A model generated the notes under the pieces. That model searched no databases and had not been told where the DNA came from. It saw only the letters and a program-made list of their open reading frames with translations. This document shows positions 1-39,064 of a stretch of DNA of 39,064 bases, piece after piece (the first letter of the stretch is position 1; every line of letters begins with the position of its first letter). Origin of the DNA: Streptomyces albidochromogenes (GTDB lineage Bacteria; Actinomycetota; Actinomycetes; Streptomycetales; Streptomycetaceae); assembly GCF_005981925.1 (NCBI RefSeq), contig NZ_VBVX01000020.1, forward strand, positions 1 to 39,064, in the 5' to 3' direction. The position numbers were made by a program, and so were the translations under genes.

Positions 1-583
1 CCTCGGGGGCCCAGCGGGCGGTGTCGGTGGCGGAGAAGCCGAGGCGGCCCTTGTTCAGGACGAGCCACGGGTGTCCGGTCTGGTGCCCTTCGAGCTCCGC
101 GTAGCCGAGGTCGGCGAGGCGCGCGGCGGAGACGGCGGTGTGACCGAGGCGGGCGTCGGCGGCCAGGGTGGCGCTCAGCTCGCGGATGAGGTGGCCGAGG
201 GTGGCGCCGTCGAGTGCGAGCAGGCGGCGGGCGCGGACCAGGAAGCGGAGCGGGTCCCCGAACGGCAGGCTCCCGGCGTCCGCGGCGGCCCCGCCCCCGG
301 CTCCGTGCTCGCGGATCTCGATCGTGTCGGGGTGCACGCGCCAGCTGCCGTACGCGCCGCGCACCGCCCGGAACGCGAGCGTCGCTCCGTCGTCGAGCAC
401 GAGGGCGTGCAGGTCGCCGGGGGGCTGCGGGACCGGCTCGATGATCTCCTCGTACGCGAACTCGCCGAGCATCTTGGCGAGCAGGCGGCGGGCTGCCAGG
501 TCCCAGGTGCCCGGTTCCAGCTCGGGCGGGGCGAGCAGCGGGAGCGAGTCCTCGAAGTCATGGGCGTCGGCGGGCTTCGGCAC
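1..583 (-). CDS. IucA/IucC-family NIS siderophore synthetase, N-terminal part (cut by window edge)
   Basis: This is the amino-terminal 194 codons of a second NRPS-independent siderophore synthetase; the rest lies beyond the left edge. I read GTG at 583 as the start because AGGAG sits five bases upstream. The visible protein begins MPKPADAHDFEDSL and carries the EGHQTGHPWLVLNKGRLGFS stretch, which matches the family's 'EGHPxHPxxKxRxGFS' ATP-binding region. Such enzymes adenylate a carboxylate (often citrate or a citryl monoamide) and condense it with an amine or hydroxylamine. It lies 60 bp downstream of the acyltransferase on the same strand, so it is probably the last or a late gene of the operon and would do the second condensation. 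Family assignment is firm; the substrate is inferred. Confidence 0.85.
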   Translation of the reverse strand, partial: MPKPADAHDFEDSLPLLAPPELEPGTWDLAARRLLAKMLGEFAYEEIIEPVPQPPGDLHALVLDDGATLAFRAVRGAYGSWRVHPDTIEIREHGAGGGAAADAGSLPFGDPLRFLVRARRLLALDGATLGHLIRELSATLAADARLGHTAVSAARLADLGYAELEGHQTGHPWLVLNKGRLGFSATDTARWAPE

Positions 584-643
584 GGGGACTCCTCGGGGTG
601 GACCCCAGTCGGGGCGAGCGGTGTATGAGAAGGAGCGGGTGGT

Positions 644-1369
644 TCACAGCAGGTTTCGCAGGGCGCGGTCGCGGACCATGAGCGCGGCCCGCTTGTCGGG
701 GAGGTCGAGTTCCGCGGAGAAGCGGAAGCCGGCTCCGAGGAAGGCGGAGACGGAGGGGGCGTTGCGGATGTCGGGTTCGGCGACGACGCGTGCGCAGGCG
801 GGGCGGTTGTCGAGTGCGAGGTCGGCGACGGCCCGCAGGAGGGTCGTGCCGAGGCCGCGGCCGCGGTCGGCGACGCCGCCGACGAGGAGGTGGATGCCGG
901 TGTCGTGCGGGCGGGCCGGATAGTGGCGGGCCAGCGGGTCGAGGTCGGCGCGGTAGATCTCCCAGTAGCTCATGGGCACGCCGGACAGTACGCCGAGACA
1001 GGGTGCGCTGCGGCCGTCACCGTCGAGCTGGGGGCGCAGATGGGCGGCGGTGACGTCCTCCGGTCCCGCCAGATCCCAGAACGCGGCGACGGCCGGATCG
1101 TTCATCCACCGGCTGATGAGCGGCAGGTCCCGTTCGATGCGTACGGGCACGAGCTGGAACGGGCCGGCTTCGGTGGGGACGGGGCCCCAGCCGGCGGGGG
1201 CGTCGAGGAGGCCGCCGGCGGCGGGCCCGGGGGCGGCCACCGGCGTGTCGTCACCGAACAGCGCGATGAGCTCGTCGGTCAGCCGCAGGTCGAGGGTGTC
1301 CTCGGTGCTGGATCCGGCGCGGGGAGCGGAGTCGGTTCCTGCGTCGGTGCTCGCATCGGTGGGAGGCAC
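644..1369 (-). CDS. GNAT N-acyltransferase, IucB/RhbD-like (siderophore hydroxamate acylation)
   Basis: This 241-residue protein of the siderophore acetyltransferase group would acylate an N-hydroxylated amine to form the hydroxamate. Family hallmarks are visible in the C-terminal two thirds: RDLPLISRWMNDPAVAAFWDL, then SYWEIYRADLDPLARHYP, a DTGIHLLVG strand, and a GRGLGT acetyl-CoA loop. The first 60 or so residues are Ala/Pro/Asp-rich and probably disordered. The GTG start at 1369 is preceded by GAGAGGAG at good spacing. It sits between two IucA/IucC genes, the same order as acyltransferase and synthetase genes in aerobactin- and rhizobactin-type loci. The acyl donor (acetyl, decenoyl or other) cannot be read from the sequence. 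Confidence 0.85.
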   Translation of the reverse strand: MPPTDASTDAGTDSAPRAGSSTEDTLDLRLTDELIALFGDDTPVAAPGPAAGGLLDAPAGWGPVPTEAGPFQLVPVRIERDLPLISRWMNDPAVAAFWDLAGPEDVTAAHLRPQLDGDGRSAPCLGVLSGVPMSYWEIYRADLDPLARHYPARPHDTGIHLLVGGVADRGRGLGTTLLRAVADLALDNRPACARVVAEPDIRNAPSVSAFLGAGFRFSAELDLPDKRAALMVRDRALRNLL

Positions 1370-1409
1370 GGCGACGCTCCTCTCAGCAGTTCGGTCGGGG
1401 CATGTTCCT

Positions 1410-3320
1410 TCAGGTGCGAAGGGGGTTGGCGATGGTGACGTACACGGACTGGGTGTCCACGGGGCCTTCGAGCTCGTCGAGACCGTGCAGACGGGTCAGC
1501 AGGTTGGCCTTGCAGCGGAGGGTGGGAGTCTCCAGGAGCTGGGCGGGCAGCGGGGAGCCGAGTGCGGTGCTCTTGCTCAGGAACTGGCGCAAGGCGGCGA
1601 TCAGCACGCGTTCGTCGGCGAGCCGTTCGGCGCCGAACGCTCCGATGAGGCCGAGGACGTTGTTGATGCCGAGGTAGTACGCGAAGCGTTCGTCGGTGAC
1701 GGCGTCGGGGACGAAGGTGTCGCTGGTGGTGCCGATGCCGGGGAGGCGGCGTTCGAGCCGGTCCCGGTGGCTTTCGCGGAAGTAGTAGCCCTGGTTGTCG
1801 CGGTAGCGGCCGCCGACGGGCCAGCCGTCGGGGTCGAGCAGCACCAGGGTGTTCTGCTGGTGCGCCTCCAGTGCGACCCCCGCCGTGCCGTCCAGCCAGA
1901 GCACCGGGCGTACGACGTGGTCGAGGTAGCGCAGGAACCACTCGGCGGCGACGGCTCCGGTGGGCCGGCCGGTCCGGGCGGCGAGGCGGGCGACGACGTC
2001 CGCGAGGCGGGAGTGCATGCCGGTGCGGCCCGGCCAGGGGCGCGGGGCGGTGAGTCCGGCGATGCAGACGGCGTCGTCGGAGGGGCCGAACGGGTTGTGG
2101 CGCAGCAGGGCGTCGAGTCCGGGCACCGGTTCGCCGTCCTCGGTGTCGACGGCGAGCCAGGCCGGGTCCCGGACGATGTCGAAGCCGGGGTGGGCGGACT
2201 GCCATTCCTCGGCCAGCCCGGCGCGCAGGAGGCGGTGGACCTCGACGCCGCGGTGGAGCTCCTTGCGGAGGTTCTCGCGGCGGGAGTTGGTGATGCGTAC
2301 GCCGAGCGAGAGCTTGAGCATGACGGGGGCGCCGGGGCGGTGCACGGTCCGGACGGAGGAGGTGGGGTGCCAGGGGGCGCCGTGCGGGCCGAGGTCGTGG
2401 AGGAGTCCTCGCTCCAGGAGCGCCGCGACGGCGGGCCGGTGCCGGAGCTCGCGGGCCTGCCACGGGTGGAGCGGCAGCGGGACCGTGCGGTCGGGCAGGC
2501 GCAGACCCTCGGCGAGCCGGACGGCGAGCTGCTCGGCGGGTACGGCGCGGCCGCGCTCGGTCCAGGCGGAGTCCTCGGCCAGTACGGACCGGTCGACGGC
2601 CATCCAGTGGAGCGGGAAGGAGCCGTGCAGCTCCGGCGAGTACAGCAGCGCTTCGGCGTCGGAGAGTCCTTCGCGGCTCTTGGGGGTGGGGTGCAGCGGA
2701 TGCCCGAGGAGCAGCGACTGTTCGGCGCTGAGGAACAGGTCCGCCTCTTCGGCGGGACCGGGGTGCGCGCGGCGCTCGGCGATGAACCGGGTGGTGCGCC
2801 GGACGGAGTCGGCGACCCGGCCGACCAGGTCCGCGCCTTCGCGCCGGCCCGCCTCACGGCAGAGGAGGGCCGCGACCGTGACGGCGTCGGCGGGCGGCGC
2901 CCCCTTCGGGCCGCCCTCCAGGGACGGCATGCCGAAGCGGTGCCATCCGCCGGCCGACCAGTAGCGGACGGGGACCAGCAGGGCCGTTCCGCTGGCGTCG
3001 AGCGGGATGCGGAGGATCGGCCCCGAGGGCTCGGGGAAGTCCTTCTCCCGGATCCAGCACCTCAGGAGGTTCTCCACGGCCGCCGCCTCCGCGGCCGTGT
3101 GCGGGTCGGGGTGGTCGAGCAGGTCCTGCGCGGCGGCCGCGTCCGGACCCGCCGGCTGCGGGCGCCCGGCCGTGCGCTGCTCCTCGTGGGGGCTGCCCTT
3201 CTGCCGGGGCACCTTGGCCTCGTCGAGCGCGAGGGGGCGGTGCGCGGCGTCCTGTCCTCGGTCGTGGGCGCCGGGACGGTCGTCGGCCTCGGACGCGTCG
3301 GATGCGGGGGTGGGGTTCAC
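1410..3320 (-). CDS. IucA/IucC-family NIS siderophore synthetase
   Basis: This full-length 636-residue synthetase would adenylate citrate and condense it with a diamine hydroxamate. Visible motifs are LLLGHPLHPTPKSREGLS at about residues 203-220, a KLSLGVRITNSRRENL block in the middle that contacts ATP, GVALEAHQQNTLV near residue 490, and RDNQGYYFRES. A FhuF-like iron-reductase-type tail is not obvious. The first 75 or so residues are a Pro/Ala/Asp-rich extension not usual for the family, so translation might start later. The GTG at 3320 has AAGGA seven to nine bases upstream. It begins 29 bp after the aminotransferase and is followed 40 bp later by the acyltransferase gene, so the three are probably one transcript. 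Confidence 0.9.
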   Translation of the reverse strand: MNPTPASDASEADDRPGAHDRGQDAAHRPLALDEAKVPRQKGSPHEEQRTAGRPQPAGPDAAAAQDLLDHPDPHTAAEAAAVENLLRCWIREKDFPEPSGPILRIPLDASGTALLVPVRYWSAGGWHRFGMPSLEGGPKGAPPADAVTVAALLCREAGRREGADLVGRVADSVRRTTRFIAERRAHPGPAEEADLFLSAEQSLLLGHPLHPTPKSREGLSDAEALLYSPELHGSFPLHWMAVDRSVLAEDSAWTERGRAVPAEQLAVRLAEGLRLPDRTVPLPLHPWQARELRHRPAVAALLERGLLHDLGPHGAPWHPTSSVRTVHRPGAPVMLKLSLGVRITNSRRENLRKELHRGVEVHRLLRAGLAEEWQSAHPGFDIVRDPAWLAVDTEDGEPVPGLDALLRHNPFGPSDDAVCIAGLTAPRPWPGRTGMHSRLADVVARLAARTGRPTGAVAAEWFLRYLDHVVRPVLWLDGTAGVALEAHQQNTLVLLDPDGWPVGGRYRDNQGYYFRESHRDRLERRLPGIGTTSDTFVPDAVTDERFAYYLGINNVLGLIGAFGAERLADERVLIAALRQFLSKSTALGSPLPAQLLETPTLRCKANLLTRLHGLDELEGPVDTQSVYVTIANPLRT

Positions 3321-3349
3321 GGGGGTCTTCCTTGGGACGAGGTCCGGAG

Positions 3350-4798
3350 TCAGTTCGAAAGCCCGGTCTGGTGCCGGCGGTACGCGGAGCGTTCGGCGGC
3401 CGACAGGGCGTCGGCCAGGCGGTCGAGGACCGCCGTGGCCTGTTCATCGGTGAGAGTGAGAGGAGGCAGCAGACGGACGACGCTCGAGTGGCGCCCGCCG
3501 AGCTCGACGATCAGCCCGCGCTCCAGGCACTCCTGCTGGACGGCGGCGGCCAGTGCGGGCGCCGCCGGGGGGACTCCGGTGGACGTGCGGTCTTCGTCCT
3601 CCCGGCCCGTCCGGCGGCCCGTTTCGTCCTCCCGGCCCGTCCGGCGGCCCGTGCCGTCGGGGTCCGCCTCGGGGTCGACGAGTTCGACGCCGATCATCAG
3701 GCCCCGGCCGCGTACGTCCCCGATGCAGGGGTGGTCGGCGGCGAGCCCTTGCAGCCGGCCCGTCATGCGAGCGCCGAGCACGGCGGCCCGCTCCGCGAGC
3801 CGGTTCTCGCGCACGTAGGCCAGGGTGGCGGCGCCTGCCGCCATGGCGAGCTGGTTGCCCCGGAACGTACCGGCGTGCGCGCCCGGCTCCCAGGCGTCGA
3901 GGTCGTCCCGGTAGACCACCACGGCCAGCGGGAGGCTGCCGCCGATCGCCTTGGACATGACCATCACGTCGGGCACGATGCCGCTGTGCTCGACCGCCCA
4001 GAAGGTGCCGGTCCTGCCGACTCCGGTCTGCACCTCGTCGGCGATCAGCGGAATGGAGCGGTCCGCCGTGATCCGGCGCATCCGGCGCATCCAGTCGTCC
4101 GGAGCGGGGATCACGCCTCCCTCGCCCTGCACCGGTTCGAGGATCATCCCGGCCGGGGTCGTCACGCCGCTCTTGGGGTCGTCGAGGAGGTTCTCCGTCC
4201 AGCGGGCGGAGAGTTCGGCGCCGCGTTCGCCGCCCGCGCCGAAGGGGCACCGGTAGTCGTACGGGTAGGGCAGGCGCGTCACCCGTACGTCCTGCGCGCC
4301 GCCGGAGGCGTCGAGGGCCCCTGCCGTCATGCCGTGGTACGCCCCGGTGAAGGCCAGCAGCCCACTGCGGCCGGTGGCGGTGCGGACGAGCTTGAGCGCG
4401 GCCTCGACCGCGTCCGTGCCCGCCGGGCCGCAGAACTGCACCCGGGCGTGGTCGGCGAGCTCGCGGGGCAGCGTCTCGAACAGCTCGGTGGTGAACGCGT
4501 CCTTGACGGGCGTCGCGAGGTCCAGCACGTGGAGCGGCGCACCCGAGTCGAGAACCTTCTTGACCGCTTCCAGCACCACCGGGTGGTTGTGACCGAGCGC
4601 CAGCGTCCCGGCGCCCGAGAGGCAGTCGAGATAGCGCCGCCCGTCCGCCCCCTCGATCGTCAGCCCCCGCGCGCGTACGGGCACGATGGGAAGCGACCGC
4701 GCGTACGTGCGGGCGGAGGACTCGCGCAGCGACTGGCGCCGCAGGATCCCCTCGTGAGCAGCGGTCAGCACCGCAGCGGCTGGTTCGGTCACGGCCAC
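3350..4798 (-). CDS. Class III PLP aminotransferase (diaminobutyrate-2-oxoglutarate transaminase type)
   Basis: This 482-residue enzyme belongs to the ornithine/diaminobutyrate aminotransferase group and is the first gene of the siderophore operon. It probably makes L-2,4-diaminobutyrate from aspartate semialdehyde as precursor of a 1,3-diaminopropane unit. Numbering from the start used here, GPAGTDAVEAALKL (about 124-137) binds the cofactor phosphate, ADEVQTG (D254) contacts the pyridine nitrogen, and the Schiff-base lysine is K283 in MSKAIGG. I place the start at GTG 4798 because GGGAGGA lies nine bases upstream; the frame remains open to 4930 but with no better site. A 30-bp tandem duplication adds a repeated TGRRTGREDE segment near the C-terminus. 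A matching decarboxylase and hydroxylase are not in the window. Confidence 0.88.
   Translation of the reverse strand: MAVTEPAAAVLTAAHEGILRRQSLRESSARTYARSLPIVPVRARGLTIEGADGRRYLDCLSGAGTLALGHNHPVVLEAVKKVLDSGAPLHVLDLATPVKDAFTTELFETLPRELADHARVQFCGPAGTDAVEAALKLVRTATGRSGLLAFTGAYHGMTAGALDASGGAQDVRVTRLPYPYDYRCPFGAGGERGAELSARWTENLLDDPKSGVTTPAGMILEPVQGEGGVIPAPDDWMRRMRRITADRSIPLIADEVQTGVGRTGTFWAVEHSGIVPDVMVMSKAIGGSLPLAVVVYRDDLDAWEPGAHAGTFRGNQLAMAAGAATLAYVRENRLAERAAVLGARMTGRLQGLAADHPCIGDVRGRGLMIGVELVDPEADPDGTGRRTGREDETGRRTGREDEDRTSTGVPPAAPALAAAVQQECLERGLIVELGGRHSSVVRLLPPLTLTDEQATAVLDRLADALSAAERSAYRRHQTGLSN
3594..3653. repeat. 30-bp tandem duplication inside the aminotransferase gene
   Basis: Two adjacent 30-bp units, 3594-3623 and 3624-3653, differ only at their last base. 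Because 30 is a multiple of three the frame is kept, and the protein gains a second copy of a charged TGRRTGREDE loop in a region between the large and small domains. Confidence 0.9.
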
Positions 4799-5112
4799 GT
4801 CTGTTGGTCCTCCCGCGGTGAAGCCTGCGTCGCGCGCACTGGTCTGTATGTCCGTGCCCGTCCGGGCCGGACGTCGACCCTGCGTCCCCCGTACGTACCA
4901 ACGACAGTGGCGCCGGAGGATCACGGGCAATAAGAAGATCCTTACGTCTGGGGAACCGTGCCCCTGCCGCGCGCCGTCCCCATCGGCACCGGCATAGTGG
5001 GGACCGCGCTCCGGCCCGGCGCCCCGCCGCCGGGGTGCGCGACACGTGCGCAGTTCGCAGAGTTCACATCAGTTCGCTGAAGAAGATTTCGAAGTCCCAG
5101 GGGGATCACGAC
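4799..5112. other. Divergent intergenic region between siderophore operon and protease gene
   Basis: These 314 bases must hold the promoters of both the siderophore operon (minus) and the protease (plus). I see no convincing ORF. Notable items are an imperfect palindrome TAAGAAGATCCTTA at 4931-4944, read on the minus strand as a degenerate left half of a DtxR/DmdR-type iron box, and three AGTTC(G/A)C repeats at 5052, 5061 and 5071 just upstream of the protease. No canonical full iron box was found. Confidence 0.6.
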
Positions 5113-6345
5113 ATGCGACCCATTCGCCCGACCAGCGCAGCACGTGGCGGGAGGAGCGCGCGTCGCCGAACCTCCCCCGTCCTCGCGGCTGTCGGCCTCG
5201 CCGCTGCCCTCGCCCTGACCGCCACCGCCTGCGGTCCGAGCGAGGACAACGCGGGCGGCGAGCCGAGCGCTCCCGCGGGCCAGGTCACCGGTGGGACCGA
5301 CGGCAAGATCGTCATCCCCGACGATCTGAAGGACCGTCTGAAGGAACACGGCGTCGACCTGGACCAGTGGAAGGGCGGCGCGTGGAAGGACTGGAGCCGG
5401 GACGACTGGCTCCGCGAGGCCGAGGACTACATCAACCCGATCATCGAGGACCTCTGGGACGCGGACCGCATGCGGGAAGCCGAGGAGCCCGACCGGCCGG
5501 TGGACAACGACATCTCCGGTGACGAGGGGGTCACCGACCCGACGCCCGCGCCGGTCCAGGCACAGCCCGTGAAGTCGCCGTACACCGGCAGCACCCCCGA
5601 GGCGGGCAAGCTCTTCTTCGACGGTCCCGAGGGGGCGATGGTCTGCTCCGCGACCGTCGTCAAGGACCCGGCGCACCCCGGCAAGTCCAACATGGTGTGG
5701 ACGGCCGGCCACTGCGTGCACGCCGGTAAGAAGGGCGGCTGGTACCGCAACATCGCCTTCGTCCCGTCGTACAACGACACCGGCAGGTCGGCGGCGGAGC
5801 TCGACGGCGCGCCCAAGAACGAGAAGGAGATCGCTCCGCACGGTGTGTGGTGGGGCGACTGGGCGCAGACGTCCTCGCAGTGGATCGCCCAGGGCGGCCC
5901 GACCGGCGGCGAAGGCGCTCCGTACGACTTCGCGGTGCTGCACGTCACCCCGGAGAAGGGCAACCGCAAGTCCCTGGAGGAGACGGTCGGTTCGGCCCTT
6001 GCGGTGGAGTTCGACGCGCCCGCCGCGCCCAGCATCGCGAGCATGACGGCGACGGGTTACCCGGCCGCTCCGCCGTTCGACGGCCAGAAGCAGTTCCAGT
6101 GCGCGGACAAGCCGGGGCGCCTGTCGATCCGGGCCGGCGAGCCGACGATGTACCGCATCGGCTGCACCATGACCGGTGGTTCCTCCGGCGGCGGCTGGGC
6201 TGCCACGGGCCGGGACGGACAGCCGGCGCTGGTCTCCAACACCTCGATCGGCCCGGTGACGGCCGGCTGGCTGGCCGGTCCGCGCCTGGGCAAGGAGGCC
6301 AAGGACATCTTCGACACGGTGAGCGGGAAGTTCGCCGACAAGTAG
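5113..6345 (+). CDS. Trypsin-like serine protease, probable lipoprotein
   Basis: This 410-residue exported protease has a chymotrypsin-type triad. The N-terminus has a basic stretch with RRR, a hydrophobic core and ALTATAC with Cys40 as candidate lipidated residue, so it is probably anchored outside the membrane. Residues 62-130 form an acidic, Trp-rich segment (repeated W-K/D motifs, many Glu/Asp) that could be a propeptide or binding region. Catalytic candidates are H200 in WTAGHC, D272 in YDFAVLHV and S358 in TGGSSGGGW. I chose ATG 5113 because the export signal starts there and a G-rich stretch precedes it; the frame is open from 5035. It is monocistronic between a divergent operon and a terminator. 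The substrate is unknown. Confidence 0.88.
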   Translation: MRPIRPTSAARGGRSARRRTSPVLAAVGLAAALALTATACGPSEDNAGGEPSAPAGQVTGGTDGKIVIPDDLKDRLKEHGVDLDQWKGGAWKDWSRDDWLREAEDYINPIIEDLWDADRMREAEEPDRPVDNDISGDEGVTDPTPAPVQAQPVKSPYTGSTPEAGKLFFDGPEGAMVCSATVVKDPAHPGKSNMVWTAGHCVHAGKKGGWYRNIAFVPSYNDTGRSAAELDGAPKNEKEIAPHGVWWGDWAQTSSQWIAQGGPTGGEGAPYDFAVLHVTPEKGNRKSLEETVGSALAVEFDAPAAPSIASMTATGYPAAPPFDGQKQFQCADKPGRLSIRAGEPTMYRIGCTMTGGSSGGGWAATGRDGQPALVSNTSIGPVTAGWLAGPRLGKEAKDIFDTVSGKFADK

Positions 6346-6368
6346 CGAGGCGGCGGGCGACCGCGGTC

Positions 6369-6398
6369 AGGGCCCTCGGCGTACGCGCCGGGGGCCTT
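6369..6398 (+). terminator. Hairpin terminator after the protease gene
   Basis: Bases 6369-6381 can pair with 6386-6398 (13 bp including G-T wobbles) around a TACG tetraloop, starting 23 bp after the protease stop codon. There is no T-run, as is common in Streptomyces. Confidence 0.6.
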
Positions 6399-6430
6399 CC
6401 CCGTGCCGCCGTTCACCACCGGACCGACGG

Positions 6431-6471
6431 CCCGAAGGCCGCCCCCTCGTGGTGAGGGGGCGGCCTTCGGG
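6431..6471. terminator. Perfect 18-bp stem, bidirectional terminator
   Basis: Bases 6431-6448 and 6454-6471 form an uninterrupted 18-bp stem with a 5-nt loop. It stands between the convergent protease (+) and hflX (-) genes and could end transcripts from both sides. Confidence 0.85.
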
Positions 6472-6514
6472 TCTGCGCTGTTCCGGTACGGACCGCTCCG
6501 GAGCGGGCCGCTGA

Positions 6515-8014
6515 TCAGTGAGCGGCCGGCACGTACGGCGCCAGGTCCGCCGCCAGCTCCTCGTGCACCCGCACCTTGATCAGCGTGCCGTCACCGGTGT
6601 GCTCCTCGGAGAGCACCTCGCCGTCGGCGTGCGCGCGCGAGATCAGCCCGCCGTGCGTGTACGGCACGAGCGCCTCGATCTCGACCGCGGGCCGGGGCAG
6701 CTCGGCGTCGATCAGCGCCAGCAGCTCCGCCATGCCCGCGCCCGTACGGGCCGACACGGCGATCGCGTGACGCTCGATGCGCAGCAGCCGCTGGAGTACG
6801 ACCGGGTCCGCGGCGTCCGCCTTGTTGATCACCACGATCTCGGGCACGTCCACCGCGCCGACGTCGCGGATCACTTCGCGTACGGCCGCGAGCTGCTCCT
6901 CCGGCGCCGGGTGCGCGCCGTCCACCACGTGCAGGATCAGGTCGGAGTCGCCGACCTCCTCCATGGTGGAGCGGAACGCCTCGACCAGGTGGTGCGGCAG
7001 GTGCCGCACGAACCCGACCGTGTCGGCGAGGGTGTAGACCCGCCCGGTCGGCGTCTCCGCCCGGCGCACGGTCGGGTCGAGGGTGGCGAACAGCGCGTTC
7101 TCCACCAGCACGCCCGCGCCCGTGAGGCGGTTGAGCAGCGAGGACTTTCCGGCGTTGGTGTAGCCGGCGATCGCGACCGAGGGCACCTTGTTGCGCTTGC
7201 GCTCCTGGCGCTTGATGTCGCGGCCGGTCTTCATCTCCGCGATCTCCCGGCGCATCTTCGCCATCTTCTCGCGGATCCGTCGCCGGTCGGTCTCGATCTT
7301 GGTCTCACCGGGACCACGGGTGGCCATACCGCCGCCACCGCCGGCTCCGGCACCGCCCATCTGCCGGGACAGCGACTGACCCCAGCCGCGCAGCCGGGGC
7401 AGCATGTACTGCATCTGCGCGAGCGCGACCTGCGCCTTGCCCTCCCGGGACTTGGCGTGCTGGGCGAAGATGTCGAGGATCAGGGCGGTGCGGTCGACCA
7501 CCTTGACCTTGACTACGTCCTCGAGGTGGATGAGCTGGCCGGGGCTGAGCTCACCGTCGCAGACGACGGTGTCGGCCCCGGTCTCGATCACGATGTCACG
7601 CAGCTCGATCGCCTTGCCCGAGCCGATGTACGTGGCCGGGTCGGGCTTGTCGCGGCGCTGGACGACGCCGTCGAGCACCAGGGCTCCCGCGGTCTCCGCG
7701 AGGGCCGCCAGCTCCGCCAGCGAGTTCTCGGCGTCGAGCACGGTGCCCGAGGTCCACACACCGACCAGCACCACGCGCTCCAGGCGCAGCTGCCGGTACT
7801 CGACTTCGGTTACGTCTTCGAGCTCGGTGGAGAGGCCGGCCACACGTCGCAGCGCGGCGCGGTCGGAGCGCTCGAACTGGTCGCCGTCCCGCTCTCCGTC
7901 GACTTCGTAGCTCCAGGCGACGTCCTCTTCCATCAGGGCATCGGCCCGAAGGCTCTCGGTCACGTTCTCCGTGAAGCTCTGTGCGTCCTGGGAAGCGGAA
8001 GAAGAGGAGGTCAT
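6515..8014 (-). CDS. hflX: GTPase HflX, ribosome-associated
   Basis: This 499-residue TRAFAC-class GTPase is known in other bacteria to bind the 50S subunit and rescue or split stalled ribosomes. It has the HflX N-terminal domain (about 75-210, including DPATYIGSGK), a glycine-rich loop (about 220-230), a coiled coil (240-275) and the G domain. In the G domain G1 is GYTNAGKS (284-291), G3 is DTVGF (331-335) and G4 is NKAD (397-400). The first 55 residues are an acidic Ser-rich extension typical of actinobacterial copies. ATG 8014 has AAGGA five bases upstream. It ends 44 bp from the 18-bp terminator. The upstream gap of 219 bp suggests its own promoter. Confidence 0.95.
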   Translation of the reverse strand: MTSSSSASQDAQSFTENVTESLRADALMEEDVAWSYEVDGERDGDQFERSDRAALRRVAGLSTELEDVTEVEYRQLRLERVVLVGVWTSGTVLDAENSLAELAALAETAGALVLDGVVQRRDKPDPATYIGSGKAIELRDIVIETGADTVVCDGELSPGQLIHLEDVVKVKVVDRTALILDIFAQHAKSREGKAQVALAQMQYMLPRLRGWGQSLSRQMGGAGAGGGGGMATRGPGETKIETDRRRIREKMAKMRREIAEMKTGRDIKRQERKRNKVPSVAIAGYTNAGKSSLLNRLTGAGVLVENALFATLDPTVRRAETPTGRVYTLADTVGFVRHLPHHLVEAFRSTMEEVGDSDLILHVVDGAHPAPEEQLAAVREVIRDVGAVDVPEIVVINKADAADPVVLQRLLRIERHAIAVSARTGAGMAELLALIDAELPRPAVEIEALVPYTHGGLISRAHADGEVLSEEHTGDGTLIKVRVHEELAADLAPYVPAAH

Positions 8015-8233
8015 TGGATCCTTACGTCGAAAGAAATCAGGTTACGCCGGTCACAACGCGTGACGTGGCCGGAAGATTCCCGCGGAGTGCGGAGATCCCC
8101 GGCCCGGCAGCGCCGCGGGCCCGTTGATAGTGGCACGCCGCGCACCGGGCCGTCACTCCGGTTTATGCCCGCTTCCCGCACCCCTCGCACCTGCCGCCGC
8201 CCTGCCGCCGCCGCGCAGGCCGCCGCCCCGGCC

Positions 8234-9724
8234 CTACCGCCGCGCCGTACCGGCTTGGGCCGACGTCTTGGCCGCCTCGGTGCGCCAGTCCGGGTGCCCG
8301 GGCATCGGCGGCGTCTTCTTCCCGTACAGCCACTCCTTGAAGAAGGCGGTCAGGTCCCGGCCCGCGACCTCCGACGCCAGGTTCGTGAAGTCGGCTGTCG
8401 TCGCGCTGGCGTCGCGGTGGTCACGGACCCAGCGGCGCTCCAGCTGACCGAAGGCCTCCTTGCCGATCTCCTGGCGCAGCGCGTACAGCACCAGGGCGCT
8501 GCCGTCGTAGACGACCGGCCTGAAGATGCTGATCTTCTTGCCCGGCGCGGGACCGCGGGGAGCGGCGGGCGGCCCGCCCTGGGCCCGCATGGCGTCCGAC
8601 TGCGCGTACGCCTGGCGCATCCTCGCCTCCAGCGGACGCTTGGCGTGGTCCTCGGCGTACCGGGCCTCGTACCAGGTGGCGTGCCCTTCGTTGAGCCACA
8701 GGTCGGACCAGGTGCGCGGCGAGACGCTGTTGCCGAACCACTGGTGCGCCAGCTCGTGCACCATGATCGACTCGACGTACCAGGCGGGCAGGTCGGAACG
8801 GGTGAACAGGGACCGCTCGAAGAGCGACAGCGTCTGGGTCTCCAGCTCGAAGCCGGTCTCGGCGTCGGCGACGAGCAGCCCGTACGCCTCCAGCGGGTAG
8901 CGGCCGATCTGCCGCTCCATCCACTCCAGCTGCGCCGGTGTCTTCTTCAGCCACGGTTCGAGCCGCGTCCGGTCGGCGGTGGGCACGACGTCGCGTACGG
9001 GAAGGCCGTTCGGCCCGTTCCTGCGCACGACGGTCGACCGGCCGAGCGACACCTGGGCGAGCTCGGTCGCCATGGGGTGGCGGGTCCGGTACGTCCAGGT
9101 GGCGCCGCCCGCGGCCTTCCCGGCCTCTCCCACGGGCAGTCCGTTGGCGACTGCCGTGACGCCTCGGGGAGCGGTGACGCGGAACGTGAAGAGCGCCTTG
9201 TCGGCGGGGTGGTCGTTGCACGGGAACACCCGGTGCGCCGCGTCGGCCTGGTTCGCCATGGCCAGTCCGTCGCGCGTGCGCACCCAGCCCCCGTCCGGGC
9301 CCTCCTTGGGCTGGGGGTCGCTGGTGTGCCGGACGGTGATGCGCAGCGGCCACCCCTCGTGGACCGGCGCGCCGGGGGTGACGATCAGGTCCTCCCCCGC
9401 CGTCTCGAACGCCGCTCGCTCGCCGTTCACCTCGACCGACGCGACGGCGCCGCGCGAGAAGTCCAGGTTGACGCGGTCGAGCCGCTCCGTGGCCACCGCG
9501 TCGATCTTCGTGACGGCGTCCAGGGGCTTGCTGTTGCTTCCGGAGTACGTGAAGGAGATGTCGTACGCGCGCACGTCGTATCCGGGGTTCCCCAGGTGCG
9601 GGAACAGCGGATCGCCGATGCCGAGCGCCACCGGTGGGGCGGGGGCGGGCACGGTCGCGGCGACGAGGGTGGCCGCTGCGGCGGCCAGCAGGGCGGCACG
9701 CAGGCGCCTGGAGGTGATCAGCAT
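8234..9724 (-). CDS. Secreted M1-family-like metallopeptidase
   Basis: This 496-residue exported zinc peptidase has an N-terminal signal peptide (basic SRRLR, then an Ala/Leu core to about residue 27). The beta-rich N domain is followed by a thermolysin-like catalytic domain: HELAH at 323-327 and the third zinc ligand E346 in WLNEGHATW. The exopeptidase GAMEN motif of classic aminopeptidase N is replaced by GFELETQ (291-297), a form I associate with short actinobacterial M1 relatives, so substrate end-recognition may differ. At about 500 residues it lacks the long C-terminal helical domain of aminopeptidase N. ATG 9724 is the only start that keeps the whole signal peptide. It lies between rshA and hflX with gaps of 147 and 219 bp and may be transcribed on its own. 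Confidence 0.88.
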   Translation of the reverse strand: MLITSRRLRAALLAAAAATLVAATVPAPAPPVALGIGDPLFPHLGNPGYDVRAYDISFTYSGSNSKPLDAVTKIDAVATERLDRVNLDFSRGAVASVEVNGERAAFETAGEDLIVTPGAPVHEGWPLRITVRHTSDPQPKEGPDGGWVRTRDGLAMANQADAAHRVFPCNDHPADKALFTFRVTAPRGVTAVANGLPVGEAGKAAGGATWTYRTRHPMATELAQVSLGRSTVVRRNGPNGLPVRDVVPTADRTRLEPWLKKTPAQLEWMERQIGRYPLEAYGLLVADAETGFELETQTLSLFERSLFTRSDLPAWYVESIMVHELAHQWFGNSVSPRTWSDLWLNEGHATWYEARYAEDHAKRPLEARMRQAYAQSDAMRAQGGPPAAPRGPAPGKKISIFRPVVYDGSALVLYALRQEIGKEAFGQLERRWVRDHRDASATTADFTNLASEVAGRDLTAFFKEWLYGKKTPPMPGHPDWRTEAAKTSAQAGTARR

Positions 9725-9871
9725 GGCCTACCGCTATCAGCGCCGTAAGGGGCCGCCGTGACGGCACGCGTGGTTCCCACTCGAAAGAGCGGCGCGTTCG
9801 ATCAGGCGGAGGCCCGGCCGGGCCGGCCGGTGTCCGGGCGGGTCGTCGCCCGCCCGGCGGCGCCGGCCGCG

Positions 9872-11995
9872 TCAGGCCGTGGCGGGACGCTGGGCGCGGC
9901 TCACGTCGTACACGCCGGGCACTTCGCGCATCGCGCGCATCAGCGCGGGCAGCTGCGCGGCGTCGGGGAGCCGGAGCGTGTACGTGTGCCGTACGCGCTG
10001 CTCGCTCGGCGGTTCGACGGTGGCCGAGACGACCGCCGCGCCCGCGGTGGCGATGGCCTCCGTGAGGTCCGCGAGGAGCCGCGGGCGGCCGAACGACTCG
10101 GCGACCAGCGTGACCTTGCAGCCGCCGGTGTCCAGCCAGCGCACGCCGACCGGCTCCCTCCCGCGCGACCGCATCCGTCCCACCGCCGGGCACTCCTCGC
10201 GGTGCACGGTGACCGCGCCGCCGCGCACCGCGAAGCCCGTGACGGCGTCCGGCGGTACGGGCGTGCAGCAGCCGGCGAGCCGTACGGTCGCGTCCGGCAG
10301 GTCCACGACGGCGTTGCCGGCGATGCGGCGCACCAGCGTGCCCACGCCGGAGGCCCGGCCGCCCGCTCCCCCGTGCGGCCGCGGCTCCGGCGGCCGGCCG
10401 GTGGCTCCCGCCGGGGCGGGCACCTCGGTCTGCGGGTGGGCGGAGAGCCAGCCGGTGATCGCGATGCGCGCGGCGGGCGTACGGGCGTGGTCGAGCCACT
10501 CGGGCAGGGGGCCGGAGCCGATGTCGTGGGCGAGGAGGGGCTGGACCGTGTCACCGTCGCTCAGCACCGTACTGAGCGTCGCCAGGCGGCCGTTGACCCG
10601 TGCGCCGATGCACCGGTGCGCCGCCTCGCCGTACTGCGCGTACGCGGCGTCCACGCAGCTGGCGCCGGCCGGCAGGCCCAGCGTGCCGCCGTCGGAGCGG
10701 AAGACGGTGATCTCCCGGTCCTCGGCGAGGTCCGCGCGCAGGGACGTCCAGAAGGTGTCGGGGTCCGGCGTGGACTGCTGCCACTCCAGCAGCCGCGAGA
10801 GCCAGCCGGGCCGGGTGGGGTCGGCGCGCACCCCGTCGTCGGCCGTCTCGGCGTCGTCGGTCGGTGCGTACGGGTTGCCCAGGGCGACGACGCCCGCCTC
10901 CGCCACCTTGTGCATCTGGTGCGTGCGGATGAGGATTTCGGCCACCTCGCCGTCCGGGCTGACGACGGCCGTGTGCAGTGACTGGTAGAGGTTGAACTTG
11001 GGCGCCGCGATGAAGTCCTTGAACTCGGAGACGACCGGCGTGAAGCAGGTGTGCAGTTCGCCGAGCACGCCGTAGCAGTCGGCGTCCTCCCCGACGAGGA
11101 CTAGGAGCCGTCCGAAGTCCGTGCCGCGCAGTTCGCCACGTTTCAGCCTGACCCGGTGGACGGAGACGAAGTGGCGTGGCCGGACTAGGACTTCGGCGGA
11201 CAGGCCGGCTTCCCGCAGCACCTTCCTGACCTCTTCGGCGATGACGTTCAGGGGGTCGCCCGTGCCGGCGTCCGCCGCGATGAGCGCGCGGGTGCGCTCG
11301 TACTCCTCGGGGTGGAGGATCGCGAAGACCAGGTCCTCCAGCTCGCTCTTGAGGGCCTGTACGCCGAGCCGTTCGGCGAGCGGGATCAGCACGTCGCGGG
11401 TGACGCGGGCGATCCGGGCCTGCTTCTCGGGGCGCATCACGGTGAGGGTGCGCATGTTGTGCAGCCGGTCGGCGAGCTTGATCGACATGACCCGGACGTC
11501 GTTGCCGGTGGCGACGAGCATCTTGCGGAACGTCTCGGGCTCGGCGGCCGCGCCGTAGTCGACCTTCTCCAGCTTGGTCACGCCGTCGACGAGGAAACAG
11601 ACCTCTTCGCCGAACTCCGACCGGACCTGATCGAGCGTCACGTCGGTGTCCTCGACGGTGTCGTGCAGGAGCGCCGCCGTCAACGTGGTGGTCTCGGCAC
11701 CGAGTTCGGCGAGGATCAGTGTCACGGCCAGCGGATGGGTGATGTACGGCTCGCCGCTCTTGCGCATCTGCCCGCGGTGCGACGACTCGGCCAGGACGTA
11801 CGCCCGGTGCAGGATGCTTAGGTCCGCGTCGGGGTGGTGGGCGCGGTGGGCGTCCGCGACGTGGCCGATCGCGTCGGGCAGCCGGTCGCGCGACGTGGGA
11901 CCGAGCAGGGCGACCCGGCCGATCCTGCGGAGATCGAGCCTGGTGCGGCCACGCCTGCGACTGGTGGCGCCTGGATTGGCGGCCTCTGCACTCAT
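9872..11995 (-). CDS. rshA: RelA/SpoT homologue RshA, long form with altered synthetase site
   Basis: This 707-residue RSH-family protein has HD hydrolase, synthetase, TGS and ACT domains in order. It corresponds to the second long RSH of Streptomyces, called RshA in S. coelicolor. The hydrolase site looks complete: H87, H111-D112, E115-D116 and D176 in KLADRL. The synthetase domain is eroded. The RxKxxxSxxxK signature reads R272-x-R274-xxx-S278-xxx-V282, the Arg two turns after D293 is Leu298, and the RXKD motif reads EFKD (324-327). D293, E353 and YQSLHT are kept. A C-terminal TGCC/GCCTPV-like zinc-finger segment and an ACT domain follow. ATG 11995 is chosen for GGAGGTG just upstream; the frame is open to 12076. 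It probably degrades, senses or weakly makes (p)ppGpp. Confidence 0.9.
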   Translation of the reverse strand: MSAEAANPGATSRRRGRTRLDLRRIGRVALLGPTSRDRLPDAIGHVADAHRAHHPDADLSILHRAYVLAESSHRGQMRKSGEPYITHPLAVTLILAELGAETTTLTAALLHDTVEDTDVTLDQVRSEFGEEVCFLVDGVTKLEKVDYGAAAEPETFRKMLVATGNDVRVMSIKLADRLHNMRTLTVMRPEKQARIARVTRDVLIPLAERLGVQALKSELEDLVFAILHPEEYERTRALIAADAGTGDPLNVIAEEVRKVLREAGLSAEVLVRPRHFVSVHRVRLKRGELRGTDFGRLLVLVGEDADCYGVLGELHTCFTPVVSEFKDFIAAPKFNLYQSLHTAVVSPDGEVAEILIRTHQMHKVAEAGVVALGNPYAPTDDAETADDGVRADPTRPGWLSRLLEWQQSTPDPDTFWTSLRADLAEDREITVFRSDGGTLGLPAGASCVDAAYAQYGEAAHRCIGARVNGRLATLSTVLSDGDTVQPLLAHDIGSGPLPEWLDHARTPAARIAITGWLSAHPQTEVPAPAGATGRPPEPRPHGGAGGRASGVGTLVRRIAGNAVVDLPDATVRLAGCCTPVPPDAVTGFAVRGGAVTVHREECPAVGRMRSRGREPVGVRWLDTGGCKVTLVAESFGRPRLLADLTEAIATAGAAVVSATVEPPSEQRVRHTYTLRLPDAAQLPALMRAMREVPGVYDVSRAQRPATA

Positions 11996-12057
11996 GGGCA
12001 CCTCCGGCAGCGTCGACCGGCGGTGGACGGGTGGACCCGCGTCCCGGCCGGTGCTTG

Positions 12058-12063
12058 ATGCTA
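12058..12063 (-). promoter_or_regulatory. Candidate -10 element for rshA
   Basis: On the minus strand TAGCAT occurs about 63 bases upstream of the rshA start, with a GACTGC-like -35 about 18 bases before it. The -10 fits well but the -35 is weak, so this is only a suggestion. Confidence 0.25.
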
Positions 12064-12180
12064 CCGAGCCCACCACGCCCCGCAGTCCCGCTCTCGCTCA
12101 GCGTGAACCGGATCACCCATTCGAGCGAAGCTGCGGGTGGTGCCCGTTTCCTGCTGGTCGTAGGGCCGTGGGGCTGGTGC

Positions 12181-13065
12181 CTACGGGTGCCCGGCGAGCC
12201 GGCCGGCGTCGAAGACTCCCTCGGCGAGGATCACCGCGGGCCCGGTCATCTCGACGGCCCCGTCGGGCCGCTCGGTGATCACCAGGCGGCCGCCGGGGAG
12301 GTCCACGGCGTACGCCACGGGCTCACCGGTGACGGCGGGGTCGGCGCCGTCCCTGCGGGCCGCGGCGACGGCCACGGCGCAGGCTCCCGTGCCGCAGGAG
12401 CGGGTCTCGCCCGAGCCGCGCTCGTGCACGCGCATGGCGACGTGGCGCGGGCCGCGGTCGACGACGAACTCGACGTTGACACCGTCGGGGTACGCGGCGG
12501 CGGGGCTGAAGGGCGGGGCGGTGTGCAGATTCCCGGCGTGGCCCAGGTCGTCGACGAAGGCGACGGCGTGCGGGTTGCCCATGTTCACGTTGCGGGCGGG
12601 CCACGAGCGGTCGCCCACGGAGACCGTGACCTCGCCCTCGGGCAGGACTGCCCGGCCCATGGAGACGGTGATGTCACCGGCCTCGCCGTCGGCTCCGGCC
12701 TTGGCGATGTGCACCTGCTTGACGCCGCCGCGGGTGGCGACGGCCAGGTCGCCCTCGCCGACCAGGCCGGCGCGCTGGAGGTAGCGGGCGAAGACGCGCA
12801 CGCCGTTGCCGCACATCTCCGCGACCGAGCCGTCCGCGTTGCGGTAGTCCATGAACCACTCGGCCGCCTCGGCCATCGACCGGGCGTCGGGGTGCGCGGC
12901 GGACCGCACGACGTGCAGCACGCCGTCGCCGCCGATCCCGGCCCTGCGGTCGCAGAGTGCCGCGACGAGGGAGGCGGGCAGGTCGACGGCGTTGTCCGGG
13001 TCGGGGACGATCACGAAGTCGTTCTCGGTCCCGTGGCCCTTGAGGAAGGCGATCTGCGTGCTCAC
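12181..13065 (-). CDS. dapF: Diaminopimelate epimerase
   Basis: This 294-residue epimerase converts LL- to meso-diaminopimelate. In Streptomyces, whose peptidoglycan uses LL-DAP, the product mainly serves lysine synthesis. The two catalytic cysteines are visible: C85 in MCGNGVRVFARY and C224 in ETRSCGTGACA. Other family landmarks are GTENDFVIV near the start and NMGNPHAVAFVDDL at about 161-173. I prefer GTG 13065 (MSTQIAFLKGHG), which matches the usual Streptomyces N-terminus; an in-frame ATG at 13074 would add three residues. It begins 34 bp after the small membrane protein, so miaA, the membrane protein and dapF may form one transcription unit. A 185-bp gap separates it from rshA. Confidence 0.95.
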   Translation of the reverse strand: MSTQIAFLKGHGTENDFVIVPDPDNAVDLPASLVAALCDRRAGIGGDGVLHVVRSAAHPDARSMAEAAEWFMDYRNADGSVAEMCGNGVRVFARYLQRAGLVGEGDLAVATRGGVKQVHIAKAGADGEAGDITVSMGRAVLPEGEVTVSVGDRSWPARNVNMGNPHAVAFVDDLGHAGNLHTAPPFSPAAAYPDGVNVEFVVDRGPRHVAMRVHERGSGETRSCGTGACAVAVAAARRDGADPAVTGEPVAYAVDLPGGRLVITERPDGAVEMTGPAVILAEGVFDAGRLAGHP

Positions 13066-13099
13066 GGCGTCCATCGTACGGGCCGGGTACGACAGCCGG

Positions 13100-13537
13100 T
13101 CAGCGGAGGCGGGCCACGCGCCAGACGGCCAGGGCGACGAGGCCGGCGCCCACGACGACGTACAGCGCGATCATCCGCCAGTCCGGGCGTTTGCCCGACT
13201 CCCGGGACGGCAGGCCGGGCCAGGTGTGTCCCACGCGGCGGGCGGCCATCATGCCCCAGCCGGCGGCGCAGCAGCTGATCAGCAGTCCCAGCATGGCGAC
13301 GACCGCTCCGCCGTCGCCGAACTCGAAGGCCAGGGGGAAGGCGAACATCAGGGAACCCATGGCGGCGAGTCCCACGATCGGCGCGAGCTGCCAGATCCGC
13401 AGGCGTCGCTGCGGGCGCAGCTCGACCTCGACCTCGGGGCCCGTGGCACTTCCGGGCGCCCCGTCCTGCTCGTCGGGCCCGTCGGGGCTCAACCGGTCCG
13501 GTTCGTCCTGCGTCGTGTCACGAGGGCCGGCTTCCAT
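13100..13537 (-). CDS. Small integral membrane protein, function unknown
   Basis: This 145-residue protein has an acidic, Pro/Asp-rich cytoplasmic N-terminus of about 45 residues, then three predicted membrane segments: IWQLAPIVGLAAMGSLMFAF, a VVAMLGLLISCCAAGWG segment, and a last one near the C-terminus (MIALYVVVGAGLVALAVW). A basic GKRPDWR loop separates the last two. I do not recognise a named family, but a membrane protein at this place between miaA and dapF is, as I recall, common in Streptomyces. ATG 13537 is chosen because GGGAGG lies eight bases upstream; the frame stays open to 13681. Tight spacing to dapF (34 bp) suggests co-transcription. Confidence 0.8.
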   Translation of the reverse strand: MEAGPRDTTQDEPDRLSPDGPDEQDGAPGSATGPEVEVELRPQRRLRIWQLAPIVGLAAMGSLMFAFPLAFEFGDGGAVVAMLGLLISCCAAGWGMMAARRVGHTWPGLPSRESGKRPDWRMIALYVVVGAGLVALAVWRVARLR

Positions 13538-13643
13538 CGCCACGCGCCCTCCCAACTTGGACTCACTGGTCGATCGAAGCTTGATGATGGCACGGGCCCG
13601 GGCACCGGAATGACGGGCGGAGCGTCCCGATGCCATCACGTGA

Positions 13644-14588
13644 TCAGGCTGTGACCGCTCGTTCGACCAACGCCAGAGCACGACGCGGGAGTTCCGCCCG
13701 GTCGTCGGCGGCGCCGCTGAGCCAGTGCACCCGGGGGTCCCGGCGGAACCAGGAGTCCTGGCGGCGCGCGAAGCGTTTGGTGGCGCGCACGGTCTCGGCG
13801 CGCGCCTCCTCCTCGGTGCACTCCCCCGCCAGCGCGGCCAGCACCTGCTGGTACCCCAGGGCTCGGGCCGCCGTGCGCCCCTCCCTGAGCCCCCGCGCCT
13901 CCAGGGCGCGCACCTCGTCCACGAGGCCCGCTTCCCACATCCGGTCGACCCGTACGGCGATGCGCTCGTCGAGCTCGGGGCGGGCCACGTCGACCCCGAT
14001 CTGAACGGTGTCGTAGACGGAGTCGGGGCCGGGCAGATTGGCCGTGAACGGCTTCCCGGTGATTTCGATCACTTCGAGGGCGCGGACGATGCGCCGGCCG
14101 TTGCTCGGCAGGATCGCGCGCCCCGCGCCGGGGTCGGCGGCGGCGAGCCGGGCGTGCAGGGCTCCGGGGCCGCGCAGTTCCAGTTCCTCCTCCAGGCGGG
14201 CCCGTACGGCCGGGTCCGTGCCGGGGAATTCCAGCGCGTCGATGGCGCCGCGCACGTACAGCCCCGAGCCGCCGACGAGGACGGGCGTACGGCCCACGGC
14301 GAGCAGCCGGTCGATCTCCGCGCGGGCGAGCCGCTGGTACTCCGCGACGCTCGCCGCCTCGGTCACGTCCCAGATGTCGAGGAGGTGGTGCGGGACGCCG
14401 CCGCGCTCCTCGGGCGTCAGCTTGGCGGTGCCGATGTCCATCCCCCGGTAGAGCTGCATGGAGTCGGCGTTGACGACTTCCCCGTCGAAATGCCGGGCGA
14501 GGGTGACGCCCAGATCGGACTTTCCGGCTGCCGTGGGGCCGACAACGGCGATGACCCGCGGTGCGGGAGCTGCAGTTCTCACTCGCAC
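13644..14588 (-). CDS. miaA: tRNA dimethylallyltransferase
   Basis: This 314-residue enzyme transfers the dimethylallyl group to the N6 of A37 in tRNAs reading UNN codons. The P-loop is GPTAAGKS (17-24), followed by DSMQLYRGMDIGTAKLTPEE, the substrate-binding stretch typical of MiaA, then HHLLDIWDV, VGGSGLY, and NGRRIVRALE, the tRNA-contacting helix. Its product is the substrate of MiaB, encoded about 2 kb upstream on the same strand and separated by two small plus-strand genes and a LigB-like gene. The GTG at 14588 is used; a second GTG at 14582 is equally possible since no strong Shine-Dalgarno is visible. Confidence 0.95.
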   Translation of the reverse strand: MRVRTAAPAPRVIAVVGPTAAGKSDLGVTLARHFDGEVVNADSMQLYRGMDIGTAKLTPEERGGVPHHLLDIWDVTEAASVAEYQRLARAEIDRLLAVGRTPVLVGGSGLYVRGAIDALEFPGTDPAVRARLEEELELRGPGALHARLAAADPGAGRAILPSNGRRIVRALEVIEITGKPFTANLPGPDSVYDTVQIGVDVARPELDERIAVRVDRMWEAGLVDEVRALEARGLREGRTAARALGYQQVLAALAGECTEEEARAETVRATKRFARRQDSWFRRDPRVHWLSGAADDRAELPRRALALVERAVTA

Positions 14589-14765
14589 AGTCTCGCAAAC
14601 CCCACGCCCCCTCCCCGAACGAGTTACGTGACGGCACGCGGCCGGGTTCGTTGCCTGTTGCGAGGTTCCGGCCGCCGGTTCACGGACCGGTGCCCCCGGG
14701 CGGTGCGATGAGACGCTCCGGCCGGGCGCGGGATTTCGCCCACACGAGTAAGGTATGGAGCAGAT

Positions 14766-15011
14766 ATGGGCGTTTTTGCACGGTTTAGCCGCAAGTCCAA
14801 GGGAGCCGCTGAGGCGTCAACCGAGGAGGCGAAGGCCGCCACCGGTACGGCCGACACTCCGGAGGAGACCGCCGCGCAGGAGCCGGAAGGCGGGACCGAG
14901 AAGGCCGCCGAGGCTTCCGACGCCGGTGCCGCGGAGAACGTGGAGATTCCCAAGCAGCAGTCCGCGGACGAAGCGGCGGACAACGGGGCCGGAGAGAGCG
15001 CCCGCCAGTAG
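14766..15011 (+). CDS. Small acidic Ala/Glu-rich protein, unknown function
   Basis: This 81-residue protein has a short basic amphipathic N-terminus (MGVFARFSRKSKG) followed by a low-complexity acidic tail rich in Ala, Glu, Thr and Gly, ending VEIPKQQSADEAADNGAGE; most of it is probably disordered. It is a recurrent Streptomyces family, to my memory sometimes mislabelled as a gliding motility protein, with no proven role. ATG 14766 has GGAG five bases upstream, and a TAAGGT at 14748-14753 could be part of its promoter. The next gene begins 25 bp downstream, so the two are likely co-transcribed. Codon use and the conserved IPKQQSA patch argue it is a real gene. Confidence 0.75.
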   Translation: MGVFARFSRKSKGAAEASTEEAKAATGTADTPEETAAQEPEGGTEKAAEASDAGAAENVEIPKQQSADEAADNGAGESARQ

Positions 15012-15036
15012 TCCCCCGACGAAGCGAAGGTGTTCC

Positions 15037-15309
15037 ATGGGCTTCCTGGATTCGTTGAAGGCCAAGCTTGCTCCTGCGAAGGACAAGGTCTCGGACCTCG
15101 CTCAGCAGCACGAGGGCAAGATCGAGCATGGTCTGGACAAGGCCGCCAAGGCGGTCGACACCAAGACCAAGGGCAAGTACAGCAGTCGGATCGAGTCGGG
15201 CACGGGCAAGGCCAAGCATGCCCTGGACCGCATCGCGCACAAGGACGACGGGCCCGGCGGAACCGGAGGCACCGGCACCATGCCGCCGCCTCCCCCTCCG
15301 GCGGTCTGA
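15037..15309 (+). CDS. MT0933-like antitoxin family protein
   Basis: This 90-residue protein begins MGFLDSLKAKLAPAKDKVSDLAQQHEGKI and is Lys/Ala-rich and helical, with a repeated KxxHGLDKAAK / KAKHALDRIAHK pattern, then a Gly/Pro tail ending in a run of six prolines. The pattern matches the Pfam 'MT0933-like antitoxin' family, named for a mycobacterial toxin-antitoxin pair. No adjacent gene looks like a toxin, so the name may mislead here. ATG 15037 has GAAGG six bases upstream. It follows the small acidic gene by 25 bp and is closed by a strong terminator. The helical lysine-rich part resembles stress or nucleic-acid-coating proteins, but that is inference. Confidence 0.8.
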   Translation: MGFLDSLKAKLAPAKDKVSDLAQQHEGKIEHGLDKAAKAVDTKTKGKYSSRIESGTGKAKHALDRIAHKDDGPGGTGGTGTMPPPPPPAV

Positions 15310-15335
15310 CCGGCCTTCCGATCAGCGGCAACGGT

Positions 15336-15372
15336 GGACGGCCGTGGAGCGCTCCTTGCTCCACGGCCGTCC
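15336..15372. terminator. Perfect 15-bp stem terminator
   Basis: Bases 15336-15350 pair without mismatch with 15358-15372 around a 7-nt loop. It lies between the antitoxin-like gene (+) and the convergent LigB-like gene (-), so it can act in both directions. Confidence 0.85.
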
Positions 15373-15415
15373 CCGTGCGTGCGGCGTGCCCGCGCGACGG
15401 GCGGGCACGGCCCCC

Positions 15416-16150
15416 TCAGGACCAGACCGCGACGAAGTAACCGACGCCGTAGGGGTCGTCCTCGTACAGCAGTTGCCCCTGGAGGCCGGCGCCCTCGGCG
15501 GCGCCCGCGAGGACCTGCCAGGGCGCTCGCCCCGCTGCCTTCAGTTCGTACGCCAGATTGCCGTCCAGGGCCGCCAGAGCGGCCGTGTCGGCCGTGCCCA
15601 GGGCCCGCGCCGTCGCGGCGTCGAACCCCTCGGCCCTTTCGTCCAGGTAGCCGGGCGCCTTGAGCGTCCGGCAGGCGCTGCCGTCGCCGAGCACGAGGAG
15701 GGCGACGCGCTCCGCCCGTGCGGCGAGCGTCCGGCCCTCCCGCGCGCACTCCTCACCGGCCAGCCGCTCCCCGACGCGCAGACCCTCCACCCGGGCGTCC
15801 GACCACCGCGCGCGGGAGAGCAGCCAGGCCCCCACCGCGAGCGACGGGGGAAGCTCGTGGCCGGCGGCGCTTCCCGGGACGCCCGGTCGCGGCGTTTCGG
15901 CCGTTCCGAGGAACGTCGCGAAATCCACCCCGAAGCCCTCGAAGCTCCCCCTGGCGCCCTGGGCGTACGTCGCCGTGCCGTCCTGTTCCGCGGAACCGAC
16001 CACGACGAGCAGGTCGGGCCGGGAGGCCGCGAGTACGCCCACCGCGTCCGCGCACGCGTCCCGCGCGGCGGCGAGTTCCGGTGCGGCCCCCGAGGCGACC
16101 TCGGGGACCAGGAGCGGCGGACAGGGGCACACTGCGGCGGCGACAAGCAT
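15416..16150 (-). CDS. Class III extradiol dioxygenase (LigB)-like protein with changed metal site
   Basis: This 244-residue protein has the fold pattern of the LigB/Memo superfamily: an N-terminal AAVCPCPPLLVPEV strand-loop, DLLVVVGSAEQDG, LAVGAWLL, and VALLVLGDGSA. In true extradiol enzymes the first loop carries a metal-binding His (HPPLL type); here the place reads CPCPP. It may bind a different metal or have lost the activity. The start is ATG 16150 because the family begins at MLVAAAV; the open frame extends to 16204 without a better ribosome site. It follows miaB by 74 bp on the same strand and may be co-transcribed. It is a conserved Streptomyces neighbour of miaB in my recollection; the function is unknown. 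Confidence 0.75.
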   Translation of the reverse strand: MLVAAAVCPCPPLLVPEVASGAAPELAAARDACADAVGVLAASRPDLLVVVGSAEQDGTATYAQGARGSFEGFGVDFATFLGTAETPRPGVPGSAAGHELPPSLAVGAWLLSRARWSDARVEGLRVGERLAGEECAREGRTLAARAERVALLVLGDGSACRTLKAPGYLDERAEGFDAATARALGTADTAALAALDGNLAYELKAAGRAPWQVLAGAAEGAGLQGQLLYEDDPYGVGYFVAVWS

Positions 16151-16224
16151 GCCCGGCAGCCTAGTGCCCCGGCGGAATCGGACTCCGGGGCCGCTGCCGG
16201 GCACCTACCCGTGGCGCGTGGCCG

Positions 16225-17709
16225 TTACTGGACGGAGCAGCCGCCCGTGACCGCGGGAAGCGGCTCCGGCACGCCGATCTTCGGCAGGCCCAGGAGCACC
16301 CCGGCGCCCTGCTTCGGCTCCGCCGTGCGCTTCTCCCAGGCGTCGCCCGCGCGCGTGCGGCGTACGGCCTTGGAGGGGCCCTCGGCCAGCAGGTGGTGCG
16401 GTGCGGCGTAGGTGATCTCGACCGTCACGACATCGCCGGGGCGCACGTCCTCGTCCGGCTTGGTGAAGTGGACGAGCCGGTTGTCGGGGGCGCGTCCGGA
16501 GAGGCGGTGCGTGGCGCCGTCCTTGCGGCCCTCGCCCTCGGCGACCATGACGTCCACGGTGCGGCCGACCTGCTTCTTGTTCTCCTCCCAGGAGATCTCC
16601 TCCTGGAGGGCGACCAGGCGCATGTACCGCTCCTGGACGACCTCCTTGGGGATCTGGTCCTCCATGGTGGCGGCCGGCGTACCGGGGCGCTTGGAGTACT
16701 GGAAGGTGAAGGCCTGCGCGAAGCGCGCCTCGCGGACCGTGTGCATGGTCTGCTCGAAGTCCTCCTCGGTCTCTCCGGGGAAGCCCACGATGATGTCGGT
16801 GGAGATGGCGGCGTGCGGCATCGCGGCGCGCACCTTGTCGATGATGCCGAGGAAGCGCTCCTGGCGGTACGAGCGGCGCATCGCCTTGAGGACGGTGTCC
16901 GAGCCGGACTGGAGCGGCATGTGCAGCTGCGGCATGACGTTCGGCGTCTCGGCCATCGCGGCGATCACGTCGTCCGTGAAGTCGCGCGGGTGCGGCGAGG
17001 TGAAGCGCACGCGCTCCAGGCCCTCGATCTTCCCGCAGGCACGCAGCAGCTTGGAGAACGCCTCGCGGTCACCGATGTCGGAGCCGTACGCGTTGACGTT
17101 CTGGCCGAGCAGCGTGATCTCGGAGACCCCCTCGGAGACCAGTGCCTCGATCTCGGCGAGGATGTCGCCGGTCCTGCGGTCCTTCTCCTTGCCGCGCAGC
17201 GCCGGGACGATGCAGAAGGTGCAGGTGTTGTTGCACCCGACGGAGATGGACACCCAGGCGGCGTACGCGCTCTCGCGCCGGGTCGGCAGCGTGCTGGGGA
17301 ACGCCTCCAGCGACTCCGCGATCTCGACCTGCGCCTCCTCCTGGACGCGGGCGCGCTCCAGCAGGACGGGCAGCTTGCCGATGTTGTGCGTGCCGAAGAC
17401 CACGTCGACCCAGGGGGCCTTCTTGACGATGGTGTCGCGGTCCTTCTGCGCGAGGCAGCCGCCGACGGCGATCTGCATGCCCGGCCGCTTCGTCTTCATC
17501 GGGGCGAGCCTGCCGAGGTTGCCGTACAGCTTGTTGTCGGCGTTCTCCCGCACCGCGCAGGTGTTGAAGACGACGACGTCGGCGTCCCCGTCGGCGCCCT
17601 CCGGCGCGCGTACGTATCCCGCGCCCTCCAAGAGGCCCGAGAGCCGCTCGGAGTCGTGGACGTTCATCTGGCACCCGTAAGTGCGCACCTCGTATGTCTT
17701 CTCGCTCAT
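16225..17709 (-). CDS. miaB: tRNA-2-methylthio-N6-dimethylallyladenosine synthase
   Basis: This 494-residue radical-SAM methylthiotransferase adds the 2-methylthio group to i6A37 of tRNA. The N-terminal cluster cysteines are C13 (TYGCQMN), C51 ([10 protein letters not shown]) and C85 (GGCLAQ). The radical-SAM cysteines are C159, C163 and C166 in [14 protein letters not shown] domain follows at about 380-450. The C-terminal tail ending in TGGCSVQ is longer than in enterobacterial MiaB. ATG 17709 begins [16 protein letters not shown], the usual actinobacterial start; 222 further bases upstream are open but cover the divergent promoter of the TAXI gene. Functionally it pairs with miaA in the same window. 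Confidence 0.95.
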
Positions 17710-17779
17710 CTCGTAGACCAGGGTACGGGCCCCGGCACCCCCTGGTCTCCGAGGGGAGTGAACTGGCAGGATCGCGCGC

Positions 17780-18775
17780 ATGCTCCACGCTCTCCCCCGC
17801 TTCAGCCGCCGCCGCGCCCTCCAGGGGTCCCTCGCCGCACTCCTGGTGACCGGACTGCTGCTGTGGTGGCTGCTGCCGATCGGGGAGTCCTCGCCGCGCG
17901 GGAAGGTCACGTTCAGTACCGGCGTGACCACCGGCGTCTACCAGCGCTACGGCGAGCTCCTGGACAAGGAGGTAGCCCGCGACCTCCCCGGCGTCGCCAT
18001 GGAGCTGCGGTCCAGCGAGGGCTCCCGGCAGAACCTGGCGCGCCTGGTGAACGGGGAGGCCGATTTCACGATCGCCACGGCCGACGCGGTGGCGCAGTAC
18101 TTCCGCGACGGCCTGCCCGAGGGGTACCGGCTGCGGGGCTGCGCCCGGCTGTACGACGACTACGTGCAGCTCGTCGTGCCGAAGCGTTCCACGGTGCGCT
18201 CCGCGGCCGATCTGCGGAACAAGCGGGTGGCGGTCGGCCAGGACGGCTCGGGAGTACGACTGGTGTCGAACCAATTGCTCGAGGCCGCGGGGCTCGATCC
18301 CGAGCGGGACATCACTCCGGTGTCCATCGGCATCGACACCATGCCCCGGCGCCTGGAGAAGGGCACGATCGACGCCTTCTTCTGGTCCGGCGGCCTGCCC
18401 ACCGCCGCGGTCAGGGACCTGTCGAAGCGCTTCGACATCCGGCTCGTACCCCTGGGCGATCTGGTCGACGAGCTGCACGCGGAGGCCGGCCCCTCCCGCT
18501 ACTACCGGTCCGCCGTGATGCCCGCCGACGCGTACCGGGAGGCGCAGGACGGGAAGGCCGTGCCGACGGTGGCGGTGGCCAACCTGCTCGTCACGACGGA
18601 CACCGTGGACGCGAGGCTGACCGAGGGGCTCACCCGTACGGTGATAGGGAGCCGGGACAGCATCGGCAGGAAGGTGCACGCCGCGCAGTTGGTGGATCTG
18701 CGGACCGCCATCTACACCGATCCGCTGGAGCTGCACGAGGGCGCGCAGCGCTACTACCGGTCGGTCAAGCCGTAG
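17780..18775 (+). CDS. TAXI-family TRAP solute-binding protein, membrane-anchored, no permease nearby
   Basis: This 331-residue periplasmic-type binding protein belongs to the TAXI family, which elsewhere feeds TRAP transporters for C4-dicarboxylates, glutamate or similar acids. An RRR motif and a hydrophobic helix (about 16-33) form an uncleaved anchor or signal. The mature domain starts [20 protein letters not shown], the typical TGxxxGxYxxxG opening, with [18 protein letters not shown] and [11 protein letters not shown] following. No DctQ/DctM permease genes are present. It faces miaB across 70 bp and its 3' end overlaps the convergent sensor kinase gene by 11 bp. It may present a ligand to that kinase rather than to a transporter; this is inference from position. 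Confidence 0.85.
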
Positions 18776-20162
18776 GGCCCGTGCGCGGGACCGTGAGGGT
18801 CACGCGCAGTCCCCGGGGCTCGTTGCGGGCGTACGACATGGTGCCGCCGCCCGGCAGGAGCAGCGCGCGCGAGATGGACAGGCCGAGGCCCGAGCCGCTG
18901 ACGTTCTGATGACGGTTGCTGCGCCAGAACCGGTCACCGACGCGTTCGAGTTCGTCGTCGGTCAGGCCCGGGCCTCCGTCGGCGACCGTGATCGTGCAGG
19001 TCTCGCCGTTCGGCACGACCTCGACCGTGACGTCCTCTCCGCCCGGCGTGAACTTCAGGGCGTTGTCGATCACCGCGTCCAGGGCGCTGGAGAACGCCAC
19101 CGGGTCGCCCCAGGCGGTGACGGCCGCCGGACCCTCCCGCGTGAGGTGCACGCCCTTGTCGTCCGCCAAGGGGCGCCAGGCGGCGACCCGCTCGGTGACC
19201 AGGTCGCCGATGTCGATGAGCTGGAGGTGCGTGGTGGCCTGCTCGGCGAGCGCCAGGCCGAGGAGGCTGTCGAGGACCTGGGCCAGGCGCTTGCCCTCGG
19301 TCCGCACGGAGGCGATCTCCTCGTTGCCCTCGGGCAGTTCGAGCGAGAGGAGCTCGATCCGCAGCAGAAGGGCCGCCAGGGGGTTGCGCAGTTGGTGGGA
19401 GGCGTCCGCGACGAAGGCGCGCTGCTGCTCCAGCACTTCCTCGACGTTGTCCGCCATCTCGTTGAACGAGCGCGCGAGCCGCCTGAGTTCGGGCGGACCG
19501 CCGGCCGCCGCCACCCGCGAGTTCATCAGACCCGTCGCGATGTCGTGCGTGACCGCGTCCAGGACGCGTACGGGCCTGAGCACCCACCCGGTCAGCCGGA
19601 ACGCGGCGCCCACCGCCACCAGCATCGCCGCGAACTCCCCCGCCGCGATGACCAGCCAGCCCCGCAGGATCCGTGAGCGCATCGGGCCGGTCGGCGAATC
19701 GGTGACGACCACCGCGACCACGTCGCCGTCCCGTACGACCGGGGAGGCGACCACGAGACGGCCCTCCTGCCACGGCCACACCTGGGGCGGGTCGTGACTG
19801 CGGCGCTTGTAGAGCGCTTCCTCGAAGGCTTCCAGGCCCTCGCCGCTCTCGGGAACGGCCCAGCCCTCCGGTGCGCTCGCCATCGCCCACTGGTCGCGGT
19901 AGAAGACGCCCGCCTTGATCCCGTACACGGCGTAGTAGCTGGCGAGTTCGGCCTCCAGCGTCCTGCGGCGTTCGTCGTGGCCGCTCTCGGTGCGTTCGGT
20001 GACGAACTGGGCGAGCGCCGCGAAGCGCGCCGTGTCGTCGATCCGGTCGACGACCACCCGCTGCTGCTGCGCCGCGGCGACGCTCACCGCGAGAGGGAAG
20101 CCCAGCGCGAGCAGGATGCCCGCGAGCAGGACGAGGAGGAGCGGGAGGAGGCGGGTGCGCAC
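18765..20162 (-). CDS. Sensor histidine kinase, HAMP-HisKA-HATPase type
   Basis: This 465-residue membrane kinase has a first membrane helix at about 5-28, an extracytoplasmic sensor of about 130 residues containing YYAVYGIKAGVFYRDQW, a second helix (about 165-190), a HAMP segment, the phospho-acceptor H256 in FVADASHQLRNPL, the N box DNALKF, a G1 box DGGPGL (Gly where Asn is more usual) and G2 GSGLGLSIS. The GTG start at 20162 lies six bases after the response regulator stop, so the two are one operon with the regulator first. The 3' end overlaps the convergent TAXI gene by 11 bp. The signal is not known; the TAXI protein is a candidate partner. Confidence 0.92.
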   Translation of the reverse strand: MRTRLLPLLLVLLAGILLALGFPLAVSVAAAQQQRVVVDRIDDTARFAALAQFVTERTESGHDERRRTLEAELASYYAVYGIKAGVFYRDQWAMASAPEGWAVPESGEGLEAFEEALYKRRSHDPPQVWPWQEGRLVVASPVVRDGDVVAVVVTDSPTGPMRSRILRGWLVIAAGEFAAMLVAVGAAFRLTGWVLRPVRVLDAVTHDIATGLMNSRVAAAGGPPELRRLARSFNEMADNVEEVLEQQRAFVADASHQLRNPLAALLLRIELLSLELPEGNEEIASVRTEGKRLAQVLDSLLGLALAEQATTHLQLIDIGDLVTERVAAWRPLADDKGVHLTREGPAAVTAWGDPVAFSSALDAVIDNALKFTPGGEDVTVEVVPNGETCTITVADGGPGLTDDELERVGDRFWRSNRHQNVSGSGLGLSISRALLLPGGGTMSYARNEPRGLRVTLTVPRTGPTA

Positions 20163-20168
20163 GTTCGG

Positions 20169-20879
20169 TTACGGGGCCTGTACCGACGCGGCCGGTGCGA
20201 CGAGCCGGTAGCCGACCCCGCGCACGGTCTCGATGAGCGCGGGCATCCGCAGCTTGGAGCGCAGGGAGGCCACGTGCACCTCCAGGGTGCGCCCGGTGCC
20301 CTCCCAGCTCGTACGCCAGACCTCGCTGATGATCTGCTCGCGGCGGAAGACCACCCCGGGCCGCTGCGCGAGGAGAGCGAGCAGGTCGAACTCCTTGCGG
20401 GTGAGCTGCACTTCGACGCCGCCGACGCTCACGCGGCGGGTGGGCAGCTCGATGCGTACGCCGCCCAGACGCAGCGCGGTGTCGTCACCGGGGGCGGGCG
20501 ACGGGTCGCCCGTGCCCTTGCGCCGGGCGACGGCGTGGATACGGGCGAGCAGTTCGCCGGTGTCGTACGGCTTCACGACGTAGTCGTCGGCGCCGAGGTT
20601 GAGGCCGTGGATGCGCGAACGCACGTCGGAGCGCGCGGTCACCATGATCACCGGGGTGTTGCCGCGCTTGCGGATCTTGCCGCAGACCTCGTAGCCGTCC
20701 TGGTCGGGCAGTCCGAGGTCGAGCAGGACGACGCCGAAGGGCTCCTTCTCGGCCGGCAGGAGCGCCTGGATCGCCTCCTCGCCGCTGCGGGCGTGGACGA
20801 CCTGGAAACCGTGGCGGACGAGGATGGCGGAGAGGGCGGCGGCGACGTGATCGTCGTCCTCGACGAGCAGCAGCCTCAT
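20169..20879 (-). CDS. OmpR/PhoB-family response regulator
   Basis: This 236-residue regulator has a receiver domain with acidic pocket VEDDDH, phosphorylation Asp at about 54 (VLLDLGLPD), the conserved Thr in MVTARS and Lys in VVKPYD. A linker rich in Gly/Pro/Asp leads to a winged-helix domain (about 140-228) with LTRKEFDLLALLAQRPG and the recognition helix RTLEVHVASLRSKL. ATG 20879 has GGAGGTG at good spacing. It heads a two-gene operon with the kinase and is divergent from gluA. A pair of 11-bp-spaced TTCAC repeats just upstream (20895-20912) could be its own operator. Confidence 0.95.
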   Translation of the reverse strand: MRLLLVEDDDHVAAALSAILVRHGFQVVHARSGEEAIQALLPAEKEPFGVVLLDLGLPDQDGYEVCGKIRKRGNTPVIMVTARSDVRSRIHGLNLGADDYVVKPYDTGELLARIHAVARRKGTGDPSPAPGDDTALRLGGVRIELPTRRVSVGGVEVQLTRKEFDLLALLAQRPGVVFRREQIISEVWRTSWEGTGRTLEVHVASLRSKLRMPALIETVRGVGYRLVAPAASVQAP

Positions 20880-21148
20880 GGCACCTCCCCCTCCGGTGAA
20901 ATCTCAGTGAACAGGTCCGGCGCAATACGCCTCAGGGCATAAACGCCGATGGGTCACGTTCCAGTCAAGGGCCTTCCCGTTGCGGGCAAGTTCCGTTATG
21001 GAGCCGGTATACCGGCCATAGTCCTGTTCACGCGGAGTGTCCGCTCGAAGCCGTATCGTTATGCTCAATTTCCGCTCAGATGTGATGACGCTGGTCGTAA
21101 CGGCTGGCTAGGGTCCTCCCCAACCGAGGAGGACGGAGCAAGAAGCCG
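20880..21148. promoter_or_regulatory. Divergent promoter region between response regulator and gluA
   Basis: The region serves the regulator operon (minus) and the glutamate transporter (plus). For gluA I see TAGGGT at 21109-21114 as -10 with ATGACG at 21085-21090 as -35 (18-nt spacer). A 12-bp perfect palindrome CCGGTATACCGG is at 21004-21015, extended by TATGG/CCATA arms to 20997-21020. For the regulator, direct repeats TTTCACC and GTTCACT on the minus strand lie 11 bp apart at 20895-20912. Confidence 0.5.
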
Positions 21149-21934
21149 ATGAGCGGAGTTTCAGTGACCAAGGCCGCCGATGACGCTGCCCCCGCAGCCG
21201 ACGACCTGGTCGTGCTGAGCAACGTCAACAAGCACTTCGGCGCGCTGCATGTGCTCCAGGACATCGATCTGACCATCGCCCGTGGCGAGGTCGTGGTCGT
21301 CATCGGACCCTCGGGGTCCGGAAAGTCCACGCTGTGCCGCACCATCAACCGCCTGGAGACGATCGACTCCGGCGCGATAGCCATCGACGGCAAGCCGCTG
21401 CCCCAGGAGGGCAAGGAGCTCGCACGGCTGCGTGCCGATGTCGGCATGGTCTTCCAGTCGTTCAACCTCTTCGCACACAAGACGGTGCTGGAGAACGTCA
21501 CGCTGGGCCAGATCAAGGTCCGCAAGACGGACAAGGCCGCGGCCGAGAAGAAGGGCCGGGAGCTGCTCGACCGCGTGGGCGTCGGCTCGCAGGCCGACAA
21601 GTACCCGGCGCAGCTCTCCGGTGGCCAGCAGCAACGTGTCGCCATCGCGCGGGCGTTGGCCATGGACCCCAAGATCATGCTCTTCGACGAGCCCACTTCG
21701 GCGCTCGACCCGGAGATGATCAACGAGGTGCTGGAGGCCATGCAGCAGCTGGCGCGCGACGGGATGACGATGGTGGTCGTCACCCACGAGATGGGCTTCG
21801 CGCGCTCGGCCGCCAACCGCGTCGTCTTCATGGCGGACGGCAAGATCGTCGAGCAGGCCACGCCCGACCAGTTCTTCAGCAACCCGCGCAGCGACCGGGC
21901 CAAGGACTTCCTGTCGAAGATCCTTCACCACTGA
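21149..21934 (+). CDS. gluA: Glutamate ABC transporter ATP-binding protein
   Basis: This 261-residue ATPase belongs to the polar amino acid uptake (PAAT) group and is the equivalent of GluA of Corynebacterium. Walker A is GPSGSGKST (53-61), the Q loop lies in GMVFQSFNLF, the signature is LSGGQQQRVAIARAL, Walker B is IMLFDEPTSALD and the switch His is in VVTHEMGFA. ATG 21149 is taken, but a GTG at 21164 (MTKAADD) has a better placed GGAG five bases upstream and is a real alternative. It heads gluABCD, with gluB beginning 46 bp downstream. Three 10-bp near repeats overlap its stop codon. Confidence 0.93.
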   Translation: MSGVSVTKAADDAAPAADDLVVLSNVNKHFGALHVLQDIDLTIARGEVVVVIGPSGSGKSTLCRTINRLETIDSGAIAIDGKPLPQEGKELARLRADVGMVFQSFNLFAHKTVLENVTLGQIKVRKTDKAAAEKKGRELLDRVGVGSQADKYPAQLSGGQQQRVAIARALAMDPKIMLFDEPTSALDPEMINEVLEAMQQLARDGMTMVVVTHEMGFARSAANRVVFMADGKIVEQATPDQFFSNPRSDRAKDFLSKILHH

Positions 21935-21980
21935 CGACCAACGACGACCTACGACGACCACGACTTAAGGGATGTTCACG

Positions 21981-22895
21981 ATGAAGCTCCGCAAAACGGC
22001 CGCCGTTGCCATTGCCGTGCTCGCCCTGACCGCGACCGCCTGTGGCGGCGAGTCCGGCACCGCGGGTGACAAGCCGAAGGACCCGACCGGCGGCAAGGAA
22101 GCCCCCAAGCTTCCGACGTACACGGTCGCCAAGGACGTCAAGATCGACTCGCCGGCCCTGAAGAAGGCCCAGAAGGCCGGCAAGATCACCTTCGGCGCCA
22201 AGAACGACCAGCCGTACCTCGGCTTCGAAGACACCGACGGCAAGCGTTCCGGTTTCGACATCGAGATCGCCAAGATGGTCGCCGCCGACCTCGGCTTCTC
22301 GGCCGACCAGATCGTCTTCAAGACGGTCGACTCCGGTGTCCGCGAGACGACCATCTCGAAGGGCGACATCGACCTGTACGTCGGCACGTACACGATCAAC
22401 GACGAGCGCAAGAAGCAGGTCGGCTTCGCCGGTCCGTACTTCATGGCCGGCGCCGACCTCCTGGTCCGCAAGGACGAGAAGGCGATCACCGGATCCGACG
22501 CCCTCAAGGGCAAGAAGGTCTGCTCGATCGTCGGCTCCACGCCGCTCCAGGAGATCAAGAAGCCGAAGTACGGCGCGGAGACCGTCGAGCTCTCGAAGTA
22601 CTCCGAGTGCGTGCAGCAGCTCATCAACAACGAGGTCGACGCCGTCACCACCGACGACGCCATCCTCAAGGGCTACGCGGCCCAGCGTCCGACGAAGCTC
22701 AAGGTGCTCGGCAAGCCGTTCACCAAGGAGCCGTACGGCATCGGCATGAACAAGGACGACAAGGCGCTGCGCGACGCGGTCAGCGACGCCCTCGAGGCCC
22801 ACATCAAGAACGGCGACTACAAGAAGGCGTACGACGCGACGCTCGGCCTGTCCGGCTCCGAGTTCACCGAGCCGCCGGCGCTCGAGCGCTACTGA
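21981..22895 (+). CDS. gluB: Glutamate-binding lipoprotein of ABC transporter
   Basis: This 304-residue extracellular solute-binding protein (SBP family 3) delivers glutamate or a related acid to GluCD. The signal peptide ends ALTATAC with lipid-carrying Cys21. The mature protein begins after a Gly/Lys/Pro linker, with GKITFGAKNDQPYLGFEDTDGKRSGFDIEIA as the typical ligand-domain start and two Cys near 180-205 (KVCSIVGST, SECVQQL) that could form a disulfide. I choose ATG 21981 (MKLRKTAAVA) because AAGGG lies nine bases upstream; an in-frame ATG at 21972 is closer than usual to that site. A hairpin after the gene probably sets its mRNA level above that of the permeases. Confidence 0.93.
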   Translation: MKLRKTAAVAIAVLALTATACGGESGTAGDKPKDPTGGKEAPKLPTYTVAKDVKIDSPALKKAQKAGKITFGAKNDQPYLGFEDTDGKRSGFDIEIAKMVAADLGFSADQIVFKTVDSGVRETTISKGDIDLYVGTYTINDERKKQVGFAGPYFMAGADLLVRKDEKAITGSDALKGKKVCSIVGSTPLQEIKKPKYGAETVELSKYSECVQQLINNEVDAVTTDDAILKGYAAQRPTKLKVLGKPFTKEPYGIGMNKDDKALRDAVSDALEAHIKNGDYKKAYDATLGLSGSEFTEPPALERY

Positions 22896-22929
22896 CAACC
22901 GCCGTCTGTCTTCGGTGGTGACTTTCCGG

Positions 22930-22962
22930 GCCCCGTACGCGCTTGAGGGGAGCGTACGGGGC
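22930..22962 (+). terminator. Intercistronic hairpin between gluB and gluC
   Basis: An 11-bp perfect stem (22930-22940 with 22952-22962) with an 11-nt loop lies in the 111-bp gap between binding protein and permease. Such stems commonly give partial termination or protect the binding-protein mRNA. Confidence 0.7.
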
Positions 22963-23006
22963 GCGGTGTCCCCTGCCCGTCCGCTGCCGCCCACGAGGAC
23001 TTCCCC

Positions 23007-23654
23007 GTGAATGTACTGCTCGACCACTTGCCGGAGTTCCGTGACGGTTTCATAGGAACCGTGCTGCTCACCGCCGCCAGTGCGCTGCTCGCGATGGTGC
23101 TGGGCGTCGTGATGGCCGGTTTCCGTGTCTCGCCCGTACCGCCCCTGCGGGCCTTCGGCACCGCCTGGGTCACGCTCTTCCGCAACACTCCGCTGACGCT
23201 GCTGTTCCTCGTCGCCTGGTTCGTCGTGCCGGCCGTCTTCGGCACCGGCATGAGCCCGTGGACGAAGGCCCTGCTGGCGCTCGGCTTCTACACCTCCGCG
23301 TTCGTCTGCGAGGCCGTCCGGTCCGGCGTCAGCACGGTGCCGCTCGGCCAGGCCGAGGCCGCCCGCTCGCTGGGCATGACCTTCATCCAGACGCTGCGCC
23401 TGATCGTCCTGCCCCAGGCCACGCGCACCGTGGTCCCGCCCCTGAGCAGCATCTTCATCGCGCTCACCAAGAACTCGGCGATCGCGGGAGCGTTCAGCGT
23501 CACCGAGCTCTTCGGTGTGCAGAAGCTCCTGAGCGACAAGGGCTTCGCCATCGCCCCGATCTTCCTCTGGGTGGCACTCGCCTACCTGGTCATCACGTTC
23601 ACCATCAGCGGTCTCTTCCGGCTGCTCGAGCGGCGCCTGGAGGTCGCACGATGA
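23007..23654 (+). CDS. gluC: Glutamate ABC transporter permease 1
   Basis: This 215-residue inner-membrane permease of the HisMQ type has about five membrane segments. The first segment is preceded by the short MNVLLDHLPEFRDGFIGTVLLT start, the LFRNTPLTLLFLVAWF helix is characteristic, and the EAA cytoplasmic loop appears as QAEAARSLGMTFIQTLRLIVLPQA, the contact site for GluA. The start is GTG 23007 with GAGGA upstream. Its stop overlaps the next gene's start in ATGA, so gluC and gluD are translationally coupled. Confidence 0.93.
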   Translation: MNVLLDHLPEFRDGFIGTVLLTAASALLAMVLGVVMAGFRVSPVPPLRAFGTAWVTLFRNTPLTLLFLVAWFVVPAVFGTGMSPWTKALLALGFYTSAFVCEAVRSGVSTVPLGQAEAARSLGMTFIQTLRLIVLPQATRTVVPPLSSIFIALTKNSAIAGAFSVTELFGVQKLLSDKGFAIAPIFLWVALAYLVITFTISGLFRLLERRLEVAR

Positions 23655-24616
23655 GTTCGAGCGTCCTGTACGACGCCCCGGGGCCCAAGGCCCTGGTACG
23701 CAACCGCATCTACAGCGTGGTCGGCTCCCTGCTGATCCTGGCGCTGATCGGCTACGCGGTCCTCCAGCTGGCGAACCGGGGCCACTTCGCGCCCGAGATG
23801 TGGAACATCTTCAACAACGCCGGCGTCCGGGCGAACATCCGCGACGGCATCCTCTCCACCCTGCAGGTCTTCGTGGTGGCGGCCGTGCTGTCACTCGTCC
23901 TGGGCGTGGGGCTGGCGGTGGCACGGCTCTCCGACCACCGTGCCGTGAGCGCGGTGGCCACCGGGTTCATCGAGCTGTTCCGCGCCGTACCGCTGCTGAT
24001 CACGATCTACGCCATGTGGGTCCTGTTCCTCACGTACAAGGAGAACCTCGGCTTCATCGGCGAGAGTTCCGCGTACTGGGCCCTGGTCATCGGGCTGACC
24101 GTCTACAACGCGTGCGTCCAGGCCGAGGTCCTGCGGGCGGGCGTCAACGCCGTGCCCAAGGGCCAGGTGGAGGCGGCGTACGCACTGGGTCTGCGCAAGT
24201 CGCAGGTCATGACGATGCTGCTGATCCCGCAGGCCGTCCGCTCGATGCTGCCGACGATCATCAGCCAGCTCGTGGTGACCCTGAAGGACACCTCGCTCGG
24301 CTACATCATCACGTACGCGGAGCTGCTGTACGCGGCCCGGACGATGGCCAACAACATCATCGTCAATGACGACAATCCCTATGTCCCCGTCGTCATCGTC
24401 GTGGGCGCCATCTACGTCGCCATGTGTCTGGCGCTGTCCTCGGTCGCCACGTGGATCGAGAAGCGCGGGCGCCGGGCGAAGACCGGCATCACGCCGGCCG
24501 CGGCCGGGGAGCCGCTGGAGGCGCCCGGGGTGCTGGAGACCGCCGCCGGACCGGTGGGGCCGCAGGCTCCGGGCGGGGCCGAGGGCACCGAAGGGCCTGC
24601 CGACAAGCAGAACTGA
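23651..24616 (+). CDS. gluD: Glutamate ABC transporter permease 2
   Basis: This 321-residue second permease has an N-terminal helix (IYSVVGSLLILALIGYAVLQL), FRAVPLLITIYAMWVLF in the middle, and the EAA loop as QVEAAYALGLRKSQVMTMLLIPQA. The last 45 residues are a cytoplasmic Ala/Gly/Pro-rich tail, as in actinobacterial GluD. ATG 23651 overlaps the gluC stop codon by four bases. A hairpin nine bases after its stop closes the gluABCD operon. Confidence 0.93.
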   Translation: MSSSVLYDAPGPKALVRNRIYSVVGSLLILALIGYAVLQLANRGHFAPEMWNIFNNAGVRANIRDGILSTLQVFVVAAVLSLVLGVGLAVARLSDHRAVSAVATGFIELFRAVPLLITIYAMWVLFLTYKENLGFIGESSAYWALVIGLTVYNACVQAEVLRAGVNAVPKGQVEAAYALGLRKSQVMTMLLIPQAVRSMLPTIISQLVVTLKDTSLGYIITYAELLYAARTMANNIIVNDDNPYVPVVIVVGAIYVAMCLALSSVATWIEKRGRRAKTGITPAAAGEPLEAPGVLETAAGPVGPQAPGGAEGTEGPADKQN

Positions 24617-24624
24617 CGAAATGT

Positions 24625-24652
24625 GAGGCAGCGGCCACCGCGCCGCTGCCTC
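24625..24652 (+). terminator. Terminator of the gluABCD operon
   Basis: Perfect 11-bp stem (24625-24635 with 24642-24652), 6-nt loop, starting nine bases after the gluD stop codon. Confidence 0.75.
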
Positions 24653-24759
24653 TGTCACTTGACGCAAGCACCCGCAGTGGGTTGCATACGTTCTGTGATC
24701 GTGCACCGGGTTCCAACTGCCACTTCCCGCATGTCCGTACGGACTGGAGGGAACGCGCC

Positions 24760-26457
24760 GTGGACCCGGTGATCGTCGTGGGGGCCGGTCCCGTCGGGCT
24801 GGCCCTCTCGCTGGCTCTCGCCGGCCACGGGGTGCCCTCCGTCGTGCTCGACGAGGGGGCCGGCAAGGACGAGCCCCGTACGGCGCGTACGGCCCTCCTG
24901 CGGGCCGACACGGCGGAACTGGCCGAGCGGCTCGGCTGCGCCACGGTCCGTGACGAAGGCACGCGCTGGACCGGATGGCGGTCGATGCGGCGTCATCAGG
25001 AGGTCCGGGAGGTCCGTTTCGGGGACGACGGCGAGCTGCCGTCCCCCGTGCACCTGCCGCAGCACGACCTCACGCGCGGACTGCGCGACGCCGTCACCGC
25101 GCACGAACTCGTGCGGATCGAGTCCCACAGCCGCCTCGACACGATCGAGCAGGACGACAGCGGGGTCACCGCGCACACCCGTGAGCCGGGGGCCACCTGG
25201 TGGCGGGGCAGTTTCCTGGTCGGGTGCGACGGGGCGCGTTCGACGGTGCGCAAGCTCCTCGACATCCGCTTCCCGGGCCGTACGGCGGTCGAGCGGCACG
25301 CCGTCGCCGCGCTGCGCACGGAACTGCCCTGGGACGGAGAGGCACTGCTGCACCGCATGCCGCCGTGGCGGACCGGCGGGCAGGAGGTGACCGCGCGCCC
25401 GCTGCGGGACGGGGTGTGGCGCCTCGACTGGCTGCTGCCCGCGCGCGGTGAGCTCGTCACGCCCGAGGCCCTGGTGACGCGCGTGCGGGACACCCTGGCC
25501 GGGTGGTGCGGCGAGACGCCTCCGTACGAACTGCTCGACACCGGCGTCTACACACTGCACCACCGGCTGGCCCGCAAGTGGCGGGTGGGGCGGGCGTTCC
25601 TCGCCGGTGACGCCGCCCACCTGCTCGGGGCACTGGGGACGCAGAACCTCGACGAGGGGCTGCGGGACGTCGACAACCTCGCCTGGAAGCTGGCGCAGGC
25701 CTGGCATCTGGGCGCTTCCCCGACGCTGCTGGACAGTTACCAGGCCGAGCGGCGCTCTGCCGTCGCCGCCCGCCTGCGCGCCGCCGACCAGGCGCTGCCG
25801 ATACTGCGGGGCAGCGGGCTGCGGACGTACCTGCCCGGCACCGCGCGCGGGCACGACACGCTGCTCACGGACGGGCACCTGGGGCGCGGAGCCCTGGGGG
25901 CGCCGCCGGCGTACACGGGCTCGCCGCTCGCGCCCCCGGAGTCCGAGGCGCAGACGCTGGTCGGCACCCCCATGGGCGGGCCGGCCGCCGACGTGCGGGT
26001 GACGGCGCCCGACGGTGCCACGGTGCGGCTGCGGGACCGGCTGGGGCGGGGGCGGCAACTGGTGGTGCTGGTCGCGCCGGGAACCGGTGTGTGGGACCGG
26101 CGGCACTGGATGACCGCCGGGGTGATGCCGCGGCTGGCGGCGGCGGTGACGGCGCTGCCGGTACGGGCCGAGCTGCTGGTCACGGAGGGCTACCCGGGGG
26201 CGTCGGCGCACACCGTGCTGCTGGTGCGGCCCGACGGGCATCTGGTCGCGGCGTTCCAGGGGGTGCGGCCGGCCGAGCTGTACGCGGCGGCGGACGCGGC
26301 GCGCGGCGGCCCGCCGGTGTCGGCGCAGGCCGGGCCGGGTCCGCAGCGCTCCGGGGAGGCGGAAGGGCCGGTGGAGCCCTCGCCCTCCGACGGCTCCGGC
26401 GGGCCCGACGGGGCCGCTCCGGCCGACCTCAGCGACCGTACAGCGGACATCAATTGA
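24760..26457 (+). CDS. FAD-dependent aromatic-type monooxygenase (PheA/TfdB family)
   Basis: This 565-residue flavoprotein hydroxylase uses NAD(P)H and oxygen on a probably aromatic or polyketide-like substrate. The Rossmann motif is GAGPVG (8-13), the NAD(P)H/FAD DG motif is VGCDGARSTVRKLL (154-167) and the GD motif is FLAGDAAHLLGALGTQNLDEGLRDVDNLAWKLA (starting about 280), in which the usual Pro and GGxGxN are changed. The last 130 residues resemble the thioredoxin-like C domain of this family, then a Pro/Ser/Gly-rich tail. GTG 24760 has GGAGG eight bases upstream; the frame is open much further up but only through the glu terminator. Its stop codon lies inside the -35 box of the next transcript. 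No biosynthetic neighbours reveal the substrate. Confidence 0.85.
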   Translation: MDPVIVVGAGPVGLALSLALAGHGVPSVVLDEGAGKDEPRTARTALLRADTAELAERLGCATVRDEGTRWTGWRSMRRHQEVREVRFGDDGELPSPVHLPQHDLTRGLRDAVTAHELVRIESHSRLDTIEQDDSGVTAHTREPGATWWRGSFLVGCDGARSTVRKLLDIRFPGRTAVERHAVAALRTELPWDGEALLHRMPPWRTGGQEVTARPLRDGVWRLDWLLPARGELVTPEALVTRVRDTLAGWCGETPPYELLDTGVYTLHHRLARKWRVGRAFLAGDAAHLLGALGTQNLDEGLRDVDNLAWKLAQAWHLGASPTLLDSYQAERRSAVAARLRAADQALPILRGSGLRTYLPGTARGHDTLLTDGHLGRGALGAPPAYTGSPLAPPESEAQTLVGTPMGGPAADVRVTAPDGATVRLRDRLGRGRQLVVLVAPGTGVWDRRHWMTAGVMPRLAAAVTALPVRAELLVTEGYPGASAHTVLLVRPDGHLVAAFQGVRPAELYAAADAARGGPPVSAQAGPGPQRSGEAEGPVEPSPSDGSGGPDGAAPADLSDRTADIN

Positions 26458-26482
26458 CCCCTGCGGGCGTGCGTGGTGTACT
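26454..26482 (+). promoter_or_regulatory. Promoter of leader peptide-cysteine dioxygenase operon
   Basis: TTGACC (26454-26459) and TGTACT (26477-26482) are separated by 17 nt, a close fit to the housekeeping sigma consensus. The -35 overlaps the TGA stop of the monooxygenase. Transcription seven to eight bases after the -10 would begin at or beside the GTG at 26490, giving a leaderless message. Confidence 0.65.
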
Positions 26483-26489
26483 CCGGAGC

Positions 26490-26576
26490 GTGACCGACAC
26501 CGATGTGCGCCTGTGGCGGAGGGTCCATATGGACCTCGTCCGCTATGCGGGCTGCGTGTGTCGCCCGTCCTGCTGA
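26490..26576 (+). CDS. Cys-rich leader peptide of the cysteine dioxygenase operon
   Basis: This 28-codon ORF ends VHMDLVRYAGCVCRPSC, the signature of a short actinobacterial family annotated as putative leader peptide and found before sulfur genes. Three of the last seven residues are Cys. No usable Shine-Dalgarno precedes GTG 26490 (GGAG is only one base away), but the promoter predicts a transcript starting right there, so translation is probably leaderless. A second in-frame GTG at 26505 would give the shorter family form. Related Cys-rich upstream ORFs in mycobacteria are leaderless and sense cysteine supply through ribosome stalling. Here codons 26-28 overlap a segment (26565-26572) complementary to the ribosome site of the next gene, so translation of the Cys codons may control cysteine dioxygenase synthesis. 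Confidence 0.8.
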   Translation: MTDTDVRLWRRVHMDLVRYAGCVCRPSC

Positions 26577-26652
26577 TTCGCCTCTTCCCCCTTCACGCGC
26601 TGTGCCGTGCCGTGCTTCCGGCCGCGCGTTCTCGCGAACATCCCCAGGACGG
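26565..26652 (+). promoter_or_regulatory. Candidate anti-Shine-Dalgarno pairing in the leader mRNA
   Basis: CCGTCCTG (26565-26572, inside the last codons of the leader ORF) is fully complementary to CAGGACGG (26645-26652), which includes the AGGA ribosome site of the cysteine dioxygenase gene (start 26659). A ribosome on the leader tail would break this pairing. This is a seen complementarity; the switching role is inferred. Confidence 0.45.
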
Positions 26653-26658
26653 TCTCCT

Positions 26659-27204
26659 GTGTCTCTTTCCGTACGTTCCCCGGGCGCGCCCGAAAGCGCT
26701 CCCCGGAACGCCGCCCCTTCTTCCTCGGAACTGCTCGATTTCGTGCGCCGCACCGCCGCGGACGCTTCCCTGGTGGCTTCTCTTCCGCTCGATCCCGAAG
26801 GCCGTACCTGGGTACGGCTCGACGGGCCCGGCGGCAGTGAGGCGTGGCTGATCGGCTGGCCGCCCGGTACGGGCACCGGCTGGCACGACCACGGCGGCTC
26901 GCACGGCGCCTTCGCCGCCGCGGCGGGCACCCTGCGCGAGGAGTCGCTCGCGGCGCGCCTGCCCACCGAGGGCTGGAAAACCCTCGAACTGGCCGACGGG
27001 GTCGACCGGGAGCGCGAGCTGACGGCCGGCCGGGGCCGCGCCTTCGGCGCGCATCACGTGCACCAGGTGCTGAACCGGTCGGCCGACGAGCACGCCGTCT
27101 CGGTGCACGCGTACTACCCTCCGCTGCCGATGATGCGGCGCTACAGCCGCACGGGCGCGGTGCTGCGTCTGGAGCACGTCGAGCGTCCCGAGGAGTGGCT
27201 GTGA
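26659..27204 (+). CDS. Cysteine dioxygenase (cupin)
   Basis: This 181-residue cupin of the bacterial cysteine dioxygenase type I family oxidises L-cysteine to cysteine sulfinate with Fe(II) and O2, limiting toxic cysteine. Iron ligand candidates are H76 and H78 in WHDHGGSHG and a His of the AHHVHQV stretch (132-135). SVHAYYPPLPMMRRY near residues 148-162 is the conserved Tyr-containing C-terminal motif of the family. The first 20 residues are Pro/Ser/Ala-rich. GTG 26659 has AGGA nine bases upstream. It overlaps the rhodanese start by four bases (GTGA), so both are one operon with the Cys-rich leader. Related thiol dioxygenases (for example mercaptopropionate) cannot be excluded. Confidence 0.85.
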   Translation: MSLSVRSPGAPESAPRNAAPSSSELLDFVRRTAADASLVASLPLDPEGRTWVRLDGPGGSEAWLIGWPPGTGTGWHDHGGSHGAFAAAAGTLREESLAARLPTEGWKTLELADGVDRERELTAGRGRAFGAHHVHQVLNRSADEHAVSVHAYYPPLPMMRRYSRTGAVLRLEHVERPEEWL

Positions 27205-27590
27205 GCGGCGGACCTGTCGGCATCGACGAACTGCTGGAGCGGGTGCGCGAAGGGCTCGACCGGCTCGGCCCGCGGGAGGCGTACGACGCCGCCTCGGCCG
27301 GCGCGCTGCTGGTGGACATCCGGTACGCCGCTCTGCGCGAGCGGGACGGGCTGATCCCCGGAGCGCTCGTCGTCGAACGCAACGAGCTGGAGTGGCGGCT
27401 CGATCCGCAGGGCAGCCACCGGGCTCCGGAGGCCACGGGTCATGATCTGCGGGTCGTGGTGATCTGCAACGAGGGGTACGCGTCGAGTCTCGCGGCCGCG
27501 TCGCTGCGGCAGTTGGGGCTGCACCGGGCGACGGACCTGGACGGCGGGTTCCAGGCGTGGCGCGCGGCGGGACTGCCGGTGACCCCGTAG
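27201..27590 (+). CDS. Rhodanese-like sulfurtransferase
   Basis: This 129-residue single rhodanese domain has its active Cys89 in the loop CNEGYASS, which would carry a persulfide. Other landmarks are LLVDIRYAALRERDGLIPGA (about 36-55) and DLDGGFQAWRAAGLPV at the end (112-127). The start GTG 27201 overlaps the cysteine dioxygenase stop codon, so the two are translationally coupled and likely act together on excess cysteine or sulfane sulfur. Standalone rhodanese domains of this size transfer sulfur from thiosulfate or persulfides to acceptors; the natural acceptor is unknown. Confidence 0.88.
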   Translation: MSGGPVGIDELLERVREGLDRLGPREAYDAASAGALLVDIRYAALRERDGLIPGALVVERNELEWRLDPQGSHRAPEATGHDLRVVVICNEGYASSLAAASLRQLGLHRATDLDGGFQAWRAAGLPVTP

Positions 27591-27621
27591 GCGCCGGCCG
27601 GTGGGGAGCCGTCGGGCGCGG

Positions 27622-27650
27622 GCGCCCGGCGAGCTTCTGCCGCCGGGCGC
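27622..27650 (+). terminator. Terminator after the rhodanese gene
   Basis: Perfect 10-bp GC stem (27622-27631 with 27641-27650), 9-nt loop, 31 bases after the rhodanese stop codon. Confidence 0.65.
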
Positions 27651-27664
27651 TTGGGCCCCGTTCA

Positions 27665-27704
27665 TGTGCCCGGTCCCCTGTGCCCGGTTCCTGTGCCCGG
27701 TCCC
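27665..27704. repeat. Short tandem repeat, 13-14 bp unit, three copies
   Basis: Three near-identical units based on TGTGCCCGGTCCC at 27665-27678, 27679-27691 and 27692-27704, followed by further CCCGGT-rich sequence. Intergenic, no evident function. Confidence 0.7.
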
Positions 27705-27879
27705 TGGGTTCGGCGCCTGGGCCCGGTGCCGGGGCGGCCCGCACCCGCTATCCCGGGGTCGGCTCCCGGGCCCCCGGCCCTGGGCCGTGGCGCCGGCACT
27801 CTCCTGCGCGCGGACGTCGCTGGGACGGCATGCCGCCGCGCACACGTCGACGCGACGGGAGCGGATCCGCCGCCACGGC

Positions 27880-28482
27880 TCAGAGCGGGTCATAGTCCAG
27901 ACCGTCGGTCGTCTCGCCCTCTTCTTCGAGGGCGCGTCTGACGACCCGCAGGGCCATGCCCTCCGGGTAGCCCTTGCGGGCGAGCATTCCGGCCAGGCGC
28001 CGCAGCCGTCGGTCGCGCTCCAGGCCGCGGGTGGAGCGGAGCTTGCGGTCCACGAGCTCGCGGGCCCGCTCCTCCTCCTGGTCGGCGTCGAGCTGCCCCA
28101 TCGCGTCGTCGATGAGGGTGGGTGCGACGCCCTTGTCGCGCAGTTCCCGGGCGAGGGCCCGCCGGGCCAGACCCCGGCCGTGGTGGCGGGACTCCACCCA
28201 GGCGTCCGCGAAGGCCGCGTCGTCGATGAGACCGACCTCCTCGAAGCGGGACAGCACCTCGTCGGACACATCGTCCGGGATGCCCCGCTTCCGGAGGGCG
28301 TCGGCGAGCTGCTTGCGGGTGCGGGCGGTCCCGGTGAGCAGCCGCAGGCAGATCGCCCGCGCCTGCTCACCCGGGTCCTGAGGCGGCAGCCCCTTCCCGG
28401 CCCTCGACGGGGAGGGGCTGCCGCTGTCCTCGGCGTCCGTGCCTTCGCTCGCGTCCCCCGGCCAGTCCGTCCTCCGGGTCAC
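27880..28482 (-). CDS. recX: Regulatory protein RecX
   Basis: This 200-residue RecX binds RecA filaments and limits their activity. It is all-helical with three RecX repeats, visible as ICLRLLTGTARTRKQLADAL, VGLIDDAAFADAWVESR with GRGLARRALARELRDKGV, and KLRSTRGLERDRRLRRLAGMLARKGYPEG. The N-terminal 35 residues are acidic Ser/Pro-rich and probably flexible. The GTG start at 28482 lies three bases after the recA stop codon, so it is made from the recA transcript and shares its SOS control. It is convergent with the rhodanese gene. Confidence 0.93.
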   Translation of the reverse strand: MTRRTDWPGDASEGTDAEDSGSPSPSRAGKGLPPQDPGEQARAICLRLLTGTARTRKQLADALRKRGIPDDVSDEVLSRFEEVGLIDDAAFADAWVESRHHGRGLARRALARELRDKGVAPTLIDDAMGQLDADQEEERARELVDRKLRSTRGLERDRRLRRLAGMLARKGYPEGMALRVVRRALEEEGETTDGLDYDPL

Positions 28483-28485
28483 GGT

Positions 28486-29613
28486 CTAGCTCTTGGCTGC
28501 CGCGGGCTTGGCCGTCTTGGCCTTGGTCGCCGGAGCCGGCACGGACTTCGCGTCGGCGGCCGCCGGGGTGCTGCCCGCCGCGTCAGCACCGGGCTCGGCG
28601 CCCGGAGCCGCCGGCCTCACACCGACGCCCAGCTTCGTCTTGATCTTCTTCTCGATCTCGTCGGCGAGATCTGGGTTGTCCTTCAGGAAGTTGCGGGCGT
28701 TCTCCTTGCCCTGGCCGAGCTGGTCGCCCTCGTACGTGTACCAGGCGCCCGCCTTGCGGACGAAGCCGTGCTCCACGCCCATGTCGATCAGACCGCCCTC
28801 GCGGCTGATGCCCTGGCCGTAGAGGATGTCGAACTCGGCCTGCTTGAAGGGCGGCGCGACCTTGTTCTTGACGATCTTCACGCGGGTGCGGTTGCCGACC
28901 GCGTCCGTCCCGTCCTTGAGGGTCTCGATGCGACGGATGTCGAGCCGCACCGAGGCGTAGAACTTCAGCGCCCGGCCACCGGTCGTGGTCTCGGGCGAGC
29001 CGAACATCACGCCGATCTTCTCGCGGAGCTGGTTGATGAAGATCGCCGTGGTGCCGGACTGGTGCAGGGCACCGGTGATCTTGCGCAGCGCCTGGCTCAT
29101 GAGCCTGGCCTGGAGGCCGACGTGCGAGTCGCCCATCTCACCCTCGATCTCCGCGCGCGGCACGAGGGCCGCGACGGAGTCGATGACGATCAGGTCGATG
29201 GCGCCGGAGCGGACCAGCATGTCCACGATTTCCAGTGCCTGCTCGCCGGTGTCCGGCTGCGACAGGATCAGGTTGTCCGTGTCCACGCCGAGCGCCTTGG
29301 CGTACTCGGGGTCGAGCGCGTGCTCGGCGTCCACGAACGCGACGGTGCCGCCGGCCTTCTGCGCGTTGGCCACCGCGTGCAGCGTCAGGGTCGTCTTACC
29401 GGAGGACTCCGGTCCGTACACCTCCACCACGCGGCCGCGCGGCAGGCCACCGACGCCGAGGGCGATGTCCAGGGCGGTCGACCCGGTGGAGATGACCTCG
29501 ATGGGGTCGTTCGGCCGGTCGCCGAGGCGCATGACCGCGCCCTTGCCGAATTGTCGTTCAATCTGCGCGAGCGCGGCGTCGAGCGCCTTCTCGCGGTCGG
29601 TGCCTGCTGCCAT
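28486..29613 (-). CDS. recA: Recombinase RecA
   Basis: This 375-residue strand-exchange ATPase also acts as LexA co-protease. Walker A is GPESSGKTT (67-75), Walker B is in [10 protein letters not shown], and the L1/L2 DNA loops are around [19 protein letters not shown] and [20 protein letters not shown]. The C-terminal 45 residues are Ala/Pro/Lys-rich, the usual extended tail of Streptomyces RecA. ATG 29613 has GGGTGGA upstream. A perfect actinobacterial LexA box lies about 130 bp before the start. recX follows three bases after the stop codon. Confidence 0.97.
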
Positions 29614-29742
29614 GGGTTCCACCCGATTTGCTTGAGTCGATCGCTTCACGTCAAAGACGCTATCTCCTGCCACTGACAACGCGCCTCGGCGTCGTCCTGA
29701 CCTGTGGATAACCCGTGCAGCGCCACGGCCAGAACCCCATCT

Positions 29743-29754
29743 GAACGGATGTTC
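29743..29754 (-). promoter_or_regulatory. LexA-binding SOS box of recA
   Basis: GAACGGATGTTC is a perfect match to the actinobacterial/Bacillus-type SOS operator GAAC-N4-GTTC, 130 bases upstream of the recA start. It predicts DNA-damage induction of recA-recX. Confidence 0.85.
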
Positions 29755-29777
29755 GATTTTGCTGTCAAGCGCGCCAC

Positions 29778-29800
29778 GCCGACCGGCGGGCCGGTCAGGC
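29778..29800 (-). terminator. Short hairpin at the end of the AI-2E family gene
   Basis: GACCGG/CCGGTC arms (29781-29786, 29791-29796) with a 4-nt loop, extended by three more pairs around a one-base bulge, overlap the stop codon of the upstream gene. It is modest in length and lacks a T-tract. Confidence 0.35.
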
Positions 29801-31072
29801 GTCGTCGTCGGAGCGCGGCGGCGTCCGGTCCGTGCGCGCCGCCTGCCGGGGCTCGCGGCGCAGGGTCCGCCACATCCGCGCGAGGGCGGAGGTGCCCCGG
29901 CGCCGAGGGTGCCTGCCGTGCACGCGCGGGTCGTCCGTCACGGCGTACCGCTTCACGTACGCGCCGAGGAAGGCCTGGAGGGTCGCGATCGCCGGGATCG
30001 CGATCAGCGCGCCGACGGCTCCCATCAGCGCCGTGCCGGCGACGACCGAGCCGAAGGCGACCGCCGGGTGGATGTCGACGGTCTTCGAGGTCAGCTTGGG
30101 CTGCAGCACGTAGTTCTCGAACTGCTGGTAGACGACGACGAATCCCAGCACCCACAGCGCGTACCAGGGGTTGACGGTGAAGGCGATCAGCATCGGCAGC
30201 GCGCCCGCCAGGTATGTGCCGATCGTCGGGATGAACTGCGAGATGACCCCCACCCACACCGCGAGCGCGGGCGCGTACGGCACGTCAAGGATCAGCAGCA
30301 GGACGTAGTGCGAGACGCCGGAGACGAGCGCCATCAGACCGCGCGAGTAGATGTAGCCGCCGGTCTTGTCGACCGCGATCTCCCAGGCGCGCAGCACCTC
30401 GGCCTGCCGGGCGGGCGGCAGTACGGAGCACAGCGCGCGCCGCAGCCGGGGCCCGTCCGCGGCGAAGTAGAACGAGAACAGGAAGATCGTCAGCAGCTTG
30501 AACAGGCCGCCGAGCACGGTCGCCGACACGTCCAGGACGCCACTGGCGCTGTTCTGCACGTATCTGCGCAGCCAGTCGGAGTTGAGCAGGCTGTCCTGCA
30601 CTTCGACGCGCGACAGCTCGGTGTGGAAGGTCTGGTTGATCCAGTTGATCACTTGGTCGATGTACTGGGGGAAGTCCTCGACCATCTCGATGATCTGGCC
30701 GGCGAGCATCGAGCCGAGCAGTACGACGAAGCCGACGCCGAAGATCAGCACGCCGATGAAGACGATGAAGGTGGCGAGACCGCGCCGCATGCCGTGGGCC
30801 GCCATCCGGCCGACGGCCGGCTCGATGGCCAGCGCGAGGAAGAACGCGATCAGGATGTTGAGCAGCAGCCCGACGAGCTGGTGGAACGCCCAGTTGCCCA
30901 ACTGGAAGCAGGCGTAGAGCGCGAGCGCGAGCACCATGGCGCGCGGCAGCCACCGGGGCATCCGGGCCGGAAGGCCGCCGTTCGCCCCCGGGGGCGTGGG
31001 CGGCGGTGCGGTCGGCGAGTCTTTTTGCCCGGCGGGCTCGTCAGTGGATGCCACGGGGCCAGTGTCGCCCAT
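29795..31072 (-). CDS. AI-2E family (PerM/TqsA-type) membrane protein
   Basis: This 425-residue polytopic membrane protein has about eight membrane segments: an N-terminal pair from [17 protein letters not shown] to [13 protein letters not shown], then [22 protein letters not shown], a long extracytoplasmic helix region (about 115-190) and a C-terminal group ending [18 protein letters not shown]. The [12 protein letters not shown] and [14 protein letters not shown] motifs are diagnostic of the family. Members export diverse solutes or act as Na+/H+ antiporters; the AI-2 link is historical. Both termini are charged, and the C-tail is Arg-rich. ATG 31072 is the first in-frame start for the conserved part; the ribosome site is weak. 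Confidence 0.88.
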
Positions 31073-31113
31073 GGCGGTGACATCCGGCCGCTCCCCCCTG
31101 CGCGCCCCCCAGG

Positions 31114-31308
31114 TCAGCGCTTGTCCGCGGGTACGTCCATCGCGGCGCAGACGGCGCGCCAGACGGTCTTCGCTTCCCAGCCGGCGTCGAGCGCCTGGTG
31201 CACCGTACGGCCGCCCAGTTCGGCCATCACGTGGTCGCGCGCGAAGGAGTCGGCGTACGCCTCGCCGAAGTGGTCCGCCATCCGCTCCCAGAAAATCGTC
31301 AACCGCAT
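31114..31308 (-). CDS. DUF3046 family protein
   Basis: This 64-residue actinobacterial protein has the family pattern MRLTIFWERMADHFGEAYADSFARDHVM and ends in WRAVCAAMDVPADKR. It is soluble and mainly helical, and is typically found near recA/recX in actinomycetes, as here. No function is known. It precedes the AI-2E gene by 41 bp on the same strand and may be co-transcribed with it. Confidence 0.88.
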   Translation of the reverse strand: MRLTIFWERMADHFGEAYADSFARDHVMAELGGRTVHQALDAGWEAKTVWRAVCAAMDVPADKR

Positions 31309-31387
31309 GACTCCAGTATCGCGCCCCTGAGAGTGCAGCCCTGTCCGCCGAGCTTCCCGAGAGCGCTTTCCGCCCTACGGTCGTTCC

Positions 31388-32302
31388 ATGGCTGGATCCG
31401 GGGCATCCCCCCTTGCACGCGCCGAGTACTTCGTCTGGCTGACCGCCCGCGTCCTCGAACAGCGGCGGTTCGCCTACCACTTCCTGGACGGCGGTGGCGA
31501 CGCGGTCGAAGCGGCGCTGGCCCCGTTCCAGGGGGAGGACGGCGGTTACGGCTACGCCCTGGAACCCGATCTGCGCGGTCCCGTGAGCCAGCCGCTGCAC
31601 GTCGCGCACGCCCTGCGCGTCCTCGATTCCATCGGCCGTTGCGAGGGCCCCCGGGTGGAGCGGGTGTGCCGCTATCTGTCCGAGGTGTCGACGAAGGAGG
31701 GGGCGCTTCCGGCGGTGCACCCCTCGCTGCGCGGATATCCGGCCGCGCCGTTCATTCCGGTGGTCGACGACCCTCCGAGTGATCTCCTGGCGACGGGCCC
31801 GGTGGTGGGGGTGCTGCACCGCAACGAGGTGTGGCACGCGTGGCTCTTCAGAGCCACCGACTTCTGCTGGGCCGCCGTCGAGGCGCTGGAGAAGTCGCAT
31901 CCGTACGAGGTCCTGGCGGCGCTCGCGTTCCTGGACGGGGTGCCCGACCGGACGCGGGCGCGCGCCGCCGCGGACCGGCTCGGCCGGCTGGTGCGCGAGC
32001 AGCGGCTCGTGGTGCTGGATCCGGCGCGGGCGCCGGAGCACCCGGTCGCCGAGGGGTACGCCCCGGGCGAGCACCACTTCGCGTACGACTACGCCCGTAC
32101 GCCGGGGTCGTTCGCCCGTGGCTGGTTCACCGACGAGGAGATGGGCCGCTCGCTGGACTTCCTCGCCGCGGAGCAGAAGGAGGACGGGGGCTGGCCGGTC
32201 CGCTGGAGGCAGTGGGCTCCGGGAACGGCTCTGGAGGCGCGTCCGGCCGTGACGATCGACGCGCTGCTGACGCTGCGGGCGTACGGGCGCGCCATCGGCT
32301 GA
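31388..32302 (+). CDS. Alpha/alpha-toroid (prenyltransferase/squalene cyclase-like) repeat protein
   Basis: This 304-residue soluble protein has QW-type repeats, QGEDGGYGYALEPD near residue 50 and QKEDGGWPVRW near 265, set in helical repeats like those of the squalene cyclase/prenyltransferase C superfamily. The DxDD cyclase acid and the metal site of protein prenyltransferases are not apparent, so I would not call it an enzyme. Leu/Ala helices and HAWLFRATDFCWAAVEALE are visible. It starts at ATG 31388, divergent from the DUF3046 gene across 79 bp, and no partner gene is adjacent. The function is unknown. Confidence 0.75.
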   Translation: MAGSGASPLARAEYFVWLTARVLEQRRFAYHFLDGGGDAVEAALAPFQGEDGGYGYALEPDLRGPVSQPLHVAHALRVLDSIGRCEGPRVERVCRYLSEVSTKEGALPAVHPSLRGYPAAPFIPVVDDPPSDLLATGPVVGVLHRNEVWHAWLFRATDFCWAAVEALEKSHPYEVLAALAFLDGVPDRTRARAAADRLGRLVREQRLVVLDPARAPEHPVAEGYAPGEHHFAYDYARTPGSFARGWFTDEEMGRSLDFLAAEQKEDGGWPVRWRQWAPGTALEARPAVTIDALLTLRAYGRAIG

Positions 32303-32359
32303 CCGGCTCGTGCGGTGTCCCACGGCGCGGGGCATGTGCCGCCGCGGGACGGGCTGTCG

Positions 32360-32668
32360 TCAGCCGCCGATCGCCCGTACGCCGGCCGTGACGGCCACCG
32401 CGGCTGCGACCACGACGAGGAAGGGGGCGCGCAGGACGAGCGCGAGCGCCGCTGCCGCGAGCCCCGCGCCCCGGGCGTCCAGTACCAGGTGCTGACCCGT
32501 GCTGAAGGTCTGCTGGGCGGTGAGCGCGGCCAGCAGGGCCACCGGCAGCATGGCGGCCAGGCGCTTGACGAGCGGGCGTTCCAGGGCGGCCGCGGGCACC
32601 AGCAGGCCCAGCAGCTTGACGAGGTAGCAGCCGACGACGGTGGCGCCGATCGCGATCCATACGGTCAT
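32360..32668 (-). CDS. azlD: Branched-chain amino acid exporter small subunit AzlD
   Basis: This 102-residue four-helix membrane protein of the AzlD family starts MTVWIAIGATVVGCYLVKLLGLLVP. With AzlC it forms an exporter of branched-chain amino acids or analogues, as shown for BrnFE and AzlCD systems. ATG 32668 overlaps the azlC stop codon (ATGA), so the subunits are translationally coupled. Confidence 0.88.
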   Translation of the reverse strand: MTVWIAIGATVVGCYLVKLLGLLVPAAALERPLVKRLAAMLPVALLAALTAQQTFSTGQHLVLDARGAGLAAAALALVLRAPFLVVVAAAVAVTAGVRAIGG

Positions 32669-33426
32669 CGCGCGTCCTCCTTCGCGGTGCGGCGGGCCCT
32701 GCGGCCCTGTGCCCAGAGCAGCGCCGGCGCGGCGAGGGCGGCGACGAGCACCGGCACACCGGCCGGCAGGACGGGCAGGAAGCCGAGGGCCAGGAGCACC
32801 GCGAGGCCCGCGACGGCGCGTTCCGTGCCGGTACGGAGCATGGGGGCGAGCAGGGCGAGGAAGACGGCGGGGCTCGCGGCGTCCAGGCCCCACGCGTCGG
32901 TGTCGCCGATGGCCTCCGCTCCCAGGGCCCCGACGAGGGTCGTGAGGTTCCACAGCAAGTACAGGCTCAGCCCCGTGACGGTGAAGCCCAGCCGGGCACT
33001 GCGGCGGGTCGGCTGCGCGAGCGTCACGGCTGTCGTCTCGTCGATCACCCAGTGCGCGGCGAAGGGGCGTACGAAGCGGGGCAGCGCCAGGAGCTGGGAA
33101 AGCCGCAGCCCGTAGAAGGCGTTGCGTACGCCAAGGAAGAAGGCGCCCGCCGCCGCGGTGAACGGGTTGCCGCCCGCCGCGAGCGCCCCCACGAGCGCGA
33201 ACTGGGAGGCCCCCGTGAACACGAGGAGGCTGAGCGCGCACGTCTGGAGCAGGCTGAGGCCCGATCCCGCCGAGGTCACCCCGAAGGCGAAGCCGGACAG
33301 GCCGACGGCGACGCCCACGGCGAGCGCGTCACGGACGACGGCGCTGTCCGCCTTGTCCTCGGTCGGTGCGGTCGGTGCGGTCGCGGGGGGTGTGCGTATC
33401 GCTGGGGGTGAGGTCTGTTCTGCCAC
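32665..33426 (-). CDS. azlC: Branched-chain amino acid exporter large subunit AzlC
   Basis: This 253-residue polytopic protein has about seven helices and the family landmarks LLVFTGASQFALVGAL, FFLGVRNAFYGLRLS and HWVIDETTAVTLAQ. I use GTG 33426, ten bases after the stop codon of the AraC-type regulator gene; an alternative GTG at 33456 would overlap that gene, and neither has a clear Shine-Dalgarno, which suggests coupling to upstream translation. With azlD it is probably regulated by the AraC protein encoded just before it. Confidence 0.87.
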   Translation of the reverse strand: MAEQTSPPAIRTPPATAPTAPTEDKADSAVVRDALAVGVAVGLSGFAFGVTSAGSGLSLLQTCALSLLVFTGASQFALVGALAAGGNPFTAAAGAFFLGVRNAFYGLRLSQLLALPRFVRPFAAHWVIDETTAVTLAQPTRRSARLGFTVTGLSLYLLWNLTTLVGALGAEAIGDTDAWGLDAASPAVFLALLAPMLRTGTERAVAGLAVLLALGFLPVLPAGVPVLVAALAAPALLWAQGRRARRTAKEDAR

Positions 33427-33436
33427 GTCAGGGACG

Positions 33437-34306
33437 TTACGACGCGTCGCCGGCACCGGTCTTGTACGTTCTTGCGCGCTCCCGCTGGTAGGCGCCGGGC
33501 GGCACTCCGACGATCCGGGTGAAGTGCCGGTTCAGATGCGGCTGGTCGCTGAACCCGACCGCGGCGGCCGCTTCCACGGGCGCGGTGCCGGCCTCCAGGA
33601 GCCTCCGGGCGCTGCGCACGCGCGCGTTGGTGAGCCAGGTGTGGGGCGGCATGCCGTACGCCGCCTTGAACGCGCGCAGGAGCGCGAACGGGCTGGTCCC
33701 GAGTTCGTTCGCGAGCTGTTCCAGGGAAGGGGGCCGCGTCATGCGTTCTTCGAGGAGGCTCTTGGCGAGGGCCGCCGTGCGGGCTCCGGCGGCCCTCGGC
33801 GTCCGCGGGGGCAGTGCCCGGCCGTGCCGGCGCAGGAGTCCGGCGACGGCGACGCGGAGCAGGCTGTCGGCGGCGAGGGCGTTGCCCTCCTCGGCCGCCC
33901 GGTGCACCGCGCGGATGAGCCGGGCGGTGTCGGCGTCCTCGACGATGGTCTCGGCGAAACCGGCCGTTCCGCGCAGGCTCGTCGTCTCGTCGGCGATGCC
34001 GGCGACCACCTCCGCCGAGGGGTAGAGGGTGGCGTACGACCAGCCTTCCGGTACGCCGGCGTGGGCGGAGTGCGGCACCTCCGGGTTAATCATGACGACG
34101 GTGCCGGGGCGGGCCCTGATCGTGCCCTCCGGCATGACCACGTCCTCGATCCCCCGGAACACCGCGCCGAAGACGAACCCCTCGTGGCTGTGCCGCGCGA
34201 AGGAGTGGCGTACGTAGCGGGCCCGCAGCAGGTCGAGGCCGGGGACGCCCGGGTACTGCCAGTGCCGCGCCCACTCGCCCGCGTTCCGCGCCTCCGTCGT
34301 CGCCAT
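33437..34306 (-). CDS. AraC-family transcriptional regulator
   Basis: This 289-residue regulator has an N-terminal AraC-type cupin ligand domain (HSFARHSHEGFVFGAVFRG, then MINPEVPHSAHAGVPEGWSY) and a C-terminal double helix-turn-helix (about 190-285), with PPSLEQLANELGTSPFALLRAFKAAYGMPPHTWL and VGFSDQPHLNRHFTRIVGVPPGAYQ. The gene directly precedes azlC, a common pairing, and it likely activates the exporter in response to an amino acid. I prefer ATG 34306 (MATTEARNAG), with GGA four bases upstream; ATG 34315 is an alternative. It is divergent from lhr across 92 bp. Confidence 0.88.
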   Translation of the reverse strand: MATTEARNAGEWARHWQYPGVPGLDLLRARYVRHSFARHSHEGFVFGAVFRGIEDVVMPEGTIRARPGTVVMINPEVPHSAHAGVPEGWSYATLYPSAEVVAGIADETTSLRGTAGFAETIVEDADTARLIRAVHRAAEEGNALAADSLLRVAVAGLLRRHGRALPPRTPRAAGARTAALAKSLLEERMTRPPSLEQLANELGTSPFALLRAFKAAYGMPPHTWLTNARVRSARRLLEAGTAPVEAAAAVGFSDQPHLNRHFTRIVGVPPGAYQRERARTYKTGAGDAS

Positions 34307-34398
34307 GCATTCCATTCTGCGCCCGTGCCGCGCCCCGCTGACCTGGGCGTCCATGTCCTGGACGCCCGTTGTCAGTGGTCGGGTGCACGATGGGGGAC

Positions 34399-37300
34399 AT
34401 GTCCAGGACTGCGCTCGACTCCTTCTCTCCCGCGACCCGCGGCTGGTTCGCGGGGGCCTTCAGCGCACCCACCGCGGCGCAGGAGGGCGCCTGGCGGGCC
34501 ATTTCCGAGGGTTCGGACGTCCTGGTCGTGGCCCCGACCGGCTCCGGCAAGACGCTGGCGGCGTTTCTCGCCGCGCTCGACGCACTGGCGTCCGAGCCGC
34601 CGCCCGCGGACCCGAGGAAGCGCTGCCGCGTGCTGTACGTGTCGCCGCTCAAGGCCCTCGCGGTCGACGTCGAGCGCAATCTGCGCAGCCCGCTCACCGG
34701 CATCCGCCAGGAGGCCGTGCGGCTGGGGCTTGCCGAGCCCGACGTGCGCGTCGGCATCCGTTCCGGCGACACCCCGGCCAATGAACGGCGGTCGCTGGCG
34801 ACGAAGCCGCCGGACATCCTCATCACCACTCCCGAGTCGCTGTTCCTGATGCTCACCTCCGCCGCCCGGGACGCGCTGGCCGGGATCGAGACGGTGATCC
34901 TCGACGAGGTGCACGCGGTCGCGGGGACCAAGCGCGGCGCGCACCTGGCCGTATCGCTGGAGCGGCTCGACGAGCTGCTGCCGAAACCCGCGCGCCGGAT
35001 CGGGCTCTCGGCGACGGTGCGGCCGGTGGACGAGGTCGCCCGCTTCCTCTCGCCGCAGCGCCAGGCCGTGATCGTCCAGCCGCCCTCGGGCAAGGAGTTC
35101 GACCTGTCGGTGGTCGTGCCCGTGGAGGATCTCGGGGAGCTGGGCGGCGCCCCGGCCAAGGGCGACGACGAGGGCGACAAGCCGTCGATCTGGCCGCACG
35201 TGGAGGAGCGCATCGCCGACCTCGTGCAGGCCCACCGTTCGACGATCGTGTTCGTGAACTCCCGCCGCCTCGCCGAGCGCCTGTGCAACCGGCTCAACGA
35301 GATCGCGTACGAACGGGCCACCGGTGAGGCGCTCCCGGACGACCACTCCCCCGCCGAGCTCATGGCACAGGCCGGGGCAGCGAGGGGGGCTCCCGCCGTG
35401 CTCGCCCGGGCGCACCACGGCTCCGTGTCCAAGGAGCAGCGCGCCCAGGTCGAGGAGGACCTCAAGGCGGGCCGGCTGCCCGCCGTCGTCGCCACCTCCA
35501 GCCTGGAGCTGGGCATCGACATGGGCGCGGTGGACCTCGTCGTGCAGGTCGAGTCGCCGCCGTCCGTCGCGTCCGGTCTCCAGCGCGTCGGCCGCGCGGG
35601 CCACCAGGTCGGCGCGGTCTCCACCGGTGTCGTCTTCCCGAAGTACCGGGGCGACCTCGTCCAGTCGGCCGTCGTCACCGAGCGCATGCGCAGCGGTTCC
35701 ATCGAGGCCCTGCGCGTCCCGGCGAACCCGCTCGACGTGCTGGCGCAGCAGCTCGTGGCGATGGTCGCGCTCGACACGTGGCAGGCCGACGACCTGCTCG
35801 CCGTCGTCCGCCGGGCGGCCCCCTTCGCCTCGCTCCCGGAGTCCGCCTTCACGGCGGTCCTCGACATGCTGGCCGGCCGCTACCCGTCCGACGCCTTCGC
35901 CGAGCTGCGCCCCCGCGTCGTGTGGGACCGTATCGCCGGTACGGTCACGGGCCGGCCGGGGGCGCAGCGTCTCGCCGTCACCTCCGGCGGCACCATCCCC
36001 GACCGCGGCCTCTTCGGGGTCTTCCTGGCGGGGTCCGACCCCAAGCGGGGCGGTGGCCGGGTGGGCGAGCTCGACGAGGAGATGGTCTACGAGTCCCGGG
36101 TGGGCGACGTGTTCACCCTCGGCACCACGTCGTGGCGCATCGAGGACATCACGCGCGACCGCGTGCTGGTGTCCCCGGCACCCGGTGTGCCGGGCCGGCT
36201 CCCGTTCTGGAAGGGCGACCAGCTCGGCCGCCCGCTCGAACTGGGCCGGGCGCTGGGCGCGTTCGTCCGCGAGGTCGGCTCCCTCACCCCCGAGGACGCC
36301 CGGCTGCGGCTGACCGCCGCCGGCCTGGACGCCTGGGCCGCCGAGAACGTCCTGTCGTACCTGGACGAACAGCGCCGCGCCGCCGGTCACGTCCCGGACG
36401 ACCGGACCATCGTCGTGGAGCGGTTCCGCGACGAGCTGGGCGACTGGCGGGTCGTCATCCACTCGCCGTTCGGCGCCCAGGTGCACGCCCCCTGGGCGCT
36501 GGCGCTCGGCACCCGCCTGACCGAGCGGTACGGCATGGACGCCCAGGTCATGCACGCCGACGACGGCATCGTGCTGCGGCTGCCGGACGCCGATCTGATG
36601 GGCTTCGACCTTCTCGACGACGAACCGGCCCGCCAGGGCACGGAGTTCGACAGCGACCAGGCGCCGCTCGGCGCCGCCGACGTCGCGTTCGACAAGGGCG
36701 AGGTCAACCAGATCGTCACCGACCAGGTCGGCGGTTCGGCCCTGTTCGCCGCCCGCTTCCGCGAGTGCGCCGCCCGCGCGCTGCTGCTGCCGCGCCGCAG
36801 CCCGGGCAAGCGCACTCCGCTGTGGCAGCAGCGCCAGCGCGCCTCCCAGCTGCTCCAGGTGGCCTCCGAGTTCGGCTCGTTCCCGATCGTCCTGGAGGCC
36901 GTGCGGGAGTGCCTCCAGGACGTGTTCGACGTGCCGGGCCTCACGGAGCTCATGGGTGACATCGAGTCCCGCCGCGTCCGGCTGGTCGAGGTCACCACCC
37001 CCGAGCCGTCCCCGTTCGCCCGCTCGCTCCTCTTCGGTTACGTCGCCCAGTTCCTGTACGAGGGTGACTCGCCCCTCGCCGAGCGGCGCGCGGCCGCGCT
37101 GTCCCTGGACTCCCGGCTCCTGGCCGAGCTGCTCGGTCAGGCGGAGCTGCGCGAGCTGCTCGACGCGGACGTCCTGACCGAGCTGGAGCAGGAGCTCCAG
37201 TGGCTCACCGAGGACCGCCGCATCAAGGACACGGAGGGCGTCGCCGACCTCCTGCGGATGCTGGGCCCGCTCACCGACGCGGAGCTGGCGGCGCGCGGCG

Positions 37301-39036
37301 CGGAACCCGGGTGGGCCGAGGCGCTGTCGACGGCCCGCCGGGCCATCCGGGTCCGCGTCGGGGGCGCCGACCACTGGGCGGCGGTCGAGGACGCCGGCAG
37401 GCTGCGCGACGCGCTGGGCACGGCGCTGCCGGTCGGCGTGCCCGAGGCGTTCACCGAGCCCGTCAAGGACCCGCTCGGCGACCTGCTGGCCCGCTTCGCC
37501 CGTACGCACGGACCGTTCACGTCGGCCGCGGCCGCCGCCCGGTTCGGTCTGGGCGCGGCGGTCACGGACGGCGCACTGCAGCGCCTCACCGCGACCGGCC
37601 GGATCGTGCAGGGCGAGTTCCACCCCGCCGGGATCGGCCAGGAGTGGTGCGACGCCACGGTGCTGCGCCGCCTGCGCCGCCGGTCCCTGGCGGCGCTGCG
37701 CCAGGAGCTGGAGCCGGTCCCGCCGGCCGCGCTCGCCACGTTCCTTCCCCAGTGGCAGCACCTGGGCAGCAGCAGTCTGCGCGGCATCGACGGTCTGGTG
37801 CGCGCCGTCGAGCAGCTGCAGGGCGCGTCCGTCCCCGCGTCGGCGCTGGAGAAGCTGGTCCTCCCGTCCCGCGTCGTGGGGTACTCCCCCGCCATGCTCG
37901 ACGAGCTCACCACCACCGGTGAGATCCTGTGGGCGGGATCGGGCGCCCTGCCGGGCAAGGACGGCTGGGTGTCCCTGTACCTCGCCGACGCGGCGCCCCT
38001 GCTCCTCCCAGAGCCGCACCCCCTCGAACTCACCGCGCTCCACGAGTCGGTCCTCACCACGCTCTCCGGTGGGTACGGCCTCTTCTTCCGCCAGATCGCC
38101 GACCAGGTCCGCGCCACGACCCACCCCGACTGCACAGACCCGCAGCTGGCCGACGTCCTGTGGGACCTGGCCTGGTCCGGCCGGCTCACCAACGACACCC
38201 TCGCACCGCTGCGCTCCCTCCTGGGCTCGGGCCGTACGGCGGGCTCCACCGCCCATCGCGCCAAGCGCACGGTCCCGCGCGGCCGGTACGGCGCCCTCAG
38301 CGCGGCCGCCCGCCCCGTCGTCTCCCGCACCGGGCCGCCCACGGTCTCCGGCCGCTGGTCGCTGCTCCCCGGCCACGAACCCGACCCGACCCACCGCGCC
38401 CACGCACTCGCCCGCACCCTGCTCGACCGGCACGGCGTGGTGACGCGCGGCGCGGTCGCGGCCGAGGGGGTCGAGGGCGGCTTCTCGGCGACGTACCGCA
38501 TCCTCGCCGCGTTCGAGGACAGCGGGCAGGCGCGGCGCGGTTACGTCGTGGAGGGGCTGGGCGCCGCCCAGTTCGCGATGGACGGCGCGGTCGACCGCCT
38601 GCGTGCCGCCGCCACCGCTCGCGAGCGGGCGGAATCCGACTCCCCGAACCGCGCGGTGGTCCTGGCCGCCGCCGATCCGGCCAACGCGTACGGCGCGGCC
38701 CTGCCCTGGCCGGAGCCGCCCTCCGACGCGGGCCACAAACCGGGTCGCAAGGCCGGGGCCCTGGTCGTCCTCGTCGACGGGGAGCTGGCGCTCTACATGG
38801 AGCGCGGGGGCAAGACCCTGCTGGGCTGGCCGGCCAACCCGGACGATCCGTCCGCGTCCGACCCCCGCCTCACCGCCGCGGCGGAAGCCCTGGCGACGGC
38901 GGCCAGGCAGGGCGCCCTCGGTACGGTCACGGTGGAGCGCACCAACGGCGCGCCCGCCCTGACCTCTCCCCTGGGCAAGACCTTGGAGGCAGCGGGTTTC
39001 CACCCCACCCCCCGCGGCTTGCGCCTGCGCCCATGA
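34399..39036 (+). CDS. lhr: Large ATP-dependent helicase Lhr (Lhr-L type)
   Basis: This 1545-residue SF2 helicase moves 3' to 5' on DNA and is linked to DNA repair in mycobacteria. Motif I is APTGSGKT (45-52), motif II is DEVH (169-172), motif III is LSATVRP, and the RecA2 domain holds SLELGIDMGAVDLVVQVESPPS with QRVGRAGHQ. The N-terminal helicase core, winged helix and Lhr domain (to about 860) are followed by a long C-terminal part with several winged-helix-like segments (e.g. DRHGVVTRGAVAAEGVEGGF), as in actinobacterial Lhr. ATG 34399 is preceded by GGGGGAC, rather close; ATG 34390 would add three residues. The gene ends 28 bp before the window edge. Confidence 0.95.
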   Translation: MSRTALDSFSPATRGWFAGAFSAPTAAQEGAWRAISEGSDVLVVAPTGSGKTLAAFLAALDALASEPPPADPRKRCRVLYVSPLKALAVDVERNLRSPLTGIRQEAVRLGLAEPDVRVGIRSGDTPANERRSLATKPPDILITTPESLFLMLTSAARDALAGIETVILDEVHAVAGTKRGAHLAVSLERLDELLPKPARRIGLSATVRPVDEVARFLSPQRQAVIVQPPSGKEFDLSVVVPVEDLGELGGAPAKGDDEGDKPSIWPHVEERIADLVQAHRSTIVFVNSRRLAERLCNRLNEIAYERATGEALPDDHSPAELMAQAGAARGAPAVLARAHHGSVSKEQRAQVEEDLKAGRLPAVVATSSLELGIDMGAVDLVVQVESPPSVASGLQRVGRAGHQVGAVSTGVVFPKYRGDLVQSAVVTERMRSGSIEALRVPANPLDVLAQQLVAMVALDTWQADDLLAVVRRAAPFASLPESAFTAVLDMLAGRYPSDAFAELRPRVVWDRIAGTVTGRPGAQRLAVTSGGTIPDRGLFGVFLAGSDPKRGGGRVGELDEEMVYESRVGDVFTLGTTSWRIEDITRDRVLVSPAPGVPGRLPFWKGDQLGRPLELGRALGAFVREVGSLTPEDARLRLTAAGLDAWAAENVLSYLDEQRRAAGHVPDDRTIVVERFRDELGDWRVVIHSPFGAQVHAPWALALGTRLTERYGMDAQVMHADDGIVLRLPDADLMGFDLLDDEPARQGTEFDSDQAPLGAADVAFDKGEVNQIVTDQVGGSALFAARFRECAARALLLPRRSPGKRTPLWQQRQRASQLLQVASEFGSFPIVLEAVRECLQDVFDVPGLTELMGDIESRRVRLVEVTTPEPSPFARSLLFGYVAQFLYEGDSPLAERRAAALSLDSRLLAELLGQAELRELLDADVLTELEQELQWLTEDRRIKDTEGVADLLRMLGPLTDAELAARGAEPGWAEALSTARRAIRVRVGGADHWAAVEDAGRLRDALGTALPVGVPEAFTEPVKDPLGDLLARFARTHGPFTSAAAAARFGLGAAVTDGALQRLTATGRIVQGEFHPAGIGQEWCDATVLRRLRRRSLAALRQELEPVPPAALATFLPQWQHLGSSSLRGIDGLVRAVEQLQGASVPASALEKLVLPSRVVGYSPAMLDELTTTGEILWAGSGALPGKDGWVSLYLADAAPLLLPEPHPLELTALHESVLTTLSGGYGLFFRQIADQVRATTHPDCTDPQLADVLWDLAWSGRLTNDTLAPLRSLLGSGRTAGSTAHRAKRTVPRGRYGALSAAARPVVSRTGPPTVSGRWSLLPGHEPDPTHRAHALARTLLDRHGVVTRGAVAAEGVEGGFSATYRILAAFEDSGQARRGYVVEGLGAAQFAMDGAVDRLRAAATARERAESDSPNRAVVLAAADPANAYGAALPWPEPPSDAGHKPGRKAGALVVLVDGELALYMERGGKTLLGWPANPDDPSASDPRLTAAAEALATAARQGALGTVTVERTNGAPALTSPLGKTLEAAGFHPTPRGLRLRP

Positions 39037-39064
39037 CGGGTCCCGTCGCCGCCGCGGGGGGTGG

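Follow-up and report, generated by a model that had tools for sequence, protein, structure and literature searches.

Why should an enzyme expected to degrade cysteine carry what looks like a leader for cysteine scarcity? The question is raised by an operon in the window, by which we mean the whole stretch of 39,064 nucleotides that was analysed, taken from a genome of 7.27 Mb in 795 contigs. A cysteine dioxygenase and a rhodanese-like protein are there preceded by a short ORF with Cys codons near its stop (positions 22, 24 and 28 of 28). The finding most worth following is a codon rule joined to constant residues: in the sequences compared, one cysteine of this ORF and its relatives is written UGU, behind an equally constant R..D..R.

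The leader ORF and its operon

The dioxygenase scores 157.4 bits against CDO_I (E 3e-46), exceeding the gathering cut-off of 23, and resembles the solved cysteine dioxygenases 8qfr and 8qfl in the PDB. Frames resembling RecA and RecX, recognised by eye, adjoin the operon and, with the GC content, suggest Streptomyces as the genus. In the ORF list the leader frame appears as the tail of a longer open frame from 26091, and an upstream FAD monooxygenase frame ends inside the -35 box, its stop codon being 26455-26457. Coordinates are collected in Table 1.

Table 1. Features of the dioxygenase locus, in positions of the window
Feature	Position	Strand	Description	Basis
Promoter	26454..26482	+	-35 TTGACC 26454-26459, 17 nt, -10 TGTACT 26477-26482	sequence and conservation in 64 genus leaders
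Leader ORF	26490..26576	+	MTDTDVRLWRRVHMDLVRYAGCVCRPSC*, 28 codons, GTG..TGA, probably leaderless	sequence; NF042934; genus matches
Arg11 codon	26520..26522	+	AGG in 64/64 genus leaders	alignment of genus leaders
In-ORF hairpin beside Arg11	26521-26526, 26531-26536	+	GGGTCC, ATAT, GGACCT	fold
Cys24	26559..26561	+	conserved family cysteine, codon TGT, proposed sensor codon	family and dioxygenase leaders
Anti-Shine-Dalgarno strand	26565..26572	+	CCGTCCTG, codons 26-28	pairs with 26645-26652
TTCGC	26577..26581	+	proposed second helix with GCGAA 26634-26638	near the helix in MFE fold
Dioxygenase Shine-Dalgarno	26645..26652	+	CAGGACGG, predicted sequestered	fold, model, pairing counts
Cysteine dioxygenase type I	26659..27204	+	GTG start, 181 aa	Pfam CDO_I PF05995
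Rhodanese-like protein	27201..27590	+	start overlaps dioxygenase stop	Pfam PF00581

An earlier note on this DNA had described the promoter TTGACC-17-TGTACT before a 28-codon GTG ORF and proposed a leaderless architecture. The boxes and the ORF read as described, with 7 nt between the -10 box and the GTG, and the peptide is matched in 343 of the 392 genomes of the window's genus (g1) at E<=0.001, by which a chance ORF is rejected. A strict sigma-70 scan of 25500-28500 found no promoter; the -10 box is without A at position 2. Among 64 genus leaders (the window's included), which were chosen from the better peptide matches and thus are not a random sample, T at -13, A at -10 and T at -8 are each kept in 62, the exact 17-TGTACT-7 arrangement is found in 38, and the start codon is ATG in 36, GTG in 26 and shifted in two. 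This set omits L053 and L141, which come from the same genomes as L025 and L082, and the short locus L047, where the leader was not located. The earlier note had suggested a search of the genus for conserved spacing; both promoter boxes and the 7-nt distance to the start codon (ATG or GTG) are largely preserved, in favour of a leaderless start. Since the start lies only 7 nt past this conserved promoter, the ORF probably begins the transcript without a Shine-Dalgarno.

Arg11 is AGG throughout the genus set although AGG makes up 39 of the 567 Arg codons in the dioxygenase genes of that set, hence the RNA, and not the peptide alone, seems constrained at this position. A GGAGG also lies 6 nt 5' of an in-frame ATG (Met14) at 26518-26531, within the GGGTCC-ATAT-GGACCT hairpin.

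In other genera of the same family, 49 loci with this dioxygenase were examined and a leader was found upstream in 44, two of which are divergent (L123 and L130, without Arg-13); the remaining five yielded none (L127, L129, L131, L132 and L133). Upstream of lower-identity dioxygenase paralogues the motif was found in 0 of 20 regions, that of L285 being 278 bases only; the search expression had no positive control and the window peptide fits it by reading. The dioxygenase sets omit L137 (genus g1, a partial dioxygenase, no leader located), the paralogue L139 and L138, in which a leader with UGU stands ahead of a more distant dioxygenase. In genus g83, 7 of the 9 located dioxygenase leaders have a single Cys in the stretch that runs from the motif to the stop, so being Cys-rich, as the earlier note called the ORF, is not essential; what the leaders have in common is one UGU codon and R..D..R.

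One UGU codon in the NF042934 family

The leader ORF scores 37.1 bits against NCBIfam NF042934 ('putative leader peptide', cut-off 27, residues 6-24) and 18.3 bits against NF042933, the Ms5788A family Cys-rich leader, which is below the cut-off of 45. The former score supports the link to cysteine-responsive leaders drawn in the earlier note, and puts the window leader, whose target is unusual, in a family that is known though little studied. NF042934 has matches in 57 of the 79 class genomes sampled; the 55 genomes taken from outside the class gave none (the latter search also re-ran 5 in-class genomes, with matches in 3). In the window's own genome 6 matches are above the cut-off, the window leader included, 2 weaker ones are seemingly real and 8 are seemingly chance. 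By Pfam, the sibling targets there are a sulfatase, a CysO-like ThiS protein, a sulfite/nitrite reductase, a two-rhodanese sulfurtransferase, a flavin reductase and a dicarboxylate transporter, and in 4 other genomes of the class an APS kinase, a CbiX protein and two solute-binding proteins. Clear sulfur genes (sulfatase, ThiS, sulfite/nitrite reductase, rhodanese, APS kinase) thus stand behind at least 5 of the 10 sibling leaders checked, the other five being less clear. The frame after ThiS reads like cysteine synthase.

For the codon comparison we used 113 family leaders, that is, 109 fetched class-wide and 7 from the own genome, minus L177, L178 and L185, where the scan had mislocated the match. 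The conserved Cys codon is TGT in all 113, and Cys24 is TGT in all 108 dioxygenase leaders (64 from the genus, 44 from other genera). The remaining Cys codons of the 113 leaders divide into 94 TGC and 19 TGT (Fisher p 1e-44, overstated as the leaders are related to one another), and those in up to 19 downstream frames into 21 TGC and 2 TGT. A degenerate pattern, detecting only leaders whose remaining bases fit, matched 26 of 31 genus genomes with TGT at Cys24 and 0 of 392 with TGC. The base directly after the conserved TGT is G in 2 of 111 leaders, versus 36 of 105 for the codon that follows (p 5e-11).

The residues Arg-13, Asp-9, Arg-6 and Cys0 are likewise invariant in 113 of 113, the first three being written with 5, 2 and 5 codons (for Arg-13 CGG 42, CGC 35, CGT 16, CGA 14 and AGG 6); it should be noted that retrieval by a protein profile favours conserved residues and cannot favour a codon. 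From these counts both the peptide and the decoding of one codon seem to be selected. Strong conservation of the peptide could also be expected if it acted in trans as a small protein, for instance by binding metal or thiol, but a codon-level rule at one Cys and the single Cys in most located g83 dioxygenase leaders make this hardly credible.

In the usual description of attenuators, several codons of an amino acid serve to sense it. Here one codon is exceptionless in 113 leaders sampled across a class, with no more variation in three residues that lie 6 to 13 positions before it, which makes a nascent-chain effect on decoding directly testable via one synonymous change. The codon rule fits a decoding step, where cysteine would be sensed as Cys-tRNA at one slow codon. 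Among 61 tRNA matches in the own genome (RF00005 and ARAGORN), of which one, in L348, received no name, there are two clearly different tRNA-Cys genes (L330 and L332, with 54 identical positions in a 76-column alignment), both with anticodon GCA; UGU is therefore presumably read via G-U wobble. An initial pattern search for tRNA-Cys, replaced by these two tools, gave five matches not resembling tRNA-Cys. Codon bias in attenuators has been ascribed to differently charged isoacceptors (PMC1183508, in the part available). As both tRNA-Cys genes have GCA, selective charging would not separate UGU from UGC, and the UGU rule does not fit this explanation. A +1 frameshift at UGU was dropped because the codon before it varies. 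Our literature search, covering few subscription journals and leaving supplements aside, returned no report naming the dioxygenase leader or the UGU rule.

Pairing of the leader end with the dioxygenase start

In folds of the genus sequences, the final codons of the leader, CCGUCCUG, are complementary to the dioxygenase Shine-Dalgarno CAGGACGG. The helix has 8 of 8 pairs in 59 of 69 leaders and 6 or 7 pairs in the other 10; these counts and the model below omit L142 and L144, where the dioxygenase start was not located. One pair changes from U-A to C-G in three g93 sequences and to U-G in two g96 sequences, and is broken in three sequences. We regard this covariation as suggestive, not strong, since as many sequences break the pair as compensate it in g93. 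The two elements of the proposed second helix, UCGC and GCGA, occur together in 56 of 69 leaders. In L087 the leader end is altered to AGGTCCTG and a perfect partner CAGGACCT lies immediately 5' of a normal CAGGACGG, which looks like a duplication of the pairing; the ribosome model gives no release there.

Other RNA structures were also considered. Rfam returned no family over 26300-26900 at E<=1. An intrinsic terminator with a U tract was rejected, the one site being weak (5 bp, 26645-26659, over the Shine-Dalgarno) and 0.6 such sites being expected by chance. The g87 dioxygenase leaders (L088-L116) mostly end C.CTAAR, several with GCGCGC-TGAC-GCGCGC spanning the stop codon; their Shine-Dalgarno (for example AGGGTGGTAACCC) is capable of folding back on itself. 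In g83 the leaders L117, L118 and L126, with one Cys from motif to stop, have a perfect hairpin CGGCTAGC-n5-GCTAGCCG across a TAG stop. Striking as they are by eye in these two genera, hairpins across the leader stop were rejected as a general feature, the mean z being -0.3 to -0.5 against dinucleotide shuffles of the 113 leaders.

To model opening of the dioxygenase start, the ribosome was treated as a block covering 15 nt on either side of the first base of the P-site codon, for leaders within 160 nt of the start and leaving aside genus g83 with its single value (L122). The mean opening cost in 62 genus leaders is 14.5 kcal/mol with no ribosome, 13.95 with the ribosomal A site one codon before Cys22, 12.2 at Cys22, 8.7 at Cys24 and 8.9-9.4 between Cys24 and the stop. 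Seven leaders of neighbouring genera behave alike (14.4 to 8.3 kcal/mol). For the window leader the cost is 12.0 kcal/mol when free, 8.7 with the ribosome at Val23 and 6.9 at Cys24, and the start stays closed with the ribosome at Cys22 (15.0, or 12.5 with a shorter 5' end). The mean release in 28 leaders is 5.7 kcal/mol, versus 1.6 in synonymous recodings; 54 of 420 recodings reach the release of their own original (3 of 15 for the window leader), and in four of the leaders (L040, L085, L086 and L087) the release is 1.3 kcal/mol or less. In the model, then, the leader sequence would sequester the downstream RBS and a stalled ribosome would free it, as is asked of mycobacterial attenuators. Plain translational coupling, where any ribosome on codons 23-29 opens the start and the leader tunes output with no cysteine sensing, gains from the model, where a ribosome anywhere between codon 23 and the stop opens the start; as it leaves the UGU rule and the invariant residues unexplained, we think it very improbable.

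The same model gave no release in 18 g87 leaders (flat near 8.5), one g94 leader and two other leaders. Among six modelled siblings from the own genome (L010 left out), five were without RBS release and one (dctA) had about 2 kcal/mol. Hence the RBS switch appears to be lineage-specific, and as a family-wide mechanism it is unsupported by the six siblings.

It is here that Rho-dependent transcriptional attenuation has to be weighed, in which a paused ribosome would shield a C-rich stretch after the leader and the RBS helix would be secondary or a refinement of the genus. Besides the six siblings without comparable release, base composition speaks for it: the C/G ratio past the leader stop is 1.35-1.6 in the 113 family leaders, versus 1.1-1.15 upstream, and 1.5-2.7 versus 0.7-0.85 in the genus dioxygenase leaders. 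For mycobacterial cys leaders, Rho had been mentioned as a possible mechanism in 2005 (PMC1262725, in the part available). Base composition by itself is no proof of a Rho site, however, and the RBS helix, which keeps at least 6 of 8 pairs in 69 of 69 sequences, would be unneeded under Rho control alone. For the dioxygenase operon we find this alternative unlikely.

Sign of control and relation to known systems

The explanation that we prefer, and to which we give an even chance of being right, is that the leader is an NF042934-type leaderless peptide acting as a translational attenuator of the dioxygenase-rhodanese operon, sensing at UGU24 and turning the operon ON in scarcity. The sequences themselves show the ORF and its conservation, its place in the family, the complementarity and, within the sample, the UGU rule. 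That a ribosome at codon 24 opens the dioxygenase start is modelled, and we infer that the start is leaderless, that UGU is decoded slowly and that cysteine is the signal. With ample Cys-tRNA, the ribosome would run through the leader and depart, and the CCGUCCUG:CAGGACGG helix would shut the dioxygenase start. Under a shortage of Cys-tRNA, a ribosome would dwell at the slow UGU codon 24, its front edge would cover the anti-Shine-Dalgarno strand, and the start would open for the dioxygenase to be made. With fixed upstream residues whose codons are free, the nascent chain would sharpen the pause at UGU.

The earlier note had suggested a reversed sign, with induction by abundant cysteine. This is not favoured, as the RBS is predicted to open at Cys24 and siblings precede sulfite reductase and APS kinase. 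A ribosome at UGC22 opens the start little or not at all in the model and one at UGU24 does, which predicts that the dioxygenase is ON when Cys-tRNA is short. It would then be ON alongside sulfur genes bearing the same kind of leader, and for the sulfite reductase and APS kinase behind siblings such a sign makes sense. ON in scarcity is also the sign of the mycobacterial attenuators (PMC9031893 and PMC13236596, in the parts available). For the dioxygenase itself it is odd, given that its expected role is cysteine degradation.

TnaC of the tryptophanase operon is a leader peptide with a degradative target, a conserved nascent chain and arrest by excess amino acid near the leader end. The dioxygenase leader is like it in its degradative target, its conserved nascent chain and a ribosome held, as we propose, near the leader end, and differs in that its codon rule points to tRNA limitation. 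The reversed sign could be obtained by a TnaC-like arrest peptide, if abundant cysteine stopped the ribosome near Cys24 or the stop codon, so that the start opened and dioxygenase were made in excess. A nascent chain acting in the tunnel predicts what is seen for Arg-13, Asp-9 and Arg-6, invariant in 113 of 113 leaders with varying codons (the protein-profile sampling favouring conserved residues), and in the model a ribosome on the stop codon likewise opens the start, at 9.1 kcal/mol. Dioxygenase genes do rise when Streptomyces SCUT-3 grows in feather medium, with cdo1 up 50-fold and cdo2 8-fold in the part of PMC7181669 available, although neither gene is tied to a leader-bearing copy; this rise counts against ON in scarcity. 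Arrest by the peptide only would leave the UGU requirement unexplained, and induction by excess makes little sense for siblings with the same motif ahead of sulfite reductase and APS kinase. On balance we judge such an arrest improbable. In S. shaoguanensis at 96 h two dioxygenase genes, not tied to a leader-bearing copy, are up 22- and 6-fold, and cysD/cysNC/cysC/cysH are up at the same time point (PMC12763843, in the part available). The joint rise of dioxygenase and sulfate-reduction genes fits a shared signal.

Further, we speculate that NF042934 as a whole is a cysteine gauge, codon-locked and peptide-primed, a proposal that is tentative and rather more likely to fail than to hold. With Arg-13, Asp-9 and Arg-6 fixed in the exit tunnel, the nascent chain would make the ribosome depend on one UGU, wobble-read by a GCA tRNA-Cys and almost never followed by G, so that one codon replaces a run of sensor codons. 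The dioxygenase leader would add the RBS switch, putting a cysteine-degrading enzyme under a scarcity signal.

Within NF042934 the window leader shares the R..D..R.....C core and differs from its siblings in its cysteine-degrading target, in having three Cys versus one or two in many of them, and in the RBS pairing of its last codons, unmatched in the six tested siblings of the own genome. In the mycobacterial polycysteine leaderless short ORFs (Ms5788A), reportedly described by Canestrari in 2020, the leader sequence is said to pair with the downstream Shine-Dalgarno. The leader resembles these ORFs in its predicted leaderless start, Cys codons beside the stop, Shine-Dalgarno pairing and sulfur genes (PMC9031893 and PMC13236596, as far as available), and is unlike them in lacking a polycysteine run and in standing before a dioxygenase operon. 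Seliverstov 2005 predicted cys leader peptides of Mycobacterium, P. acnes and B. longum (PMC1262725), and these too are short ORFs with Cys codons near the stop and no terminator; they have Cys runs, and the accessible part of that paper contains no Streptomyces or dioxygenase case. In the same part of PMC1262725, the LEU element before leuA in Actinobacteria likewise pairs its sensor-codon region with the target Shine-Dalgarno, and differs in its leucine codons and a pseudoknot. The uORFC-8-2 cysS attenuator of Rhodobacterales has cysteine codons in its leader ORF, as here, and differs in having an intrinsic terminator and in UGC being dominant with some UGU (PMC8632094, in the part available), whereas UGU is exceptionless in our sample.

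Two leaders from genus g4 (L160 and L162) are polycysteine leaders, KRRAVDLCRVAGCCCCCCSC, which share the R..D..R core, have UGU for the conserved Cys, and by their sequences link polycysteine leaders to single-Cys ones. The S. lividans leader named metL, before metNIQ, ends ARCMCRRMCAF with three Cys (PMC8079986 Table 4, in the part available); a cysteine rather than a methionine signal is conceivable for it.
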